Positions 1 to 64,000 of a stretch of DNA of 64,000 nucleotides are shown here, one piece after another; the first letter of the stretch is position 1; the number at the start of each line of letters is the position of its first letter. Under the pieces are notes generated by a model. It was not told where the DNA came from. It ran no database searches and saw nothing but the letters and a program-made list of their open reading frames with translations. Origin of the DNA: Mytilus galloprovincialis (lineage: Eukaryota > Mollusca > Bivalvia > Mytilida > Mytilidae); assembly GCF_965363235.1 (NCBI RefSeq), contig NC_134846.1, positions 59,509,121-59,573,120 on the forward strand, in the 5' to 3' direction. Position numbers and translations under genes: made by a program.

Positions 1-282
1 TAACCCCTAAAGGAGTTATTGCCCTTTATATTAAATTTTTAACAATTTTCATTAATTTGGTAAATTTTTGTGTAAATTTTTACAAAATATTTTCCTCTGT
101 ATCTAAAGGGCCAAGTTTATTATAGATAGAGAAAATTGTAAGTAGCAAAAATGTTCAGTAAATTAAGATCTACAAACACATCACCATCACCAAAATACAA
201 TTTTGTCATGAATCCATCTGTCCTTTGTTTAATATGCACATAGACCAAGGTGAGCGACACAGGCTCTTAAGAGCCTCTAGTT
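1..282 (+). repeat. 3' part of a pearl/HINE-like repeat (family P1)
   Basis: This matches the last third of the full copy at 33150-34942: the same 'ggagttattgcccttta' stretch, the 'gatctacaaacacatcacc' stretch, and the ending 'gaccaaggtgagcgacacag' followed by a GGCTCTTAAGAGCC hairpin. The copy enters from outside the window. It carries no believable coding sequence. Confidence 0.75.
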
Positions 283-1061
<779 letters not shown>

Positions 1062-1139
1062 ACTGAATAAATAGTCAACGATCAATCTTACAGGGCGATG
1101 GATCATGTAATATGATTCTGTACACTACAAAATATAATA

Positions 1140-2340
1140 TATAACAAGTCAAAAAGGGTACAACATCACCATTAAATAACTATAAAATATACAAATATTA
1201 GATATTTCGGATAACAGATATCCTTCTTCAATAATAGCACGATGTCAAATGAATCATGTCAATATATTCAAACTGAGATACTTTTTCTAAATCTTGAATT
1301 TATACAATTTAAGCGAACACCACAGACGCTGATACAATTTTAAAATTTCCAAACACGGCGCAAAGATTACTAAGATATGCCAAATGAAAGTAGTTATTTT
1401 CGTTGTGAACTGGCACAACTCTAGATTTCCAAAGGTTGTGACAGTTGAGATGTTATAACTGCATTGAGGGCAGTCCTCAAACAAAAAGATCAAAAATGTC
1501 CTAACCGATCCAGGATGGTATAAAGTAGACAACGGTAGGGCAATTACAACAGAAACTACATATTTAAGCCTCCCAAACGAATAGCAGTCTAATAATGATT
1601 GAAAAAATAAGTTTTATATAATGAGGTAAAATAATTGAACGTGGCAACGTACTTATACATCATCCCGAATCAATGGAAACCTGTAATTTAAACTGTAATT
1701 TTTAAAAATAATTTCGAACTGTAAAGCCAGTACTAAATCCGGCGTTGTTTGAAACAGGTGGTCACAGGAAAATAAAGGACTCGTTCTATGTTTTTTCATT
1801 TATGCCCTCTGGGGAAACTGTCCGTAACTTTCTTATCCAAAATCTTTCCCGAGCGACTCTGTCGACCTTCGACCAACCCTCGTTGTGGTCTATGATTGTG
1901 ATGGTAAGGTTTTTGAGATCAGCTTGTGTGTGTCCAGGTGATCTCAAATGACGACTTACGGGTAGGTCGGGCTTGCAAGTGTAGTCACTTCGATGACCAT
2001 TCATGCGTTTGTTAAATGGCTGCTCTGTCTCGCCAACATATATATATATATATAGACTCTATAAGAATCTACCAACCAGTAATCTTAATAGGTATTGGAT
2101 CATCAAAATTGACAATACTACACAAACAGGAAAAATTATATGAGTCTAAAAGATTGTGTAACAATACCGATAAATAGATGGAAAACAAAACACTTAAAAG
2201 TGTTGAATATCATCGCACAAAGATGGAAAAACTGAACAGATGATATAAAATTATACAATAATTGCAAATATTTCGGCTCAACAAATGGCCTTCTTCGGTG
2301 CTAAAGTTTTAACAATACTGATATATAATGTATAAGGTGT
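1140..2340 (-). mobile_element. Penelope-like element fossil, 3' part with non-coding ends
   Basis: A GIY-YIG-type coding remnant on the minus strand (1786-2059) is flanked on both sides by short related motifs (about 1205-1231 and 2271-2298) that share ATTTCGG and CCTTCTTC and look like degenerate hammerhead ribozyme cores. Repeated non-coding ends carrying hammerhead ribozymes around a C-terminal GIY-YIG domain are typical of Penelope-like retroelements. Only the last part of the element is present; no reverse transcriptase is seen. It is an old, broken copy. The outer limits are approximate. Confidence 0.5.
1786..2059 (-). pseudogene. GIY-YIG endonuclease remnant (Penelope-like element)
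   Basis: The minus-strand translation contains YVGETEQPFNKRMNGHRSD, followed by PVSRHLRSPGH and ERFWIRKLRTVSPEGINEK. This is the second half of a GIY-YIG nuclease domain of the kind fused to PLE reverse transcriptases, and it is clearly related to the second copy at 6169-6720. The remnant begins at a short TA repeat (about 2039-2055) and represents only part of the domain. It is a fossil and is not expected to be functional. Confidence 0.65.
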
Positions 2341-3128
2341 AAACATAGATCAGTAATTATACAGGTAAGTTTTGGTCGATTGATTTTAATCCAAAATCCT
2401 GAATATAATAATATAAACACTAGACTGTAAATTTAATTATTTCTTTCTATTGATTCCGACGTTACGCACGGTATTGGTGCCACTTAGCGTTACACGACGT
2501 TCCTAATAAAACGACGATTTTGACGTTGTTCCACGGAAAGTTTCAAACGTTGAGCAAAGCGCATACCGCATATGAAACAATTCAGATGTGAAAACTAACT
2601 GCCTACTTTATGTTACAAAATGAACGAAAAAGTCTGTTTATGTATATTTTTTGGCATTTTTTATCTTCGAAATGTTTTAAAACTTTAAAACTTAGTTTGA
2701 TACTATATATGAGTGAAACAAATGCACCTGACAAATCTTAGGCTAACCTTTTTACTCTTAGGACGAGCGTGCTTACAACATATCACATTGACTGTCTGTG
2801 CTTGTAACCTTCGATGTCTTATTATCTTCTCTTTTTTCACTATTTGTGTATTACCAGTATCTTCTATTTCTTAAAATTATGCAATGTTCTCTCTACCAGA
2901 ACGTCTCCTATCTTTGCTAGTAAAATTGTAAATATTTCGTTTCTTGTTTCTGTCTCTTATCCCCAATTACACATTTATATATGTTTGTTGTAATTTAATA
3001 ATTTTGCTCCCTCAATTTACGTTAATGTTCAAATGCTTCTTGAGTTGTCTTTGATTATGTGAAAGATGTAGGTAGTATATCGCCAGCTATTTTCCTTTTC
3101 ATTATCTTATTTTATCAACACTTTAATC
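2341..3128. other. no gene seen
   Basis: AT-rich intergenic sequence with a few short CG-bearing stretches near 2455-2580. No coding exon or RNA gene is recognised. Confidence 0.45.
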
Positions 3129-3165
3129 CTGGGACTATTATACTAACGTTAATATAATAGTCCCA
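3129..3165. repeat. 37-bp near-perfect palindrome
   Basis: CTGGGACTATTATA at the left is matched by its exact complement TATAATAGTCCCAG at the right, around a TAACGTTA core that is itself palindromic. It could be a micro-MITE or a replication or recombination scar. No coding context. Confidence 0.8.
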
Positions 3166-3502
3166 GTGACTTACATTTTAATTCATATTATTTATTTTAA
3201 CTTATAAGTAAGTCAACAATCTTAACATCAATCCCGATTTTATAGAAAATGTTAAAAATGGCATATTTTCAAAAATCTCTAACAAAAAAATTTGCATCAA
3301 GTTTGAAAAAGAAATACGTGCTCTTATGCTGCCGTTGTCAACTTTCGATGATTAAAGTTGGTTGTGATCCAAATTATTTTTTTAAAAAGAAATTTTTTTC
3401 ATTGATTACAATTTTTAAATCAGGATTATTTTACTCTAGCAAATAATTAAGAAAATTCATGTTATGAAGGAATTTTCACATTTTGTACATAAATCAGGCC
3501 GT

Positions 3503-3600
3503 TAGTTTTCTCGTTTGAATTGTTTTACATTTGTCATTTCGGGGTCTTCTATAACTGACTATAAGTTAAGGGTTTTGCTCATTGTTGATTGCATATATAG
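3503..3600 (+). repeat. fragment of a dispersed bivalve SINE-like repeat
   Basis: Starts with GTTTTCTCGTTTGAATTG and continues with a TCATTTCGGGGTC stretch and TATAACTGACTATAAG. Related copies are at 10651-10838 and 59705-59840. Tail-like pieces (GTTGTCTCATTGGCA...ATACCACATCT) are at about 25660-25720, 37497-37550, 62330-62390 and 63840-63895. Confidence 0.65.
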
Positions 3601-5770
<2,170 letters not shown>

Positions 5771-6846
5771 TTCAGATAGCTTCTTCAGGACATGTATAAT
5801 TTTTCTGATATTATAAAAATCCATTTTCGTCCGTTTTGTCTTATGAAAGTGAAGACAGAAAGTTTTTTTACGGGTTGAGCAGCTAATTGGGACATTTTTT
5901 CTCTTTTTTATTTAAACTCTTCTGACGATCTTCCTTCTCTTACCGTTAAAAACGTCTATTAATTCATTTAACGTTAAATGTATACAATACAGTTGTAAAA
6001 TTTTAAACCATTCTACTCACTAGTGAATCCACACTGGGCTTTCAAAGACGCACATAAAACAAAATTGTAACAGCGGGACACCCTTAAAATGACGTTATAG
6101 GCATCGAAATGAGCAAAGTTTTTCATTAAAAAATAAACAAAGCACAAAATCATCTATTTTATTGATTTCTATGGCTTTTTTCCTTTCGAATGATATGCAT
6201 AACATGGATATATGTTGTATAGGATAAGAGCCTGAATTTGAATAACCCGCCTTCGAACCCATATTTCCAAAGTGACACCAATATCGTGCGCAACGTCTCC
6301 GTCTGGATGGAGGACACCCAGTGTTTTTAACCAAAACTTCTCCCGATTCTCTCTTTGCCTATTTTGCCATGTACAATCCTGTTCGATCACAAGGATCTTC
6401 ATGTGATCAAAATCTTTCAGATTGTGATCTGGTAACCTGAAGTGTTGGCTGACCGGAATATACGGTTTTTTTGTGAGGTCACTCCTGTGGCCATTAAGGC
6501 GTTTGTGAAATGGCTGCATAGATTCACCAACATATTGGAGACCACATCTAGGACACTCAAGAACGTAAATCACGTTTGAGCTTTTGCAGTTGACATTGCA
6601 GAAGATCTTGTATGTCTTTTCTGTGGTCTTACTGTGAAATGTTGATGAATGCTGCAATTGGTTGCAACATTTGCAGCGCTTATCCCCACAAGGCTGGCAA
6701 TTACCTACATATATATATATATATATATAGCATGTATATGAGTATTCATAAAACCTTCGTCTCAGGCACACCTCTAGAAAGTAACAAAAAAGAATACTGT
6801 GTAGGCTGAATATATCTAGCTGAACTGCAGGAGGCACCAAGGGCAT
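5771..6846 (-). mobile_element. Penelope-like element fossil, second copy (3' part)
   Basis: The GIY-YIG coding remnant (6169-6720) is followed on the minus strand by about 400 bp of non-coding sequence that ends near a CTGAAGA-type motif (about 5771-5788). The arrangement resembles the element at 1140-2340. The upstream limit again falls at a TA repeat (6713-6729). No reverse transcriptase is visible, so only the 3' part of a PLE is present. It is an old copy with approximate limits. Confidence 0.5.
6169..6720 (-). pseudogene. GIY-YIG endonuclease domain of a Penelope-like element
   Basis: The minus-strand frame gives a Cys-rich linker (CQPCGDKRCKCC, then C-N-V-N-C and LECPRCGLQYVGE) leading into a GIY-YIG fold: VIYVLECPRCGLQYVGES, a Q-P-F-H-K-R-L-N-G-H-R segment, PVSQHFRLPDHN, and ENREKFWLKTL, in which the Glu of the last segment fits the usual catalytic Glu. 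Such CxxC-linker GIY-YIG domains sit at the C-terminus of PLE polyproteins, where they cut target DNA. The N-terminal part is absent and the sequence enters the frame directly from a TA repeat. It is a fossil. Confidence 0.75.
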
Positions 6847-7084
6847 GGTGGGTGCATATTAAACTGTGTATCAGGACACTAATGATATGGTAAAATATTG
6901 TAAGAAGTTGCACATAACTGGTATGTCATCCTCGTGTCTGATGCAGAGGAGTCAGTACTTTTTAAAGTGACACAACTGCAAGAGGCACCAATGGACAATG
7001 CTAATTGACATGCCAAAGTGCACATATTACGAAAAGGATAAAATATTAGCAGTTTGATAAAAAATATCACAAACGGAAAGGTAA
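6847..7084. other. no gene seen
   Basis: Two short direct matches ('tgcaggaggcaccaa' near 6827 and 'tgcaagaggcaccaa' near 6977) suggest repeat-derived sequence. No gene seen. Confidence 0.35.
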
Positions 7085-7158
7085 AAGAAATGTCTACAAC
7101 ACCCGGTATTCCCAGGCGGTCACCCATCCAAGTACTAACCGTGCTCGACGTTGCTTAA
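7085..7158 (-). rRNA. 3' half of a 5S rRNA-derived sequence
   Basis: Read on minus, 7158 down to about 7091 gives TTAAGCAACGTCGAGCACGG, then TTAGTACTTGGATGGGTGACC, GCCTGGGAATACCGGGTG and TTGTAGAC. This is the canonical 3' two-thirds of animal 5S rRNA, including the internal promoter region. It is followed by a T-run typical of a Pol III terminator. The 5' side is interrupted at TTAA by the foldback element (7155-8257). A further piece of 5S continues at 8254-8272. The 5' third of 5S beyond that is missing, so this is a 5S pseudogene or a 5S-derived SINE. Confidence 0.85.
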
Positions 7159-8257
7159 GGGCATACGATACAGTTTTGAACCTGTATTTACAAGTTGATG
7201 AAAATTTGCATATAGGCTATTTTTTACCTTATTGAATCAAATATGTAATAAAAAATATACCTTCATGTGCTACTTTTTGAGTAAAATGAGCTCGAAATTT
7301 TGTATATTTGCTCAAAATTCAGATTTGTGTCCGTATTTTCTTTTTCGAAAGAAAGACATAACTTTTTTGTTTTAAAAGATAAACACAAATTGTTTTTTGT
7401 TAAATAATCGGTAATTTCTGTATTTTATAAGTATCATTAAAAATTATGCAATTTTATTCCGAAATAACTCTATATTTATCAAATGTTCATGAATAGAGGA
7501 AAAAACGTCATTTTTTGCTGCATGTTTATCAAAATTAAAAAACTGCGCTATTTACAGTTTTATAAAATTTGGTTCACATAATCTCTTTGCAAAATGAAAC
7601 AAATTGCTGTTTTAAAAAGTAGGGGTCCATGCAAGGGGCATACGATACAGTTACAGGGAAGGTAATGACGTTGCTAACGTAAAATGTTATTTTCGCGACG
7701 TCAAACTCTGACATATCGGGAAAAGATGCATTTTTCGACTGATTTTTATCATTCAAACTGATTTAATTTGAAAACGAGTGCATGGACCCCTATTTTTTAA
7801 AACAGCAATTTGTTTCATTTTGCAAGGAGATTATGTGACCCAAATTTTATAAAACTGTAAATAGCGCATTTTTTTAAATTTTGATAAACATGCAGCAAAA
7901 AATGACGTTTTTTCCTCTATTCATGAACGTTTGATAAATATAGTTATTTCGGAATAAAAATTGCATAATTTTTAATGATACTTATAAAATACAGAAATTA
8001 CCGATTATTTAACAAAAACCATTTTGTGTTTATCTTTAAAAACAAAAAAGTTATGTCTTTCTTTCGAAAAAGAAAATACGGACACAAATCTGAATTTTGA
8101 GCAAATATACAAAATTTCGAGCTCATTTTACTCAAAAAGTAGCACATGAAGGTATATTTTTTATTACATATTTGATTTAATGAGGTAAAAAATAGCCTAT
8201 ATGCAAATTTTCATCAACTTGTAAATACAGGTTCAAAACTGTATCGTATGCCCTTAA
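7155..8257. mobile_element. 1.1-kb foldback (giant palindrome) element, TTAA target site
   Basis: Two arms of about 479 bp (7155-7633 and 7779-8257) are nearly exact reverse complements, joined by a spacer of about 145 bp. Both outer ends read AGGGCATACGATACAG inside a TTAA duplicated at 7155-7158 and 8254-8257. The same GGGCATACGATACAG motif recurs once inside the spacer (about 7636-7651). TTAA duplication is characteristic of piggyBac-type transposition, but there is no transposase and family membership is inference. It is a non-autonomous element that splits a 5S-derived sequence. Confidence 0.9.
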
Positions 8258-8272
8258 CTTCGGTGATCGGAC
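8254..8272 (-). rRNA. 5S rRNA fragment upstream of the foldback insertion
   Basis: On minus this reads GTCCGATCACCGAAGTTAA, the conserved 5S segment that directly precedes GCAACGTCG. It therefore joins the piece at 7085-7158 across the inserted element, with TTAA shared. Beyond 8272 the match to 5S stops. Confidence 0.75.
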
Positions 8273-8733
8273 TAATAATTCCAATATCGTCTAGTCTGAG
8301 AAATTAAGACATGCAGATTTGTAGATAGACAATGTCCATGGAATACAAAAAAATCCATGTTAGGGACTCTTTTGTATGACCAACTATCATTGTACAGTCT
8401 CGATCAAATAATACTGGCGGCCGATTAAGCAACGTTTTGATTGATGGAACTTTACAGTTACATAATTCACTGAGTTTATATGTGCCCCGGCGGGGAATCT
8501 ATATAATATATCCATGATGATATATTTATTAAAAAATAAATGATTTTTTAAAATATCAATGAAAAGAGATTAAAATTCCACAACGGCTTGACATTTATAC
8601 AAATAATGTCAGTAAGTTTATATCAAATTAATATTTATTCGAAGAAAGACAGTAACCGACAAATTTTCAATTTGATTTATCCACCCGGAAGACGGATATA
8701 GGCATGCCCAATAATAATAGGTTCCCTGTTCAA
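8273..8733. other. no gene seen
   Basis: AT-rich intergenic sequence; nothing recognised beyond a short GC patch (CCCCGGCGGGG near 8484). Confidence 0.4.
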
Positions 8734-8800
8734 AGCGTGATCACCTCATAGTCTCGATCATCCAGCCGCTTTATTTTTTATAGTAGAGCGTCTGGATGAC
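8734..8800 (-). repeat. hairpin-forming repeat (CCAGACGCT...AGCGGCTGG type)
   Basis: Read on minus it gives CATCCAGACGCTCTACTA, an A/T-rich loop, then AGCGGCTGGATGATCGAGAC and TATGAGGTGATCACG. A related hairpin lies on plus at 12401-12456, and a TCACCTCATAGTCTC match lies at 62752. It sits about 230-290 bp upstream of the candidate ATG at 9024. Confidence 0.5.
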
Positions 8801-9023
8801 AAGTGATATAAAAATGGTAATTTATGACATTCGGAATAGTATCGGATTTTTTAGCTTGTATTTAAAGATAATGTCCAAGACGAATAACCAAGAAGTTGGT
8901 TATTGACTTCGGAAGAAATTAGATTACGATAATACTATTGAAAAGCCCGAGTGTAGCGATTGTTGTTTAAAGCTATTTATATTTTTTGTGACGACATACA
9001 AGTCGTGGAAAACACCAGACAGC

Positions 9024-9069
9024 ATGGCTTCCATCACCGCGAAGGAAAATAACAGCACATCAAACTTTG
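9024..9069 (+). CDS. candidate microprotein gene, exon 1
   Basis: The ATG is in a good context (agcATGGC). The open frame encodes 15 residues (MASITAKENN...) and runs into a strong donor (TTTG|GTAAGA). GC content and codon choice rise above the surroundings. It joins in frame to 10334-10374 through a good acceptor. I do not recognise the product; it may instead be the first exon of something else. Confidence 0.4.
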
Positions 9070-10374
9070 GTAAGATGATATAACAACAAAAACTGTTACA
9101 TAAATTTTAATACAACCTGAAATGCATGTCCGTGCTACGCAAGCTAGTTAATAATTATATACAATAAATGGCATGTTTTGTATTGACTGGGACCACTCGA
9201 ACAGTCGTTATAAATACATTTTGTGGTTGATTTGTAGTATCTTTAACTTTATAAATACTCTATTGAAAAGTGCTATGAAATATGAACTTCATCCAGGATA
9301 AGTTTGTTGTATCTGTCTGTAGTGTATAATGGAGTTCGCATTTTGATATGTGTAAAAAAAAGGGGGGGAGGAAGGATGCGCAATGTTGTACACATTTAAA
9401 GGAGGGAACGCAATCCAAAACCATTAGCAGAAGAAAACCAAACAAAGTATATTTAGAAGATGCCAATTTGAACATACAAAACGGTTAAAACGATTTATGC
9501 TCGATTTTTTTTTTAAACAAATGCATTTAGCTTATACAAACAGATAAGAAGTGGGACACGTTGTTATAAAAAGTAATTTAAATATACTGTTAGTTAACAA
9601 AGTCTGGACAGGTCAACTGGACAATACTTTTTTTGCTCTTTTAAAAGGCATTTTTTCCACACTAAAAAAAAAATCATTAAAGAATACATGCAATGTTGTC
9701 GGTGAATATATACCAATTGGCTTTCTAAACCTTGAAATAAAACCATGGCATGAGGAAAACACTGAAAATTCGATTTTATGCAAAACAATAGATCCAGCAT
9801 CAATGAAAGAAGGTGTCAATGAGGCAACAACTGGTGAACCTGTCCCAATGACATACATTACCAAAAGTAGACATCAACATGATTAAGAGGTCATACTGTA
9901 GACTAAAACAAAAATTGAGAATAAAAGTACCAAAAGGTCAATTTTATACAAATAAGAAGATGCGGTATGAATACCAAGGAGACAGTTATCCACCCCAAAT
10001 TCAAACGAGGTGGATGTGAGCAATTATAGGCAACTGTATTGCCTTCAATAATGATAAAAATTCATGCATGATTTTGATAGAGAATACAAACAGGGAATGT
10101 GTCAAAGAGACATCAACCCGACAAAAGAACAGGAAACAACCCAATGCCACCAATGGGTTGTGTCATCAACACAACGAGATAATCTCGCATGCCGTAGCGG
10201 GATTCAGCTTGCACCAAGACATTTTTTAAATGTATATTTATATATGATATTTTTTCCAAACATTTTGTTTTTCATATATGCTATGCTGGTGACCAAAAAT
10301 TAATATGATTTTAACATTTACTTTCTTTTGTAGACAAACCAATGAAGATTTCTGGACAGAGATATTATGTGTAA
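9024..10374 (+). CDS. candidate two-exon 28-aa microprotein gene
   Basis: Exon 1 is 9024-9069 and exon 2 is 10334-10374. The predicted 28-aa product begins MASITAKENN and ends KISGQRYYV. The exon 1 donor is GTAAGA. The exon 2 acceptor follows a pyrimidine tract (TTACTTTCTTTTGTAG). The TAA at 10372-10374 is followed within 15 nt by ATTAAA, a variant poly(A) signal. There is no signal peptide or membrane segment; the peptide is hydrophilic and basic toward the C-terminus. Upstream lies the hairpin repeat at 8734-8800, and the SR gene starts 2.2 kb downstream on the same strand. It is unrecognised and could be a chance combination of good splice sites. Confidence 0.35.
10060..10215 (+). repeat. 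dispersed repeat with internal hairpin
   Basis: Contains the motif GTGTCAAAGAGACATCAACC, which I recognise as common in bivalve genomes, followed by a hairpin formed by ACAACCCA...TGGGTTGT (about 10137-10162). The 79-aa open frame over it is not convincing. Confidence 0.45.
10334..10374 (+). CDS. candidate microprotein gene, exon 2 with stop
   Basis: Follows a strong acceptor (TTTTGTAG). With one base from exon 1 it encodes DKPMKISGQRYYV and then TAA. Confidence 0.35.
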
Positions 10375-10650
10375 AATGTGAATAATTAAAAAAAATCTAT
10401 AATACTTGAATTTTCATTGTATCATAAACAGCTCCAATTTTATAAAAAAAAAAGATTCAAATATATGTTTTTAATTACTGAAGCAGGCTGCAATCATTAT
10501 AATCACAGTATAAACATTATTCTGACAGCAACCATAAAGCGAAAAAGGTACACATACATTTATTAAGTAAATAAAACAAAAATCAAGAATCACATTGTTG
10601 TCAGATATGTCAGAGAATTAAACAAATTAAAAATCATATAAAATAGTTAA

Positions 10651-10838
10651 GTTTTCTCGTTTGAATTGTATCTCATTTACATATCTGGCCCTTCTCAGTT
10701 ATTTATATGGTATGGAGTTTTCTTAATATTGAAGGCCGAGCAGTGATTATATTTGCGAACATCCATGTCATTTCAACTCTGCTAGGTTGTTGCCTCATCA
10801 GCAATCATACCAATCTCCTTATTTTATATAAAGGTTCA
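10651..10838 (+). repeat. dispersed bivalve SINE-like repeat, longer copy
   Basis: Begins GTTTTCTCGTTTGAATTG, has the middle CTTCTCAGTTATTTATATGG and the end TTGTTGCCTCATCAGCAATC followed by ATACCAATCTCC. It therefore contains both the head seen at 3503 and 59705 and the tail seen at 37497 and 63840. No RNA polymerase III promoter was confidently located. Confidence 0.6.
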
Positions 10839-11997
10839 CATGTACATGAGAAATTTTGTGAAGCTGCCTATTAGTACATGATGGATATTGGAATCGAATT
10901 TGTATTACGTGTGAACTCAGCATAATAGTTTGTAGTAGGATAATACACTTTTCAGTTGTTGTTTTTTTACAAGTTATCATGCAGAATGGGATAAATCCCA
11001 TTCCATTGATTCAAACATGTATTCAAAGAGTATTGGGTTTCATGAATGACTGTTTAACTTATGAATTTCTTCATGGACACGAAGACTGGCAAAGTGGTAT
11101 TGTGTGAAAATTGGTCCCTAAATGTTTTCTTCCCAAAAGGATTATATTATTAGGCAATACAGATTATTGTGAAACATTCAGACTATTCTGTCGTTTGCAA
11201 TTTTAAGATCAGTTAATTTTGTAAATATACAATGAGTTGGCTCATTGTATGATCTCCCTGATATGCCAGTTGTTATGGAGAATTTTCTACATTGAAATCT
11301 AAGTATTTGTATGAGTTTTTTTTCTTTCCATACACGTAAATTGATGTGTGCTTTTCGAGTAAGGTAAGTGATTCACTAAGATATCTGAAAGATTATATAA
11401 AAAGGAAAGCATAAATTATAACAAGAATTTAAAGAAATAAGAATAACGAGACAAAACAAAGAAAAAATGGAAAAAAAAGAATACAGACTAATAGTAAGTC
11501 TAATGGGGATACAATATAGATCAATATACCGACTGTTTGTTGCTTAACGTCAAGTGGCAAATATTTCATAGAATAGAGAGTGTATGCTATAATACAAAAA
11601 TATAGAAAAATGGCATTTTATAGTATGAAGATAAGAGAATATTGTACGTGGTGTGTTATAATATACAAATAGATTGATTTTGGGATGCTAATTGGGTATC
11701 GTCTTGTAGTAAATAATGGTAATGTTCAGGACGGAAAAAAAGACAATAAATATAAAGATGAGGTCCTAGATTATAGGCCGTTCGGGATACATGTCGGAGA
11801 AACTATAACTGACCAGAAAATTAGGGTTTACATGTATTGTATGGCTTTATGTACAACGGTCCACCTCTACAAATCCCTGGGCTCTCTTAGCGCACAGCGG
11901 AGCGTGGTGTCCCCTAGTAGAGGAAGGCGTCCAATTTTTTTTATCAAAAAGCCGTACTAAAACGGCATAATTATTTGGACTAGGTATCCCTAATACA
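10839..11997. other. no gene seen
   Basis: AT-rich intergenic sequence upstream of the SR gene. The short open frame at 11685-11960 has no recognisable domain. Confidence 0.4.
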
Positions 11998-12085
11998 CAA
12001 ACAGTGGCTGATCCAGAACTTGAAGGGCACTCTACAGTCGTGCTACATTGTTTCCCTATATAATCAACCAAATTTTTCCCACGAA
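11998..12085 (+). repeat. dispersed repeat fragment
   Basis: Shares CAGTGGC(T/A)GATCC at its start and ATAATCAACCAAATTTTTCCC near its end with 15862-15985. Confidence 0.5.
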
Positions 12086-12405
12086 AGAAAATCCTGTCAG
12101 TCTTAATTCTTAAATACTTTTTTTACATGTGTCAAAAAAATTCAGGAAAAAAGATCACCGCTAATTACAGTTTTTGATCGTTCTTTTAAGTTTGCCCATC
12201 TGCAAGTTGGGCAAAATAGGGTCAACTACAAAATGTCAGTTTTAATAATCACATAATTTTTATACATGTAACGATACACTGTTTACCGTTTGTATTAATT
12301 GTTTTCAAATATAATGGGGATAACGGAAGTGCTATTTATAGATATGTTCTATATTTAATTATTTGTTACGCCCCCTATAAATATCTGACCAGTCCGGTTA
12401 ATCAC

Positions 12406-12436
12406 CCCAGACGCTATATTTAAATATGCGTCTGGG
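12406..12436. repeat. 31-bp near-perfect palindrome upstream of the SR gene
   Basis: CCCAGACGC and GCGTCTGGG flank ATATTTAAATAT, itself a palindrome, with one extra T. It lies 141-171 bp upstream of the SR start codon, so it is probably in the promoter or 5' UTR. The sequence that follows (ATCGAGACTA) matches the hairpin repeat at 8734-8800 in opposite orientation. Confidence 0.75.
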
Positions 12437-12576
12437 TTATCGAGACTAGATCACCTCATTGTCCTCTTATGTGACAGTTTAAAGCAGGTACCAGTCTGTT
12501 ATCAATGAACAAACCCACCGGCCCACAGGTTTACAAGCTATTAGATTATAGATCTACAATTTGATAAAGCAACAAA

Positions 12577-12707
12577 ATGGCAATTTTTGATTCAAGCCGA
12601 GGAGGGTACAGGGTATTTGTTGGGGATCTTGGGAGTCGTGTCGGCAAGTACGAACTAGAGCGAGAGCTAGAAAAGTTTGGACCAATTTTGGATGTTTGGG
12701 TTGCAAG
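12577..12707 (+). CDS. SR splicing factor, coding exon 1 (start, RNP2)
   Basis: The ATG at 12577 (aaaATGGCA) is the only start that precedes the RRM in frame. The exon encodes residues 1-43 plus two bases of an Arg codon and ends at donor AG|GTAAGC. Confidence 0.92.
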
Positions 12708-15700
12708 GTAAGCCTATGTATAACAAATATATGAGTATACTGATAAATGCCACATTTTAGTTTGTCTGGTGATAAGACAATTTTTAAAATATCGAAGTCA
12801 AGAAAATCCAGATAGGATAGTTTCAAATTGAATAATTAAACTATACGTTTTTTTCTTCCTGCTTCAGGAAAAGTATTGGTATTACATGTTTATTTTTCAT
12901 TGGCTAATTTTTGCAAAACTGCAGCAATACTGAAACACCACTGAGATTTATAGAAATGCACCCATGAGTCTATTTTTCTATGTGAGTTATCTTTGATGTA
13001 AATTTATTTTTATTTTCATATTAAATTCTAGAAATCAATTTCTTCAGGATGAGAAACTAAAAGTTATGAATAATTAAAAAAACCCAAGGAAAATAAACAT
13101 GTATTTGAAGTCAATAAGTCCTGACATCAGCTAACTCCTTCACCTAGTCAGCATGGGTTCCACTGATCAATGTATGTACTCAAAGATGAAAGTTTTTTTT
13201 TTGGTATGAATTTGTAATAACTAACATTAAAAATTAAATTGTCATAATAATTACATTCTTTAATGTTTGAAAAGAGTCTGACTAACTGCACAGTTCATAA
13301 TATGCTTCTCTAAAAATGTACTTAATTAGACATTTTATACAACCCCTGTCAAAGAATTCAGGATTATAACTAAATAAATCTGAAAAAAAATATGATTGTC
13401 TGGAAAACAGGATGAAAAAAGAATGCTTACATGTATGTTTTAGAGAATTAATGATTCAGAATATGTTTCCAGGAATTCAGGATAATGCTCCCACTCAAAC
13501 ATACACCAGTAATATTTTCTTGGTTTTTATGTTCTTAATTAAGAGTTGTAACTCTTATCTTTTATTTCAAAAACTTTACAAATATTACTGCTGTTCTAAG
13601 ATAATAAGTAAGTCAAATAAGGGAGTAAGACTTTTAAGAATTGTTCTGTGGAGGCTTGTATTCGAAAAGTAATAAGACAAATTTTATTGTTCATAAAATT
13701 GAATTTTTCTGAAAAGTAATTCAGACAACTATTACAGATGGACAATTTAAACACTTATCATCTAATGTTGTCCAAAAAAATTCAAGAAGAGAAAAGGATT
13801 TGACTTTTTGTTAAATACCCACAGCAATATATAAAATGTACTTGTACACTAATTTTTGGAAAGATTGGAACTTGTTCTTAATCTTTCCTTAGACACTGGC
13901 CTCCCTAACAGCACGACAGGTTAGCTACTATTACTAAATGTATTCACACTGAAATATAGTTCCCTATAGTTCTCATGTATGTGCACATAATATACATATA
14001 AACTGTAAAAAATAGGTATATTTTTGGAGCAGTTCATTCAAGAATGTATGTCATTAAGGTGTTTGATGGAAAGGATTTTTTAAAAACATATTGATTAGGT
14101 AATTGAGTATTGATACAATACTAGATGATTGACAACTGTCATTATCATCAACCATTCAGGGACAAGGTGGACCTCTAATTACAATGCCCCACCTCCTAAA
14201 CTGTCATAAACTGTCAATCAAATTGACCACATTACTTATCAACCTCAGTCTTGCATAATTATACCCAGCAGACACAACAACGTTGAATCAACATTGAATA
14301 AACGTCAGATTTCAACGTTGAATTCATGTTGAAAAGTAGTGTTGGATTGAAAATTGATATGACGTTGAAAACATAACGTTGTTTCAACGTCAGATTTCAA
14401 CGTTGAAAATAGGTTGAATTTTGGTTTAAATTTGGTCGAGGTTTGTTGAAAACAAGTCGATTGGTGGTTGAATTGTGGTTGTTGTATGTTGAAATCAGGT
14501 CGAATGTTGGTTGTTCTGTGGTAAGTGTATGTTGAAATCAGGTCGAATGTTGGTTGTTCTGTGGTATGTGTATGTTGAAATCAGGTCGAATATTGGTTGT
14601 TCTGTGGTCAGTGTATGTTGAAATCGGGTTGAATGTTGGTTGTTCTGTGGTCAGTGTATGTTGAAATCAGGTCGAATGTTTGTTGAACTGTGATCAGTGT
14701 ATGTTGAAAATAGGTTGGATGTGTGCCCAGGTAAACTTTTAATGTGGTAAATGTGGGGAATAGGATGTTGAACAATGGTTGAATTGAGCTTTTTCAACAG
14801 CTGAAATTATTACCCTTTATTATATCCATCAATGCCATTTTATGCGTAATGAAACTGTCGCACAACTATATGTTGGTGGTTGGTGTACATGTAGTTTGTA
14901 GTTCTGTTGGTATACATTTTTGTGCCTTCACTTTTCTTAATAGACATGATCTTGCTTTACCTATAACTATTATGTTCACACTCAAAATACGTTTGTGACA
15001 TAACACAATAGTTATATATCAAGTTACCCACATATGCCTCTTACAATGTCAAACAAACACAATTAATCTGATTACTTAATTTTATTTAAAAAAAATAGTC
15101 CATCTGCTAGACATTTTGTACTGTTGTTCCATATTGTGGTCTCTAATTTTTACATTCGAAACTTGTTACTACAGCATCTGCAACAGAAAAAAAAACATAT
15201 TGTACTATCTTTTACATAACTGGGTTAATTTCATTATGCAGCCCAAATAAAGAACTCTAGTGTCATATGAATGATACAGTTATTTCTTTAAATATTTATC
15301 AATAGCTATCATGACAGTTTTTTTTTTAACTTGAATTCAGATAGTAAATAATAAATCACTTTAATAAAAACAAACCTAAAGATTTTAGTAGACAAAGATA
15401 AAGGGCCAATTTAAAAGAAATTGTGACCAAAATCTCACACACTTTTATGTGAAAAAAAACCAATGGTGTATATTTCAATACTCACCTCTTATTATTTCAA
15501 TCGGCCAAGCTTGGACACCATAGGCATTATGCCTCATATTTATTCTTTTTTACCCGAGATGTACTTTACAGACATGGATTTTTTGGTAAGACATCATCTA
15601 AAAAGAATACGTTTATTTAATTACAGCATTTTCAAATTATTAATTCCCTCCTCAACTAATAAATAAACACGCTTACAACATTTGGACATCCAAAACCTTT

Positions 15701-18700
15701 CATTGGGGACTTTCTGATTTGAATTTTCCTCGGAGATCACTATAATCTATTGTTGTGATCTTACATTTTTTCAATAATTGGTTGAAAAACTTTAAGTCCA
15801 ATAATTATTATTGTAGCATTACGGGAAGTTTGTCCAGTCGGGAATCAAACATGATTCTGGAATCAGTGGCAGATCCTGAAATTTTCATAAGGGGTCCACT
15901 GACTTAATAATAGAGGGAAAAAAGGGGGGCTCAAGTCATGCTTCAGTGATTCATTATACAATCAACCAATTTTTCCCTCTCAAGGGGGACCACAAGCGTT
16001 GAGATTTTGACAGTCACTCATCTTGAGATACAATACTGCACCACAATCACCGAGATCTTGACAGTCACTCATCTTGAGAAACAGTACTGCACCACAAGCA
16101 CCGAGATCTTGACAGTCACTCATCTTGAGAAACAATACTGCACCACAAGCACCGAGATCTTGACAGTCACTCATCTTGAGATACAATACTGCACCACAAG
16201 CACCGAGATCTTGACAGTCACTCATCTTGAGAAACAATAATGCACCACAAGCACCAAGATCTTGACAGTCACTCATCTCGAGAAACAATATATGTCATAC
16301 TTTACATCTAATTTTTTCACGATCTTTCATCAATAGATACTTTCGGCATGTTTGCTAAACTTTGAAGATCTTTGAACCTGTGTTTACATTTTTCTTTAAA
16401 CTGCAATATATTCCAGTCTTTCGTGATACGTCTTAGAACGAAATTCATAACAGTGTGGTCGACAGTAAAACGTTTATTAGTAATTGTACTGAAAAGTTTA
16501 CCTTTAACTTGTTTGTCGTGGGCGATGATTGTATGCTCACTCAGTCTATCGGAGGCCTTCAAGTGGGGATTTAAATAATCATTTGTTACAAATTTTGATA
16601 CATAAAATGAAACTTTCTTTTCACAAATCATTTAAGGAATTTATTTTAAATAATTGTTATACCATCACTTACAACAGTTTCACTTTTAAGAATATTAATG
16701 TCCAGAGCTGATATCAATAAATAATAATAATAAAAAAAAAAGTTTATTCATGGTATAAAAAAAAAACAAAAAAACTTTTAAGTTAATAGGGACCCGCGTT
16801 ATTTCAGAAAATATCTTATTGATTAAGAGAACAAAAACTTCTACGTTGTGATCATTTAAGAGTGGCCTTCTATTTATTCAATGCTAACCATGTGGGTTTT
16901 GTTTTTTTTATATACCATAAATCGATTCGTTCATTCAGATATTTGTCAGTTTGCCTTGGTTCTTCAGGTCCAACACACAACTTCTCACGAAATTGGTATT
17001 TTTCTTACAAAAATTACATCCATGTGATGTATTCTTTTCATGGAGAATGAATGTTGCACCTTATTTTATTTGTTATTGGTTTTTTTTTGTGTGTATCATT
17101 GACGTATAAGACAACCCGAATCTTCTTTATTCAAATTTAAAACATACGAGATGACAATTATGACACAAAATAACTAAATTAAACTTACAGCAGAAGAAAG
17201 ATAATGAACATCGCTTTTATAGTCTTCTAAATATCGAAGACGCGTGGTCTTATTAAAAATGATGTAAATTTATAAAGGAAACAACAAACAAAATAGTTCG
17301 AATATTTATATTGGAAAAAGTAACGGTGTGTAAATCATAACAATTATTTTATTTCAATGAAAATCAAACTGTTGAATTTTTTACGCTGCGAGCAAATTTT
17401 TAATTTTGGTCGCATTTTGAAAATCAATAAATCTTGTATTCTTGTTGGAAGCTGCACTGTGTAGTTTATACCCGTTTTTTTTCAATGCCTCACAAATCCA
17501 ACACAGACAAAACAAATGGTAGGTTCAAGAAATATTTGATGCAAACTATACTTTATTGTAGCTTTAACATGGGTAGGCATTATATTCGTGATTATTTTTG
17601 CCCGAGCGATATCGAAAAACTATTATAAAAAGTGTCCTAGTTCAGTGAAAATGTACGTCATACTTATTTCCTAAACAAATAAATAAACAAACATTAATTA
17701 ACATACAACACTACCAAAGGCCAGAGACTCCTTACTTGTATGATTTTAAAAAAAAATGCATCTTTTTAAAACAGTCGAAAACCAAATTGTCTGTCCAATG
17801 GAAAAGTCGAAGCCCAAAAAAGATCAACAGTGCATTATAGAAACATAGAAGCTGGTTGCAAAAGTTGACGACAAGATCTATTTTATAACTTGAGTATGGC
17901 CTAATACTATTAACCTGAAATAAATATATTTATAGCAATTCCCTTGATACGAAAGATCTACATGTTGCCTTGGGCTTTTTTTTCCTTTTTTTTTTTGCTC
18001 TTTGGTTGGGTTTTTGTCTCAATGACAATTCAATTTTCATTCTTATCATAGATATAACTGCATAAAATAAGAATATGAAGTGTGATAGACAATCAGACAC
18101 ATTCTTTCCAGGGACCAACAGGCGTTATCAAGCTATAGGTCCCCGTATGGCCTTCGACCATTAGCAAAATACACACTTTATAGAATGAAAGCTCCAAGAG
18201 GTCTTGGGATGAAAAAAAAACAAACATAAAAGATGAGCGAGAAAAAAATAGGGATACCGCATGGAAATTGGAAAATGGTCCGCAACATTAATTTAGTCAA
18301 CTCACTTAGTTGAAATTAAAGACCCGGCGAATTTTAGCCTTTTGCAATGGATGTGATGTATCATGTTTAAAAAAAATCATGGTTTGTTTGGACATTTTTA
18401 TAAATCAAGTCTTGTTTTTAAATTATTTGCAAGTAAGTTTTAAGTCATGAACAAATAATCACTCACAGAAAGACGTCAAATCCATCAACAAAAGAAAAAA
18501 ATTAATAGACGACCGACAACGCACAGAATATCATGTATGTGTTCCGTACCATATGAGTATTTGGACCATACGCATATATCATGACCATAAGGGTATACTA
18601 ATATGGTCCAACCATACACGTATGGTCCAAATACTCATAAGGTCCGGAACATATTTTATTTGCGATCACAAATGCACGAAGACGTCCATTTCTATGTAAA

Positions 18701-21700
18701 TTGGGTCGATTTTTTTATATAGATAAGATGAATGCGTTTCTGTTGCCAAGTGTTTTTCACAAGTATAGTAGCAGTATAGCAGAACGGTTTAAGTTTCCTA
18801 TATACACCAAATGATACATTTTGCCAATACAATAACGAAAATGCATGCAAATTTCACAAGGTTTAATCCAAATAGCTTTCTTACTATCCAATAACTTTCA
18901 AGTACGAAAAAGACAGGGCAGAAGTATATTTTGTCTTTATGTTTCGTATTTGCACAACTTTTGAAAGTGGATTATGCATTCGTTCTAAAATGAAATTAGA
19001 CCAGATAAAAGTTAAAAGATTACATAACTCGACAATCGCAATTGTTAAATCCGAAAAAGATAATCAATCAATACATGCATTCAGTAAGTCATTCTTTTTT
19101 CTGAAAGAACATGGCTTTGCGATATTTTATTATGAAATTGATTGTCGAAACATAACAAAAACACAAGTAAAGGACGTTTAATTAATCAATATAAATCAAA
19201 ACACAAATTCCTGATTAGTATTTCGAATTATTTTATATAGGCGTTGAGAACCTTTGGTGACCCCACGGTTTAAATGTTTATATTAAGGACGTCGTGAGCA
19301 ATGGGCGTTATAGACGAACGTTCACCTAATCTGTCCCAGTCAATGGGATATTAAAGTGCGCCAATCAATGTCCATAGCCACACTGTTATGAATTCGATAC
19401 TATTTAATTTTCATTTGAATGCATATGGATTAAGTTTAGACATTAAAAATAAAAGAATATTTGTTTTATTTCCTTGACATTTTTTGTGCTGTAATAATTC
19501 AATACGGTCAATTGATAAAGCATCTAATAGTATTTAGACGTTATCATATCTCGAATATCATACAGACCACTTTGAAAATGGACAGATCATTGTGTATTAA
19601 TTTGTTATGGTCACACATGTTTCTTATCTGCCGTATTGCTTCATTGATAAATCCTCGGAATACATGCTGTGAGTGACATCTATTCTGACCCAGAGAAAAG
19701 AATTTGTTTGTTTTGAATGTGTTGCAAGGTCAAGAATGCCATGTGTTGTAAATCTTTGACTTGTAATTATATCAGCATATAAAACATGTAAAAGAACTAG
19801 TATGAGATCGCATAGGTGAACTTCAATAATTATATATTATTATTTGCCAGACGAATATATTTTTTTTTCAATTTCAACCGATGTTCCATGATATATTATG
19901 ACTCCGCGCCCTCTCAGTATCTGCAATGATAGAATTCTTTGCCATACGCTTTTGCTTTAAATTACCAAATCAATTTTTATAAAATCACTCTCCCTTTTCA
20001 AGTCTTAACATAATAAGTTGCCGCACCCAATCAATGTACAAATATATCTTAAGATCAACCTTGCTGTTCCCCGAGACTACAAACACATGTGTGTATAATT
20101 ATAAATTATATCTGACCTGCTTAAATCACTATACTCATATCATGCATATAATTACGGTAAACGCTACACTATTGTATATCTTAAATTATCATATAACTAT
20201 CATTAAATTAAACAAGAAATGAATATTATACTTACTTTACACTGCTGAGAGCAACTGATGTGGTAATCAAATTGGCGCAAATAAATTCAAAATGTCGGTC
20301 TTCTACGCATGTGCCAATCAGAAAAAGATATCCGTTTCAAGTAATTATAATAATTATAATAATTTTATCGCAATTTAAAGATTAATTTATATATGAAACA
20401 GTAATCATTGAATATTCAAAAACATCATTAAGCAAATAAAAAATTCATCATTTAAGCAAAAAGGGAAATACACAAAATTTGGTTCAATCTCATCTTGAAG
20501 TTGAAATTTTGGTCGACCCTTAAAGTCATCAACCTTAACTAAACCGTTTATCAACGTTATATTTTCAACCAATTAAAGCATTGAAAGCATCAACTCAAAT
20601 TCAATGTTGATTCAACGTTGGCAGTTCAACGTTGAACATTTTAACCACAAATCAACGTTGATTCAACAACGTGATTTAAACGTTGATAGAATTGACGTTG
20701 ATACAACGTTGATTTTACGTTGATCAACGCTACAACCAAATTTCAACATATTTTCAACGTTGGTTCAACGTTGTGTGCCTGCTGGGTACAGACCCTATTG
20801 CATCTATGCTTCAATATACATCCCAATAAACAAATATCAATAAATATTTGACCTCATAATTGAATACACAAATGAAATGTATATATTAGATGTTTCATAT
20901 ATAAATGATATAAGGATGATAGATTTATTTAATGCCTATTACTTTTGATCTACATTACAAAAAGTGAATCTGTAAATTATGTCTGAAAGATAAAAGATTA
21001 ATTAAGGATTAACAAGATCTTTAAAAAAATTGAAATATAAATATAACTATGAATATATAAAAGGTATTGAAGTAAGGCCTATGATTTACTTGATAAATTT
21101 CCAATAATCATCTGCAATTGATCAACAATTTAGGTTAGTTCACTTATTATTATTTTTATCAGTAATTGGCTTGAAACAGTTTTAAAATTTTAAAAGTTTT
21201 GATTATAACAAACCATTTTTTTATTAGTTTATTCCCCATCAATCATGTCTCTTTTAGTCATTTGAATTTTTATAAGAAGTGAAGATATACTTTTGCAATC
21301 AAGAAAAAATCCGCATTTCAATAAAATAAGTTTTTTAATTTGTTTACTTTGAAATAGTACATTTTCAATGCCCTGTTCTGAAAAAATATAAATTGATCAA
21401 AAGGCACTCTACAACTTTTAATCTTCAATGTCATACAAAATGTATAACCTATGTTTTAACTTACAAAATGCCCCAAAACAACATTTTTAGATTTTTTTTG
21501 TTGACACTTTAAAGTTCTTAGCTTATGTCTTATATGAGTAGTTGGTAACATTTACCAGAAGAATTTTCAGCAATACTAAGTGCTTTATTTATGGTCTTTT
21601 GTCCCCACCATACCTTTATATGAAATTATCCAAACTTCTCTTCCAATCTTTCCATAAATGATATCCATCACTTTGATTATGTACAGGTACTCTTTCTGAC

Positions 21701-24700
21701 TTTAATTTGACACATTCTTTGAACATCAAAGTTAAAACAAATATACCCAAATCAGATATAAGTTTCTGTCTTTTTATGCCCCATTTATGGGCATTATGTT
21801 TTCTGGTCTGTGCGTCTGTTTGTTTGTCTGTTCGTCTGTCAGTTCGTCCGTCTGTCCCGTTTCTGAATCAGGTTGATGTTTTTGGTCGAAGTAGTTTTTT
21901 ATATAATTGAAGTCTAATCGACTTGAAACTTAGTACACATGTTCTTTATGATATGATCTTTCTAATTTTAATGCCAAATTAGAGATTTGACCCCATTTTC
22001 GCTGTCCACTGAACATAGAAAATGATAGTGTGGATGAGGCATCCGTGTACTGGGGACACATTCTTGTTTTGTCTATAAATTAATTGTTCTGTCAAATATA
22101 TAAAAGAAAGTTGAGTAGATCATGATCTGCATGTAGTACATGTACTGAGAATAAAAATGTTTTATTGGAAATCAATATGTTCTCTGTATCAAAGGTTAAA
22201 AAAACATGTACCTAAGGCCAGAAATTGTTGTAAGAAAGGTTTTAAAAAGGATTATTATATTCTGTATGTAATACAGCATGTACTAATAATGTTTGAATTG
22301 AAACATATTACAATATATCATAGTGTTATTGCACGTATATTGATGAATATTGTCGAAAGTAGAATAATACATGTGAGCGACTAAACATTGTTCTGTTAAA
22401 GTCATGTTGCCAATTTCAAAGCTATAGTGCATGGCATAATTACATGCCTGTTGATTGTGCATGCTGAGTGAAAAATTGAGATTTGAAATTAAAGAAAAGG
22501 ATTGAATCCACTAACTCTTATAATGAGATATAAACTTTATTACCACTAATACAGAAATCCTATCTATTTGGACTTGGGATCTATTTGCTGAGGGACTGTA
22601 ATTCCCAGAGGATATTACTGACCAAATAGTACTTTGGTAATGGCATGAACATAAAGATATGGCACTCACACCACATCTTCCTGTATCTATTGTTTTATGG
22701 AAATTTATTTTTCTAAAACTTAAACATCATTTTAAAATGAGGAATGCATAGGTCTGACTACTTGTCACTATATGATTCATTGTTACTTGCTAGATTTTCA
22801 GTGGCAAATATTTCATGCATGTTAAGAACAGTCAAAGAGATTTTGGAAAAAAAAACATTTGAGTTTTGAAGATGGCAATATTTTTTATACCCCCACTTTT
22901 AGTATACTGCATCCACTTTGTCCTTTTATCTGGTTGTCTTTTCATTCATTCTTCTGTCCAAAACCTGGTCAGAGAATTTGTATATATATATATATATGTG
23001 TATACACTGTATAATAAAAACCAATTTTGATATCTGCCTGGGCACAGGACGTTTGCACTTTTTTATCTGTAAAACGATGGGACATTTGTGCTTCAAGTAC
23101 TATGGACATTTGCGTTTTAAATTTTGATTCACCTGTATTAAATTGACCGGACATTTGCACTTTTTACCTATGGTCGTCCACCTGTAATTTTAATGAGAAG
23201 TAATAGTACGTAGATGAATAACTTAAATTTGTTATTAAGACAAATGGTGCAGAATCCTTCCATGCCCACTTCAATGAACAGTTCTACTCACTCATTCTGC
23301 TATCTTTTAACAACAGTTGGTGAATTACATTAACATTTGTTATATTGATGAACATGCACCCCAGAATTGAGAAACATGATTTTTTGAAATATAGGCGAAA
23401 TATCAGTAAGAACAGATAACAAGAGACAATTTTTTTTCAGTACTTGGGCTTCAGATATCAAGCAAAAACAGAATGTTTTCTTTAATTAGTTTTAGCTGTA
23501 TATAAACTTTTAAACATATATCAATGTGCTATATAATGTGCTATGCAATGATTTTTATACCCCACGCAACGAAGTTGCAGAGGGTATAATGTTTTTGACC
23601 CGTCCGTCCGTCCGTCAGTCCTGTTTCTTGTCATCGCAACTCCTCTCAAACCACACAACAGAATTTCACGAAACCTTTTCAGATAATAAGGACATACTAT
23701 GTAGTTGTGCATATCGACGGGAAATTGCGATTCAATTTTTTTTCTAGGAGTTACGCCCCTTTGAACTTATTTACTTTAATGTACTACTGCAACAGTTTGT
23801 CATCGCAACTCCTCTCAAACCACACAACAGAATTTCACGAAACCTTTTCAGACAATAAGGACATACTATGTAGTTGTGCATATCGACAGGAAATTGCGAT
23901 TCAATTTTTTTTCTAGGAGTTACGCCCCTTTGAACTTATTTACTTCAATGTACTACTGCAACAGTTTGTCATCGCAACTACTCTGAAACTACACAACAGA
24001 ATTTCATGAAACCTTTTCAGATAATAAGGACATACTATGCAGTTGTGCATATCGACGGGAAATTACGATTCAATTTTATTTCTAGGAGTTACGCCCCTTT
24101 GAACTTATTTGCTTCAATGTACTTCTGCAACAGTTTGTCATCTCAACTCCTCTGAAAACACACAACAGAATTTCATGGAATTTTGTAGATAATAAGGACA
24201 TACTATGTAGATGTGTATATTGACAGGAAATTATTATTCAATATTTTTTCTTATACAATTTTTTTTTCTTATACTTATTTAATTTCTCCAATGACAATGT
24301 GGGGACGTGGGGTATGTGAGCGTGCTCACTAAGGTTCTTTAATTAAACTTTTAACTCTGCCAGGTCAAACCTGCCAGTCCTAAGCCCAAATAAAATGGGA
24401 TAGTAATAAAAACCAAATATTGCAAAAGCGTAAATGTCCTATGTAAAAAGCGCAAATGTCCTATGATTTGAAGCGCAAGTGTCCAAAAATAAAAGCGAAA
24501 ATGTCCTATGAAAAAGCGCAAACGTCCTGCGCCGATCTGCCTATAGCTAGAAGTCACTTTCTCAGTTTGAGAATACTTTTAATCCTTTTTAAACCCACTA
24601 ACGATTGATTTTTCATCGCTGTTCTTCTTTATAAGGAAATGATTTGACATTTAGTCTGGAATTATAGTATGATGAGCTGTACTGGTAAGCTATTTTCAGA

Positions 24701-27700
24701 TTACCTTGGCAGTTACTTCCTGTTTAATGAGACTTTGAATTTTTATGATTCCTACTGAGCATGAAATTTTGGTATCACATTTCTAAACTTTTGAATTTAT
24801 ATTTAGTATAGACTATTATTATGATGAGTTGTACCATGTAGATGAATACCAGTGCGATTTTCAGGTCTGTTATAATAGTATTTATGATTTTTCTTTCTTT
24901 CAGAAATCCTCCTGGATTTGCTTTCATGGTATACAAATATTCAGATGATGCAGAAAAATGTGTACAAAGACTCCATGGAAGGTAAATAGAAAGGCCAGAC
25001 AATAAGTACAGAATTCTGTCTTTCTTATCGTAAATATTATTTTAGTATGTAGCGTATACATAAAGGAAAATGTAGATTATGTGATGGATACAAAAAATGT
25101 TTATTTCAAATTATTGATATTTAATGTCTGCTTTGTTCATTTCAGTAATAGACAGTAAACAGGTAAACATAAAAGTTCTAAAGATATATGATTTATAGAA
25201 CTGATAACCTTTATAATAGTCTGGTAAATTGATTGAAATATAAAGAAAAGATTTCTTCAGGGTATGTTCATGAATTTATTGTGATCAATTATTTACTTTC
25301 AGTGACCTGGTTTTTCTTTAAGTAATCCAGTTAAGTTACTTCCATATCTATGATATTTTAACAAGTTTCTATTGGCTGACTAGTACTGCTTTTACGAGAT
25401 GTAACATTTCCATGTGAAGCTGATGTTAAAGTATAGATTGTTGCCCATACTAGTATATCTTCCACCAGTTTTGGTCAAACTTTTAAAGTGTACCAATTTT
25501 AAAAGAAAAGTTTTATATATAAGGCCATATTAGTTTGTTTTGTTAGTTTTCTTGATAAATTATAAGCCAAGGAAAAAGAGGGTATAGATTTTCTTTCATT
25601 CTTTAAATTTCATTAACTAACTTTGTACTTTGACCTATAATGGTTTACTTTTATAAATTGTTACTTAGATGAAAGTTGTCTCATTGGCACTCGTACCATA
25701 TCTTCCTATATCTATTTTTAAAACACACTTCTAGAAAATGCAAAAAACTATAACCCATCATATCAAGACCCCCCTTTTCCAGCACCCCCTTGACAGAATG
25801 AGTTTTAGAATATTAAATACGACATATAATTAACATGAAAAGTTTATCTTATGGTATTGAGTAGAAAAGATTATTGAAGTAACAGCTTGTATGTAATCAG
25901 CATTGTCCTTATAATAAAGAAGACAGAAACATCTTGTCCCATCTATTGTATTGTTTATGAAAAATTGTTCATTTTATTGATTTTCTTAGTTTATTACATG
26001 TTTCTGTCAATAAAAAATAATCCATTGAATGTTTAAATATTCAATCATGTATAGGATTTTTTTTGTAATGAACGATGTAGTTTACTGAGATTTTTAGTCA
26101 ATCTATATCTATATATATCATGTATATAGTGTTACCTAGTAAAAATCATTACAGTACAGTCAAGGATTTGTATAATAACCCTTGGTACAATGTACAATTT
26201 ACTTTGTAATTTTTTTTTTTCTAGATTTTAAATTGAAACTGAATTTGTTTTGCCAATTCTGAGATTTCTGGAAAACCAATATTTATATAGTTATGACAAT
26301 TTCGAAAAAGTAAGAGATGAAAGTCGGTGTAATCCAGACAAAGTTATATTTGCCACGATAACATTTCAATCTCCAAATACAAATGAAGTCTCTGAAAAGT
26401 ATAAGGACTTTGTTTGGGATTATATTTTATCGCTATTTTGTGCATTTTTCCTTTGATCTTTTTTTGTGATAATTTTTCATATCATTCTACTCGCTTGAGA
26501 TGGAAAATTATCGCTAGAAACTAAGCAGGCACGTGGCGTTGCTAACGAAATTGACATAAAATTGACAACGTCGTCATAGGTAAAATAGCGATAAACAGAT
26601 TATCATTGATCATCTCAACTCGATTGCCGTCCTGGCTCAAGCGAGAAAATCAATCTCGTTGAGATGATCAACGATAATCTATAAATATTATGAAGTAAAT
26701 TCAGAAATAATTGTGAGGTTCTTATTAATGCCAATAATGAGACTGATTAAGAATCACAAAAATAAGAAGTTGCATCCAGATATCTGATGTATACAAGTAT
26801 ATAAAGATTTTTCTTAAATCACAATAATTAATCTAGTATTATTGTCCATTCTTCACAAATCACAATTCATTTTTGTCGAGCCTACGACTTTCTTCGAAAA
26901 AGCGAGACATAGCAATCCTACATTGCGGCGGCGGTGGCAGCAGCGTCCACAAATATTCACCCTGTGGTTAAAGTTTTTGTCGAGCCTGCAACTTTTGTTG
27001 CAGAAAGCTCGACATAGGGATAGTGATCCGGCGGCGGCGGCGGCGGTGTTAGCTAACTTCTTAAAAGCTTTATATTTTAGAAGGTGGAAGACCTGGATGC
27101 TTCATACTTTGTATATAGATGCCTCATGTTACGAAGTTTCCGTCAGTCGCATGTCCAATTTCCTTGACCTCATTTTCATGGTTCAGTGACCACTTGAAAA
27201 AAAAGTTCAAATTTTTTGTAATGTTGAATTCTCTCTTATTATAAGTAATAGGATAACTATATTTCATATGTGCGTACCTTGCAAGGTCTTCATGTCTGTC
27301 AGACAGTTTTCACTTGACCTCGACCTCATTTCATGGATCAGTGAACAAGGTTAAGTTTTGGTGGTCAAGTCCATATCTCAGATACTATAAGCAATAGGGC
27401 TAGTATATTCGGTGTATGGAAGGACTGTAAGGTGTACATGTCCAACTGGCAGGTGTCATCTGACCTTGACCTCATTTTCATGGTTCAGTGGTTATAGTTA
27501 AATTTTTGTGTTTTGGTCTGTTTTTCTCATACTATATGCAGTAGGTCTACTATATTTGTTGTATGGAATGATTGTAAGGTGTACATGTCTAGCGGGCAGA
27601 TGTCATGTGACCTTGACCTCATTTTCATGGTTCAGTGGTCAATGTTAAGTTTTTGAGTTTTGGTCTTTTTATCTAATACTCTATGCTATAGGTCAACTAT

Positions 27701-30700
27701 ATTTGGTGTATGGAAATATTTTATGATCTTTATGTCAGTCGCGCAGGTTTTATTTGACCGTGACCTCATTTTCACGGTTCATTGCACAATGTTAAGTTTT
27801 TGTGTTTTGGTCTATTTTTCTTAAACTATTAGTAATAGGTCAACTATATATGTTGTATAGAAGCATTGTTAGCTGTACATGTCTGCCTGGCATGGTTCAT
27901 CTGACCTTGACCTCATTTTCAAGGTTCATTGGTCTTTGTTTAGTTGTCTTGGTTAATGTTAAGTTTATGTGACAGTTGTTATAATGCTTAACTTTATACT
28001 TAGGACTATCAACATAATATCAATGATTAGTATAGAAGGCGAGACATTTCAGCGTGTGCACTCTTGTTGAAATTTTAATAACTTTCTTAAACTATACTGG
28101 ATTACTTCCAAACGTGGACAGAAGCTTGTTTATGATCATAAGATAGTATCCAGAAGTAACTTTTGTAAAAATAAAATTCCATTTTTTCCAAATTTTACTA
28201 ATAACTGGACTTATTTTTTTTCTGCTGGGAAACATTACATTCACCCTGTGGTTTAAGTTTTTGAAATGTTAATAACTTTCTTAAACTATGCTGGATTTCT
28301 ACCAAACTTTGTCAGAAGCTTGTTTATGATCATAAGATAGTATCAAGAAGTAAATTTTGTAAAAATAAAATTCCATTTTTTCCATATTTTACTTATAAAT
28401 GAACTTAGTATTTCTGCTGGGAAACATTACATTCACTCTGTGGTTAAAGTTTTTGAAACTTTAATAACTTTCTTATACTATTTTGGATTTGTACTAAGCT
28501 TGTTTATGATCAAAAGCTAGTATCTAGAAGGAAATTTTGTTAAAATTTTGTACCTGTGTATCTGTATTTTACTTACGAATGAACTTAGTTTTTCTTCCAG
28601 TTAGCATTACATACATGAGTCTGTTTTATTTGATAAATGCCTGGAATAATTTCTAAATTTACAGTACCCAAACAAAAACAAATTTTATTTCATTTATGAA
28701 CTAGTCTTATGGTTCATGAGAAAATTGCCACCTGAAAGGTGTTGGAAAAGTTATCTTAAAATTCTAAAGCTGGTACTATTGATAAGAAATGTACATGAAC
28801 ATGGAGATATCTTTCATCCCAAGTACATACATTCTTTGGATAAGAAAAACAAATATTGTATAATTATGCCTTACATAATTTTTTGAAAAGCTTCATGATA
28901 TACTTGACTGCAAATGCAAGTAAAAGTTAAAAAAAAGTAAATTTTATGATTTTTTTTTTCATGTCTACTTTCAATGTTGCAAAATGCATATTTTATTGTT
29001 TCTTTTCTGGTGAATAGTTTAACATGGTTGTCATTAACAACTCTATACATTACTGTTGTTTGTTATGTTAACTTTTATAGAAACTGCACAAAGAAACTTT
29101 AGAATCTCTAGCCTTTTTAGTCTTGTGTTTTTTTTTAAATTTTGGTTCATTTGTAAGTTTGGATTTCAGTGTGTCGTCCATTTCACTGAATGAGTATACA
29201 TTGTTAAAGGGAAACTTCGCAAAAAAATCAAAATTTGATATTATGTCCAGTCTGTATAAAAATGCTCAAATTTATAAATATTAAAGTTTTATTCCGCTAG
29301 ATAAGAGATCACCATCGATTTTAAATTTTGAGTATCAGTTCTCTGCGTTCCGCCATTTTGTTATATTGTCCGAATAAAGTCGCGATACGTCTATAAACCA
29401 CAAAGAAACAAAACTACAGTAACCGATGTAGTCGTAATTACGTGTCGATATCTTGTCAATCGTACGGTTGTTTTATCTGACTAACTAACTTGATACGGAA
29501 AATGTTCTTATTTTTTTTTAATAACCAAATAGTCTGTTATTTTCAAACTGTTAATATTGGAATTAGTTAAAAAGTCAAAGTTCAAATCATAAATAAGTGT
29601 TCCGTGAAAATTGTTTTCGAAAATCTAACTCGTTCATAATTCTTTAAAGTAATATACTTTCTTTGAATAAATTAGGATCTTCGCTCCACTGATCACCTGC
29701 ATGGCTAAAGGTATTACTCCCAAAGGTATTGTGAGGGATGTAAGGTGACACATCCAGGTATTCAAGCGATTTCCTGTCGGGCTTGCAAGTTCATGCATCG
29801 TTTCACTTCTGTAGTTATTGATCAGTGTAGATCAGTGTACACGACCGAAAACTTATAACTTTCCATTTTGAACTATCAGGTGCATGTATAATATACATCT
29901 CTGTCTTGCGTGTCCGAAAGTGATATAATATACTAGTCATTACTTAACTCGTACGCTTGTTTATAAATAAAATTTCTTGTGTAAAGAATATTATTTATAA
30001 AAAACAAAATGATACCAAAAAAAAAACCAAAAAAAAATTGAAGATTTAAAAGAGTTAATTTTGGAAAATGTAATATATACTCGTTGTCAATAGTAAAGGA
30101 CATATTGGATCATACCAGAAATGTTGATTAAAAAATGTGCGCACTTGTCGACGATTCGTTTATACGCCTGGATAGAAAGTTACGGAACTATAGCGCAATT
30201 TAAAATATATACATGTATACATTGAACATAAGAAAGAAAAATACATTTTGTGCAAATTGGGGTAAAAGTTTTGTAAATAGACTAGTCCACGTATGCCAAC
30301 CGTATGTAATCATCCAATTCGATAGACTATTGTATACTAAAGAAGAAGAAGAAGAGGACCAATTTGATTTAAATATAGGTCGATCTATAACTTGCTTTGG
30401 TTCATTGAAGTTATGAACATAGTAAACTCACAGATTTATATATCAATTAGATTGTTCTCGAATAAAGGAAGAAACTCGTCATCACCACAATTGTTCCGAC
30501 ATATGCAACTGGACGTACACTAATAATCCCCGAGGGATGTGAATATTTTCTAGGAAAGCTATTGCGTATTAAAGTTTAAAATAATTTTCGGGATTTATTT
30601 TCTTTCTTGATATTCAAAGACAGCAAATTTAAAGAATAAACTGCTTGTCGGATATTTGTCTGCTTTAGGGGTATTCTTGCAAGTTGAACAGACTTATAAT

Positions 30701-33700
30701 TACATTCAAAAATAGGGAAAGATGACATTAAATTCGTTGTCTTTTGTATTTAAACATCTTTGATCAAATAGTAATTAAGTATTATACGTTGTGAGACGAA
30801 GACTATTTTAATAAGGACGTCCCCGATTATGATTAAATTTGGTTGACGTTTTTCATACTAGATAAAGAATATCTATTCGTAATTTTTCGATTCCATTCCA
30901 AGAAACCTTAAATTTGCTGTCAATTTTTTAAAACCTCTCAAGTACAAAAGTATTTTTTCTTTATTCGTAAATATTATATTCCGCTTCGGTGGAGTTTTCT
31001 TCTTCTTCTTCTTCTTCTTCTTCTTCTTCTTCTTCTTCTTCTTCTTCTTCTTCTTCTTCTTCTTCTTCTTCTTCTTCTTCTTCTTCTTCTTCTTCTTCTT
31101 CTTCTTCTTCTTCTTCTTCTTCTTCTTCTTCTTCTTCTTCTTCTTCTTCTTCTTCTTCTTCTTCTTCTTCTTCTTCTTCTTCTTCTTCTTCTTCTTCTTC
31201 TTCTTCTTCTTCTTCTTCTTCTTCCAGGTAAGGAACCGGATTCAGTGCTGAATGTAAATGGTTCCGCGCGAAAACTATACGCAGTGTCGGGCAACACGGA
31301 AAGATTTCTCTTGGCTATTTACAAATTAAATTTAAAACGTTCGCAAAAAATATACAATTAAAATTATTTGCAACTGGTTTTTCCTACTTCCTTTCAGAGC
31401 ATGCCTTCAGGGCAGCCCTAAATCCCTCAACGGTCTTCCTCGGATAGTTCCATTTATTAATTAATACATCAGTTCTGTACATGGCTTTTAAAAGTCTAAA
31501 TCTAAGTGTTCTCGTACATTTTTTCGCCTAATAAAGACAAATAAAAATACTTTGGTAAAGCTATTTCTAATTTCTAAGTTCTCCTTTTTATAGACAACAA
31601 TCAAGGACAACAGGCGTATATCATTTCAATCTGACATATGAATTAAGTTTCCCGTCTTTAACCGAAAATTGTGTATTCCTTTGTAAATTAACTAATTTGA
31701 ATTCAAATAAATAAAAGAACAAAGTATAATTAAATAATTCCACGGCGATCAATTTTTATTTGTCACCAACTTGAATATATATTTTAAATGTGTGTATTTA
31801 ATGCTCCCTTGTTTTATAATTCACTGATCCGAATAGACAGTCACACCTGGCAAGGTGTGCCCTAGAGGCGTGGTTAAATACCGAAGTGCAAATAACAATT
31901 TACCTTTCAACAAGTCATCTACGAGTATTGCCACAGAGCCGTGAATACACACATCGTATCAACTAAGTCATAGCAGAGATAGTAAAAGGTCAATAAGAGT
32001 ACACCAACATATTGCCTTTACAGATTATTGTACTTTACTTTGTTCGCCTTATCAGTCCGAAAATGCATTAATTAAAAATAAATTTATAACTTTTTGTGTT
32101 GTCTACAAAAATAATTCGAATATATACGTTTAACATAGAAAATTTATCTCATGAATATGTACAATTGAACGTCTGTGCGTTTTATCTTCTTATTATCGGA
32201 TGGTTATTAGATAAAACATAAGTCATAGGCGCGCTTATGATTACGTTAAAATATGATTAAAAACCAAGACTTTTAATGATTGTATTTTAAATCCCGGCAT
32301 GCAAAAACCAGGAGAAAACGTCACGACCTACAGGAAGTAGTTAATATTTTTTCATTAAATATTGAATTTCTCCTTTATTACTGCACATATAGCGATAAAA
32401 CTTTGTGAATATATATATTATGTCATAATGAACATATTTAAACCATAAGTTAAAAATCGTGAATTTTCCCTTTAAGGGTCCAGCTGAAATTCTCATCTGG
32501 TTCTCACTGTGTTGAAGATCCATTGGTGGCCTTGGACTGTTTTCTGCTCTATCATGTGGGAAGGTCTTCTCTTTGAAATATTCTAACTTTCCTTTCTCTG
32601 TTCTCTTTTGTATGTTGTATCTGATATGAAAAAGAGATCACTAAGCAAGTAATCATAACCTTTGTCCTAAAGAAGACATTCAATTAACAAAATAACACAA
32701 CAAAATCTACACAGAAATCGTATTATTGAGAAACACAAACCCCAATACTTCTGTCTTGTTTTTGCTGTAAGATATGATCTCATCACTTTGTCATTAAGCA
32801 AACATGTTCCAGTAAACCTCAGGATGAAGAAAGGTAATAAAATTGTTTCTTTGACATGCTGCTTGCCAGCATTTCAGTAGGCAAGTCCATCCCATACCTT
32901 CAAGTTTGCTCCAACCCAAGATTTAGAGTTCCATCACAACCCATTGTGTGGAAATAAATACAACTTTCTAATTGTGATTTATTTGAATTGATGTTTCAGA
33001 GTTATATGTGGGAGAAGAGTTAGAGTAGAACATGCAGTACCGTATGACGAACATCGGAGAGATAAATCAGTCAAAGGAAAAAGACCAGTGTATAGGTAAA
33101 ACATTAAAGTGATTTATCAAAGGGAAAGCAGATTTTTTTGGTTTTTTTAACTCACCTGTCCCGAAGGGCCAAGTGAGCTTTTCTCATCACTTGGCGTCCG
33201 GCGTCATCCGGCGTCGTCCGGCGTCGTCCGTCGTCGTTAACTTTTACAAAAATCTTCTTCTCTGAAACCACTGGGCCAAATTTAACCAAACTTGGTCACA
33301 ATCATCATTGGGGTATCTAGTTTAAAAAATGTGTTCGGTTACCCGGCCAACCAACCAAGATGGCCACCATGGCTAAAAATAGAACATTGGGGTAAAATGC
33401 AGTTTTTGGCTTATAACTCAAAAACCAAAGCATTTAGAGCAAATCTGACAGTGGTAAAATTGTTCATCAGGTCAAGATCTATATGCCCTGAAATTTTCAG
33501 ATGAATCGGACATGCCGTTGTTGGGTTGCTGCCCCTGAAATGGTAATTTTAAGGAAATTTTGCTGTTTTTGGTTATTATCTTGAATATTATTATAGATAG
33601 AGATAAACTGTAAACAGCAATAATGTTCAGCAAAGTAAGATCTACAAATAAGTCAACAAGACCAAAATGGTCAGTTGACCACTTTAGGAGTTATTGCCCT

Positions 33701-36700
33701 TTATAGTCAATTTTTAACCATTTTTCGTAAATCTTAGTTATCTTTTAGAAAAATCTTCTCCTCTGAAACTACTGGGCCAAATTTAACCAAACTTGGCCAT
33801 AATCATCATTGGGGTATCTAGTTTAAAAAATTTGTCCGGTGACCCGGCCAACCAACCAAGATGGCCGCCATGGCTAAAAATAGAACATAGGGGTAAAATG
33901 CAGTTTTTGGCTTATAACTCAAAAACCAAAGCATTTAGAGCAAATCTGACATGGGGGGGAAATTGTTCATCAGGTCAAGATCTATCTGCCCTGAAATTTT
34001 CAGATGAATCGGACATTCCGTTGTTGGGTTGCTGCCCCTGAAATGGTAATTTTAAGGAAATTTTGCTGTTTTTGGTTATTATCTTGAATATTATTATAGA
34101 TAGAGATAAACTGTAAACAGCAATAATGTTCAGCAAAGTAAGATCTACAAATAAGTCAACATGACCAAAATGGTCAGTTGACCACTTTAGGAGTTATTGC
34201 CCTTTATAGTCAATTTTTAACCATTTTTCGTAAATCTTAGTAATCTTTTAGAAAAATCTTCTCCTCTGAAACTACTAGGCCAATTTAACCAAACTTAGCC
34301 ATAATCATCATTGGGGTATCTTGTTAAAAAAATGTGTCCGGTAACTCTGCCAACAAACCAAGATGGCCGCCATGGCTAAAAATAGAACATGGGGGTAAAA
34401 TGCAGTTTTTGGCTTATAGCTCAAAAACCAAAGCATTAAGAGCAAATCTGACAGGAAGTAAAATTGTTGATCAGGTCTCGATCTATCTGCCCTGGAATTT
34501 TCAGATGAATCGGATAATTGGTTGTTAGGTTGCTGCCCCTGAATTGGTAATTTTGAGGAAATTTTGCTGTTTTTTTGTTATTATCTTGAATATTATTATA
34601 GATAGAGATAAACTGTAAACAGCAATAATGTACAGCAAAGTAAGAACTAAAAATAAGTCAGTATGACCAAAATAGTCAATTGACCCCCTAAGGAGTTATT
34701 GCCCTTCATAGTCAATTTTTAACAATTTTCTTAAAATTTGAAGATTTTCAATAACATTTTCCACAGAAAGTACTGTTATAGATAGAGATAATTGTAAGCA
34801 GCAAGAATGTTTAGTAAAGTAAGATCTACAAACACATCACCATCACCAAAACACAATTTTGTCATGAATCCATCTGTGTCTATTGTTTAATATTCACATA
34901 GACCAAGGTGAGCGACACAGGCTCTTTAGAGCCTCTAGTTTATTCATATGTCACAAATAAAAGTAAATTTGAATTGGTTTGATGTTTTATCCTTTTGAAC
35001 TATCTACTTCAGAAGGTGTTTTTTTTAACGCCATTTATGTGCCTTATATTTTCTGGTCTGCGTCTGTTCGTTTGTCCGTTTGTTCGTTCGTTCATTTGTT
35101 GGTTCGTCCATCCGTCTGTCCCGCCTCAGGTTAAACTTAAAGATTTTGGTCGAGGTAGTTTTTGATGAAGTTATTGTCAAATTAAATTGAAAATTATATA
35201 GTACACATGTTCCCTTTGATATGATCTTTCTAATTTTAATGCCAAATTATAGACCCCCCCCCCTTTTTCACGGTCCACTGAACATAGAAAATGATAGTGG
35301 ATGGGGCATCCGTGTACTGGAGACACATACTTGTTATTCATATATTATACTAATATTGTTGAAGTTGATGCTTTGTGGCTCCCTTCATTTCTGATGTTAA
35401 AAAAGTCCTACAACAGAATAAATTGTAGCTCACCTGGCCTGTTAGCACTTTTAGAAATATGTCAATAACTGTTATTGCAAAGTTTTAATTAAATGCATGA
35501 AAGAAAAAAAAGTAAATAGATTTGGATGTATGTATTTACAGACCAGATTCCAGATCACTCAGCAGATCAAGATCAAGGTCAAGACAAAGATTAAATAGAA
35601 GATCAAGGTCAAAGTCACATAAAAGGTTTGGATGTGTGGTTGCTGATATCATTATGATATCCTAGACAAGATAGCTGGCTTTGATATTTTTTCACATTGG
35701 TTCTACAGGGAAATCCACATTGATGAATAATGAAAGACCTTCTTCATTCACATCATTGTAATTTCCTAATTATCTCAAGGAGATTGACAAAACCTACTGT
35801 GGATTCATTATTTTTCGTTGGATACTAATTTTCGTGGATTTCGGGAACCATGAATTCTAATGTACAACGAATTATAAATCTTTTTTGAGAAGGTATGAAG
35901 ACTTTGGCAAAACCATGAAATGAAATTTCCACGAAAATGCAAGTTCTCCTCAATCCACGAAAATTGATAGCCACGAAAATAAATGAATCCACAGTATTTG
36001 TAATGTGCAATTTAACAGAGAGTGTTTTTTTGTAAATACAAAATTTCATAGAAATGTTTCCTTTAACTTTGTGCATTCTATTTTCTGCATTTCCTGTTTT
36101 TTTAAATGATTAACAATTGTTAGAATACCCTTTATAATTTTATAATAAGAATTTGATGGTTTATTTACAGGTCAAGAAGTGCATCAAGAGACAGAAGAAA
36201 ATCAAAATCCAGTACCAGTTCAAGTAAACGAAAGAGGTAACTTAGTGAAATGGTCTTAAAAAAAAGCCAGTAACAATCAAAATAGTGGTGAATACTAATA
36301 TATCTGTGAAAACTGCTTTAAATCAAAGTCCGACAAAATTAAATTTAATGCTAATTCCAACTAAAGTTCAAAGTCTTGTTACATTCCACAGCCTCAGGGT
36401 TCAAGTGGTAGTGTGTTAGTCTGGAGTGTGTGAGGTACGGGGTTAAAAAAAAAACCCTACCCAGTCAAACCAAAGACTTTAAAAATTCACACAACATTAA
36501 GACTGAAACACTGATTGGTTTAGGGACCAACTAATATATTGAAATGATATTACATGTACATGTTTTAGGTCATCCTCCAGATCCAGGTCAAGAGATAGAA
36601 AAAGATCAAAAGAAAGAAGCAGTAAATCAGAGTAAGTTAACAATTACCTTGAAAATACTGAAAAAGAAACCCACCCTTACCTGTAGTTATACCGCCGCTT

Positions 36701-39700
36701 TTGAAACATAGGGGGTATGATTAGTTACAGAGTTTGCAATTGTCCCAATAGGAGAATTAATTTATCGAGTCAAAAAAAATCATATCAGGTAAGGCGAAGC
36801 AAAACCTGATATGAATTTTATTGACCCAATAAATTCTGTATTAGAACAGTTTAACGTTGGTAACGAATTTACCCTGATTTTGTTATATTACATATTAGTA
36901 TATTCAAATTCAATATTTAGGACGATATCAACCAAATGTATTTTAGATATTTAATCTAAAACTGTGAAAAATCAAAAATATAAGTATTATAAAGCAACTC
37001 AAATTTTATTATTTTTATTAGGTCAATGGTTGAAGGGAGATAATTTCAATTGACGTAATAAATAAGGGAGATAATTACAATTGATGTAATAAAAAACTGT
37101 ACTGAAATTTATTAGGACAATATCAGCCAATCAAATTGCGAGAAATTACTCTAAATCTGGATAAACTGTTTTACCACTGGTTGTCCGTCTATATGTGCCA
37201 TTAATATTTATCATCACATCTTTCTCAGAATCTACATCATAAGTTGTAAAATTTGGTTTCAGGGTGAATATAAGTCAGCTATACTCTGTGATGCATTTTC
37301 AGTGAATTACTCAATAACTTCCTGGGCATGCAGGGTATCACCAGTGAACAGTAGCTCACAATTTCACTTGTTTATTACTGCAAAGACTGTTTTACTCATG
37401 ACCATGAAGTCAGTTGGGGACTTTAGCATCCCATTCATGAAAATATCAATGATGAAATCAACATAGTGTTTACATAGGTTACAAAAGTAGTCATGGATGG
37501 AGAGTTGTCTCATTGGAACTCACACAACATCTTCGTATATCTATATGGTAACAGGATTTATCAAAGTGTTAACTAAGGAAAGAAAAGTTTATAAATTTTT
37601 TGGATATCAGGATTCTTATCATATATCGTTGGCTATCATAGGAGAATTTATTCTTACATGACACGGTTATGCATCTGACTTTGTCAATATTATTTACTCA
37701 TACCTGAAAAATGAAAGAAAAACTACAACATATAACTTTAACTTATTGAAAACATTATTTGAAGATTAATTTGATATATACAATAAAATTGAAGAGGTTT
37801 AGGAGCAAGAAATAGATAGATGACAATGTCCCAAAGTCAAATTTACAGTTGAAAAATCACAAACATGTTTTTGTGTTAGGATTTCAATGAAAGTGTCATA
37901 TATGGTTATAATACTGCTACGCTTTTCCTAATTCCTGGTGTCAAATAGATGTATTTACACTTGTATGCAAATTTGTCCACCATGTTGTAAAATCACACAT
38001 AATGTAAACTTTGAAATCAAAATTTGATAATTTAATGTCACAATTAAAAAGTAATTGTATTTTTTACATCGAAAGGTTATGTAAAGCAAGTCTAAGGTTC
38101 TGAGACAAAATTCAGAAAATTACCAAAAGTGAAAATACTCTAATGTAGTAAGTCATTCTCCCATTTACAAAATGGCTAACAAAACAAACAAATCATTATG
38201 CTTTGACTTTATCCAAACTTGATATCTAGTTAGATGTCTTGGTTACAATTTTTTTGTTTTAAAGTTCATTATTTTAAAGAATAATTATACATTTTGTATA
38301 TACTTTAAAGATACTTCTATCAACAATTTTTAAGTTTACATTGCATCATCTATTTCAAAGTATAATTTTTTGGCTTTTTCAGACGTAAATCAAAATCCCG
38401 CTCCAGAAGTAAATCTCCAAAAAGGAAATCCTCAAGGCGTAGCAGATCAAGATCAAAGCATGCATCCAAATCACCAGATAAGAAGAGAAAATCACTAGAC
38501 AAGAAAAATAAATCACCAGAGAGAAACAATGAATCATTAGATGGAAAGAGTAAATCACCTGATAGAAAAAGTAAATCTCCAGAAAGAAGTAAATCTCTAG
38601 ATAAGGGAAGTAAATCTCCAGAAAGAAGGAGTAATTCACCAGAAAGAAGGAGTAATTCACCAGAAACACAGAGTAAATCACCAGAAATGCAGAGTAAATC
38701 ACCAGAGCACAATAATGTCTCAACATCTTCTAATGATTGTTCACCATCACCTACCAAATCTGATAAAATGGACCAGTCTGCTGAAAGGTAATTTTGTTTT
38801 GTAAACCAGCAATTCAATTGCATTTGAATTTTGATTTCTAATAAGGGATCCATCATATTAGTTGTTGACATCAACAGATTATTATTTGTTATGGAGCAGG
38901 AATCCTGCAGTTTACCCCTGATTTTGGTGGGATGATCTTGCTCAATGGTTGGTTTTCTGTGTAGTTTTTCGAGGACTCGTCTTTTTTTGTTTTTTAGGTA
39001 ACTTTCCTTAATTGGCCAATGTGAGCTAGTGTAGTCTTTTGTACCAATCTTATGACTTTAAACCTTAAATAAAGATCTTCTGATCTGTATCCACTTGGTG
39101 TCAATCATTTTATTAGGTATCTAGTTTTAGATTTGTCCCATGTCATATACAGAAATTTATTCAGCAGATATGATTCCAAATACAAGATCTAAAATAAAAA
39201 CATAAATTGACTCTTTTAGGAGTTATTGCCCTTATATGAAGAGTAATAACCAAATAAGGTGTCTTCCCCTTTATCTTGAATACTATTATAAATAGAGTAG
39301 TAGTATGATTAAAGAAGTCTATTGTACAGGCGCTCATTCATATCTCACAGATTATTATAATATGGTTAAGGTTAAGTTTTCTTGTCTTGGTCTGTTTCCC
39401 AATAACTATAACCAATAGGTTAACCATATTTGGTGTATGCTATGATTTTAAGGTAACATGTCTGTCTGTCTGTCTTCAAGGGTTCATATGGCCTTAACTT
39501 CTTGATTTGGATTAGTGGTATGTTAATTTTATGTTAAACTTTTTGTACAACCTTTGTCTCTAAGACTTTCAATGTAAATTCAATCAACATTGTTGCAAGA
39601 CAAATCTAGCTCACATTGACATCTGTTCTTGGGATAGTTTCTTTTATGGTGAAATTTTGAATCATAAAAATTAAAGTAATAGAGCAATAGTACTGCAATA

Positions 39701-42700
39701 ATGCTACATCAATTGACCAAAAGTCTGAAATTTGTTATCTGCAAATTAGACATGTTAGAAACAAACTCATTCAACTGTCAAATATGCATATTGAATTATA
39801 CAAATGTAACACTAAATGATATAATCGGAATTTTGATGTCCTAATTAAATGAAACTTTTTTATTTTCAGTGATACGAAACCAGATGAAAGTATAGACAAT
39901 CAAGGGTAGGTATAATCTGTTTTAAATATTTTTAGGGGAAAATCACTCCTTTTATAACTTGCCTACAAGAATCTTATGAATAATTAGAGCTATATGTTAA
40001 AACAGTTTCCTATTCTCTTTAATTTTGAAATATGACCTGACAAGTTATTGAAGTAAAATTTGAATTATATTTCCTTTGTCAGATCTTTTGATTTAAAAAG
40101 TGTCCCTTTTTAATGACAAAATATATTTTTGGAAAAAATAAATGAAAAAAAATATGAAACATTTGATAGACATAGAAAAATATGCGTGTTTTAGGATGAT
40201 TTTGAAATGAACATTTTTGCTGTAAAAAATTGAGCTTGATCTAAACACACACGTTTTGAAGTTTTCCCCTTGTTTGAAAATTATTCATCAATTAAGTTAG
40301 AAGCAAATATGCATACATCATTTCTATACAAAAATTGTTTGATATAAAGTATTATCAAGTGCAATCAGGTTTATTTTAAGAATATCAATGTTTGGGAAAT
40401 TAAAAAAATATTTTTAACCTAGACATTTTTAGTACTTAGTTTATTGTGACATGTGTGTTATAACTGGTCTATCAACATTTAGCTTTGCTCCAAGGAGTAT
40501 GAACTCACCCACATGAAAAACTACTACTCAGTAACAAACTCAAAGGCAGCCTACTCAGGATCAATAACTCATGTCAGAGACCAAGGGGTAGATAACACAC
40601 TATCAGGAACAATAACTCATGTCAGTGACCAAGGGGAGATAATCCACTATCTCAAAAACATACTCAATACCACCACAACCATACTACTCATGCTGATAGT
40701 TAAAAGCCAAATCTCAGAAGATTTCTTTACTTATATTATCCATGTGAGTAGCACTGGTCGGAGAAACTAACAATGTTTTTACTAACATTTTTTTTTCTGG
40801 CTAGAATACCCTTCATTTACTTAATGGAAATCTATATGTCAACTTTTGCCTTGTGCACCTTCTTCTTTTGCTTGGCACATTTTCTTCTTTTTATGATAGT
40901 TACTGGTTAGTATTGAAATGTTTTAATGATATATTTGCACTTAAATTACAAGTCAATAAAATGATGGTGAAAAAAACATATTTATTATTTAATTTTTTAA
41001 AACTTGTGTACAAAAAGTTTTCTCTTTGTTGAAGTTTCTTATACTGTGGATTCAAGTATTTTCTTTGATTCAAATTTTCATTGAATGGGGAAAAATTTTA
41101 ACATTTATAGATATTTGATCTTTAGGTTTTGCCAAAATATGTATAAACATCTATAGAAATTTGGCTCTGTTGAACATATGAATTTACCCACGAAGGTTTC
41201 CATAAGTGATAATGTATCCACAGTATTTAGTATTAGTAATTGATTGTAAGAAGATCTCCCATATATATTTTTATAAAGGTATCTGTTTAATAACAACAAA
41301 CTTTTTTTTCTTCATTAATTCGAAGAAACATATATTTGAACACATACTGAGATAAAAGTTGACAGTTAGATTTTCATGTTTGCTTTTGTTGTTTATAGCC
41401 AGTATTTATTCACTGACGTTTTGTTCCCTATGTTTTGTTGTTGTAAAAATTACTTTGAACCTTTTGTGAAATATATCAAAAGTAAATAGTCATACAATAC
41501 TTTTATAGAGATTTTTTGAAGCAGTTTATTTTGTTTTATTTATGCATGTGAAAAAAGATCATTGTCGTCACATATTACATTTGTAATACCTTTTGTAATT
41601 TAAGTTTTTCACTTTTAAATTATTTTTATTTTCTATTGGAAGTGCAAGCATACTTTTAAATTTTTGTGACATCATGCCTTGACAAAATTTAGGACTGACA
41701 TATGACCTTCTTGGATACATATATGGCAAATGGTGTCAGAAATTCTGAAATTTGATTTTATGGGTAAAATTCACAACAAGAATTGCATGGAAAATGGACA
41801 CAGAAATGTTTTAAAGAAAAAGTTTTGTCCAGAATTTATGGCATGACCTAGCAGAAAGAACTAATAAGATATCATTACATTTAAACTGAGTGCATGTGTA
41901 CTGATACCAGAACCACCCTGTATCACATGGAAGTTAACATTTCAATGTTTATTTAGGAGGAAAACTGAGTGGTTTTCTTGGGTGATATATGATAAACAAA
42001 TAGAGTTGTGCCTTTATGTGTCACGTAACAAACATTTCAAAGTCAAAGAAAGGAATTGAAGACACAACTAGTTTTGCACAATTGAATAGAAGCGAAATGA
42101 ACTTAATTTTTTATTAGAAATCAAAAGTGGAACAGCTTAAGAAATAAAACAATATATTTTTAAACCAACTTGTGAGAACAGTATGAATATAAGACAGAAT
42201 TAAAAAAAAAAGTATGGGTGACATTGAAGTGATAAATGTAAAAAAAGGTTTGAAATGGTAAAGAAAAGATCGATGTGATATTGCTTACTACACTCAACTT
42301 AAAGTGTACAAATCAAAATATAACCAGATGCTCTGCAGGGCGCAGTTTTATACGACCGCAGAGGTTGAACCCTGAACGGTTGGGGCTAGTATGGACACAA
42401 CATTCAAGCTTGATTCAGCTCTAAATTTGGATTGTGATTAAATAGTTGACACAGCATAGGTTTCGAACACAGACTGAATGTGGTCTTACTCTAATGAACT
42501 TAAAATATTTTTTTGCCTTTGAGCAATTCACTATGCTGTTGAATATTAATCCTCTCAAAAAAATGTTTGAAGAAATTTTCTTTTTATTTATGAAATCTGA
42601 AATGAGAAAAATTTAACCCCCCCCCCCCCCCCCCATTTTTTTTTCACATCCCCCTTTCCCTTTTTCCAAAACTGATCTCAATTCAAATTTCTAATGGAGT

Positions 42701-45700
42701 TTGCAACAATAACTACTCATTTAAATACATCATAAAATATTAAAATGTAACAAAAGGTGCTTGTTATCACTGAATGGTAAAGATTGTTTTAATTTATCAG
42801 TTGGTAGTAAAAGTGAATATACATTGTATATTGTATAAAACAATGATTTAAGTTGATTCAACTACTATTCTGGACAAAGAAAGATAACTCCAATCAATTG
42901 AAAATTTCTTGCTATTGCACAATATTGTGCAATTAGATATTTCTGGCTATTGCGCAATACTGTGCAATTGAAAATATTTGCTATTGCACAATACTGTGCA
43001 ATTGAATATTTCTTGCTATTGTGCAATACTGTGCAATTGAAAATTTCTTGCTATTGCACAATACTGTGCAATTGAAGATTTTTTGCTATTGCTGAATACT
43101 GTGCAATTGAAAATTTCTTGCTATTGCACAATACTTAATATAATAATTTTGGACCCTGATAGTGATTTGAACCAACTTGAAAACTGGGCCCATAATCAAA
43201 AATCTAAGTACATGTTTAGAATCAGCATATCAAAAAAGCCCAAGAATTCAATTTTTGTTAAAATCAAACTTAGTTTAATTTTGGACCCTTTGGACTTTAA
43301 TGTAGACCAATTTGAAAATGGGACTAAAAATTAAGAATCTACATACACAGTTAGATTTGACATATCAAAGAACCCCAATTATTCAATTTTTGATGAAATC
43401 AAACAAAGTTTAATTTTGGACCCCGATTTGGACCAACTTGAAAACTGGGCCAATAATCAAAAATCTAAGTACATTTTTAGATTCAGCATATCAAAGAACC
43501 CCAAGGATTCAATTTTTGTTAAAATCAAACTAAAGTTTAATTTTGGACCCTTTGGACCTTAATGTAGACCAATTTGAAAACGGAACCAAAAATTAAGAAT
43601 CTACATACACAGTTAGATTCGGCATATCAAAGAACCCCAATTATTCAATTTTTGATGAAATCAAACAAAGTTCAATTTTGGACCCTTTGGGCCCCTTATT
43701 CCTAAACTGTTGGGAACTAAAACTCCCAAAATCAAACCCAACCTTCGTTTAGTGGTCATGAACCTTGTGTTTAAATTTCATAGATTTCTATTTACTTATA
43801 CTAAAGTTAGGGTGCGAAAACCAAGAATAATACTTACTTGGGCCCCTTTTTGGCCCCTAATTCCTAAACTGTTCAGACCTCAACTCCCAAAATCAATCCC
43901 AACCTTCCTTTTGTGGTCATACACCTTGTGTCAAAATTTCATTGATTTCTATTAACTTATACTAAAGTTATTGTGCGAAAACCAAGAATTATGCTTATTT
44001 GGGCCCTTTTTTGGCCCCTAATTCCTAAACTGTTTGAACTAAAACTTTTAAAATCAATCCCAACCTTCCTTTTGTGGTCATAAACCTTGTGTAAAAATTT
44101 CATAGATTTCTATTCACTTAAACTAAAGTTATAGTGCGAAAACCAAGAAAATGCTTATTTGGGCCCTTTTTGGCCCCTTATTCCTAAAATGTAAGGACCA
44201 TGTTAAAATTTCATAGATTTCTATTCACTTTACTAAAGTTAGAGTGCGAAAACTAAAAGTATTCAGACGATGACGACGCAGACGACGACGCCAACGTCAT
44301 ACCAATATACGACCAAAAAATTTTCAATTTTTGCGGTCGTATAAAAACAATTTGACTGGTGATCTGGATGTGGGATATTGCTTACTTCACTCAACTTAAA
44401 GTGAACAAATCAAAATATAAAAACAATTTGACTGGTGATCTGGATGTGGGATATTGCTTACTTCACTCAACTTAAAGTGTACAAATCAAAATATAAAAAC
44501 AATTTGACTGGTGATCTGGATGTGGGATATTGCTTACTTCACTCAACTTAAAGTGTACAAATCAAAATATAAAAACAATTTGACTGGTGATCTGGATGTG
44601 GGATATTGCTTACTTCACTCAACTTAAAGTGTACAAGTCAAAATATAAAAACAATTTGACTGGTGATCTGGATGTGGGATATTAATTGGATATATCTAAA
44701 TGGTCTAAATGAGGGTTAACAAACTTGAAATTATTTCAAAAACATATTTACTTGATAAAACCTTTAAATACATGTAGTTCCATATTGAAACTTTGATAAC
44801 AAATAAAAATTGAAGTTGTAAAGTTATGTTAAAGCGGAATCAATTGTATGCTAGCCTAGATTAACAGTATACTTCATGCAAAGCTGGACAAACCTAAGCT
44901 TGTTTAGTCAGTGGAACATATAATAGAAGTGCATATTGAATGAGGAAGAAAAAATTCTACTAAATGCCAAATGAATTAGCAATATTATGAGGAACACTGA
45001 ATATAATATATATATTTAAATAAAAAATAATTACCGGTTTTATGGAGATTTAAATAAAAAAACAAAGGTTATACATGTTTGCTCATGCAAAAAAAACCCC
45101 AGTAAACAGAGTTTTAGCTTTTAATGTAAGTACTCCTTCATTAATTTATTTTTCATCAAGCCTTGTGATTTTGTTTTGTATACTAGTTGTAATGGTATGT
45201 TAGTGCTTTTGAAACATGTATGAGTAGATCTACAGTAAATCTTTATTATGATCTGACTTACTTTTATCCATTTGTACTATTTCTTATATACATTGTGTAT
45301 TTGATAATTTGTATAAAATTCCGGACCATATTTTGAAAAAGAAAGGGAAAAGAAAAAAGTACAGTGTAGTTCATTCCTGACACAAAATCCCTACACACTC
45401 ATGGAAAAAACAAATAGGAATTTCTCTTTAAATTGCTATTCTTCATCTTGTTGAATAATTGAGTTTCAATGCATTCTGAACAAATGAAAACCTGCATCTT
45501 TCTGAAAATAGATAAAGTCTTACTTCTGTGTAGTATTTTTCCCAATATAATAAAAACATCACAAAATTTTCTTAATTACTGGATAGAAAAAGATTTCTAT
45601 AACTAAATGAAGAGAAGATAATAAAGTTTGACTGTAAACATGTAGAGTGTTGTACAGTTTAATAGTAAAAGAATTTAAATTATATACGAATATTCAAGCT

Positions 45701-47589
45701 TAAATAATTATATTGTTAAAGTTAGCTTAATATACTTTTCAGTGGTATTAGCTGTTTTGTGGGGTATTTACATTATGATACATGTAGTGTACACATCTTT
45801 TGCTCGAATATTACATTTACAGATTTGTAGGTCAGCCTATTGTCAGTTGCACAGATAAAGCTTCTGAACAAGTTGAATTCTTCAACCTTAACCATTGTAA
45901 GAACACATCCCTGTTTGAAGATGGACATTTGACCAAATATTCAGTCTTTCTAGATTTGCTTCATTTGGATCTGCAACCTAAAATAGTCCTTCCAAAAGTG
46001 TATTTAAGTTTATATAAACATGATAGGTATTATAGTCATTTTCTTGCAGGTTTTCACTGTTTTTGAAAGTTGCATACCTCTACCGCTTGGGCCAGATAAA
46101 GAAGGGAAACTCACCCCTTCATAATTGCAATTTTGCTCAGATTTCAATTTTTAGAGTTCAAATTTGTACTCAAACTACACCGTAAATTTTATGAACAAAA
46201 AACAATAAACACCCTGCTTTCAGTTTTAAATCAATATCAAACAGTTAACCTTAAAAAGTATGGAGAACCTAATTTTAAATTTAGGGAGAGGCAGTAATAT
46301 AACAGCCATTGCATGGTAAGGCTTAAGCAGACTAGTTGCTTCCCACCATAATTGATTACAAAAAATAGAATAAAAATCAGAACCTGTCTATATTGATAAT
46401 TACCATATAAACTACACATTAAATAATATTAAAAATATTATTTTTTTGTACTGTATTTTGTTTTTATTTGCATGTTAGACTGTAGCTTTATATCCAGCAT
46501 ATTTTATAGCTACAATATGGTTAATTCTTATTAGGTTAGTCAAAACAGATAAATTTCTTTGTCTGTAGATTTAACTCAATCTTCCAATAATTTTTATAAT
46601 ACTTTTATATTTACATGTGTAGTTATTTAAATCTGAACTTTAATTTAAATTGTATATGCTTACTCTGTATGGTTCATGTAAAAGGATTTTTTATGATCTC
46701 GATAGCAAATATAAAAACTGGTTAAGACCTTTCCCAGAAAAAAAATATACCCTTTGTTCACTCTCAAACTCTTTCTTTCATTAAAATAAGAATAAACATT
46801 GGAAAAAACTCAAAATCTGTGCACTTAAGAAAGAATTCATCATGACCTAATTAGTCATTAAAGTTTATGTAAGCATTCTGATGTGTACTGTTGAAGATAT
46901 AGGGCTTAGCATAGTTGTCAAATGTGCTTACAGTGCATTATTGTTTTCATTTGAAAGCAGAATTCATTTAATTTTGAAAGTATAATTCAAAAATAAAAAA
47001 AGGAAATTGTGAACTTGGCTCTGACCATTTATCCAATACCAAGAAGCAACAGTTGATTAATTACTGATATGCAATATGACATTGTTTGCACTTAAACAAA
47101 TTTAGAATGCACATATTTATTTTGCATACATTTTCAGATCACGATAATCCTTTACACAACCACATATAGTCCTGTTTATCTTTAAAAAACTGTTAAATGA
47201 TGAGTGTAAAACCAACTTTTACATGGTTATGGTACTTTCTCTTGAAAATACAGGACATGTGCCTGTCAGAATATTGGTAGCATTTATCTTTCTGTCTTCT
47301 TCTATTTTCTCTCTATAGAAAAGTTCAAATTCTTTTAGGAGACAGAAGTGTTTTACAATTTTACTTATAAATCCGCCTATCCTATTTTTCTTCTTTTTAA
47401 ATTTGATAATAATGAATGTTGGATTTTTTCAGGTCTGTTTCTGAAGACCATGTTGATACATCGCATGTCACAGATGCTTCAAATGCCACAGATGTTTCGC
47501 ATGCCACAGATACATCCCATACCATGGATAGAACAGACCCAGACATTGGTCAAAAACCAGATGACAATGACTCCAATGGGGAGTCGTAG
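12577..47589 (+). CDS. serine/arginine-rich splicing factor, SRSF3/SRSF7 (9G8/Rbp1) type
   Basis: Coding exons: 12577-12707, 24904-24981, 33000-33095, 35542-35625, 36171-36236, 36569-36631, 38383-38787, 39870-39905 and 47433-47589 (1116 nt, 371 aa). Residues 11-83 form one RRM: RNP2 VFVGDL (13-18), the SR-family signature VWVARNPPGFAF, and RNP1 PGFAFMVY (47-54). Residues 102-173 are rich in Arg-Ser dipeptides, 174-300 in KSPER/SNSPE repeats, and the tail (308-371) is acidic with HVTDASN-like repeats. The family binds exonic enhancers and recruits spliceosome components in the nucleus. There is no CCHC knuckle, which favours SRSF3/Rbp1 over SRSF7, but the SP-rich extension makes it longer than SRSF3. 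All introns are GT-AG and phase 2. Exact orthology is not settled. Confidence 0.93.
12708..14261. other. intron 1, 5' part: no other gene
   Basis: AT-rich intronic sequence. A short palindrome-like TTAATTAAGA patch and a small open frame at 13412-13672 have no domain features. Confidence 0.5.
14486..14700 (+). repeat. 43-bp tandem repeat, five units
   Basis: Units start at 14486, 14529, 14572, 14615 and 14658 with the core ATGTTGAAATCAGGTCGAAT then GTTGGTTGTTCTGTGGT. The array is part of the left subterminal region of the 14.26-20.79 kb element. Confidence 0.9.
15862..15988 (+). repeat. dispersed repeat fragment (same family as 11998-12085)
   Basis: Begins CAGTGGCAGATCCTGAAAT and ends with TATACAATCAACCAATTTTT, matching the fragment upstream of the SR gene. 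It directly abuts the 51-bp minisatellite. Confidence 0.5.
15989..16292. repeat. 51-bp minisatellite, six units
   Basis: The unit has the core CACCGAGATCTTGACAGTCA then CTCATCTTGAGAAACAATAC. Units are highly similar, with a few substitutions. Because 51 is a multiple of 3, both strands stay open: minus encodes a 17-aa repeat (KMSDCQDLGACGAVLFL) and plus a different 17-aa repeat. No expression evidence. Confidence 0.92.
16317..16631 (-). CDS. unrecognised 104-aa open frame inside the transposon
   Basis: The minus-strand frame has plausible protein composition (for example KGKLFSTITNKRFTVDHTV and FVLRRITKDWNILQFKEK). It lies directly next to the 51-bp minisatellite, whose minus frame is also open. 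No catalytic motif is recognised. It may be a remnant of the element's protein or an exon piece; the first Met is not necessarily the start. Confidence 0.25.
   Translation of the reverse strand: MICEKKVSFYVSKFVTNDYLNPHLKASDRLSEHTIIAHDKQVKGKLFSTITNKRFTVDHTVMNFVLRRITKDWNILQFKEKCKHRFKDLQSLANMPKVSIDERS
18537..18655. repeat. imperfect palindrome with 34-bp arms
   Basis: The arms GAGTATTTGGACCATACG (left, to about 18572) and CGTATGGTCCAAATACTC (right, from about 18619) extend outward to GTTCCG/CGGAAC with a few mismatches. About 46 bp between them carries further GGTCCA/TGGACC-like motifs. Probably a small hairpin MITE nested in the larger element. Confidence 0.75.
20500..20786. repeat. right subterminal repeat region (TTCAACGTTGA motifs)
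   Basis: Dense degenerate copies of TTCAACGTTGATTCAACG, in part palindromic, form the right end of the 14.26-20.79 kb element and mirror its left end. Confidence 0.8.
20789..21772. other. intron 1: no other gene
   Basis: AT-rich intronic DNA with no exon or repeat that I can recognise. Confidence 0.4.
21773..22070 (+). mobile_element. short repeat element, family P4 (hairpin TATGCCCCATTTATGGGCAT)
   Basis: Begins with a hairpin (TTATGCCCCATTTATGGGC), then a GTCTGTNCGTCTGTC run and an AT-rich middle, and ends TCCACTGAACATAGAAAATG ... CATCCGTGTACTGGGGACACA. Related copies are at 35027-35337 (+) and 53098-53357 (-). It has no internal coding sequence. Confidence 0.75.
22071..23556. other. intron 1: no other gene
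   Basis: Contains a SINE-like tail (about 22655-22690), an 18-bp TA run (22981-22997) and a short stretch of reiterated 'gacatttgcncttt' motifs (23045-23165), repeated in opposite orientation near 24430-24540. No exon seen. Confidence 0.4.
23557..24336 (+). mobile_element. tandem-repeat-cored element, family P3 (pearl/HINE-like)
   Basis: Begins with the hairpin TATACCCCACGCAACGAAG ... GGGTATA, followed by a CCGTCCGTCCGTC run and four 169-bp units (starts at 23631, 23800, 23969 and 24138). It ends in CGTGGGGTATGTGAGCGTGC then TCACTAAGG. The last unit is the most diverged. A core of about 160-170-bp tandem units next to a short CG-rich run matches the bivalve pearl elements, which others have assigned to Helentron-associated non-autonomous elements; that assignment here is inference. 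Confidence 0.75.
24904..24981 (+). CDS. SR splicing factor, coding exon 2 (RNP1)
   Basis: Acceptor CTTTCTTTCAG and donor AG|GTAAAT. It encodes NPPGFAFMVYKYSDDAEKC followed by VQRLHG. The length of 78 nt keeps the frame if skipped, but skipping would remove RNP1. Confidence 0.92.
24982..26445. other. intron 2, 5' part: no other gene
   Basis: AT-rich. Holds a SINE-like tail fragment near 25660-25720; otherwise nothing recognised. Confidence 0.45.
26446..26690. repeat. inverted-repeat element, second copy at 59946-60080
   Basis: GATTATCATTGATCATCTCA (about 26599) is paired with GAGATGATCAACGATAATC (about 26661), and the segment TTTGATCTTTTTTTGTGATA then ATTTTTCATATCAT is found reverse-complemented at 60008-60060. 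A short MITE-like repeat of host introns and promoters. Confidence 0.65.
26873..28610 (+). mobile_element. tandem-repeat-cored element (P2-related), interrupted by a second copy
   Basis: The left end TTGTCGAGCCTACGACTTTC ... GCGAGACATAG then GGCGGCGG is followed by 'ttcaccctgtggttaaag'. After an interruption by the element at 26976-28066, the sequence resumes as 'gaaattttaataactttctt' and repeats in units of about 185 bp (starts near 28066, 28240 and 28430). No coding potential. Confidence 0.65.
26976..28066 (+). mobile_element. family P2 element nested in a related element
   Basis: Begins with the hairpin TTGTCGAGCCTGCAACTTTT ... GAAAGCTCGACA and a CGGCGGCGGCGGCGG run. It then has about five units of roughly 160 bp carrying TGACCTTGACCTCATTTTCA and ends TTTCAGCGTGTGCACTCTTG. 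Other copies are at 49783-51437 (minus), 52060-52400 (minus, partial), 39350-39520 (partial) and 63240-63395 (end only). Confidence 0.75.
29709..29858 (+). CDS. unrecognised Cys-rich frame (two CxxC pairs) inside the 3.3-kb element
   Basis: The frame reads RYYSQRYCEGCKVTHPGIQA, then ISCRACKFMHRF, to a stop at 29856-29858. YCEGCK and SCRACK are two CxxC pairs separated by 11 residues, with a His-Pro after the first, a zinc-ribbon-like arrangement found in some transposon proteins. It has no clear start codon and would need an upstream exon. A speculative call. Confidence 0.25.
   Translation, partial: RYYSQRYCEGCKVTHPGIQAISCRACKFMHRFTSVVIDQCRSVYTTENL
30997..31224 (+). repeat. (TTC)76 microsatellite
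   Basis: An uninterrupted TTC run of 228 bp on plus, lying within intron 2 of the SR gene. The poly-Ser and poly-Arg open frames are artefacts. A run of this length on the transcribed strand can form triplex DNA and acts as a very long pyrimidine tract in the SR pre-mRNA. Confidence 0.98.
31225..31233 (+). promoter_or_regulatory. recursive splice site-like motif, CAG|GTAAGG
   Basis: The (TTC)76 tract runs directly into CAGGTAAGG, which is an acceptor and a donor with no exon between them (junction 31227/31228). This fits the ratchet-point consensus used to remove long introns in steps. It lies 6.2 kb into the 8.0-kb intron 2 of the SR gene, on the sense strand. No evidence of use. Confidence 0.4.
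31384..31527 (-). CDS. exon-like coding segment inside the 3.3-kb element
   Basis: On minus, an acceptor-like TTTATTTGTCTTTATTAG precedes an open frame reading KKCTRTLRFRLLKAMYRTDV, then LINKWNYPRKTVEGFRAALK, then ACSERK and a stop (31384-31386). The composition is protein-like and it ends naturally, suggesting a last exon of an element-borne or captured gene. I do not recognise the family and saw no upstream exon. Confidence 0.3.
   Translation of the reverse strand, partial: AKKCTRTLRFRLLKAMYRTDVLINKWNYPRKTVEGFRAALKACSERK
33000..33095 (+). CDS. SR splicing factor, coding exon 3 (end of RRM)
   Basis: Acceptor GATGTTTCAG and donor AG|GTAAAA. It encodes VICGRRVRVEHAVPYDEHRR, then DKSVKGKRPVY. 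The CGRRVRVE strand closes the RRM as in SRSF3/7. Confidence 0.92.
33150..34942 (+). mobile_element. tandem-repeat-cored element, family P1 (full copy)
   Basis: Begins with a hairpin (CTCACCTGTCCCGAAGGGCC then AAGTGAG) and a GGCGTCGTCCG run. It then has three units of about 500 bp (starts near 33245, 33748 and 34251) and a partial fourth. It ends GACCAAGGTGAGCGACACAG, followed by a GGCTCTTTAGAGCC hairpin. Each unit carries a similar short open frame (CCAAGATGGCC...), which is a product of repetition. Other copies: 1-282, 51440-52050 (different subfamily) and 63898-64000 (start only). Confidence 0.8.
35027..35337 (+). mobile_element. short repeat element, family P4 (second copy)
   Basis: Matches 21773-22070 through 'tattttctggtctgcgtctg', TCCGTCTGTCCC and 'cactgaacatagaaaatgat', and ends near GTACTGGAGACACA. 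The left hairpin is more diverged than in the first copy. Confidence 0.7.
35542..35625 (+). CDS. SR splicing factor, coding exon 4 (RS domain)
   Basis: Acceptor GTATTTACAG and donor AAAAG|GTTTGG, a weaker donor than the others. It encodes PDSRSLSRSRSRSRQRLN then RRSRSKSHK, the densest RS run. Confidence 0.9.
35795..35996. mobile_element. 202-bp foldback MITE, TA target site
   Basis: TACTGTGGATTCATTATTTT at the left and AAATGAATCCACAGTA at the right are inverted repeats bounded by TA. The inner part also pairs (TTTCGTGG/CCACGAAA). A diverged relative is at 41042-41225. It resembles a Tc1/mariner-type MITE, which is inference from TA and size. Confidence 0.85.
36171..36236 (+). CDS. SR splicing factor, coding exon 5 (RS domain)
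   Basis: Acceptor TTATTTACAG and donor AG|GTAACT. It encodes SRSASRDRRKSKSSTSSS then KRK. Confidence 0.9.
36569..36631 (+). CDS. SR splicing factor, coding exon 6 (RS domain)
   Basis: Acceptor CATGTTTTAG and donor AGA|GTAAGT. It encodes SSSRSRSRDRKRSKERSSKS. Exons 4-6 are similar in size and composition. Confidence 0.9.
36740..37165. repeat. hairpin-bearing intronic repeat
   Basis: AATTTATCGAGTC with TCATATCAGGT (about 36756-36790) pairs with ACCTGATATGA and GACCCAATAAATT (about 36812-36838). Two direct repeats of GGGAGATAATT(T/A)CAATTGA follow near 37036-37090. A MITE-like dispersed repeat. Confidence 0.5.
37166..38382. other. intron 6: no other gene
   Basis: AT-rich intronic DNA with a SINE-like tail near 37497-37550. 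No exon seen. Confidence 0.45.
38383..38787 (+). CDS. SR splicing factor, coding exon 7 (large SP/RS-repeat exon)
   Basis: Acceptor GCTTTTTCAG and donor AG|GTAATT; 405 nt. It begins RKSKSRSRSKSPKRKSSRRS. It then carries about 12 short repeats of the K/N-S-P/L-E/D type (KSPERR, SNSPERR, KSPEMQ), suggesting in-frame tandem duplication of a unit of roughly 24-30 nt. The many Ser-Pro sites would suit proline-directed kinases as well as SR protein kinases. It ends CSPSPTKSDKMDQSAE. Confidence 0.92.
39216..39530 (+). repeat. degraded fragments of P1 and P2 repeats
   Basis: 'ggagttattgcccttatatg' and 'atcttgaatactattataaa' match P1. 'ggttaagttttcttgtcttg' through 'tggtgtatgctatgatttta' match P2. 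Both are short and diverged. Confidence 0.5.
39870..39905 (+). CDS. SR splicing factor, coding exon 8 (36 nt)
   Basis: Acceptor TTATTTTCAG and donor AAGG|GTAGGT. It encodes DTKPDESIDNQ. At 36 nt it is a small cassette-like exon and can be skipped without a frame change. Confidence 0.85.
39906..41041. other. intron 8, 5' part: no confident gene
   Basis: AT-rich. An 85-aa frame at 40513-40770 contains two copies of an ITHVxDQG motif, from a DNA duplication of about 60 bp. It has no donor and no recognised domain, so it is not called. Confidence 0.4.
41042..41225. mobile_element. 184-bp MITE, diverged relative of 35795-35996
   Basis: TACTGTGGATTCAA at the left and ATGTATCCACAGTA at the right, bounded by TA. 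The interior no longer folds well, so it appears older than the other copy. Confidence 0.7.
42268..42322 (+). repeat. first (split) unit of the 76-bp tandem array
   Basis: GATGTGATATTGCTTACTAC through TCAACTTAAAGTGTACAAAT and CAAAATATA matches the 76-bp unit found at 44341-44685. The P5 element separates it from the rest of the array. Confidence 0.8.
42323..44344. mobile_element. 2-kb tandem-repeat-cored element, family P5 (ATACGACCGCA ends)
   Basis: The left end carries TTTTATACGACCGCAGAGG (42346) and the right end a hairpin ATACGACC...GGTCGTATAA (to 44344) next to a GACGACGACGCC run. Inside are a (C)18 run (42617-42634), a palindromic short tandem array (42900-43135) and diverged units of about 140-280 bp. 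Host sequence CAAAATATA | TATAAAAACAA is split by the element with an apparent TATA (or TA) duplication. No coding potential. Confidence 0.75.
42900..43135. repeat. tandem array of palindromic TTGCACAATACTGTGCAA units
   Basis: About seven units of roughly 36 bp, each with CTATTGCACAATACTGTGCA then ATTGAAAATTTCTTG. Every unit contains a palindrome, so the array could fold into serial hairpins. Confidence 0.85.
44341..44685 (+). repeat. 76-bp tandem repeat, 4.5 units
   Basis: Units start at 44341, 44417, 44493, 44569 and 44645 with the core AACAATTTGACTGGTGATCT then GGATGTGGGATATTGCTTAC. The units are almost identical, implying recent expansion or strong homogenisation. A further partial unit sits across the P5 element at 42268-42322. 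Confidence 0.95.
44686..47432. other. intron 8, 3' part: no other gene
   Basis: AT-rich intronic DNA. The frame at 45800-46066 has no domain features or consistent splice signals. No exon is called. Confidence 0.4.
47433..47589 (+). CDS. SR splicing factor, last coding exon (acidic tail, stop)
   Basis: Acceptor GATTTTTTCAG. It encodes SVSEDHVDTSHVTDASNATD then VSHATDTSHTMDRT and DPDIGQKPDDNDSNGES, with TAG at 47587-47589. Three to four TDxSHxxD-like repeats arise from imperfect 21-nt units. The tail is acidic and unlike the short RS end of vertebrate SRSF3. Confidence 0.88.
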
Positions 47590-49782
47590 ATATTATAAAT
47601 TGTGATACGAAAGACAGAATCAAAAGGCGATAGAAAGAATTATATACAAGAGTTATATGTGCAGTTATGCAGAAGACAATTATATTTAATATTTTGTTAT
47701 ATAAATTTAAAATTTGTTTATTTTATTTTACTGTTAAATCTCTAAAAACCATCATTGAATATACACCATTTTAAAGTTGAAGATGATAAGTGAATTTTGT
47801 AAGTAATCGTTATTTATTGTATAAATAGTTTAGGGGGTAAAGATATGTATTTTGTATTTTTTAGTTTTCATCAGAACTGACCCTTTTGGTCAGTGTGAGC
47901 TTTTCTCACTTAGAATCAATTGTTTATACATATATTATGAAAAAATGTATTTAAAAAACAAGATCACTTTATGTTCTTTTTATAAACCTCTATAAGATGG
48001 TTCTTAGAACCTAGTGAAGAAGGCTTTTTACTCATGAACGATATCATGATATGCATGCAACCAGATCTGTGATATGTTATCTAAAACCTTACCAGTGTCA
48101 TGTTTTGTGTGCTTTCTATATGATGCAGGTATTGACAAAATTTAAAAAAAATGGGGTTATTGTTGTAAAAGAGAAAAATGTTATGCCCCCCCACAGTAGA
48201 GAGAAGATTCACTTTTAGCTGGTTTTGAAAAGTTTTTCAAGTTCAAGCCGCTTTGTAAGAAACCAAAACTTGTTAACTGATGTTATTTTTTAATCATTTG
48301 TCAGTGAAAGTAATATGTTAATAGTTACTACATCATTTCAGTTCCCAACTATTTAATTCCATGCTTAAATGTCTAACTACCTGTTGTTTTGTTGTGGTTT
48401 TTTTTAGAGAAAAAAAAAGGTGATATTATGATTCAATCATATATTTGAAATTGAATTTAAAATAAAAACAAGTTCTTTACCGAAACAGATATCATCACAC
48501 CATCTAGAAATACAATGTTTCAGAAAGAAATTTCTACTATTTTAGTGACTTATTTAGCTTTTCATTTATCCATTTCAAAGAAATCCATTGTCAATTTTAA
48601 TGTATGTCACTTCACAGCTCAGCAAAAAAAAAATTCCCCACAACGGGTATTTCACATTTGTGTGACTTTGTTAAAGTATTGTGTCTATGTCGGTATCTTT
48701 CAAAATAATGAAAAACAAATGATATTTTACTGCTACAATCCTATGTTTTTGTACAAAACAATTTCGCTAAAACTAGGTCATTGTGACCTACATATCGTGT
48801 ATTGAAATATTTTTTTGAATGTCTCATTCTTGTTTGAAAGTCACATCATCTAGTAAAACAATGTTTTTGAAAGGAATTTGTAGTATTTGAGTATTATGAA
48901 TGATAGTTTATGAATACTCATACATGTAACTTTTTTAGTCTAAATTGTCAACCATGATATTTTATCTCTTTGGCAACAACAATTTGGATTTTTTCAAAGA
49001 ACAAAACACTTTGGCTGCAATGAAACTTGTACATAGTAAGAAAAAGAAACATGATGAGTTTTGTTGACAGACAAGATTCATTGTTTGTAGACTTCTCTTT
49101 TGAGATCTTTACAAATAATGTAAACACAAAAATTGGATAAACAGAAATAATTCACAAATAAATAAAAATTCTCACAGCTTGATGATAACTTAGAATGAAC
49201 ATTGATAAATTAGTTTAGAAATGTGGTTGTTTACATTTATAGTTTGTATATTTAATAATGATTTAATTGTTTGGGGTTGCAATCACAAAAAAAATGTATT
49301 TAGATAATTATTGAAATGGGTAGTTTTGGTAATGGGTATAATTAGTTCTAGATTGCTCAAACATCTGATGGTTTTTGTTTTGTTTTGCATAGACCATGTG
49401 ACATCATAAAGCATTCGATGTAGAAAACTAAAAAAATGATAACGCTGACTTTGGACAACAAGTTTGTGATTATTAATTGTAAAAGATTCTTTGTCACACA
49501 GTTAAGATAGACCATTCATTTCCTTATTTAACTTTTATCCACCAATATGTATATTTTTTCTTCACTGATTTCCCCTGTCAGAAGTCAGAGCAATTTGAGA
49601 CTAAGGAATAGTGTGCATAAATGTAGTAAATGGTTAAAATATGTTTTATGCATTCAGGTATACATTAGTGAAGATTGAGAAATTAAGTGATTTTCATTTT
49701 AATTTATGTTGTTTGTAAACAGATGACAATTAAAAATTATCTGTTAGCTTTTAGTTTTCCTTTTTACCATACATAGATAAAC
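47590..49782 (+). other. SR gene 3' UTR and intergenic DNA
   Basis: Largely repeat-free AT-rich sequence. Candidate AATAAA signals are at 48461-48466 and near 49158. The 96-aa frame at 48515-48805 has no domain features and overlaps the probable UTR. Confidence 0.4.
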
Positions 49783-50008
49783 AAGAGTGCTCACGCTGAA
49801 ATGGCTCACTTTCTTTACTTATCATTAATTTTATTTTGATAGTCCTAAAGTAAATATAAAGCTTTACTACTAGAATCACTTAAACTTAACACATCCAAGA
49901 AAATGAGGTCAAGTTCAGATAAACCAAACCAGAAATACATGTACACCTTACAATCATTCAATAACTCATTATAGCTGACCCATTGCTTATAATTTCTAAG
50001 TAATAGAC

Positions 50009-50289
50009 TTAAGGTGGCACCTAACACTACAGGGAGATAACTCTGTAAAATCAGCTAAGCGTTTTAATTACGTTGTGTTGTTAAGGGAATATTAAGCTTT
50101 TCAATGATCAAAATTAGTGTTTGTCAAACTGCTATATAACCAGTGTAAATTTTCTGATAAAACTGTTGGTTCAATTTTTCTAAAAATTTTATATTTTTGT
50201 CAATGGGTCAAAGTAAATACTTTGTAAAATTTTTAAGAAAATTAAACGAGCCAAATTAATTTTAGTCAAAGTGTTGGGTACCACCTTAA
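50009..50289. mobile_element. 281-bp MITE, TTAA target site
   Basis: AGGTGGCACCTAACACT at the left and AGTGTTGGGTACCACCT at the right are inverted repeats inside duplicated TTAA (50009-50012 and 50286-50289). The surrounding P2 sequence resumes directly. piggyBac-type target site; no coding. Confidence 0.85.
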
Positions 50290-50791
50290 CCAAGAAAACT
50301 AAACATTCAATGAACCATGCAAATGAGGTCAAGGTAAACTGAACCATAAAAGACAGACATGTACACCTTACAATCAATCTTTGCATTAAATATAGTTGTT
50401 CTATAGCTTAAAGTGTCTATGAAACAACCTTAACCATGAGGTCAAGGTCAGATGATACCTGCCAGACAGATATACGCCTTACAATCCTTCCATACAACAA
50501 ATATAGTTTACCTATTGCTTATAGTTTAAGAAAAACAGACCAAAACACAAAAACGTAACAGTGAGCAATGAACCGTGAAAATGAGGTCAAGGTCTAATAA
50601 AACCTGTTATACTGACAAGTACATCATAAAATATTTCCATTCACCAGATATAGTTGCATAAAGTATTAGAAAATAAGATCAAATCACAAAAACTTAACTT
50701 TGACCACTAATCCATGAAAATGAGGTCAAGTTCATGACAACTGCCAGTTTGACATGTACACCTTACAATCATTCCATACACCAAATATAGT

Positions 50792-51283
50792 AGACCATAG
50801 TAATATATTTCATTTCGTTTGAAATTGGGGTTTTCCCGTTAGGTATTTGTAGTAATTATATATAGATGGGAACTAGTGTAACTAGTTTTGGAACTAGTTC
50901 TGCAAGAGTATGTACTATTTATAAAGTCTGATGTTACGTGTACAAGGCACGAGAAAAGTTTTGGCGGTTTCTACGGGTGGGGTACTATATAAAGTTTGGC
51001 ATTTAAATGTATTAGTATCGAAGGTGCTCGCAGTTAGGTCGTATAGTACGAAGTTAGTCACATTAATGGCTGCTATGTTTATTACATGTATTTATATTAT
51101 GTTGTTTGTATCGAAGAAACTTGTATTATAGAGTGAAATAAAATTTGTATCGCAAGAGAAGATAATAATGTTACTGCGAGCAACTAACTCTATTTCTGTG
51201 TTTGTTTTGTTTTAAGCCTATTGAATTTAGAGTAGAAATACTTTAAATTCGGACGAGCAGGGCGAGGGAGAATTTAAGACCAT
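50792..51283. mobile_element. candidate solo LTR (fossil), inserted in a P2 repeat
   Basis: About 480 bp of non-P2 sequence lies between two AGACCAT copies (50792-50798 and 51277-51283), which may be the target duplication. It contains a TATATAAAG box (about 50986-50993) followed 145 bp later by AATAAA (51137-51142), the promoter/poly(A) order expected of an LTR. No internal retroelement genes are present. Family unknown; a non-LTR origin is possible. Confidence 0.35.
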
Positions 51284-51439
51284 GAAAACTTAACCTTGTC
51301 CACTGATCTATGGAATGAGGTCAAGGCAATGAAAACTGTCTGAAGGGCGTGAGGACCTTGCAAGGTAGGCACATACCAAATATAGTTAGCATATTACTCA
51401 TAATCAGAGAGAAATTAACATTACAAAAAATCTCAGCTT

Positions 51440-52050
51440 TTTAGCTCACCTGTCCCAAAGGTTCAAGTGAGCTTTTCTCATAACTTGGCGTTGTCATCAG
51501 TCGTCGTCGTTAACTTTTTACATTTTGAACTTCTTCTAGAGAACCACTGAATTCAATGAAACCAAACATGGCATAAATGTTCCTTATAAGGTGCTGAACA
51601 AGTGTTGTTACTTTGTAGCTGATCCATCATCCAAGATGGCCACCAGCGGGGGACTTAGTTTAACATAGGACCCTATAGGAAATATACATGTATACAAATG
51701 TCTTCTTTTAGAGAACCACTCAATGGAATGAAACCAAACATGGCATGAATGTTCCTTATGAGGTGCTGACCAAGTGTTGTTACTTTGTAGCCGATTCATT
51801 ATCCAAGATGGCCGCCAGCAGGGGGACTTAGTTTAACATAGGACCCTATGGAAAATGCATACAAATGACTTCTTTTAGAGAACCACTGAATGGAATAAAA
51901 CAAACCAAAACATGAATGTTCCTTTTGAGGTGCTGACCAAGTGTTGTTACTTTGTAGCCGATCCATCATCCAAGATGGCCGCCAGCGGGGGACTTAGTTT
52001 AACATAGGACCCTATGGGAAATACACACAAATGTCTTCTTTATCCTGAAC
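51440..52050 (+). mobile_element. family P1 element, subfamily with about 165-bp units
   Basis: Begins with the P1 hairpin (AGCTCACCTGTCCCAAAGG ... AAGTGAGC) and a GTCGTCGTCG run. It then has three units of about 165-170 bp containing ATCCAAGATGGCC(A/G)CCAGC and AACATAGGACCCTAT. No coding. Confidence 0.75.
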
Positions 52051-52059
52051 AATTTCCCT

Positions 52060-52400
52060 GATAACTGCAATATGTGAAATGAGGTCCAGGTTTTATGACA
52101 TGTTTGACCATGTGTTTATGATATATCCTTGTACAACCATACCATACATCAGTGTTGACCTACCTAGCATGGATTTTACAAAAGTGCACCTTACAATCAT
52201 TCCATACACCAAACATAGATGATGTTCTGCCTCAAGTATTTGGGAATCAAACCAAATCGTATGACTTCAACCTTGATCACAGATCAATCAAATGAGGTTG
52301 AGGTCACCTAAGCCCTGTTGGGTACACAGTTAGGCCTTGCAAGGATCCCATATACCAAATATAATTACCATATTACTCATTATAAGTGAGAAATTTTCTT
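52060..52400 (-). repeat. partial family P2 repeat
   Basis: Carries CACCTTACAATCATTCCATA, AAATGAGGTTGAGGTCA and CCATATACCAAATATAATTA, diverged from the copy at 49783. Confidence 0.6.
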
Positions 52401-53097
52401 CACTTTAGAAACTTGTTCAAGCTGGTATGAAACCATGAAAAGAAGGGTAATGACAATGGACATATTACAGACCAAAAGTTCATAAGGTTTTCTATACAAA
52501 GAATGTAAAAAGTAAAATCACAAAAATACTGAACTTAGAGGAAAATCAATTCGGAAAGTCCATAAACACATGACAAAATCAAATAACAAAGCGCATCAAA
52601 AACGAATGGACAAGAACTGTCATATTCCTGACTTGGAACAGGCATTTTGAAATGTAGAAAATGGTGGACTAAACCTGGTTTTATAGCGCTAACCCTCTCA
52701 CTTTAACATACAGGTCTTCTTACTTTTGAAATATACCGTTAAATTTTCAACAAAGTTCAGGCTGTTTCTGCTGGATAAGCGCTAGGTGAATAAAAAGGGT
52801 AAAGGTCATCAGTTAAGGGAGTACTATCTATAAGGAGTCAAATGGCAATAGACTTTTTTCATATTACCTACTTTTGACTCCGAAGTTTATATATAAACTT
52901 GTTATTCAAGATTGCCTTTGTTTCCCATCGTCATGTTTGATGCAGTTATTGTCATTGAAAAGTATAAAGCAGTTATTTTCATTGAAAAGTGTGAATAATA
53001 ATGCAACATCCTAAAAAAAATATCAACTTGGGTATTGCAAGTAAGCTCCACAATGTTACCTTTCTCCATCAGATAAAGCAGTAGCAAATTTGGATAA
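52401..53097. other. no gene seen
   Basis: Intergenic sequence with no exon or recognised repeat, apart from short bivalve-type repeat wording near 52540-52680. Confidence 0.4.
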
Positions 53098-53357
53098 AAA
53101 CAAGAATGTGTCCCAAGTACACAGATGCTCTATCCGCACTATCATTTTCTATGTTCAGTGGACATGGGATTAAATCTCAAATTGGCATTAAAATTAGAAA
53201 GAACATATCAGAGGGAACATTTTTACTAAGTTTCCAGTTGATTGGACTTCAACTTCATCAAAAACTACCTTTACCAAAAACTTTTACCTGAAGTGGGACA
53301 GACGAACGAACGCATAGACCAGAAAACATAATGCCCATAAATGGGGCATAAAAAAAC
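53098..53357 (-). mobile_element. short repeat element, family P4 (inverted copy)
   Basis: The reverse complement of the P4 pattern: AACAAGAATGTGTCCCAAGT at the left, GGGACAGACGAACGAACGC and then the ATGCCCATAAATGGGGCATA hairpin at the right. The 61-aa frame on plus is not real coding. Confidence 0.8.
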
Positions 53358-55366
53358 AAGGATGCACACAATAGCATTCAATTTTGATGAGGGGATTTCA
53401 GGATAAATGGGTACAAATATGTGTAGGTGTGTGCAAATATGACACAAGTGCATCCTTGAAGAAATGAAATAGGATGTGGTGAAATATTACAAAAGTCTGT
53501 AAGGTGGTTCAGAAGCAGTTGGGATAAAAAAAAGTGGGGCAGACAGATTGATAAATAATAACAGACTCACTCTTCAATCACTTATATCATTCACTTCAGA
53601 AAGAAGAAGTATAAAAATAATTTGATATTATTTCATGTTAGATTGATCTCACATAAATAGTTTGTTATTTCTTGTCTCACTTCTCTCACTTCATCACAGG
53701 CAAGAGAAAAAACGAACACTGTAAGATGGATACACCATGATTTATTTGGCATGTTTCATAATGTCCAGCACTTATGATGATTGCATAGAATCAGCACCAG
53801 CATAAAAAACAACATTAAAACAGATAGGACTTTAACCATACATATATTTCTTCAGATCTTTACCAAAAAATTGCATCTTATCCTCATTGTTCCATTCTGT
53901 TATTGATTGCTTATTCTTGGCATGAATAATCATTCTATTAATTGAGTCAAAATTAGTAAATTGTTCTATGTCAATAAAGCAATGCTTATAAATTATTCAG
54001 TAAAGTTATTGAACTAAATTAACATTATTTGATCATAATTTGTTAAATGGGCTAAGATCTATATTACATGTACTATATCTTTACAATTATAAGGTGTTTT
54101 AAAGAAAAACCAACATAAATTGTGAATTTTTCTATTGATTCACACTGGCACCAATAAAAAAATCAGTTACGTTGATAATATGGCCTTTTTCTAATCTGTT
54201 TTAAGCAGCTCACTCAAAAGTTCTACACCAAAATCTCAACATTGCACATAGATAAATGCTGGAAAATTTAATACAAAATACATAAAAACTTGAAAGAAAT
54301 AATTGGTTTTCTACAAAAGTTCTGTTTGTGAGAAATTGCACTAAAAAATTTACATAACAAAATACCTTGTACAAATTTACATGTTAGTTCACAAAATTTG
54401 AAGTAAAAAGTGCTTGTCATAAAGCAAATCTGGGGCTTATCCTGTCTGCCAATATATAAAACATACTGCAACTTAGGGAACACTCAGTAACAAAATAGTG
54501 GAAACCTATACTTATATCAATTATGAAGATAGTTTGCATCACATGAAGATGAAGATAACATAAGTATACATGTACCAGTCTTATAATGTTAAATTGGTTG
54601 GCAGTTGTAAAGGGCCCTTCTTGTATTGGGAGTAAAATTTCCAAAGTTGAGATTATATAATAATTTGTCCCTGCCTCAGATAAGTGAATGGGTGAAAAAA
54701 ACTGTTTTGACTATTTTATAGGAAATGAATAAGGGTGTACAAAGCCAAACAAAAGTGGACAAGCATTTAACAATAAAATCAGATTAATTAGAGATCTCTT
54801 TATATTTCATCATTTCATTCTTTTACCAAATAAATGTGTCAAAAAAACCATGTGATATTATTTTACTTGGTTAATTTCTACTTTTACGTAATACTGAAAC
54901 TCTTTGGTGACATTTATTTGAGCAGAAACCACATGAAAAAATACCCAATTTGGCACATGAAAATAAGTAGAAACTAAATCATATTTAGAAAAAAATATAA
55001 ATTTTGCTATATCACATGAACATGTATTGTCTTTCACACAACTCCCTTCAGAGAGATTCTGTTTGCTTTTATATTTAGTTAAATCCTATATTCAATACAA
55101 AACTTAAAGATAACTATCCATTAATACAGTTTGAGACTTGGAAGTTCAGTTTTTACACAAAATAGATGGAGACTATAGAGTACATATATCTATGCTGACT
55201 ACTGTATTTAGGCACTTGACAATATAGACTGCCAAACATAAATATACTGAATCAGGCAATAAATTTGAGAGTTTATAAACAAATTATTATACAAAATTGT
55301 AAAAAGCTATATATTATGAGTTAAAATGACCAGTTGATTTGTCATGTTACAAAAAGGTGGATTATT
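53358..55366 (-). other. probable RhoGDI 3' UTR and intergenic DNA
   Basis: Unique AT-rich sequence downstream of the RhoGDI stop on minus. I see no exon on either strand. A poly(A) signal on minus at 53741-53746 would give a 3' UTR of about 1.6 kb. Confidence 0.4.
53741..53746 (-). terminator. candidate poly(A) signal of RhoGDI
   Basis: AATAAA on the minus strand about 1.6 kb after the RhoGDI stop, where unique sequence gives way toward repeats. Other AATAAA-like sites exist in this AT-rich DNA, so the choice is uncertain. Confidence 0.25.
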
Positions 55367-55563
55367 TTATGCCCAATCTTTCTTGATTTCAAACTTCCAT
55401 GTCCATTTTAGATGTTCGTTTTTATCATCATCAGTAAATAAACTTTCGACCTTGTAGTCTCCCCTTGCTAACATTCCTGAGGGTGCATCTTCTATAGGTG
55501 TAGACCAGGTATGAGCTTCTGCCTTTGGTGGGTAGCTTCCAACCATGAATTTTGATGTATCCA
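55367..55563 (-). CDS. ARHGDIA: RhoGDI last coding exon
   Basis: Acceptor CCATATTTCAG. Two bases complete a Val codon, then DTSKFMVGSYPPKAEAHTW, EDAPSGMLARGDYKVESLF and TDDDKNEHLKWTWKFEIKKD up to WA and TAA at 55367-55369. It matches the C-terminal half of the RhoGDI Ig-like domain. Confidence 0.95.
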
Positions 55564-58500
55564 CTGAAATATGGTCAAATTAAAGTTTAGTATAACTTTC
55601 AGAAAGTTTTATAATAATAAGTTTATTGACATATTAATTGTCATATAACAATTACAAACACATACATACCTTATAGGCACTTCTAAAATATCCTATAAAA
55701 AACTATTACAAGTGTAAATAATAAATTTCTATTATCATAAAAATTATATCATAGAAATTCATTAAGAGAACCAAAAATGTAAAGCTTCAAATTAAGTTCT
55801 TATAGGATCTATCACTTTATCAGCAAACCACTTAAATTCATTGTGAGAGTAATATTCATTTTTTTAACAATTTGCAGTTCTTTATTGAGTCATTCTCACG
55901 AGTAAAAAAAATTCCATTGATTTGTTTTGCTTTATCTGTATGATAATGAATAAACAATTTTAAACAACATATCTTATGCTAATAATGATGAAAATATGCA
56001 TCCATGTGCAGACGTCTTTGCAAAGGACACACTCGATAATTTACATCCAATAAATTTTATGAAAGTATGATGATAAACAACACTGATCATGCTGGCAAAA
56101 AAATAAAATGAATGAAGGAAAAAGAATTTCTCAAGTAAATAAAAATAATACCAAAAAGCTTTTTTTTCATACACAACCAAGCAGGAGTGTTACAACATTT
56201 AACATGACAATGCCATTGCGTGCATACATTGGTCCAATGGATATAATTCATTGCATTCCACCCTTTACTCTGGACATTAGATAAAAAAAGCTGCACAAAA
56301 TCTATGAACGTATATTTCTGGACAAAAAGTATCAAGTATACTTGTCAAAATTTAAATCGTGCATAAAAGATTTAATAATGTAAAATGCTAGCAGTAATCT
56401 TGCAAATATTTTGAAGTTCTCGTATTAAATTTTTAAATTTTGTTTTTAAATCTGTCATATAAAACTATGTCAACAGCTTACTTCAAGACTTGTAGCTATA
56501 TTTCTTTAAGAATTCCATAATGTGATTTAATTTTATTCTCTTTTTTTCATGAAATACAATATTGTGCTTTAATTGCCAAACTAATATAATATAAAGACCT
56601 TGCAGAGTATTTTTTCCAGTGAATTCAGTTTATATGTATAGTCAAAACTATGATATTTATGTATATTTTATTTTACTGCAAAACCAATTCTATTTCTACT
56701 TTTAAATAATAAGATAATATATTCAAAGGGATTTCGTGCTAACATCCATAGTAAATTGTAACATAAAGGGGTTTCACAAAATCTGGTTACGCCACTTGCA
56801 TGCACAAAATACCTTTAACACCCTTTCTGTATGTTTTCTGGATATATTTTAACCCAGAAACAAGTTCTCCTTTCTGGACAAAGAACTTTACCCTCATTTT
56901 ATATGGGGCAGCTTCCTTTATTGTGAACACCTGTTCTTTTAATTTGGATAAATCACCTGTAAAACAAATATACAATTTAGTCTTTACCTTTGATGCCTTT
57001 TCGATATGTTTTCTGGACATATTTTAAACCTGAAACAATTTCTTTTTTCTGCACAAAAAATTTGACTCGCATCTTGTATGCTGATCCTTCTTTAATTACA
57101 AATACTTGGTCTTTTAATTTTGCTAAATCACCTGAAAAACAACAATTTGCAATAAACAATTAGAACAATTATAATATGTTTTGTAATGTTTAACAAATCA
57201 AACTTGAAAGCAGGAAATATATTATTACATGTACATCCTGGATATGGATCGAACATTGATAAAAAATGACAAAAGCTCTACTTGACTTCTCTTAATATCA
57301 ATTTCCTCATCATTTCAAATGTAACTGCTGAAAAATAAACTATATACATGAAGAGGTCAACAAATATTTTTATACCATTATGTCAAGTTATTAACATTCT
57401 TAAGTCTATTACTTTTCTAACCTAAAAGTCGTGTGTAAAGATCAAGGTCAATATTTAGGTAATCTTTTATCCAAAAATGACAAATAAAACAAAACTAAAA
57501 CCAATTAAAATCATGGTAGACTGACTTTCAAAAACTTGATACTTGAAATCATTAAATGAAACAAGTCAAACTTTTAAAAGCAGCATTTTTTTTTATTTCC
57601 TTTTTATACAAAATTTATAATGAATTTAGATGTGTTTCTACAATTGTATCAAAAGTAGCGTCTCATCATTTTACATGTAGGGATATAAATAATGACGATA
57701 CAATTTTGTTTATCTACAAATCAAATTATAAAATTGAATTTTATATGTCATTAAGTCAACTTTTTTTTTATTTATTGGAGGTCACAAGAGACAGACAAAT
57801 GAATGTTTAGAAAGAAAATATTCTCATGTACTACCAGTGATCTAACTGCCAAAAGTCATTAACCTGCAAAAATAAAATTTTGAGAAACACATTCAAAGGA
57901 TATATGAATGTTGTTAAATGCAGGATTGCCAAAATACATGAATGCATATAGCAGTGTATAAGTCAACAAAATATTGATTTTTGGTTATTTTTGAACTGAC
58001 CTCCTTTTTCCATTGTGTAAGAATATAGCACTGTTAGTTTTGCAAATGAAGTCTGAGAACCATGTGTTTTGGACCACCTACATGACCTAATTCATGATAT
58101 TGGTTACTAATAAGTCAGAGGTCAGAAACACCAACTTTTCATATTAATTTTATCTCTTAGTATGAAATACAAACATAAATAAAATCTCCATCTAATGAAA
58201 TAGTCTTTAGATAAAACAAAAACCTCATGATCATGTTATAAAACATTTTGTCAACTGCTGTCAGCAGGAACCTTCTTGTATGTAATGTTACTCATAAATC
58301 ATATCATTTTTTCCCTTTAAGACATTATCAGAAACTTTGTCATACATATTGCTTCTCATGGTACAGTGTTATTACCTGTTAGATCTAATGTTACATCGTC
58401 TCTATCTTGGACAACTAATGCCAACTCTGTTACTATAACTCGACGTGGGTCATTTGGGACTGAAATTTAAAAAATTGTTGTCAATAAACGATTAATATAC

Positions 58501-59403
58501 ATTATAACTATTTAATAATGACATTACTTGCAGTATACATGTATGTTGGACTGTTCAGACAAACTCATAAAAAAAGACATGCCAATAAGTACCCCAACAC
58601 ATTTCATAGAAATACTTTAAACTACATCTACATATATATCCTATATAAAGTTATGAAACATGAGTGGTATTGGTGTATTATGGATTTATTCTGATTATTT
58701 TATTTGGTGGAGTGAGGAAATATTGTATTTTTGTGATCATTTAATTTAATTGTTTTTCAATGTTTTCATACAACTACAAGCCTTTTTAAAATTTGTACTT
58801 TGTTGAACATTTAAATTTCCAGTTTTCTGAAACCAACAAAAATTGACATCCCACGAACATGACAAATAATTATGATTGCAGTACACAGTCTATCTATTTA
58901 TTACTAATCTGTCACTGAGAATAATCAATCATTTATTTGACTGTATCAAAAATCTAAAAGAGGCAAATCCCTGAGTATGATTAGTAATAACAAATCCTTG
59001 TTGTCCTAAACAACCTATATCATTAAAAATTTAACAACTTCAATAGAGAAGTGTATCCTTTCAAATCATGCTTCATGTTTTACCAAAAAAACATTAATAA
59101 AAATTTGATTGATATAACAATTTAGATAGTAATAATTCCTTTAGATCAATGGAGTGCTAGTGATAAGTATTGAATCATCATTTTCTGAGTTTCTTTACAT
59201 TTTAATATATACATAAACGTACATGGATCTTGAGCATCCCCACCACCTAACAAGGCCTGTTTATATTTATTGAGACTCTCATCCTCCTGATCTTTCTTTA
59301 AGATGTTTTCCAATGGTTCAAACTCTGGTGGTTTATATCCAGGAGCATTAGTATCCTCCTCATGTACATCTTCTGGAGCTGGATTTGCCTCAGATTCTGC
59401 CAT
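55367..59403 (-). CDS. ARHGDIA: Rho GDP-dissociation inhibitor (RhoGDI)
   Basis: Exons on minus: 59223-59403, 58376-58459, then either 56988-57131 or 56813-56956, and 55367-55563. This gives 606 nt and 201 aa with one middle exon (human RhoGDI1 has 204 aa). The N-terminal arm has NAPGYKPPEFEPL and DDESLxKYKxALLG-like DQEDESLNKYKQALLGG. The Ig-like domain has LDLTGDL, KEG..YKMRVKFFVQ, EIVSGLKYVQKTYRKG, FMVGSYPPKAE, GMLARGDYKV and FTDDDKNEHLKW.WKFEIKKDW. RhoGDI extracts prenylated Rho/Rac/Cdc42 from membranes and holds them GDP-bound in the cytosol. The middle exon is present as two alternative copies. The gene is head to head with FDXR. An acceptor-like CTTCCAG just before the ATG suggests a 5' UTR intron. 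Confidence 0.96.
55564..56812 (-). other. RhoGDI intron between the proximal duplicate exon and the last exon
   Basis: 1249 bp of AT-rich sequence; no further copy of the duplicated exon and no other gene found. Confidence 0.6.
56813..56956 (-). CDS. ARHGDIA: RhoGDI alternative exon, proximal (3') copy
   Basis: Acceptor TTTGTTTTACAG and donor AAAG|GTATTT; 144 nt. It encodes residues 90-136 as DLSKLKEQVFTIKEAAPYKM then RVKFFVQKGELVSGLKYIQK and TYRKGVK. Phase and length are identical to the copy at 56988-57131. Compared with human RhoGDI1, the pocket residues Phe102 and Tyr110 are kept, Ile122 is Leu, and the basic residue before Glu121 is Gly. Confidence 0.9.
56957..56987 (-). promoter_or_regulatory. 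31-bp spacer between the duplicated RhoGDI exons
   Basis: It starts GTAAAG (donor of the distal copy) and ends TTTTACAG (acceptor of the proximal copy). An ACTAAAT branch-point candidate falls within the first 12 nt. It is too short to be spliced as an ordinary intron, so the two exons cannot readily be joined to each other. Confidence 0.85.
56988..57131 (-). CDS. ARHGDIA: RhoGDI alternative exon, distal (5') copy
   Basis: Acceptor TTGTTTTTCAG and donor AAAG|GTAAAG; 144 nt. It encodes residues 90-136 as DLAKLKDQVFVIKEGSAYKM then RVKFFVQKKEIVSGLKYVQK and TYRKGIK. It is closer to vertebrate RhoGDI (KEG, EIVSG) than the proximal copy, so it is the likely ancestral form. The two copies differ at 10 of 47 residues. 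Confidence 0.93.
57132..58375 (-). other. RhoGDI intron upstream of the duplicated exons
   Basis: 1244 bp of AT-rich sequence. The 84-aa plus-strand frame at 57556-57810 is AT-driven and not called. Confidence 0.6.
58376..58459 (-). CDS. ARHGDIA: RhoGDI coding exon 2
   Basis: Acceptor AATTTCAG and donor ACAG|GTAATA; 84 nt. It encodes PNDPRRVIVTELALVVQDRD then DVTLDLT, aligning with the human segment PNVPNVVVTGLTLV...LELDLTG. Confidence 0.94.
59223..59403 (-). CDS. ARHGDIA: RhoGDI coding exon 1 (start)
   Basis: ATG at 59403-59401 (AAAATGGCA). It encodes MAESEANPAPEDVHEEDTNA, then PGYKPPEFEPLENILKKDQE and DESLNKYKQALLGGGDAQDP; donor CCAT|GTACGT. This is the flexible regulatory arm that contacts the switch regions of Rho GTPases. 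Confidence 0.95.
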
Positions 59404-59704
59404 TTTAATTCTTCAACTGGAAGAAAATAAAAAATATGGTGAAAGAGAAATTACAAAATGTAGCAACAACAAAATAAATATTTAAATACATGTACATGTA
59501 TGATTTACATTCTTAAGTTCATTGATATAAAAGTGAGGCAGATACAAGATACTAAATGTGAACTCTGGTCTAGAAACATATATCTTTTTCAAATAAGTGG
59601 AGAATACAGAAAACAGATCAAACGTAATTCAGTGGTTATCCTTTGTTGCTGAGTTACATACTAGTATTTGTTTTTCTGTTTATTTTTTTAATACATTAAT
59701 TAGG

Positions 59705-59840
59705 TCACTAGTTTTCTCGTTTGAATTGTTTTACTTTTATCATTTCAAGGCCCTTTATAGCTGACTATGCGGTGTTGGCTTTACTCATTGTAAAAGCCTG
59801 TATGGTGACATATTATAAGTTATATGGTGTGTAACTGTCC
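59705..59840 (+). repeat. dispersed bivalve SINE-like repeat
   Basis: GTTTTCTCGTTTGAATTGTT, CCCTTTATAGCTGACTATGC and GGTGTTGGCTTTACTCATTG match the family at 3503 and 10651. Confidence 0.65.
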
Positions 59841-59945
59841 CCCTACGTATCCATAGCGGAAAAGTAAAATCCATAGGGGGTGATGCCACAAGCCAAACAT
59901 CCTATGGAGGAGCTTCAGGCTAGTGAACTTCAAGTTTATTGTGAA

Positions 59946-60080
59946 GGCGGAGAAAGCGAGAAAAGCAATCGAATTGAGATGACCAATGATAATCTGTTTA
60001 TCGCTACTTTTATGCGAGTAGCATGATATGAAAAATTATCACAAAAAAAGATCAAAGGAAAAATGCATAAAATAGCAATT
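59946..60080 (-). repeat. second copy of the 26446-26690 repeat
   Basis: GAGATGACCAATGATAATCT and ATGAAAAATTATCACAAAAA are the reverse complement of sequence at 26446-26620. It lies in the RhoGDI/FDXR interval. Confidence 0.65.
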
Positions 60081-60714
60081 ACTGTATCCCTCTTATTGTA
60101 TTATCAGAATCCTTCATTTGTATATACCTTAACACTATTTTTCCGGTATTACTGGATATCACAAAATTTCCTGTATAATATTGACGTCATTATGGAAAAG
60201 TGATTGTTATACATGTATGACATGAAAAGTTCAAGCGGGCAAATTCTCAGGTCAAGCAAGACAGATTTCCAAATAGCGATAAGGTGTTTATCTAGCTTCT
60301 CATTGTGTGGTGCAGTCCGGTGTATCCGCGCTCCTAAGACTTATGACTTCACTTCATTTAACTGATAAAACCAATAATTGGATAATATTGTGTGAACACA
60401 TTCATAACATACATTTATTTCATAAAATCTTCTGTTTGTATGGTTTCACCCTCATGATTTTGTGTAATGTGTGTCCAAAATTAGGGAAACCCTGTTCTGA
60501 GAGTTCCTCCAATGTCCTGTGATTTTGCACATTCCTGTCAAAAATAGCTAATTTTGAATAAAGGAAAGAATTTCTACTTCGAAATATAGCTGAATTTGAA
60601 CCAAACACACTGCCAAGGATGCAGAGCAAAAATTATCTTAATCTGATTTAAATTTGACATAAATAAAACAAATTTTATCTGATGATGTAATTTTTTTAAT
60701 GGAAATTGGCAAAA
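60081..60714. other. no gene seen
   Basis: Upstream region of RhoGDI; possible 5' UTR exon or promoter sequence, but nothing can be placed with confidence. Confidence 0.35.
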
Positions 60715-60716
60715 TA

Positions 60717-60871
60717 CAGTCTTCACAATGAACTGTTAAATCTACAGGCCCGGAGCTCAATTTTTGAATTTTTTTAGTTAGATTCTGTTGGCCTGTAGAT
60801 ATGATTTTTACAGGCCCGAGAGCAATTTTACAAGCCTGGGCTGCCAGGGCTGCCACTTAGCGTGAAGACTG
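60717..60871. mobile_element. small element with CAGTCTTCAC inverted ends
   Basis: CAGTCTTCAC (60717-60726) and GTGAAGACTG (60862-60871) are exact inverted repeats. The interior repeats ACAGGCCCG(G/A)AG twice and CTGTAGAT-type motifs. The 72-aa minus-strand frame that spans it (60638-60856) is not recognised. Confidence 0.5.
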
Positions 60872-62751
60872 AAAATATTGTAAATCATGGGATTGCAGTT
60901 ATTATCTAACGCTTGAACTTATCAGTTTTATTGTTTTTTATCCCTTCGGAAGGCTAAAACAATAACAAGAACGATTTTATTTGTGTTTCTTTGTTTATAT
61001 GACGAAATCAGCTAATGCGCTGTATCACCGGCCGGGCAGACACCAGGGACTGCACTGAAATAATAATGCTTGTAATTACAAGTGTCCCGCCCGATTTAGT
61101 TTCCCTTTCACCAATTACGCTTAAAATCAGTTAATCCTACGTCAAGCTAGGACCCAATGAGACCCACTTTGACAACAAATGTGTCACGTTATTTACTCTT
61201 GTTCTTAAAACAAATATCTTGGGTAACATGATTTTTAGTGAAATGCAAATTTTGTTTAAAATTATGTGCTTCCCATATATAGAGCTATACTTCCATTCTA
61301 CCCTTATTAAACTCAAATTTTAATCTATCCTCTACCATTAACTAGACTCCTTTAAGTAAATGAAAGTCAGTTATCGTAGCTATGAGTATCCAGTTTTCAA
61401 AATAACAAAAGCAGGAAGTGGACGAACTCATCAATATTGACAAATGATTGATGATGAGACAAAAAAACGCAATTTCTGGCAGAAGCTGGTAGAATAAAAT
61501 AGTTTGTCAAATTATTAAATCAAGCCTGAAATGTCTTTAAATGTGAAAAATGGTTCAGCGTTACGTATAAACGGATTTTCTTTACCAAAATGTAGCTTTC
61601 TCTTTCTCCCCCTTCGAAGCCGGTGTGGGTTGATTTTTACTTCCGGTGGAATACTTAGTTTGAAAAAATAGTTCTAAGGTATTTACTTTATCATTCCGAA
61701 AATACAAAGGATCAGGATCAGAATAAAAAAAGAAGATTTTATGGACAGACATTTATATGAGGAAATGGATCTTTGTGTTTATTTTAATTCACAGTAAAGT
61801 AAAATAAATCTATCTAAAACCATACATCAGTTGGAACTATCTTATGTTGACCTAACAGGTGATTGACCCTTAGAAGCATCCTACTGAAAACTGCCACTGA
61901 CTCAAAACATTTCTGTCTTCAGCCTCTAGTTTAGCAACTGTCAACACTCAGCAAAAGGAAAGAATGTAAGCATCCTTATTTACTAACTAACTGTGCATTT
62001 CTCCTGATAAGAAACCAACACTATCATACTGTGATTTTATTAAAATATTTGGATAGTGACTTTTCCAAATTGATATTTTCACCTCTTGACTAAACTTGAG
62101 CCATAATTTTTGATGCACTGCCAATGGTGCTAGTATATATTATATAAATCACACGCACTTAGCTCTTGAACTAGGATGACAGTATGCCAATGAGTCAACT
62201 ATTCATTGTGCAGACACTAAGGGAAAGGAATGTAAACATTTTTTTGTTTTGCTAATGATATATTGTTGAAAGCTGTACTGACTATATTGCAATGTGTACA
62301 TGAAAGTGCAGACTTCTATGTCATGTGATCTCTAGTTGATAGTTGTCTAATTGGCAATCACACCACAGTTCATTCTTCTATTCATTTTGACTAGTTCTTT
62401 GCAATTATCGATATATCACAAAAAAACAACTAACAAAGTGACAAAAGATACAATTAAAGTAGTAGTCTAGGAGTAATATTCACAGTTACTGAACGCAACT
62501 TACTTCAAAGTTAAAATTTCAACAAATAAATAGAACATGGTGTAATTCCCAGAAAAATCAATTCATCTTACAGATTGTGAAAATATCATAAGCAGTCTGA
62601 GTAAAGATTGCCTTTTGTAATATTTTCAGACTAATAAATTTTAACTTTACATTTAAAAGTGTATCATAAAGCAATGCACATCCCCCATGATTGAAATATT
62701 GTCTGTCAGACAAAATTTTATAACAACTATTGTCCTTGTTCATTAAATTTT
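60872..62751. other. presumed RhoGDI/FDXR promoter interval
   Basis: Between the two head-to-head genes. A locally CG-richer patch (61025-61095, with CCGGCCGGGC) and another at 61600-61650 could be promoter DNA. No TATA box or first exon can be fixed by eye. Confidence 0.3.
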
Positions 62752-63239
62752 GTCACCTCATAGTCTCAGACTAGGGGACAACAACTGTCAGTGGCAAATT
62801 GGCAACATTTCACTGTGAAATACTGTCTCAACAAAATATTTATAGATTGAATAATGTCTTTCTTGAAAATTCACTTTTAAAAAAACATGAATTTTCTGAG
62901 CATTTTATTATCTAAATGAAATATTGTTTGACTTTTGGACAACATGTCTTATGTTCTTTTCTGGACACTATATTTAATAGATTGGGACAAACTTTCATGA
63001 TTCTGTTTTATTGATATATTCTTTAAAAAAACAAAACAAGAAAAGTATCTACATACAAACATACACCATATGGGTTTTATTGCAGTTTACATCAAAGGAT
63101 TTTACACTTTGATTTTTCACAATAACAAGTGAGAAAGGTAAATTTGGCAATGAAAATGACAAAAAGTTAGAATTACTCTTGTCCTTGTATTGTTGGGAGG
63201 ATCATCTAATTCTAGTATACATATCTCATGTATCTAGCA

Positions 63240-63395
63240 GAGTTCATCTGGCCTTGACCTCATTTTCATGGAGCTGTGTGTTATAATGATAAGTTTATCT
63301 GATTCCTGCAGTAAAAGTTTAATGACTCAACATATAATTCCAATGATGATCAGTACAACAGGGTAGAAATTTCAGTGTGTGCACTCTTGATGTGT
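63240..63395 (+). repeat. 3' end of a family P2 repeat
   Basis: GGCCTTGACCTCATTTTCAT and the ending AATTTCAGTGTGTGCACTCT then TG match P2 at 26976-28066. Confidence 0.7.
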
Positions 63396-63598
63396 AGAAT
63401 GTAGTTGGATTGATGTCACATTGTCAATTTCCAAACATTAATAATTTGATTGTACTAGTTTGAAGTAAGTGTTTAAATTTATCTGGTTATTATACTTTTG
63501 AATTTTCATATGAACTAATAAGTCAATAAATTAGCAGGAGATTTGTTACAATGTATTACATCATACTTTATGTTTTAATTCAGACCACACCACAAGAC

Positions 63599-63745
63599 AT
63601 GCTGTTCATCTTACCTAGACTTTGCAGACAACACCTGAGAAGTTATGTCCAGTCACATATACGCCAGCTGACCACTGGACAACCAAATGTTTGTATAGTA
63701 GGGGCAGGTCCAGCAGGGTTTTATACAGCTCAACAAATTCTTAAG
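63599..63745 (+). CDS. FDXR: NADPH:adrenodoxin oxidoreductase, mitochondrial, first coding exon (partial gene)
   Basis: 49 codons from the ATG at 63599 to donor AAG|GTATAT. Residues 1-27 are a basic, Ser/Leu/Arg-rich presequence (MLFILPRLCRQHLRSYVQSH) suited to mitochondrial import. Residues 29-49 read [20 protein letters not shown] K, the FAD-binding Rossmann start (GxGxxG) of ferredoxin reductase, close to human [21 protein letters not shown]. The enzyme passes electrons from NADPH through FAD to ferredoxin for iron-sulfur cluster and steroid chemistry in the matrix. An acceptor-like TTTTAATTCAG 15 nt before the ATG suggests a 5' UTR intron. The remaining exons lie beyond the window. Confidence 0.93.
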
Positions 63746-63839
63746 GTATATCAACTTAAAATACATGATTACAAATCTCTTTATATTTAAAGTGTAATGT
63801 ATGGTTGCCTATATTCTCTTACATCCACTTAATATGAAC

Positions 63840-63895
63840 TTTGATGGAAAGTTGTCTCATTGGCAATCATACCACATCTCCTTGTTCTTATATTT
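63840..63895 (+). repeat. SINE-like tail
   Basis: GGAAAGTTGTCTCATTGGCA then ATCATACCACATCTCC, shared with about 25660, 37497 and 62330. It lies in the first FDXR intron. Confidence 0.6.
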
Positions 63896-63897
63896 TG

Positions 63898-64000
63898 AGC
63901 TCACCTGGCCCAAAGGGCCAAGTGAGCTTTTCCCATCACTTTGCGTCCGTCGTCCGTCGTCGTTGTTAACTTTTACAAAAATCTTCTCCTCTGAAACTAC
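63898..64000 (+). mobile_element. start of a family P1 element, cut by the window end
   Basis: GCTCACCTGGCCCAAAGGGC then CAAGTGAGC (terminal hairpin), a GTCCGTCGTCCGTCGTCG run and 'acaaaaatcttctcctctga' match 33150-33270. Confidence 0.8.

Follow-up and report, generated by a model that had tools for sequence, protein, structure and literature searches.

A RhoGDI gene of Mytilus galloprovincialis with two old tandem exons that are probably spliced mutually exclusively

The window analysed here is a stretch of 64,000 nucleotides (C9:59509121-59573120) from the 1.38-Gb Mytilus galloprovincialis assembly, and its minus strand carries a gene for RhoGDI, a controller of the Rho-family switches of cell shape. 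The parts of the gene discussed below are as follows, with positions numbered within the window.

59223..59403, minus strand: first coding exon of RhoGDI, from ATG to the donor CAT/GTACGT, with an N-terminal RhoGDI match
58376..58459, minus strand: second coding exon of RhoGDI, 84 nt, ending in phase 1 at the donor CAG/GTAATA
56988..57131, minus strand: putative alternative exon A, 144 nt, GDLAKLKDQVFVIKEGSAYKMRVKFFVQKKEIVSGLKYVQKTYRKGIK, with the donor AAG/GTAAAG
56957..56987, minus strand: spacer, 31 nt, with its sole CTAA branch-point candidate at +8 to +11
56813..56956, minus strand: putative alternative exon B, 144 nt, GDLSKLKEQVFTIKEAAPYKMRVKFFVQKGELVSGLKYIQKTYRKGVK, with the weaker donor AAG/GTATTT
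56799..56804, minus strand: TGCATG at +9 in the intron that follows exon B, a match to the RBFOX motif
55367..55563, minus strand: last coding exon of RhoGDI, to the stop TAA, scoring 85.3 bits to PF02115

Several other features share the window. Adjoining RhoGDI on the opposite strand, an open reading frame at 63530-63787 (+) contains PNVCIVGAGPAGFYTAQQILK and resembles the start of adrenodoxin/ferredoxin reductase (FDXR). Reading frames at 1789-2058 (-) and 6172-6858 (-) carry the motif YVGE...F.KR.NGHRSD, resembling the GIY-YIG endonuclease parts of Penelope-like retroelements, and one at 38366-38788 (+), rich in RS/SP repeats, looks to us like an SR-type splicing-factor region. A diverged tandem repeat occupies 33286-34525 (+), with three similar reading-frame pieces bearing ...PRWPPWLKIEH.GKMQFLAY.SKTKA..., and simple-sequence and minisatellite arrays with several frames open on both strands lie at 30876-31358, 15950-16294, 4580-4857 and 790-1124.

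Direct reading bears out the original prediction that two exons of 144 nt, equal in their phases (1-1) and each with AG and GT sites, stand 31 nt apart. This is the arrangement of tandem-duplicated mutually exclusive exons: adjacent homologues of equal length and phase with intact splice sites. The copies agree at 109 of 144 bases and, as had been counted, at 37 of 47 whole codons, or 38 of 48 residues when the split Gly codon is included; the 35 base differences are distributed over codon positions 1, 2 and 3 as 10, 3 and 22. Compared with each other within the window by BLASTN, A and B give an E value of 1.3e-24, and in a sampled ungapped scan of segment pairs inside the gene the top three scores all belong to the A/B pair (109-111 of 144, against a median of 43). 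No convincing third copy of the exon was found in the 64-kb window, where the next best TBLASTN match has E 0.75 and the next best BLASTN match has E 0.007 over 50 bases. Codons 36-42 of A (57027-57007, minus strand) and of B (56852-56832, minus strand) form a run of seven consecutive codons with no synonymous difference and 20 of 21 bases identical, which is perhaps a shared splicing enhancer or a trace of local gene conversion and may also be chance.

The differences between the two exons follow a coding pattern. Among the 28 codons that differ, 18 still specify the same residue in both copies and 10 do not. A pairwise codon model, purpose-built for this small sample of 48 codons with codon frequencies taken from the RhoGDI gene itself, gives a maximum-likelihood omega of 0.016 with dS saturated; it rejects omega 1, at which both copies would be neutral (2dlnL 47.6, p 5e-12), and omega 0.5, which corresponds roughly to one neutral copy (2dlnL 29.0, p 7e-8), and places omega 0.1 just beyond the 95% limit (2dlnL 4.2). 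The YN00 method in Biopython gives dN 0.137 and dS 0.975, and the point estimate of dS is unstable, at about 1 or more on both estimates obtained. Both copies thus carry the mark of protein-coding constraint and, with the neutral models rejected, both look protein-coding and old. Of the 47 sites aligned with human RhoGDI1, 27 are identical to it in A and 26 in B; at the ten sites where the copies differ RhoGDI1 agrees with A at three, with B at two and with neither at five. Human GDI2, at the nine differing sites covered, agrees with A at five, with B at one and with neither at three, which makes B the more diverged copy at those sites, and at human positions 103, 107 and 122 the residue of A is the one found in both GDI1 and GDI2. 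A and B share one residue that is extra with respect to human.

Genome-wide searches, in which the best candidates were scored, place RhoGDI at this locus only. Exon A has two matches and the whole B isoform five, all of them here, and the PF02115 model has five, four at this locus and one below threshold elsewhere; among the scored candidates from the 1.38-Gb genome, no further RhoGDI gene or retrocopy rises above the family cut-off. Because every match above the cut-off lies at one locus, the sequence offers strong, if not absolute, indications of a single-copy gene without retrocopies. A stretch on C6 considered as a second RhoGDI has E 0.286, below the cut-off, and contains a TGA; its open reading frames did not alter this picture, and it was taken as a chance match. 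Outside this genome, no relatives were confirmed in viral contigs or prokaryote genomes, as expected.

Isoforms containing A or B are both open and 201 aa long, and both belong to the Rho_GDI family (PF02115), scoring 217.6 and 210.3 bits, respectively, against a curated cut-off of 26.5, with the B isoform 7.3 bits below the A isoform; in the PDB they match chains of RhoGDI1 and RhoGDI2 (25 distinct sequences each). The original prediction also held that the reading frame could not police splicing errors. This is so for double inclusion, which would give 249 aa in frame, and for double skipping, which would give 153 aa in frame, but not for retention of the 31-nt spacer, which would introduce a premature stop after 139 aa. 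The pair therefore does not belong with exons policed by frame and decay, in which double inclusion shifts the frame.

The spacer itself (GTAAAGACTAAATTGTATATTTGTTTTACAG) contains a single CTAA, at +8 to +11, in agreement with the proposed candidate branch point about 10 nt from the donor of A. Since the whole spacer is 31 nt, the distance from donor to branch point would be below 31 nt wherever the branch point falls; the gene's remaining potential introns measure 763-1424 nt. In human work, donor and branch site had to be about 50 nt apart, and a separation of 35 nt prevented assembly on one pre-mRNA (available text of PMC6692369), although limits derived from human and HeLa systems may not be those of this animal. 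The threshold of about 50 nt for the steric class, which also comes from the available portion of PMC5740500, exceeds the entire spacer, the branch point being a candidate. The ultrashort human introns discussed in the accessible part of PMC8363638 are 43-65 nt long. A caveat is that introns with median lengths of 57 and 66 bp are spliced in annelids, according to what was available of PMC7854359. Local RNA folding around the spacer gave nothing dependable.

With about 10 nt between the donor of A and the candidate branch point, as against the roughly 50 nt needed in human work, splicing of A to B appears very unlikely. We infer that U1 at the donor of A and U2 at the branch point of B (candidate A at +11) could not share the spacer, so that exon 2 would join either A or B and A would be unable to join B. 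A and B are so close that a transcript can probably keep only one of them, and one RhoGDI gene would then probably give two protein versions. As two constrained coding exons that are not plausibly spliceable to each other, A and B are best explained, from the sequence, by mutually exclusive splicing through steric exclusion. The original prediction of mutual exclusion is to this extent upheld, in that both copies are constrained and coding and A-to-B splicing is implausible, and its overall interpretation is partly supported. We consider it likely that A and B arose by an old tandem duplication of an exon and are spliced mutually exclusively, in what is apparently the only RhoGDI gene of the animal.

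Such an arrangement has known counterparts. Exons 4a and 4b of vertebrate OGDH are, like A and B, tandem duplicates separated by branch points near the upstream donor, but in human OGDH, by the available text of PMC7969005, the donor is separated by 25-41 nt from the branch points, the intron contains a large polypyrimidine tract, and including both exons would break the frame. In RhoGDI the corresponding distance is about 10 nt for the candidate in its 31-nt spacer, and A and B together keep the frame. Alpha-tropomyosin is similar in that exclusion has been attributed to the distance from donor to branch point (cited in the part of PMC6692369 available); it belongs to another protein family, and its cause is reported to be an unusual branch-point location, whereas the RhoGDI spacer would be too short for any position. 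Human tandem duplicated exon substitutions and mutually exclusive clusters, in the survey text available, are likewise neighbouring homologous exons of which one is used at a time, and steric interference may operate in 57 (9%) of the 629 human clusters (PMC5740500, as available). The letters 'GDI' are absent from the main text of the human exon surveys PMC5740500 and PMC9741552. In vertebrates, RhoGDI variety comes from the separate genes GDI1-3 (PMC8622166, available part), and the present genome appears to have one gene with two alternative exons; human RhoGDI1 and RhoGDI2, which are of the same family as the A and B isoforms by sequence, differ between themselves in this segment as well. 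The openly accessible literature searched, including papers that mention RhoGDI and mutually exclusive exons in unconnected passages, yielded no case of mutually exclusive exons in RhoGDI, which agrees with the original statement that no such report was known. Tandem-duplicated mutually exclusive exons and their steric enforcement are thus already known, and the RhoGDI instance would be new within that literature.

The two donors differ in strength, scoring 6.73 for A and 3.56 for B and ranking 8th and 22nd among 255 GT sites in the gene, on a matrix of textbook frequencies. This would weakly favour exon A, with its stronger donor, as the probable default and B as the regulated choice. Use of exon B may depend on an enhancer, possibly an RBFOX-type protein bound to the TGCATG located at +9 after it, which matches the RBFOX motif. 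The 4.55-kb stretch scanned has no TGCATG other than this one, and the same strand of the 64-kb window has 24, so a chance occurrence is quite possible.

By alignment, the A/B segment corresponds to residues 92-138 of human RhoGDI1, a slight correction of the range of about 93-139 given originally. The ten differences fall at human positions 95, 99, 103, 107, 108, 109, 120, 122, 129 and 137, which include all of those predicted (103, 107, 120 and 122), with the placement at 120 hinging on the position of the gap, because the segment has one residue more than the human protein. Seven of the ten replacements are conservative (A/S, D/E, G/A, S/A, I/L, V/I and I/V). In the alignments, human Phe102, Tyr110 and Glu121 are unchanged in both copies, the acid at human 109 is absent from both (Ala or Pro), and the residue adjoining Glu121 is Lys in A and Gly in B. 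One difference lies at 109, two lie just before it and two flank 121, so that five of the ten fall in a zone reaching two residues to either side of 109 and of 121, which takes in 10 of the 47 sites (hypergeometric p 0.024, which is only suggestive because this zone was chosen post hoc, with the data already seen). The original prediction places Phe102 and Tyr110 of human RhoGDI1 in the prenyl pocket; the literature searched contained no passage on this, the one paper that came up being about RabGDI. In the available text of PMC8622166, E109, D140, E163 and E164 of the RhoGDI1 lipid-binding domain are the residues that grip the Rac1 tail, and E121 apparently contacts switch 2, with E121K impairing extraction.

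Because the changes affect 107-109 and the residues flanking Glu121, the A and B proteins would, less certainly, differ in their grip on Rho GTPases. It is plausible but unproven that the isoforms differ functionally, and the different Rho-family binding originally proposed is in this sense suggestive only, with half of the changes near 109 or 121 and most of them conservative. More tentatively, and in our judgement somewhat short of an even chance, the apparently single-copy RhoGDI may use sterically exclusive exons that rebuild its Rho-contact patches (107-109 and around Glu121) to switch which Rho-family GTPases it takes off membranes, or how strongly it does so; the two exons would then form an exon-level counterpart to the separate RhoGDI genes of vertebrates.

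Mutually exclusive splicing could also be real while both proteins do the same job, the choice between them being neutral or a matter of expression only. For the functional part of the reading we think this rather unlikely: the conservative nature of 7 of the 10 replacements and the retention of Phe102, Tyr110 and Glu121 in both copies would fit it, but half of the replacements sit no more than two residues from 109 or 121, which PMC8622166, in the part available, links to contact with Rho, and two constrained copies have been kept through saturated dS, a retention that suggests that the choice of exon matters. One copy might be a relic or unused exon, with a single isoform made, and B, with its weaker donor, its score 7.3 bits lower against Rho_GDI and its poorer match to human GDI2 at the differing sites, would be the candidate; yet an omega of 0.5, close to one neutral copy, is rejected (2dlnL 29.0), and frames and GT/AG sites are intact in both copies, which stand about equally far from human GDI1 (27 versus 26 of 47 sites matched), making this reading improbable.

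The spacer contains GT, CTAA and AG and its removal would preserve the frame, as expected if it were spliced as an ordinary ultrashort intron with A and B both included in a 249-aa protein. With a length of 31 nt and a branch-point candidate about 10 nt past the donor, it is far under the limits in the portions of the literature available, however, and a compact beta domain would not be expected to tolerate a 48-aa repeat; we regard this outcome as highly improbable. Bivalve genomes are highly heterozygous, and the pair might in principle be two alleles or a mis-joined repeat. Such an assembly artefact is barely credible given a nucleotide identity of only 76%, differences in a coding pattern, unlike flanks around A and B, and a location within a contig of 94.7 Mb; the best candidates scored included no further copy.

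RhoGDIs hold much of the Rho GTPase pool of the cell. If one gene does make two forms by a physical either-or rule, the mussel gene would offer a natural swap experiment on the GDI residues that set GTPase preference, in which just 10 of 201 residues change, and its 31-nt spacer would rank as a very compact example of steric exclusion. The interest of the case lies in the gene being apparently single-copy and the spacer so short.
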